A DNA stretch of 8,723 nucleotides from an uncultured Lysobacteraceae bacterium (GTDB lineage Bacteria; Pseudomonadota; Gammaproteobacteria; Xanthomonadales; Xanthomonadaceae), in NCBI GenBank assembly GCA_946482565.1, contig CAMLSB010000068.1, positions 1-8,723 on the forward strand, read 5' to 3'. The position numbers and the translations under genes are program-made. Of this stretch, positions 1 through 8,723 are shown piece by piece (positions within the stretch are counted from its first letter, which is position 1; each line of letters begins with the position of its first letter). The notes under the pieces are model-generated. The model worked only from the letters and a program-made list of their open reading frames with translations, was not told the origin of the DNA and did not search any database.

Positions 1-1
1 G

Positions 2-1429
2 ATCTACGGCGTGTCCACCGGCTTCGGCAGCAATGCCGACAAGCTGCTTGGCGGCAGTGATCCGTCGCTGTACGCGAAGCTGCAGCGCAACCTGATCGAA
101 ACGCATGCCGTCTGCGTCGGCGAGCCCTTCGCACCCGATGTCGTCCGCGCGATGCTGTGCATCCGCATCAACACGCTGCTGCGCGGCCACTCCGGCATCC
201 GCGTGCGGACGCTGCAGGCGCTGGCGGCGATGCTCAACGCGGGCGTGGTGCCGGTCGTGCCGCAGCTCGGTTCCGTCGGCGCCTCGGGCGACCTGGCCCC
301 GCTGTCGCACCTGGCGATCGTGCTGATCGGCGGCGGCGAAGCCTTCTTCGCCGGCGAGCGCCTGCCCGGCGGCGAAGCCCTGCGGCGCGCCGGCCTGCTG
401 CCTATCGAGCTGACGATCAAGGAAGGCCTCGCGCTGAACAACGGCACCGCGCAGATGCTCGCCACGGGCGTGCTTGCGCTGGCGAAGCTGGAGGCGCTGC
501 TCGACACCGCCGACATCGCCGCGGCGATGACGCTCGATGCGTTCGCCGGGCGCCTTGGCGCCTACGCCGAGGAAGTGCATGCGCTGCGCCCGCATCCGGG
601 CCAGGTGCATGTCGCCGCGCGCCTGCGCGCGCTGCTGGCGGGCTCGACGCTGGCCGACATCGCGTACGACCGCGTCCGCGGCAAGAAGGTGCAGCCGCAG
701 GACAGCTATTCGCTGCGCTGCGTGCCGCAGGTGCACGGCGCCGTGCGCGATGCCGTCGCGCAGGCCGCGCGCGTCTTCGAGATCGAGCTCAATGCGGTCA
801 CCGACAATCCGCTGGTATTCCCGGAAGCCGTCGACGCGCCGCTGGACCGCCAGGTGATTTCCGCCGGGCACTTCCACGGCATGCCGCTCGCGCTGGCGAT
901 GAGCTACGTCAAGGCCGCGATCCCCGTGCTCGCGTCGATCTCGGAGCGACGCCTCAACAAGCTCGTGGACCCGGCGACCAGCGATGGCCTGCCGGGCTTC
1001 CTCGTCGGCAACGAGGACGGCACCGAATCCGGCTTCATGATCATCCAGTACACCGCCGCGGCGATCGTCAACGACCTCGCCAGCCGCGCGATGCCCGCGA
1101 CCGTCTACTCGATCCCGACATCCGCGAACGCCGAGGACCACGTGTCCATGGGCGCGAACGAGGCGCGGCACGTGCTGGCGATGGCCGACGACCTCGGCAA
1201 GGTGCTGGCGCTGGAGCTGATGACCGCCGCGCAGGCGCTGGACCTGCGCGTGCGCATGGTCGAAGGCGAGGCGCATCCGGGCATCGCCGTGGCCGCCGCG
1301 CATGCCGCGATCCGCGAACGCATCGCCTTCCTCGCGCGCGACCGCGCGCTCGACGGCGACGTCCGCGCCGCACTGGCCCTGGTCGACGACGGCAGCGTGC
1401 TGGCCGCCGCGAGGGCCGTGGTGCCGTGA
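2..1429 (+). CDS. hutH: Histidine ammonia-lyase (HutH), 5'-truncated by the window edge
   Basis: Converts L-histidine to trans-urocanate and ammonia, the first step of histidine degradation, in the cytoplasm. The frame is open from base 2, and 475 codons are visible before the TGA at 1427-1429. The family is about 510 residues and the fragment begins at the conserved YGVSTGFG motif (Tyr53 region of Pseudomonas HutH), so roughly 50 N-terminal residues are missing. The Ala-Ser-Gly triplet that cyclises into the MIO electrophile is at bases 281-289 within GSVGASGDLAPLSH. QDSYSLRCVPQVHG (active-site Arg) and the EDHVSMG motif near the C-terminus are the HAL-type versions of these motifs, which argues against a phenylalanine or tyrosine ammonia-lyase or the aryl-polyene paralogue. 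The next gene starts inside the stop codon (GTGA, 1426-1429). Other hut genes, if clustered, would lie upstream. Confidence 0.95.
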   Translation: MYGVSTGFGSNADKLLGGSDPSLYAKLQRNLIETHAVCVGEPFAPDVVRAMLCIRINTLLRGHSGIRVRTLQALAAMLNAGVVPVVPQLGSVGASGDLAPLSHLAIVLIGGGEAFFAGERLPGGEALRRAGLLPIELTIKEGLALNNGTAQMLATGVLALAKLEALLDTADIAAAMTLDAFAGRLGAYAEEVHALRPHPGQVHVAARLRALLAGSTLADIAYDRVRGKKVQPQDSYSLRCVPQVHGAVRDAVAQAARVFEIELNAVTDNPLVFPEAVDAPLDRQVISAGHFHGMPLALAMSYVKAAIPVLASISERRLNKLVDPATSDGLPGFLVGNEDGTESGFMIIQYTAAAIVNDLASRAMPATVYSIPTSANAEDHVSMGANEARHVLAMADDLGKVLALELMTAAQALDLRVRMVEGEAHPGIAVAAAHAAIRERIAFLARDRALDGDVRAALALVDDGSVLAAARAVVP

Positions 1430-3042
1430 CGCGCGTCGGCGGCCTCGCGCGGATCGCCGCCGGCGCGTTGGCGCTCGCCGCCGCCGCGATGCCGGTTGCC
1501 CCGGCGTTCGCGCAGTCGCCGTCCGCAACGACACCCGCGATGATGACAGGCGCGGTCTTCGAGGATGCCAACGGCAACGGCACCCGCGACGCGGGCGAAC
1601 ATGGCATTGCAGGCGTCCGGATTTCCAACGGCCGCGACCTGGTCGCCAGCGCCGCCGATGGCAGCTACCGGATAGCGTTGCGTGACGAGACGCCGATATT
1701 CGCGATCAAGCCGTCGGATCGAGCATTTGGTCGGCGCGCCGATGGCCTGCCCGCGTCCTGGTTCGTTCCCATGCCTATCGCCAGGGCAGGCGTTCTTGCC
1801 CCTTGGGATTTCCATTTCGACGTCGGGTTGTCGCCGCGCCACGCCATGCGCGGCCCGATGCAGGTGCTGCTGTTCACCGATCCGCAGGTGAAATCGGAGA
1901 TCGACGTCGGCTACTACCGCCGCGACATCGTCGAGCCGCTGCGCGGCAGCGGCGCGCGCCTGGGCCTGACGCTCGGCGACCTCGCGGACGATACGCCGCA
2001 GCTGTATCCCGAACTCAACGAAGTGACCGCGACGCTCGGCTTGCCTTGGCTGCACGTGCCGGGTAACCACGACGTCGATCCGGGTGCCACCGACGACGCG
2101 ACCTCGCTGCAGGCCTTCCATGCGAGCTACGGCCCCGATACGTTCGCGTGGGAAGAACCCGGTGCGACGTTCATCGGCCTCGACGACATCGTCGCCATGC
2201 CCGGGCAGCGCCCGGCCTACGTCGGCGGCCTGCGCGAGGACCAGTTCGCGTTCCTCGAGGCCTACCTCCCGACGGTGCCGAAGGATCGATTGCTGGTGAT
2301 CGGCGTGCACATTCCGTTCTTCGACGCCGCTGCTCCCGGAGCGCCGCCGACGTTCCGCCCGGCCGATCGCGAGCGCCTGTTCGCGCTGCTGCGCGATTTC
2401 CCGCACGTGCTGCTGCTCAGCGGCCACACCCACAACCAGCAGCACTTCTTCCACGATGCGAGCGACGGCTGGCACGGCGCGCAGCTGCTGCACGAATACA
2501 ACGTCGGCGCGGCCTGCGGCGCGTTCTGGTCCGGCGTGGAGGATGCCGACGGCATTCCCGACAGCACGATGAGCGACGGCACGCCGAACGGCTACGCCGT
2601 GCTCAACGTGCGCGAACATGGCGACTACGCGCTGGCCTGGCACAACGCCCGCGACGCGGCGGACGCGCAGATCGGCCTGTGGGCGCCGAAGGTGCTGCGC
2701 CGCGGCGCCTATCCGGCATGGGGCGTGTACGCCAACGTGTACATGGGCGACGACGCGTCGCGCGTCGAATACCGCATCGACGACGGCGACTGGAAGCCGA
2801 TGCGGCGGGTGCTGCAGCCCGATCCGCGCCTGCTCGCCGAGAACGCGAAGGACGACACTGCCGACGCGCTGCGCGGCTACGACCGTTCGCCCGAAGCCAC
2901 GCCATCGAAGCACCTGTGGCGGGGCGCGCTCGCGACCGGCCTCGCCGCCGGCGTGCACCGCGTCGACGTGCGCTATTTCGATCGTTGGCGCGGAGAACAG
3001 CGCACCGCGACGTCGTACCGGCTCGACGAAGCCGCTCCCTGA
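1426..3042 (+). CDS. Exported calcineurin-like metallophosphoesterase
   Basis: 538 residues from a GTG overlapping the hutH stop; GAGGG at 1411-1415 could serve as ribosome binding site. This start gives a signal peptide: Arg residues at 3 and 9, a hydrophobic Ala/Leu core, and APAFA before Gln30, a good signal peptidase I site. The later ATG at 1489 would destroy it. Residues about 42-80 form a small beta domain opening with DANGNGTRDAGE (47-58), like the calcium-binding loop of SdrD-B or Metallophos_N domains. The catalytic domain shows D152-P-Q154, GD185, G-N214-H215-D216, H295 and GH334-T-H336, the two-metal phosphoesterase set. The first motif is Asp-x-Gln rather than Asp-x-His. The remaining C-terminal part resembles the C-terminal domain found in this architecture. 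The substrate is unknown; it probably acts in the periplasm or outside the cell. Overlap with hutH suggests cotranscription, but no metabolic link is evident. Confidence 0.9.
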   Translation: MTRVGGLARIAAGALALAAAAMPVAPAFAQSPSATTPAMMTGAVFEDANGNGTRDAGEHGIAGVRISNGRDLVASAADGSYRIALRDETPIFAIKPSDRAFGRRADGLPASWFVPMPIARAGVLAPWDFHFDVGLSPRHAMRGPMQVLLFTDPQVKSEIDVGYYRRDIVEPLRGSGARLGLTLGDLADDTPQLYPELNEVTATLGLPWLHVPGNHDVDPGATDDATSLQAFHASYGPDTFAWEEPGATFIGLDDIVAMPGQRPAYVGGLREDQFAFLEAYLPTVPKDRLLVIGVHIPFFDAAAPGAPPTFRPADRERLFALLRDFPHVLLLSGHTHNQQHFFHDASDGWHGAQLLHEYNVGAACGAFWSGVEDADGIPDSTMSDGTPNGYAVLNVREHGDYALAWHNARDAADAQIGLWAPKVLRRGAYPAWGVYANVYMGDDASRVEYRIDDGDWKPMRRVLQPDPRLLAENAKDDTADALRGYDRSPEATPSKHLWRGALATGLAAGVHRVDVRYFDRWRGEQRTATSYRLDEAAP

Positions 3043-3053
3043 GGCGCATGGGG

Positions 3054-3079
3054 GCCCCGGCCCGCGATCGGGCAGGGGC
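3054..3079 (+). terminator. GC-rich hairpin after the phosphoesterase gene, possible weak terminator
   Basis: GCCCC (3054-3058), a G/A mismatch (3059 with 3074), GCCCG (3060-3064), a CGAT loop (3065-3068), CGGGC (3069-3073) and GGGGC (3075-3079) form a stem of ten pairs with one mismatch and a tetraloop. It begins 11 bases after the phosphoesterase stop. Only a poor T-run (TTGACTT) follows, so it is not a textbook intrinsic terminator. It may slow polymerase, protect the 3' end, or help insulate the hut-side transcript from the his promoter that starts right behind it. Confidence 0.45.
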
Positions 3080-3109
3080 TTGACTTCCCCGGACCGCGTG
3101 AATTAATGT
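3080..3109 (+). promoter_or_regulatory. Candidate sigma70 promoter of the repressor-his operon
   Basis: TTGACT at 3080-3085 matches the -35 consensus at five of six positions. After an 18-base spacer, TAATGT (3104-3109) keeps the three most important -10 bases (first T, second A, last T). The -10 overlaps the left arm of the perfect palindrome, as expected for a repressed promoter. Transcription would begin near 3116, leaving a leader of about 20 nt before the ATG at 3137. The -10 match is modest and alternatives inside the palindrome (TATTAA at 3109, TACATT at 3123) exist but lack good -35 partners. Confidence 0.5.
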
Positions 3110-3128
3110 ATTAACACGTTAATACATT
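3105..3128 (+). promoter_or_regulatory. Perfect 24-bp palindromic operator, likely bound by the adjacent TrpR-like repressor
   Basis: AATGTATTAAC (3105-3115), centre AC, GTTAATACATT (3118-3128): an 11-base arm repeated exactly in inverted orientation, one helical turn per half, in an AT-rich island of otherwise very GC-rich DNA. The core GTATTAAC..GTTAATAC resembles the GTACTAGTT/AACTAGTAC layout of the E. coli trp operator, bound by TrpR, a relative of the product of the next gene. It covers the putative -10 and start point and ends 8 bases before the repressor ATG, so autorepression together with control of the his genes is the simplest model. The binding protein is inferred from position and family. 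Confidence 0.8.
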
Positions 3129-3136
3129 CGCACACG

Positions 3137-3469
3137 ATGAAGCAGCGTCCCGAACCCTTGCCGCCCCGCGACGCCAGCGCCTCCTTCCGGGCGCTGGCGC
3201 GGGCGCTTGCGGAACTGGACGACCCGAAGGACGTCGCGGCGTTCCTCGAGGACCTGTGCACGCCCGCCGAGCTCGAGGCCATGGCCGACCGCTGGCGGGT
3301 CGTGCCGTTGCTGGAGCAGGGCCTGCCGTACCGCGAGATCCACGACCGCACCCAGGTCAGCGTCACCACCGTGGGCCGCGTCGCCCGCACCCTCGAGCGC
3401 GGTACCGGCGGCTACGCCACCGCGCTGGCGCGCACGCGCCGCCACCACCACCACCACGCTTCCCACTAG
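3137..3469 (+). CDS. TrpR/YerC-family transcriptional repressor, putative regulator of the his operon
   Basis: 110 residues. Residues about 17-93 match the YerC/YecD branch of the TrpR superfamily: FLEDLCTPAELEAMADRW (36-53), then LLEQGLPYREIHDRTQVSVTTVGRV, with the helix-turn-helix at about 64-86 and a terminal GTGGY (89-93). Members are all-helical dimeric DNA-binding proteins; the effector here is unknown but histidine is a natural guess. The ATG at 3137 is the only sensible start, since the next Met (49) is inside the fold. There is no Shine-Dalgarno sequence before it, so translation may be weak or of a short-leader type. hisG begins 12 bases after the TAG. Odd feature: the tail after the fold ends RRHHHHHASH, with six His in the last eight residues, five of them consecutive CAC codons. 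TrpR-like genes before hisG have, to my recollection, been proposed as his-operon regulators (HisR) in xanthomonads; that is unverified here. Confidence 0.88.
   Translation: MKQRPEPLPPRDASASFRALARALAELDDPKDVAAFLEDLCTPAELEAMADRWRVVPLLEQGLPYREIHDRTQVSVTTVGRVARTLERGTGGYATALARTRRHHHHHASH
3442..3457 (+). repeat. CCA trinucleotide run encoding five consecutive histidines
   Basis: Five tandem CCA units plus C give CAC x5 in the repressor frame (codons at 3443-3457), followed by GCT TCC CAC TAG. The run lies 24 nt before the hisG ATG. It is both a short tandem repeat that could gain or lose units by slippage and a His-codon cluster of the kind found in his leader peptides. Confidence 0.85.
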
Positions 3470-3473
3470 AAGG
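3468..3473 (+). promoter_or_regulatory. Ribosome binding site of hisG
   Basis: AGAAGG overlaps the TAG stop of the repressor gene (3467-3469) and is 8 nt before the hisG ATG at 3482. It is a good Shine-Dalgarno match and fixes the hisG start. Because ribosomes terminating the repressor gene occupy it, hisG translation is likely coupled to passage through the poly-His codons. Confidence 0.7.
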
Positions 3474-3481
3474 CTGCCCGC

Positions 3482-4396
3482 ATGGCTGACACCGCCCTGC
3501 AGGCGGTGCGCCAGCGATTGCGCATCGCCATACAGAAGAACGGACGACTCGGAGAACCCGCGCGCGCGCTGCTGTCCGCCTGCGGCCTGGCCTGGCGCGA
3601 ACAGCGCGACCAGCTGTTCTGCCAGGCCGAGGACGCGCCGTTCGACCTGCTGCTCGTCCGCGACGACGACATCCCGCGGCTGCTGGCGGAAGGGCATTGC
3701 GAGCTGGGCATCGTCGGGCGCAACGTGCTCGGCGAGCAGTGTGCGCGGGCCCGCGAACAAGGCGCCGTCCCGTCCCTCGTCGAGCTGCGCGCGCTCGCTT
3801 TCGGCGAGTGCCGGCTCGCGCTGGCGGTACCGGACACGCAACCGTGGATCGGCCCCTCGGGACTGGCCGGGCAGCGTATCGCCACCAGCCATCCGTCCCT
3901 GCTGCGCGCCTGGCTCGCGGAGCGCCGCATCGACGCGCGCGTCGTGACCTTGTCCGGATCGGTGGAGATCGCGCCACGCCTCGGCCAGGCGGAAGCCGTG
4001 TGCGATCTCGTTTCCTCCGGCCGCACGCTGGCCGCCAACCGGCTCGTGCCGGTCGAGGACGTGCTCGCCAGCGAGGCCGTGCTGGCCGGATCCGGCCAGC
4101 CGTTGGATCCGGTGCGGGGCGCGCTGCTCGATGGCCTGCTGCGGCGCATCGACGGCGTCCTGCGCACGCGCGACCGCCGGCTCCTGGTGTTCAGCGCGCG
4201 TCGCGCGGCGTTGCCGGGATTGCTGGCCCTCATGCCCGACGCCGGTCCTCCGACGGTTTGTTCCATCGAGGACGGCGACAGCGTTTCGCTGCAGGCCTTG
4301 TGGCCCGGCATCGTGTCCTGGCAACGGCTGGAAGCGCTGGAGCGCGCCGGCGCGCGCGGGCTGATGGTGCTGCCCGTCGAGAGGATGCTGGCATGA
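3482..4396 (+). CDS. hisG: ATP phosphoribosyltransferase, long form (HisG)
   Basis: 304 residues. Catalyses the committed first step of histidine synthesis, ATP plus PRPP to N1-phosphoribosyl-ATP, in the cytoplasm. It aligns along its whole length with E. coli HisG (299 residues): [11 protein letters not shown] near the N-terminus, [45 protein letters not shown] and the PRPP-binding DLVSSGRTL at 175-183. The C-terminal part (from about residue 225) is the ACT-like regulatory domain ending in VLPVERMLA, which binds histidine for feedback inhibition in the long form, so no HisZ subunit is needed. The last four bases (4393-4396, ATGA) overlap the hisD start. A 7-bp hairpin sits within codons 3-9. 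Confidence 0.97.
3490..3508 (+). other. Hairpin at the 5' end of hisG
   Basis: CACCGCC (3490-3496), loop CTGCA, GGCGGTG (3502-3508): a perfect 7-bp stem starting 8 nt after the A of the hisG ATG. A second small stem, GCGAT/ATCGC (3514-3528), follows. There is no T-run, so no intrinsic terminator. The GGCGG part could instead pair with CCGCC just before the His codons (3438-3442). In such GC-rich DNA this may be chance. Confidence 0.3.
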
Positions 4397-5691
4397 GGCG
4401 CGTGGACTGGTCGCGCCTGGACGAGGCAGGCAGGCAGCGCATCCTGCAACGCCCCGCGCGTCGCGCCGAAGCGGGCGTGCAGGCGACGGTCGCCGCGATC
4501 TTCGACGCGGTCGCCGCGCGGGGCGATGCGGCGCTGCGCGAATTCGCCGAACGCTTCGATGGCGCGGCGCCAGCGCGCTTCGAACTCGACGAAGGCTCGA
4601 TCGGCGCAGCGTCGACGCAGTTGCCTCCCGCGCTGCGCGCCGCCATCGACGAAGCGGCGACGCGCATCGAGGCCTTCCACCGCGCCTGCCTGTCCGCGGA
4701 CATCGCGCTCGAGACCGCCGCGGGCGTCCGCTGCGAGCGCGTGTTCCGTCCCATCGACAGCGTCGGGCTGTACGTTCCCGCCGGAAGCGCGCCGCTGCCA
4801 TCCACCGCGCTAATGCTCACGATTCCGGCGATGCTCGCGGGGTGCCGGCGCATCGTCCTGTGCACGCCGCCGGGCGCCGGCGGCGCGCCGGATCCCGCGG
4901 TGCTCGCGGTGGCGGCGCGGGTGCCGGGCATCCGTGTCTTCGCACTCGGCGGCGCGCAGGCGATCGCTGCGATGGCGCTGGGCACCGCAAGCGTCCCGCG
5001 CTGCGACAAGCTGTTCGGCCCGGGCAACGCGTATGTCGACGCCGCCAAGCAGTTCGCGGCGCAGCGGCCCGGCGGCCCGGCGATCGATCTGCCCGCGGGG
5101 CCGTCGGAGCTGCTGGTGATCGCCGATTCGGGCGCCGATCCCGCGTTCGTCGCCGCCGACCTGCTGTCGCAGGCCGAGCACGGGCCGGACTCGCAGGTCC
5201 TGTTGCTGTCCGACGATGCCGCATTCCTCGATGCCGTGGATGCCGCGCTCGCGGAACAGTTGCCCCGCCTGCCGCGCGCCGCGTTCGCGCGCGAGGCGCT
5301 GGCGTCGTCGCATGCCGTGCTCGTCCCCACGCTCGACCAGGCGTTCGCGATCAGCAACGCCTACGCACCCGAGCACCTGTCGCTGGCGCTGCGCGAGCCG
5401 CGCGCCTGGCTCGGTCGCGTCGAGTCGGCGGGCGCCGTGTTCCTCGGCGACTGGACGCCCGAGACGCTGGGCGATTACTGCAGCGGGAGCAACCACGTGC
5501 TGCCGACCGGCGGCAGTGCCCGCGCCTGGAGCGGCTTGTCGGTGGATGCGTTCCGCAAGGCCATCGCGGTCCAGGAGGCGACGCGCGCGGGGCTGGAAGG
5601 CGCCGGGCCCTGCGCGGCGACGCTGGCGCGGGCGGAGCGCCTCGTCGCGCACGCGCGCGCGGTCGAACTGCGGCTGGAGCGGGCGGCATGA
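4393..5691 (+). CDS. hisD: Histidinol dehydrogenase (HisD)
   Basis: 432 residues. Zinc-dependent, NAD-linked four-electron oxidation of L-histidinol to L-histidine by way of histidinaldehyde, the last two steps of the pathway. All key residues are present, each one position beyond the E. coli numbering: zinc ligands Q260 and H263 (SQAEHG), D361 (LGDYCSG) and H420 (VAHARAV), and the catalytic pair E327-H328 in [22 protein letters not shown] and the [11 protein letters not shown] stretch are also typical. The ATG at 4393 overlaps the hisG stop; GAGAGGA just upstream (4379-4385) is a good ribosome binding site. The stop in turn overlaps the hisC start (5688-5691). Confidence 0.98.
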
Positions 5692-6773
5692 ACGCCTCCT
5701 CGACCGGCGTCCTGCGCGAGGACCTGCGCGATTTCGCGGGCTATGCGTCCGCGCGCCAGCAGGCGGTGGATGCGGCCATCCGCCTGGATGCGAACGAGTC
5801 GCCGTGGCCGAGCGCCGCGGACGTGCCGGCCGGGCTGCGCTGCTACCCCGAGCCGCAGCCGCGCGCGCTGGCGACGGCGCTGGCGCAGCTGCATGGCGTG
5901 GCGCCCGAACGCGTGCTGGCCACGCGCGGCAGCGACGAGGGCATCGACCTGCTGCTGCGCGCGACCTGCGCGCCGGGGCGGGGCGCGATCGTCACCACGC
6001 CGCCGACCTTCGGCATGTACGCGGTCTGCGCCCGGCTGCATGGCGCGCGCGTGCTGGAGGTGCCCTTGCTCGACGGCGGCGACGGATTCCGCGTCGACCT
6101 CGCTGCAGTCGGCGACGCGGTCCTCGCTTCGGGCGCGCGCCTGGTGTTCCTGTGCTCGCCCGGCAATCCCACGGGCGACGTCGTGCCTCTGGCCGGCATC
6201 GCGGCACTGGCGCGACGCCTGGCGGGGAGCGCCCTGGTCGTCGTCGACGAGGCCTATGGCGAGTACGCCGGCGTGGCGTCGGCGGCGTCGCTGCCGGAGG
6301 CGGCTAACAACGTCGTCGTGCTGCGCACCCTGTCGAAGGCGCATGCGCTTGCCGGCGCGCGCATCGGCTGCGTCATCGCGCCGCCGCTGATCGTCGCGGC
6401 GCTGCGGCGGTGCCAGGCGCCGTATCCGCTGCCTGCGCCGAGCGTGGCGGCCGCGCTCGCGGCGCTGGCACCCGGCGCGCTGGCGCGCACGCAGGCACGG
6501 GTCCGGCGCATCCGCAGCGCGCGCGGCGGGCTCGCCGCGCGCCTGCGCGCGCTGCCGGCGGTGCGGCGCGTCGACGCCTCCGGCGGCAACTTCCTGCTGC
6601 TGCGGCTGGTCGACGCCGATGCCGCCATCGCCCGGCTGCGCGCGGCGGGCATCGCCGTGCGCGACATGCGGTCGGCGCCGTCGCTCGCCGACGCGGTCCG
6701 CGCCACCGTCGGTACCGCGCGACAGAACGCGGCGTTGTTCGACGCGCTGGCGCAGTCGGGGGAGGGCGCATGA
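5688..6773 (+). CDS. hisC: Histidinol-phosphate aminotransferase (HisC)
   Basis: 361 residues, normal for the family. A PLP enzyme of fold type I that transfers the amino group of glutamate to imidazole-acetol phosphate, giving L-histidinol phosphate. Visible landmarks are [10 protein letters not shown] near the N-terminus, [10 protein letters not shown] (phosphate-binding loop), N160 in SPGNPTG, D187 and Y190 in VVDEAYGEY, the Schiff-base lysine K217 in [15 protein letters not shown]225, and RATVGT near the end for substrate phosphate/carboxylate recognition. GGAG at 5676-5679 precedes the ATG by 8 nt. Start and stop both overlap neighbours by 4 bases, with hisD upstream and hisB downstream, so it is translated as part of the his chain. 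Confidence 0.97.
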
Positions 6774-7849
6774 GCTGCGCCCCCATCCTGTTCGTCGACC
6801 GCGATGGCACGCTGGTGGAGGAGCCGGCGGACTTCCAGGTCGATGATTACGCGAAGCTGCGCTTCGTGCCCGGCGCGATCCCCGCGCTCGCGCGCCTGCG
6901 CGCGGCCGGCTATCGCCTGGTGATGGTCACCAACCAGGACGGCCTGGGCACGCCGGCTTTTCCGCGCGCGGCCTTCGATGGCCCGCAGGCGCTGCTCATG
7001 CAGCTGCTGGACAGCCAGGGCGCCGGCTTCGAGGAAGTGCTGGTGGACGACAGCCTGCCCGAGGCGCCGGCGCCGACGCGCAAGCCCGGCCTCGGCCTGG
7101 TCCTGCACCTGCTGCGCGACCGTAGCGTCGACTGGGCGCGTTCGGCGGTGGTGGGCGACCGCGACACCGACCTGGCGTTCGCGGCGAACCTGGGCGTGCG
7201 CGGTTTCAAGCTCGCCTCGTCCGTGTTCGGCGACGGCGTATCGTGGCCGGAGATCGCGCGGCGCCTGCTCGACGCGCCCCGCGTCGCGACGGTCGAGCGC
7301 GCGACGCGCGAAACGCGCATCACGGTGACGGTGGACCTGGACCGCGCCGCCGATCCCGACGTGCGCACCGGCCTGGGCTTCTTCGACCACATGCTCGCGC
7401 AACTCGGCACCCACGCGGGAATCGCGCTGCGCCTGCGCTGCGGCGGCGACCTCGAGGTGGACGAGCACCACGTCGTCGAGGACTGCGCGCTCGCGCTCGG
7501 CGCGGCGCTGCGCGATGCGCTGGGCGACAAGCGCGGCATCGGCCGCTACGGCTTCACCCTGCCGATGGACGAATCGGTCGCGGAAGCGGTGCTGGACCTC
7601 TCCGGCCGCGCCTTCTTCGCCTTCGACGGCGCGTTCGCCCGCGAGCGCGTCGGCGACCTGCCGACCGAGCTCGTCCCGCACTTCTTCCGCTCGCTGGCGG
7701 ACGGCGCCGGCATGGCGCTGCACCTGAGGGTGCGCGGCGACAACGAGCACCACAAGGTCGAGGCCTGCTTCAAGGCGGTCGCGCGCGCGCTGCGCCAGGC
7801 GGTGCGGCGGGAGGGCGCGCAGCTGCCCAGCAGCAAGGGGACCCTGTGA
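6770..7849 (+). CDS. hisB: Bifunctional histidinol-phosphatase / imidazoleglycerol-phosphate dehydratase (HisB)
   Basis: 359 residues (E. coli 355). The N-terminal HAD-type domain (about 1-165) dephosphorylates histidinol phosphate: D10-R-D12-GT, VT54-NQ, K105 in TRKP and GD130RDTD134. The C-terminal domain (about 175-359) dehydrates imidazoleglycerol phosphate: FFDH207ML, DEH233-H234VVED, PMDES, PHFFRS and NEH327-H328KVEACFKA supply the manganese-site histidines and glutamates. The zinc-binding loop of the phosphatase domain, Cys93-x-His95...Cys101-x-Cys103 in E. coli, is replaced at the same positions by Asp93, Ser95, Ala101 and Thr103 while surrounding residues stay aligned. From memory, xanthomonad HisB proteins share this loss. 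GGAG at 6761-6764 precedes the ATG. Overlaps hisC and hisH by 4 bases each. Confidence 0.96.
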
Positions 7850-8463
7850 GCCGGCCGGCGACGCCGGGCGTGGCGATCGTGGATGCCGGCGGCGCGAATT
7901 TCGCGTCGGTGCGCTGCGCCCTCGAGCGCGTCGGCGCGCGCGTCGCCCTCGCCCGCGATGCCGATGGCCTGCGCGGCGCCGAACGCATCGTGCTGCCCGG
8001 CGTCGGCGCCGCCGCGCCGGCCATGGCGCTGCTGCGCGAACGCGGCTTCGAGCACACGCTGCGCTCCGCGAGCGTGCCGCTGCTGGGCATCTGCCTCGGC
8101 ATGCAGCTGTTGTTCGCCGCGTCGGCGGAAGGCGAGGTCGCGACACTGGGCGTGCTGCAGGGCCGGGTCGAGGCCTTGCCTCCCGCGCCGGGCGTGCGCG
8201 TGCCGCACATGGGCTGGAACGTCGTGTCGCCGACGCGCCCGTCGCCGCTGTTCGACGGCATCGCCGCCGGCACCCGGATGTATTTCGTGCACGGTTTCGG
8301 CGCGGCGCCTGGCGAGGACTGCGTGGCCGAGACCGTGCACGGCGCGCCGTTCGCCGCGGCCGTGCAGCGCGGCAACGTCCTCGGCGTGCAGTTCCACCCC
8401 GAACGTTCGGCCGCCGCGGGCGCGCGGCTGCTGGCCAACTTCCTGCGGATGGCCGCGGCATGA
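7846..8463 (+). CDS. hisH: Imidazole glycerol phosphate synthase, glutamine amidotransferase subunit (HisH)
   Basis: 205 residues from a GTG that overlaps the hisB stop (GTGA, 7846-7849), with AAGGGG at 7835-7840 as ribosome binding site. A class I glutaminase that releases ammonia from glutamine and channels it to HisF, which makes imidazoleglycerol phosphate and AICAR. The catalytic triad is C83 in GICLGMQ, H184 and E186 in [14 protein letters not shown] supplies the oxyanion region, and the N-terminal [14 protein letters not shown] is the usual HisH opening. HMGWNVV and YFVHGFG are also characteristic. The partner hisF is not in the window but is expected downstream of hisA. The stop overlaps the hisA ATG at 8460-8463. 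Confidence 0.96.
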
Positions 8464-8723
8464 GCCTGGTCCTGTACCCCGCGATCGACGTGCGCGACGG
8501 CCGCGTCGTGCGCCTGCGCCAGGGCGACTACGCGCGCGAGACGCGCTACCCGGATGCGCCGGAGGCGCAGGCGGCGCGCTACGCCGCGCAGGGCGTCGGC
8601 TGGCTGCACCTGGTCGACCTCGATGGCGCGCGGGACGGAAATTACACGTTACTGCCGCTGCTGCCGGGGCTCGCCGCGACCGGCTTGCGCCTCCAGACCG
8701 GCGGCGGCATCCGCGATGCCGGC
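8460..8723 (+). CDS. hisA: ProFAR isomerase (HisA), 3'-truncated by the window edge
   Basis: The first 88 codons of 1-(5-phosphoribosyl)-5-[(5-phosphoribosylamino)methylideneamino]imidazole-4-carboxamide isomerase, an Amadori rearrangement on a TIM barrel. The fragment covers about the first third of a protein of roughly 245 residues. It shows [19 protein letters not shown] with the catalytic Asp at residue 10, [12 protein letters not shown], and [10 protein letters not shown], the first phosphate-binding glycine loop. The ATG overlaps the hisH stop (ATGA). Only a weak ribosome binding site is visible, consistent with translational coupling. The frame runs open to the last base. Confidence 0.97.

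Follow-up and report, generated by a model that had tools for sequence, protein, structure and literature searches.

What acts on a perfect inverted repeat that stands directly before a TrpR-family repressor gene and a histidine biosynthesis operon, and in response to which molecule? The question is raised by the window (the whole 8,723-nucleotide stretch analysed, from an uncultured Lysobacteraceae bacterium; Table 1). Very probably the repeat serves HisR as its operator, through which the repressor would hold down its own gene and hisGDCBH with histidine as co-repressor. Here, we describe the repeat and how far it is conserved, its link to the repressor gene, the absence of a second exact site in relatives, and an 8-bp periodic dyad extension on either side of the repeat.

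The sections available to us of Ashniev et al. 2022 (PMC9413887) describe HisR and a 20-bp operator ahead of proteobacterial hisR-his operons, with Xanthomonadales among the carriers. Because repressor and operator are published, the window locus, which has the same motif and operon layout, is a member of a described system. Those sections also report histidine-dependent DNA binding in vitro for the HisR of R. gnavus and cite a TrpR-like his operon repressor in Xanthomonas oryzae, whose sites and effector are called unstudied there; literature searches returned no binding or expression data for the window HisR or any proteobacterial HisR. A first-pass annotation of this DNA had proposed autoregulation plus histidine feedback, in line with the hisR-his control with histidine as co-repressor that is reported or predicted in the same sections. 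It had left the effector open, which now applies to the proteobacterial branch only, the R. gnavus (Firmicutes) protein using histidine.

Table 1. Positions and basis of assignment of features in the window
Feature	Positions	Strand	Basis
Likely -35, TTGACT	3080..3085	+	TTGAC at this distance recurs in relatives' sites
36-bp array	3099..3134	.	Flank dyad symmetry and 8-bp periodicity, 60 + 22 dereplicated loci
Perfect 11+2+11 inverted repeat	3105..3128	.	Sequence read directly
20-bp HisR operator core, TGTATTAACACGTTAATACA	3107..3126	.	Published motif match and conservation in relatives
hisR, TrpR-family (YerC/YecD) repressor, 110 aa, first operon gene	3137..3469	+	TIGR02531, PF01371
hisG, ATP phosphoribosyltransferase with C-terminal domain	3482..4396	+	TIGR00070, TIGR03455
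hisD, histidinol dehydrogenase	4393..5691	+	TIGR00069
hisC, histidinol-phosphate transaminase	5688..6773	+	TIGR01141
hisB, bifunctional phosphatase/dehydratase	6770..7849	+	NF003937
hisH, IGP synthase glutaminase subunit	7846..8463	+	TIGR01855

The inverted repeat, its conservation and the likely promoter

The repeat (AATGTATTAAC AC GTTAATACATT) is complementary at 22 of 22 arm bases and ends 8 bases before the hisR ATG (3137), in a patch (3100-3129) with a GC content of 23%, against 73% for the whole window. The first-pass annotation had recorded this exact, AT-rich repeat and its distance to the repressor gene correctly; its judgement that the repeat is too regular to be chance held in part. 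When the window was shuffled 300 times with its dinucleotides preserved, 59 shuffles held at least one perfect repeat with 11-bp arms (gap, 0 to 4 bp), so palindromy alone amounts to about p = 0.2, whereas the AT-rich version (at most three G/C per arm) was found in 0 of 300. The length of the palindrome is by itself a weak argument; conservation decides, and it is strong evidence.

Relatives of the HisR protein (n = 181) were collected with a scan of genome contigs, the best 80 were retained, and the region from -250 to +40 relative to each match start was searched with the pattern TGTANTARNNNNYTANTACA. Among these best 80 of 181, the exact site lies before hisR in 54, and a site with at most two mismatches to the symmetric form in 77; the other three loci have three or four mismatches. 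Together with the window, the tally is 55 exact sites, 18 with one mismatch, 5 with two, 2 with three, and 1 with four. As far as sequence goes, the palindrome is thus kept before orthologous repressor-hisG loci, the point on which the first-pass annotation had made its proposal depend. Thirty loci read around the PF01371 gene, exact-site loci included, gave 17 exact sites, 9 with one mismatch, 3 with two, and a single locus (L109) with four. The closest locus to the window (L001) has 85-87% DNA identity to it over the aligned parts. Compared with the printed proteobacterial motif, TGTAnTArnnnnyTnTTACA, the window site agrees at every specified letter except position 16, which is the asymmetric letter of the printed consensus. 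In four loci (L074, L057, L095, and L115), the TA steps extend into longer runs, or another partial site overlaps the first at a distance of 8 or 16 bp.

For profiles, three sites with more than two mismatches were removed from the 81, and the remaining 78 were reduced by flank identity to 60 (window included). In 37 of these 60 dereplicated sites TTGAC occupies positions -29 to -25 relative to the operator core, and in 11 it stands at -8 or -7. In the window, TTAATG or TAATGT, 17 to 18 bp past TTGACT (within 3103-3109), overlaps the left palindrome arm and is the -10 candidate. A plain sigma-70 consensus scan of 2950-3550 returned no promoter, so the assignment rests on conservation; the first-pass placement of the palindrome over the likely -10 is accordingly backed by the recurrence of TTGAC but not by the scan. 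The distance from site to ATG is 8-10 in 31 of the 60 sites, and a leaderless hisR mRNA with TACATT as the -10 was considered. No Xanthomonas start-site map was found among literature titles.

A 36-bp array with an 8-bp rhythm

The conserved element is about 36 bp long and reaches beyond the published 20-bp motif. In the window it reads TGAA-TTAA-TGTA-TTAA-CACG-TTAA-TACA-TTCG-CACA, with YTAR steps at 8-bp spacing (3103-3106, 3111-3114, and 3119-3122); the fourth step (3127-3130) is degenerate because the array reads TTCG there. Across the 60 sites, YTAR was counted at offset -4 in 45, at 4 in 39, at 12 in 33, and at 20 in 25, with a few stragglers in phase (at -12 in one site, 28 in three, and 44 in one). 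A replication set was formed from the 30 loci read around the PF01371 gene, from which L109 was removed (leaving 29) and which were dereplicated against the first set to 22. Among flank cells, the first set had no YTAR step off phase (0 of 3000) and the second had 2 (of 1100). The dinucleotide TA by itself says less, because it is also fixed within TGTA and TACA.

The symmetry and the periodicity were both recovered in the new loci. Over eight flank columns per side, the dyad correlation was r = 0.89 in the 60 sites (best off-register shift, 0.56) and 0.88 in the 22 (off-register up to 0.55). When the left flank was translated along itself, the correlation was 0.80 at 8 bp and 0.64 at 16 bp in the 60 sites (other shifts, at most 0.46), and 0.85 and 0.67 in the 22 (others up to 0.58). 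The right flank gave 0.77 and 0.74 at the same two shifts in the 60 (others, at most 0.40), and 0.72 and 0.66 in the 22 (others up to 0.47).

A 36-bp dyad with an 8-bp periodic pattern would be expected from two or three HisR dimers bound in tandem, and tandem loading of HisR would be the natural reading of the array. Tandem TrpR dimers are reportedly spaced by 8 bp (Lawson and Carey, in 1993). We put at about even chances the proposal that HisR operators in the Xanthomonas/Lysobacter order are phased, dyad-symmetric arrays of about 36 bp, whose YTAR steps, 8 bp apart, serve two or three cooperative, histidine-bound dimers.

A single HisR dimer on the core is a serious possibility, a little short of an even chance; the 8-bp periodic flanks would then come from an overlapping -10 element and AT-rich promoter DNA. 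In the 37 of 60 sites that have a distal TTGAC, the left flank does overlap a plausible -10 (TAATGT), and a complete right-hand YTAR step is present in just 11 of those 37 (25 of all 60). However, the right flank is still kept in the 37 (TT at +20/21 in 32), for which that promoter gives no reason, and the scarcity of off-phase steps in both sets likewise speaks against a single dimer. Part of the flank conservation could be due to the -10 element.

In the HisR operator model, plentiful histidine would lead the HisR dimer to bind L-histidine and to grip the GTAnTAr...yTAnTAC core. The promoter would have its -10 across part of the left arm, and the bound dimer would block RNA polymerase there, repressing hisR itself and hisGDCBH together; a drop in histidine would release the DNA and let the operon be transcribed. 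The further YTAR step on the left, 8 bp away, and the weaker one on the right may seat a second, perhaps a third, dimer alongside, as with TrpR. DNA binding by the window HisR, histidine as its ligand, repression, the promoter, and the tandem dimers are all predicted here from sequence.

With TrpR on synthetic operators, tandem dimers are described in the available portions of PMC8745587. The sites share TGTA ends, and steps stand at matching positions of the 20-mer (CTnG for TrpR, YTAR for HisR), as far as the accessible sources give them. Literature searches and the sections of PMC9413887 at hand contained no report of an 8-bp periodic array, the motif in those sections being 20 bp long as against the 36-bp, 8-bp periodic extension in the window; the rhythm of the HisR operator therefore seems to be a new detail. 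The literature search likewise yielded nothing on tandem sites for Trp repressor that contain CTAG. The operator is hereby defined more fully than by the published motif, and the definition predicts stepwise complexes 8 bp apart. If tandem binding is true, the histidine response would be tuned by a gradation in strength among the outer steps, and side-by-side loading would be an ancient trait of the TrpR/HisR superfamily, not a peculiarity of E. coli TrpR.

The repressor and its presumed ligand

HisR scored 85.4 bits against the superfamily model PF01371 (cut-off, 27) and 54.2 bits against the YerC/YecD model TIGR02531 (cut-off, 42.2). A true TrpR was rejected, since the TrpR model TIGR01321 gave 31.6 bits against a cut-off of 67.25. 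The first-pass annotation had taken the protein for a TrpR-like repressor separate from tryptophan control, and this pair of results, YerC/YecD passed and TrpR failed, bears it out. The only solved structures matching HisR at E 0.01 were TrpR-like (3kor, 3g1c, and 3frw), Firmicutes HisR/YerC proteins that are its nearest solved relatives by sequence. According to the available sections of PMC9413887, the HisR orthologue of B. subtilis is yerC, and the Firmicutes operator consensus is cacTTTAnnnnnnTAAAgtg, unlike the window site. The TrpR Arg69 position is Leu or Ala in the three structures and Arg in the window HisR; the same sections align Tyr there for Firmicutes HisR.

Six DNA-contact residues of TrpR are listed in the available text of PMC9413887. 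By profile alignment, HisR Arg66, Thr78, and Arg81 correspond to the contacts Arg69, Thr81, and Arg84, and Val76, Thr77, and Gly80 take the place of Ile79, Ala80, and Thr83. The likeness to E. coli TrpR thus lies in the fold family and in three of the six listed contacts; the differences are the central tetramer of the HisR site (CRYG), the changed ligand pocket, and the his operon as target. All six contact-position residues are invariant in 18 HisR sequences, the window included.

The tryptophan pocket of TrpR is lined by Leu41, Leu43, Arg54, and Arg84. In HisR, Asp39, Cys41, and Val82 stand for TrpR Leu41, Leu43, and Gly85, and Arg52 and Arg81 keep Arg54 and Arg84. Asp39 and Val82 are invariant (Val82 across 18 sequences, window included). 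The altered residues therefore speak for a ligand that is an amino acid but not tryptophan, and histidine is the obvious candidate. By alignment to the TrpR pocket, the presumed histidine pocket of proteobacterial HisR consists of Asp39, Cys41, Arg52, Arg81, Val82, and Thr85; it would make a concrete structural target. The portions of PMC8745587 available link the TrpR Gly85 position to the tryptophan site, and by alignment HisR lacks the TrpR tryptophan-pocket set that includes Gly85.

That HisR is a true TrpR sensing tryptophan, or senses a pathway intermediate instead of histidine, is improbable. Its operator half-sites are near those of TrpR, in so far as the sources accessible to us give them, and both pocket arginines are retained. 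Against this stand the model scores, valine at the Gly85 position, the invariant Asp in place of Leu41, and the gene order, hisG following hisR directly in the window as in all 80 relatives (best 80 of 181). A Firmicutes HisR, moreover, requires L-histidine, according to the sections of PMC9413887 at our disposal.

The 3' end of hisR (3440-3469) encodes a natural run of five histidines (RRHHHHHASH) directly before hisG. Among the best 80 of 181 relatives the five-histidine run occurs in 0, the nearest being RRHPHHASH (L001), GHHHATH (L073, the one with three consecutive C-terminal histidines), and HRHHAG (L060); a built-in attenuation sensor made of these histidine codons was dropped on that count.

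Specificity in whole genomes and readings without HisR

It is most unlikely that the palindrome is a hairpin in RNA, be it an attenuator, a terminator, or a 5' structure, and not a protein site. The sequence is an inverted repeat, and attenuation controls gammaproteobacterial his operons such as that of E. coli (PMC9413887, available sections). Across 46 distinct sites (window included), however, the symmetric positions 5/16 are mismatched in 25 and 8/13 in 15, and the TGTA/TACA letters are almost fixed. No Rfam leader was found in 2900-3700, where the sole microRNA match listed (E 0.89, far under the gathering score) reads as chance, and a terminator-like site is absent from 2950-3550. Much of the repeat would also lie at or upstream of the transcription start. 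An RNA attenuator was rejected on these simple tests (leader, terminator, and pairing). The broad conservation test supports a DNA-binding repressor, not E. coli-type attenuation, for histidine synthesis in this order.

Two genome sets were searched, and site and gene tables were matched by eye in both. In 16 genomes drawn from the 80 loci, the best site match (15 exact, 1 with one mismatch) adjoins the single PF01371 gene in 16 of 16. The second set comprised 60 relatives of G001, the closest genome (G001, G003, G009, and G010 are common to both sets). There, 27 of 60 genomes have the exact site, one per genome; the reversed pattern hit one of the 60 genomes. A PF01371 gene over the cut-off is present in 53; 2 of the 53 also have a second, sub-cut-off match, and 26 lack an exact site. 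Seven of the 60 have no PF01371 match, to which incomplete assemblies may contribute.

No second exact site was found in any of the 16 and 60 relatives' genomes searched (four shared), so control looks local. The first-pass annotation had suggested a search for the motif ahead of hut and transporter genes; exact sites lie only before hisR in the 16 and 60 genomes. A wider regulon with such genes was rejected, as the 16 genomes hold 23 matches with one or two mismatches away from hisR (a single mismatch in one of the 23), no more than the 38 of the reversed-pattern control.

The window holds a histidine ammonia-lyase (hutH-like) gene (11-1429) upstream of the operon and in the same orientation; such a gene also occurs in 33 of the 80 relatives (best 80 of 181), within a fetched flank of up to 6 kb. 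HutC sites are shorter palindromes, and the HutC operator differs from that of HisR. Binding of the palindrome by another regulator, such as GntR-family HutC or a YtrA-type GntR protein, is scarcely credible: the nearby hutH and a one-mismatch lookalike at a GntR-family gene in one genome (L086) point that way, but all 27 exact sites in the relatives of G001 adjoin a PF01371 gene over the cut-off, 0 of the 7 genomes without the gene have the site, and the 20-bp layout agrees with TrpR and HisR sites as far as the sources at hand describe them. HutC and other GntR proteins were rejected on the first two counts. The HutC regulon resembles the present system in its histidine-linked repressor and in the hutH-like gene near the window site, but its repressor belongs to the GntR family (PMC5343134, available portions).

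In the three loci checked (L001, L004, and L015), hisS, for histidyl-tRNA synthetase, precedes the hutH-like gene. Between the latter and hisR, the window encodes a calcineurin-like metallophosphoesterase with a MetallophosC domain (1501-3042); a tblastn match to it was found in the flank of 1 of the 80 relatives (L001; best 80 of 181). The lookalike in L086 (about 2015-2034) stands at the start of the GntR-family regulator gene and is perhaps the operator of that regulator itself; the frame after the gene resembles an ABC transporter ATPase by eye. A distinct recurrent site near TGTGGTAGTAANGTAGTACA, which departs from the HisR pattern at two positions, was seen by eye in 9 of the 16 genomes (G002, G006, G007, and G011-G016). 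In L085, the one locus scanned for it, the TGTGGTAGTAANGTAGTACA-like site (about 2522-2541) lies directly before an XAC0231-family gene, and in L087 a small protein of similar look, by eye, follows such a site.
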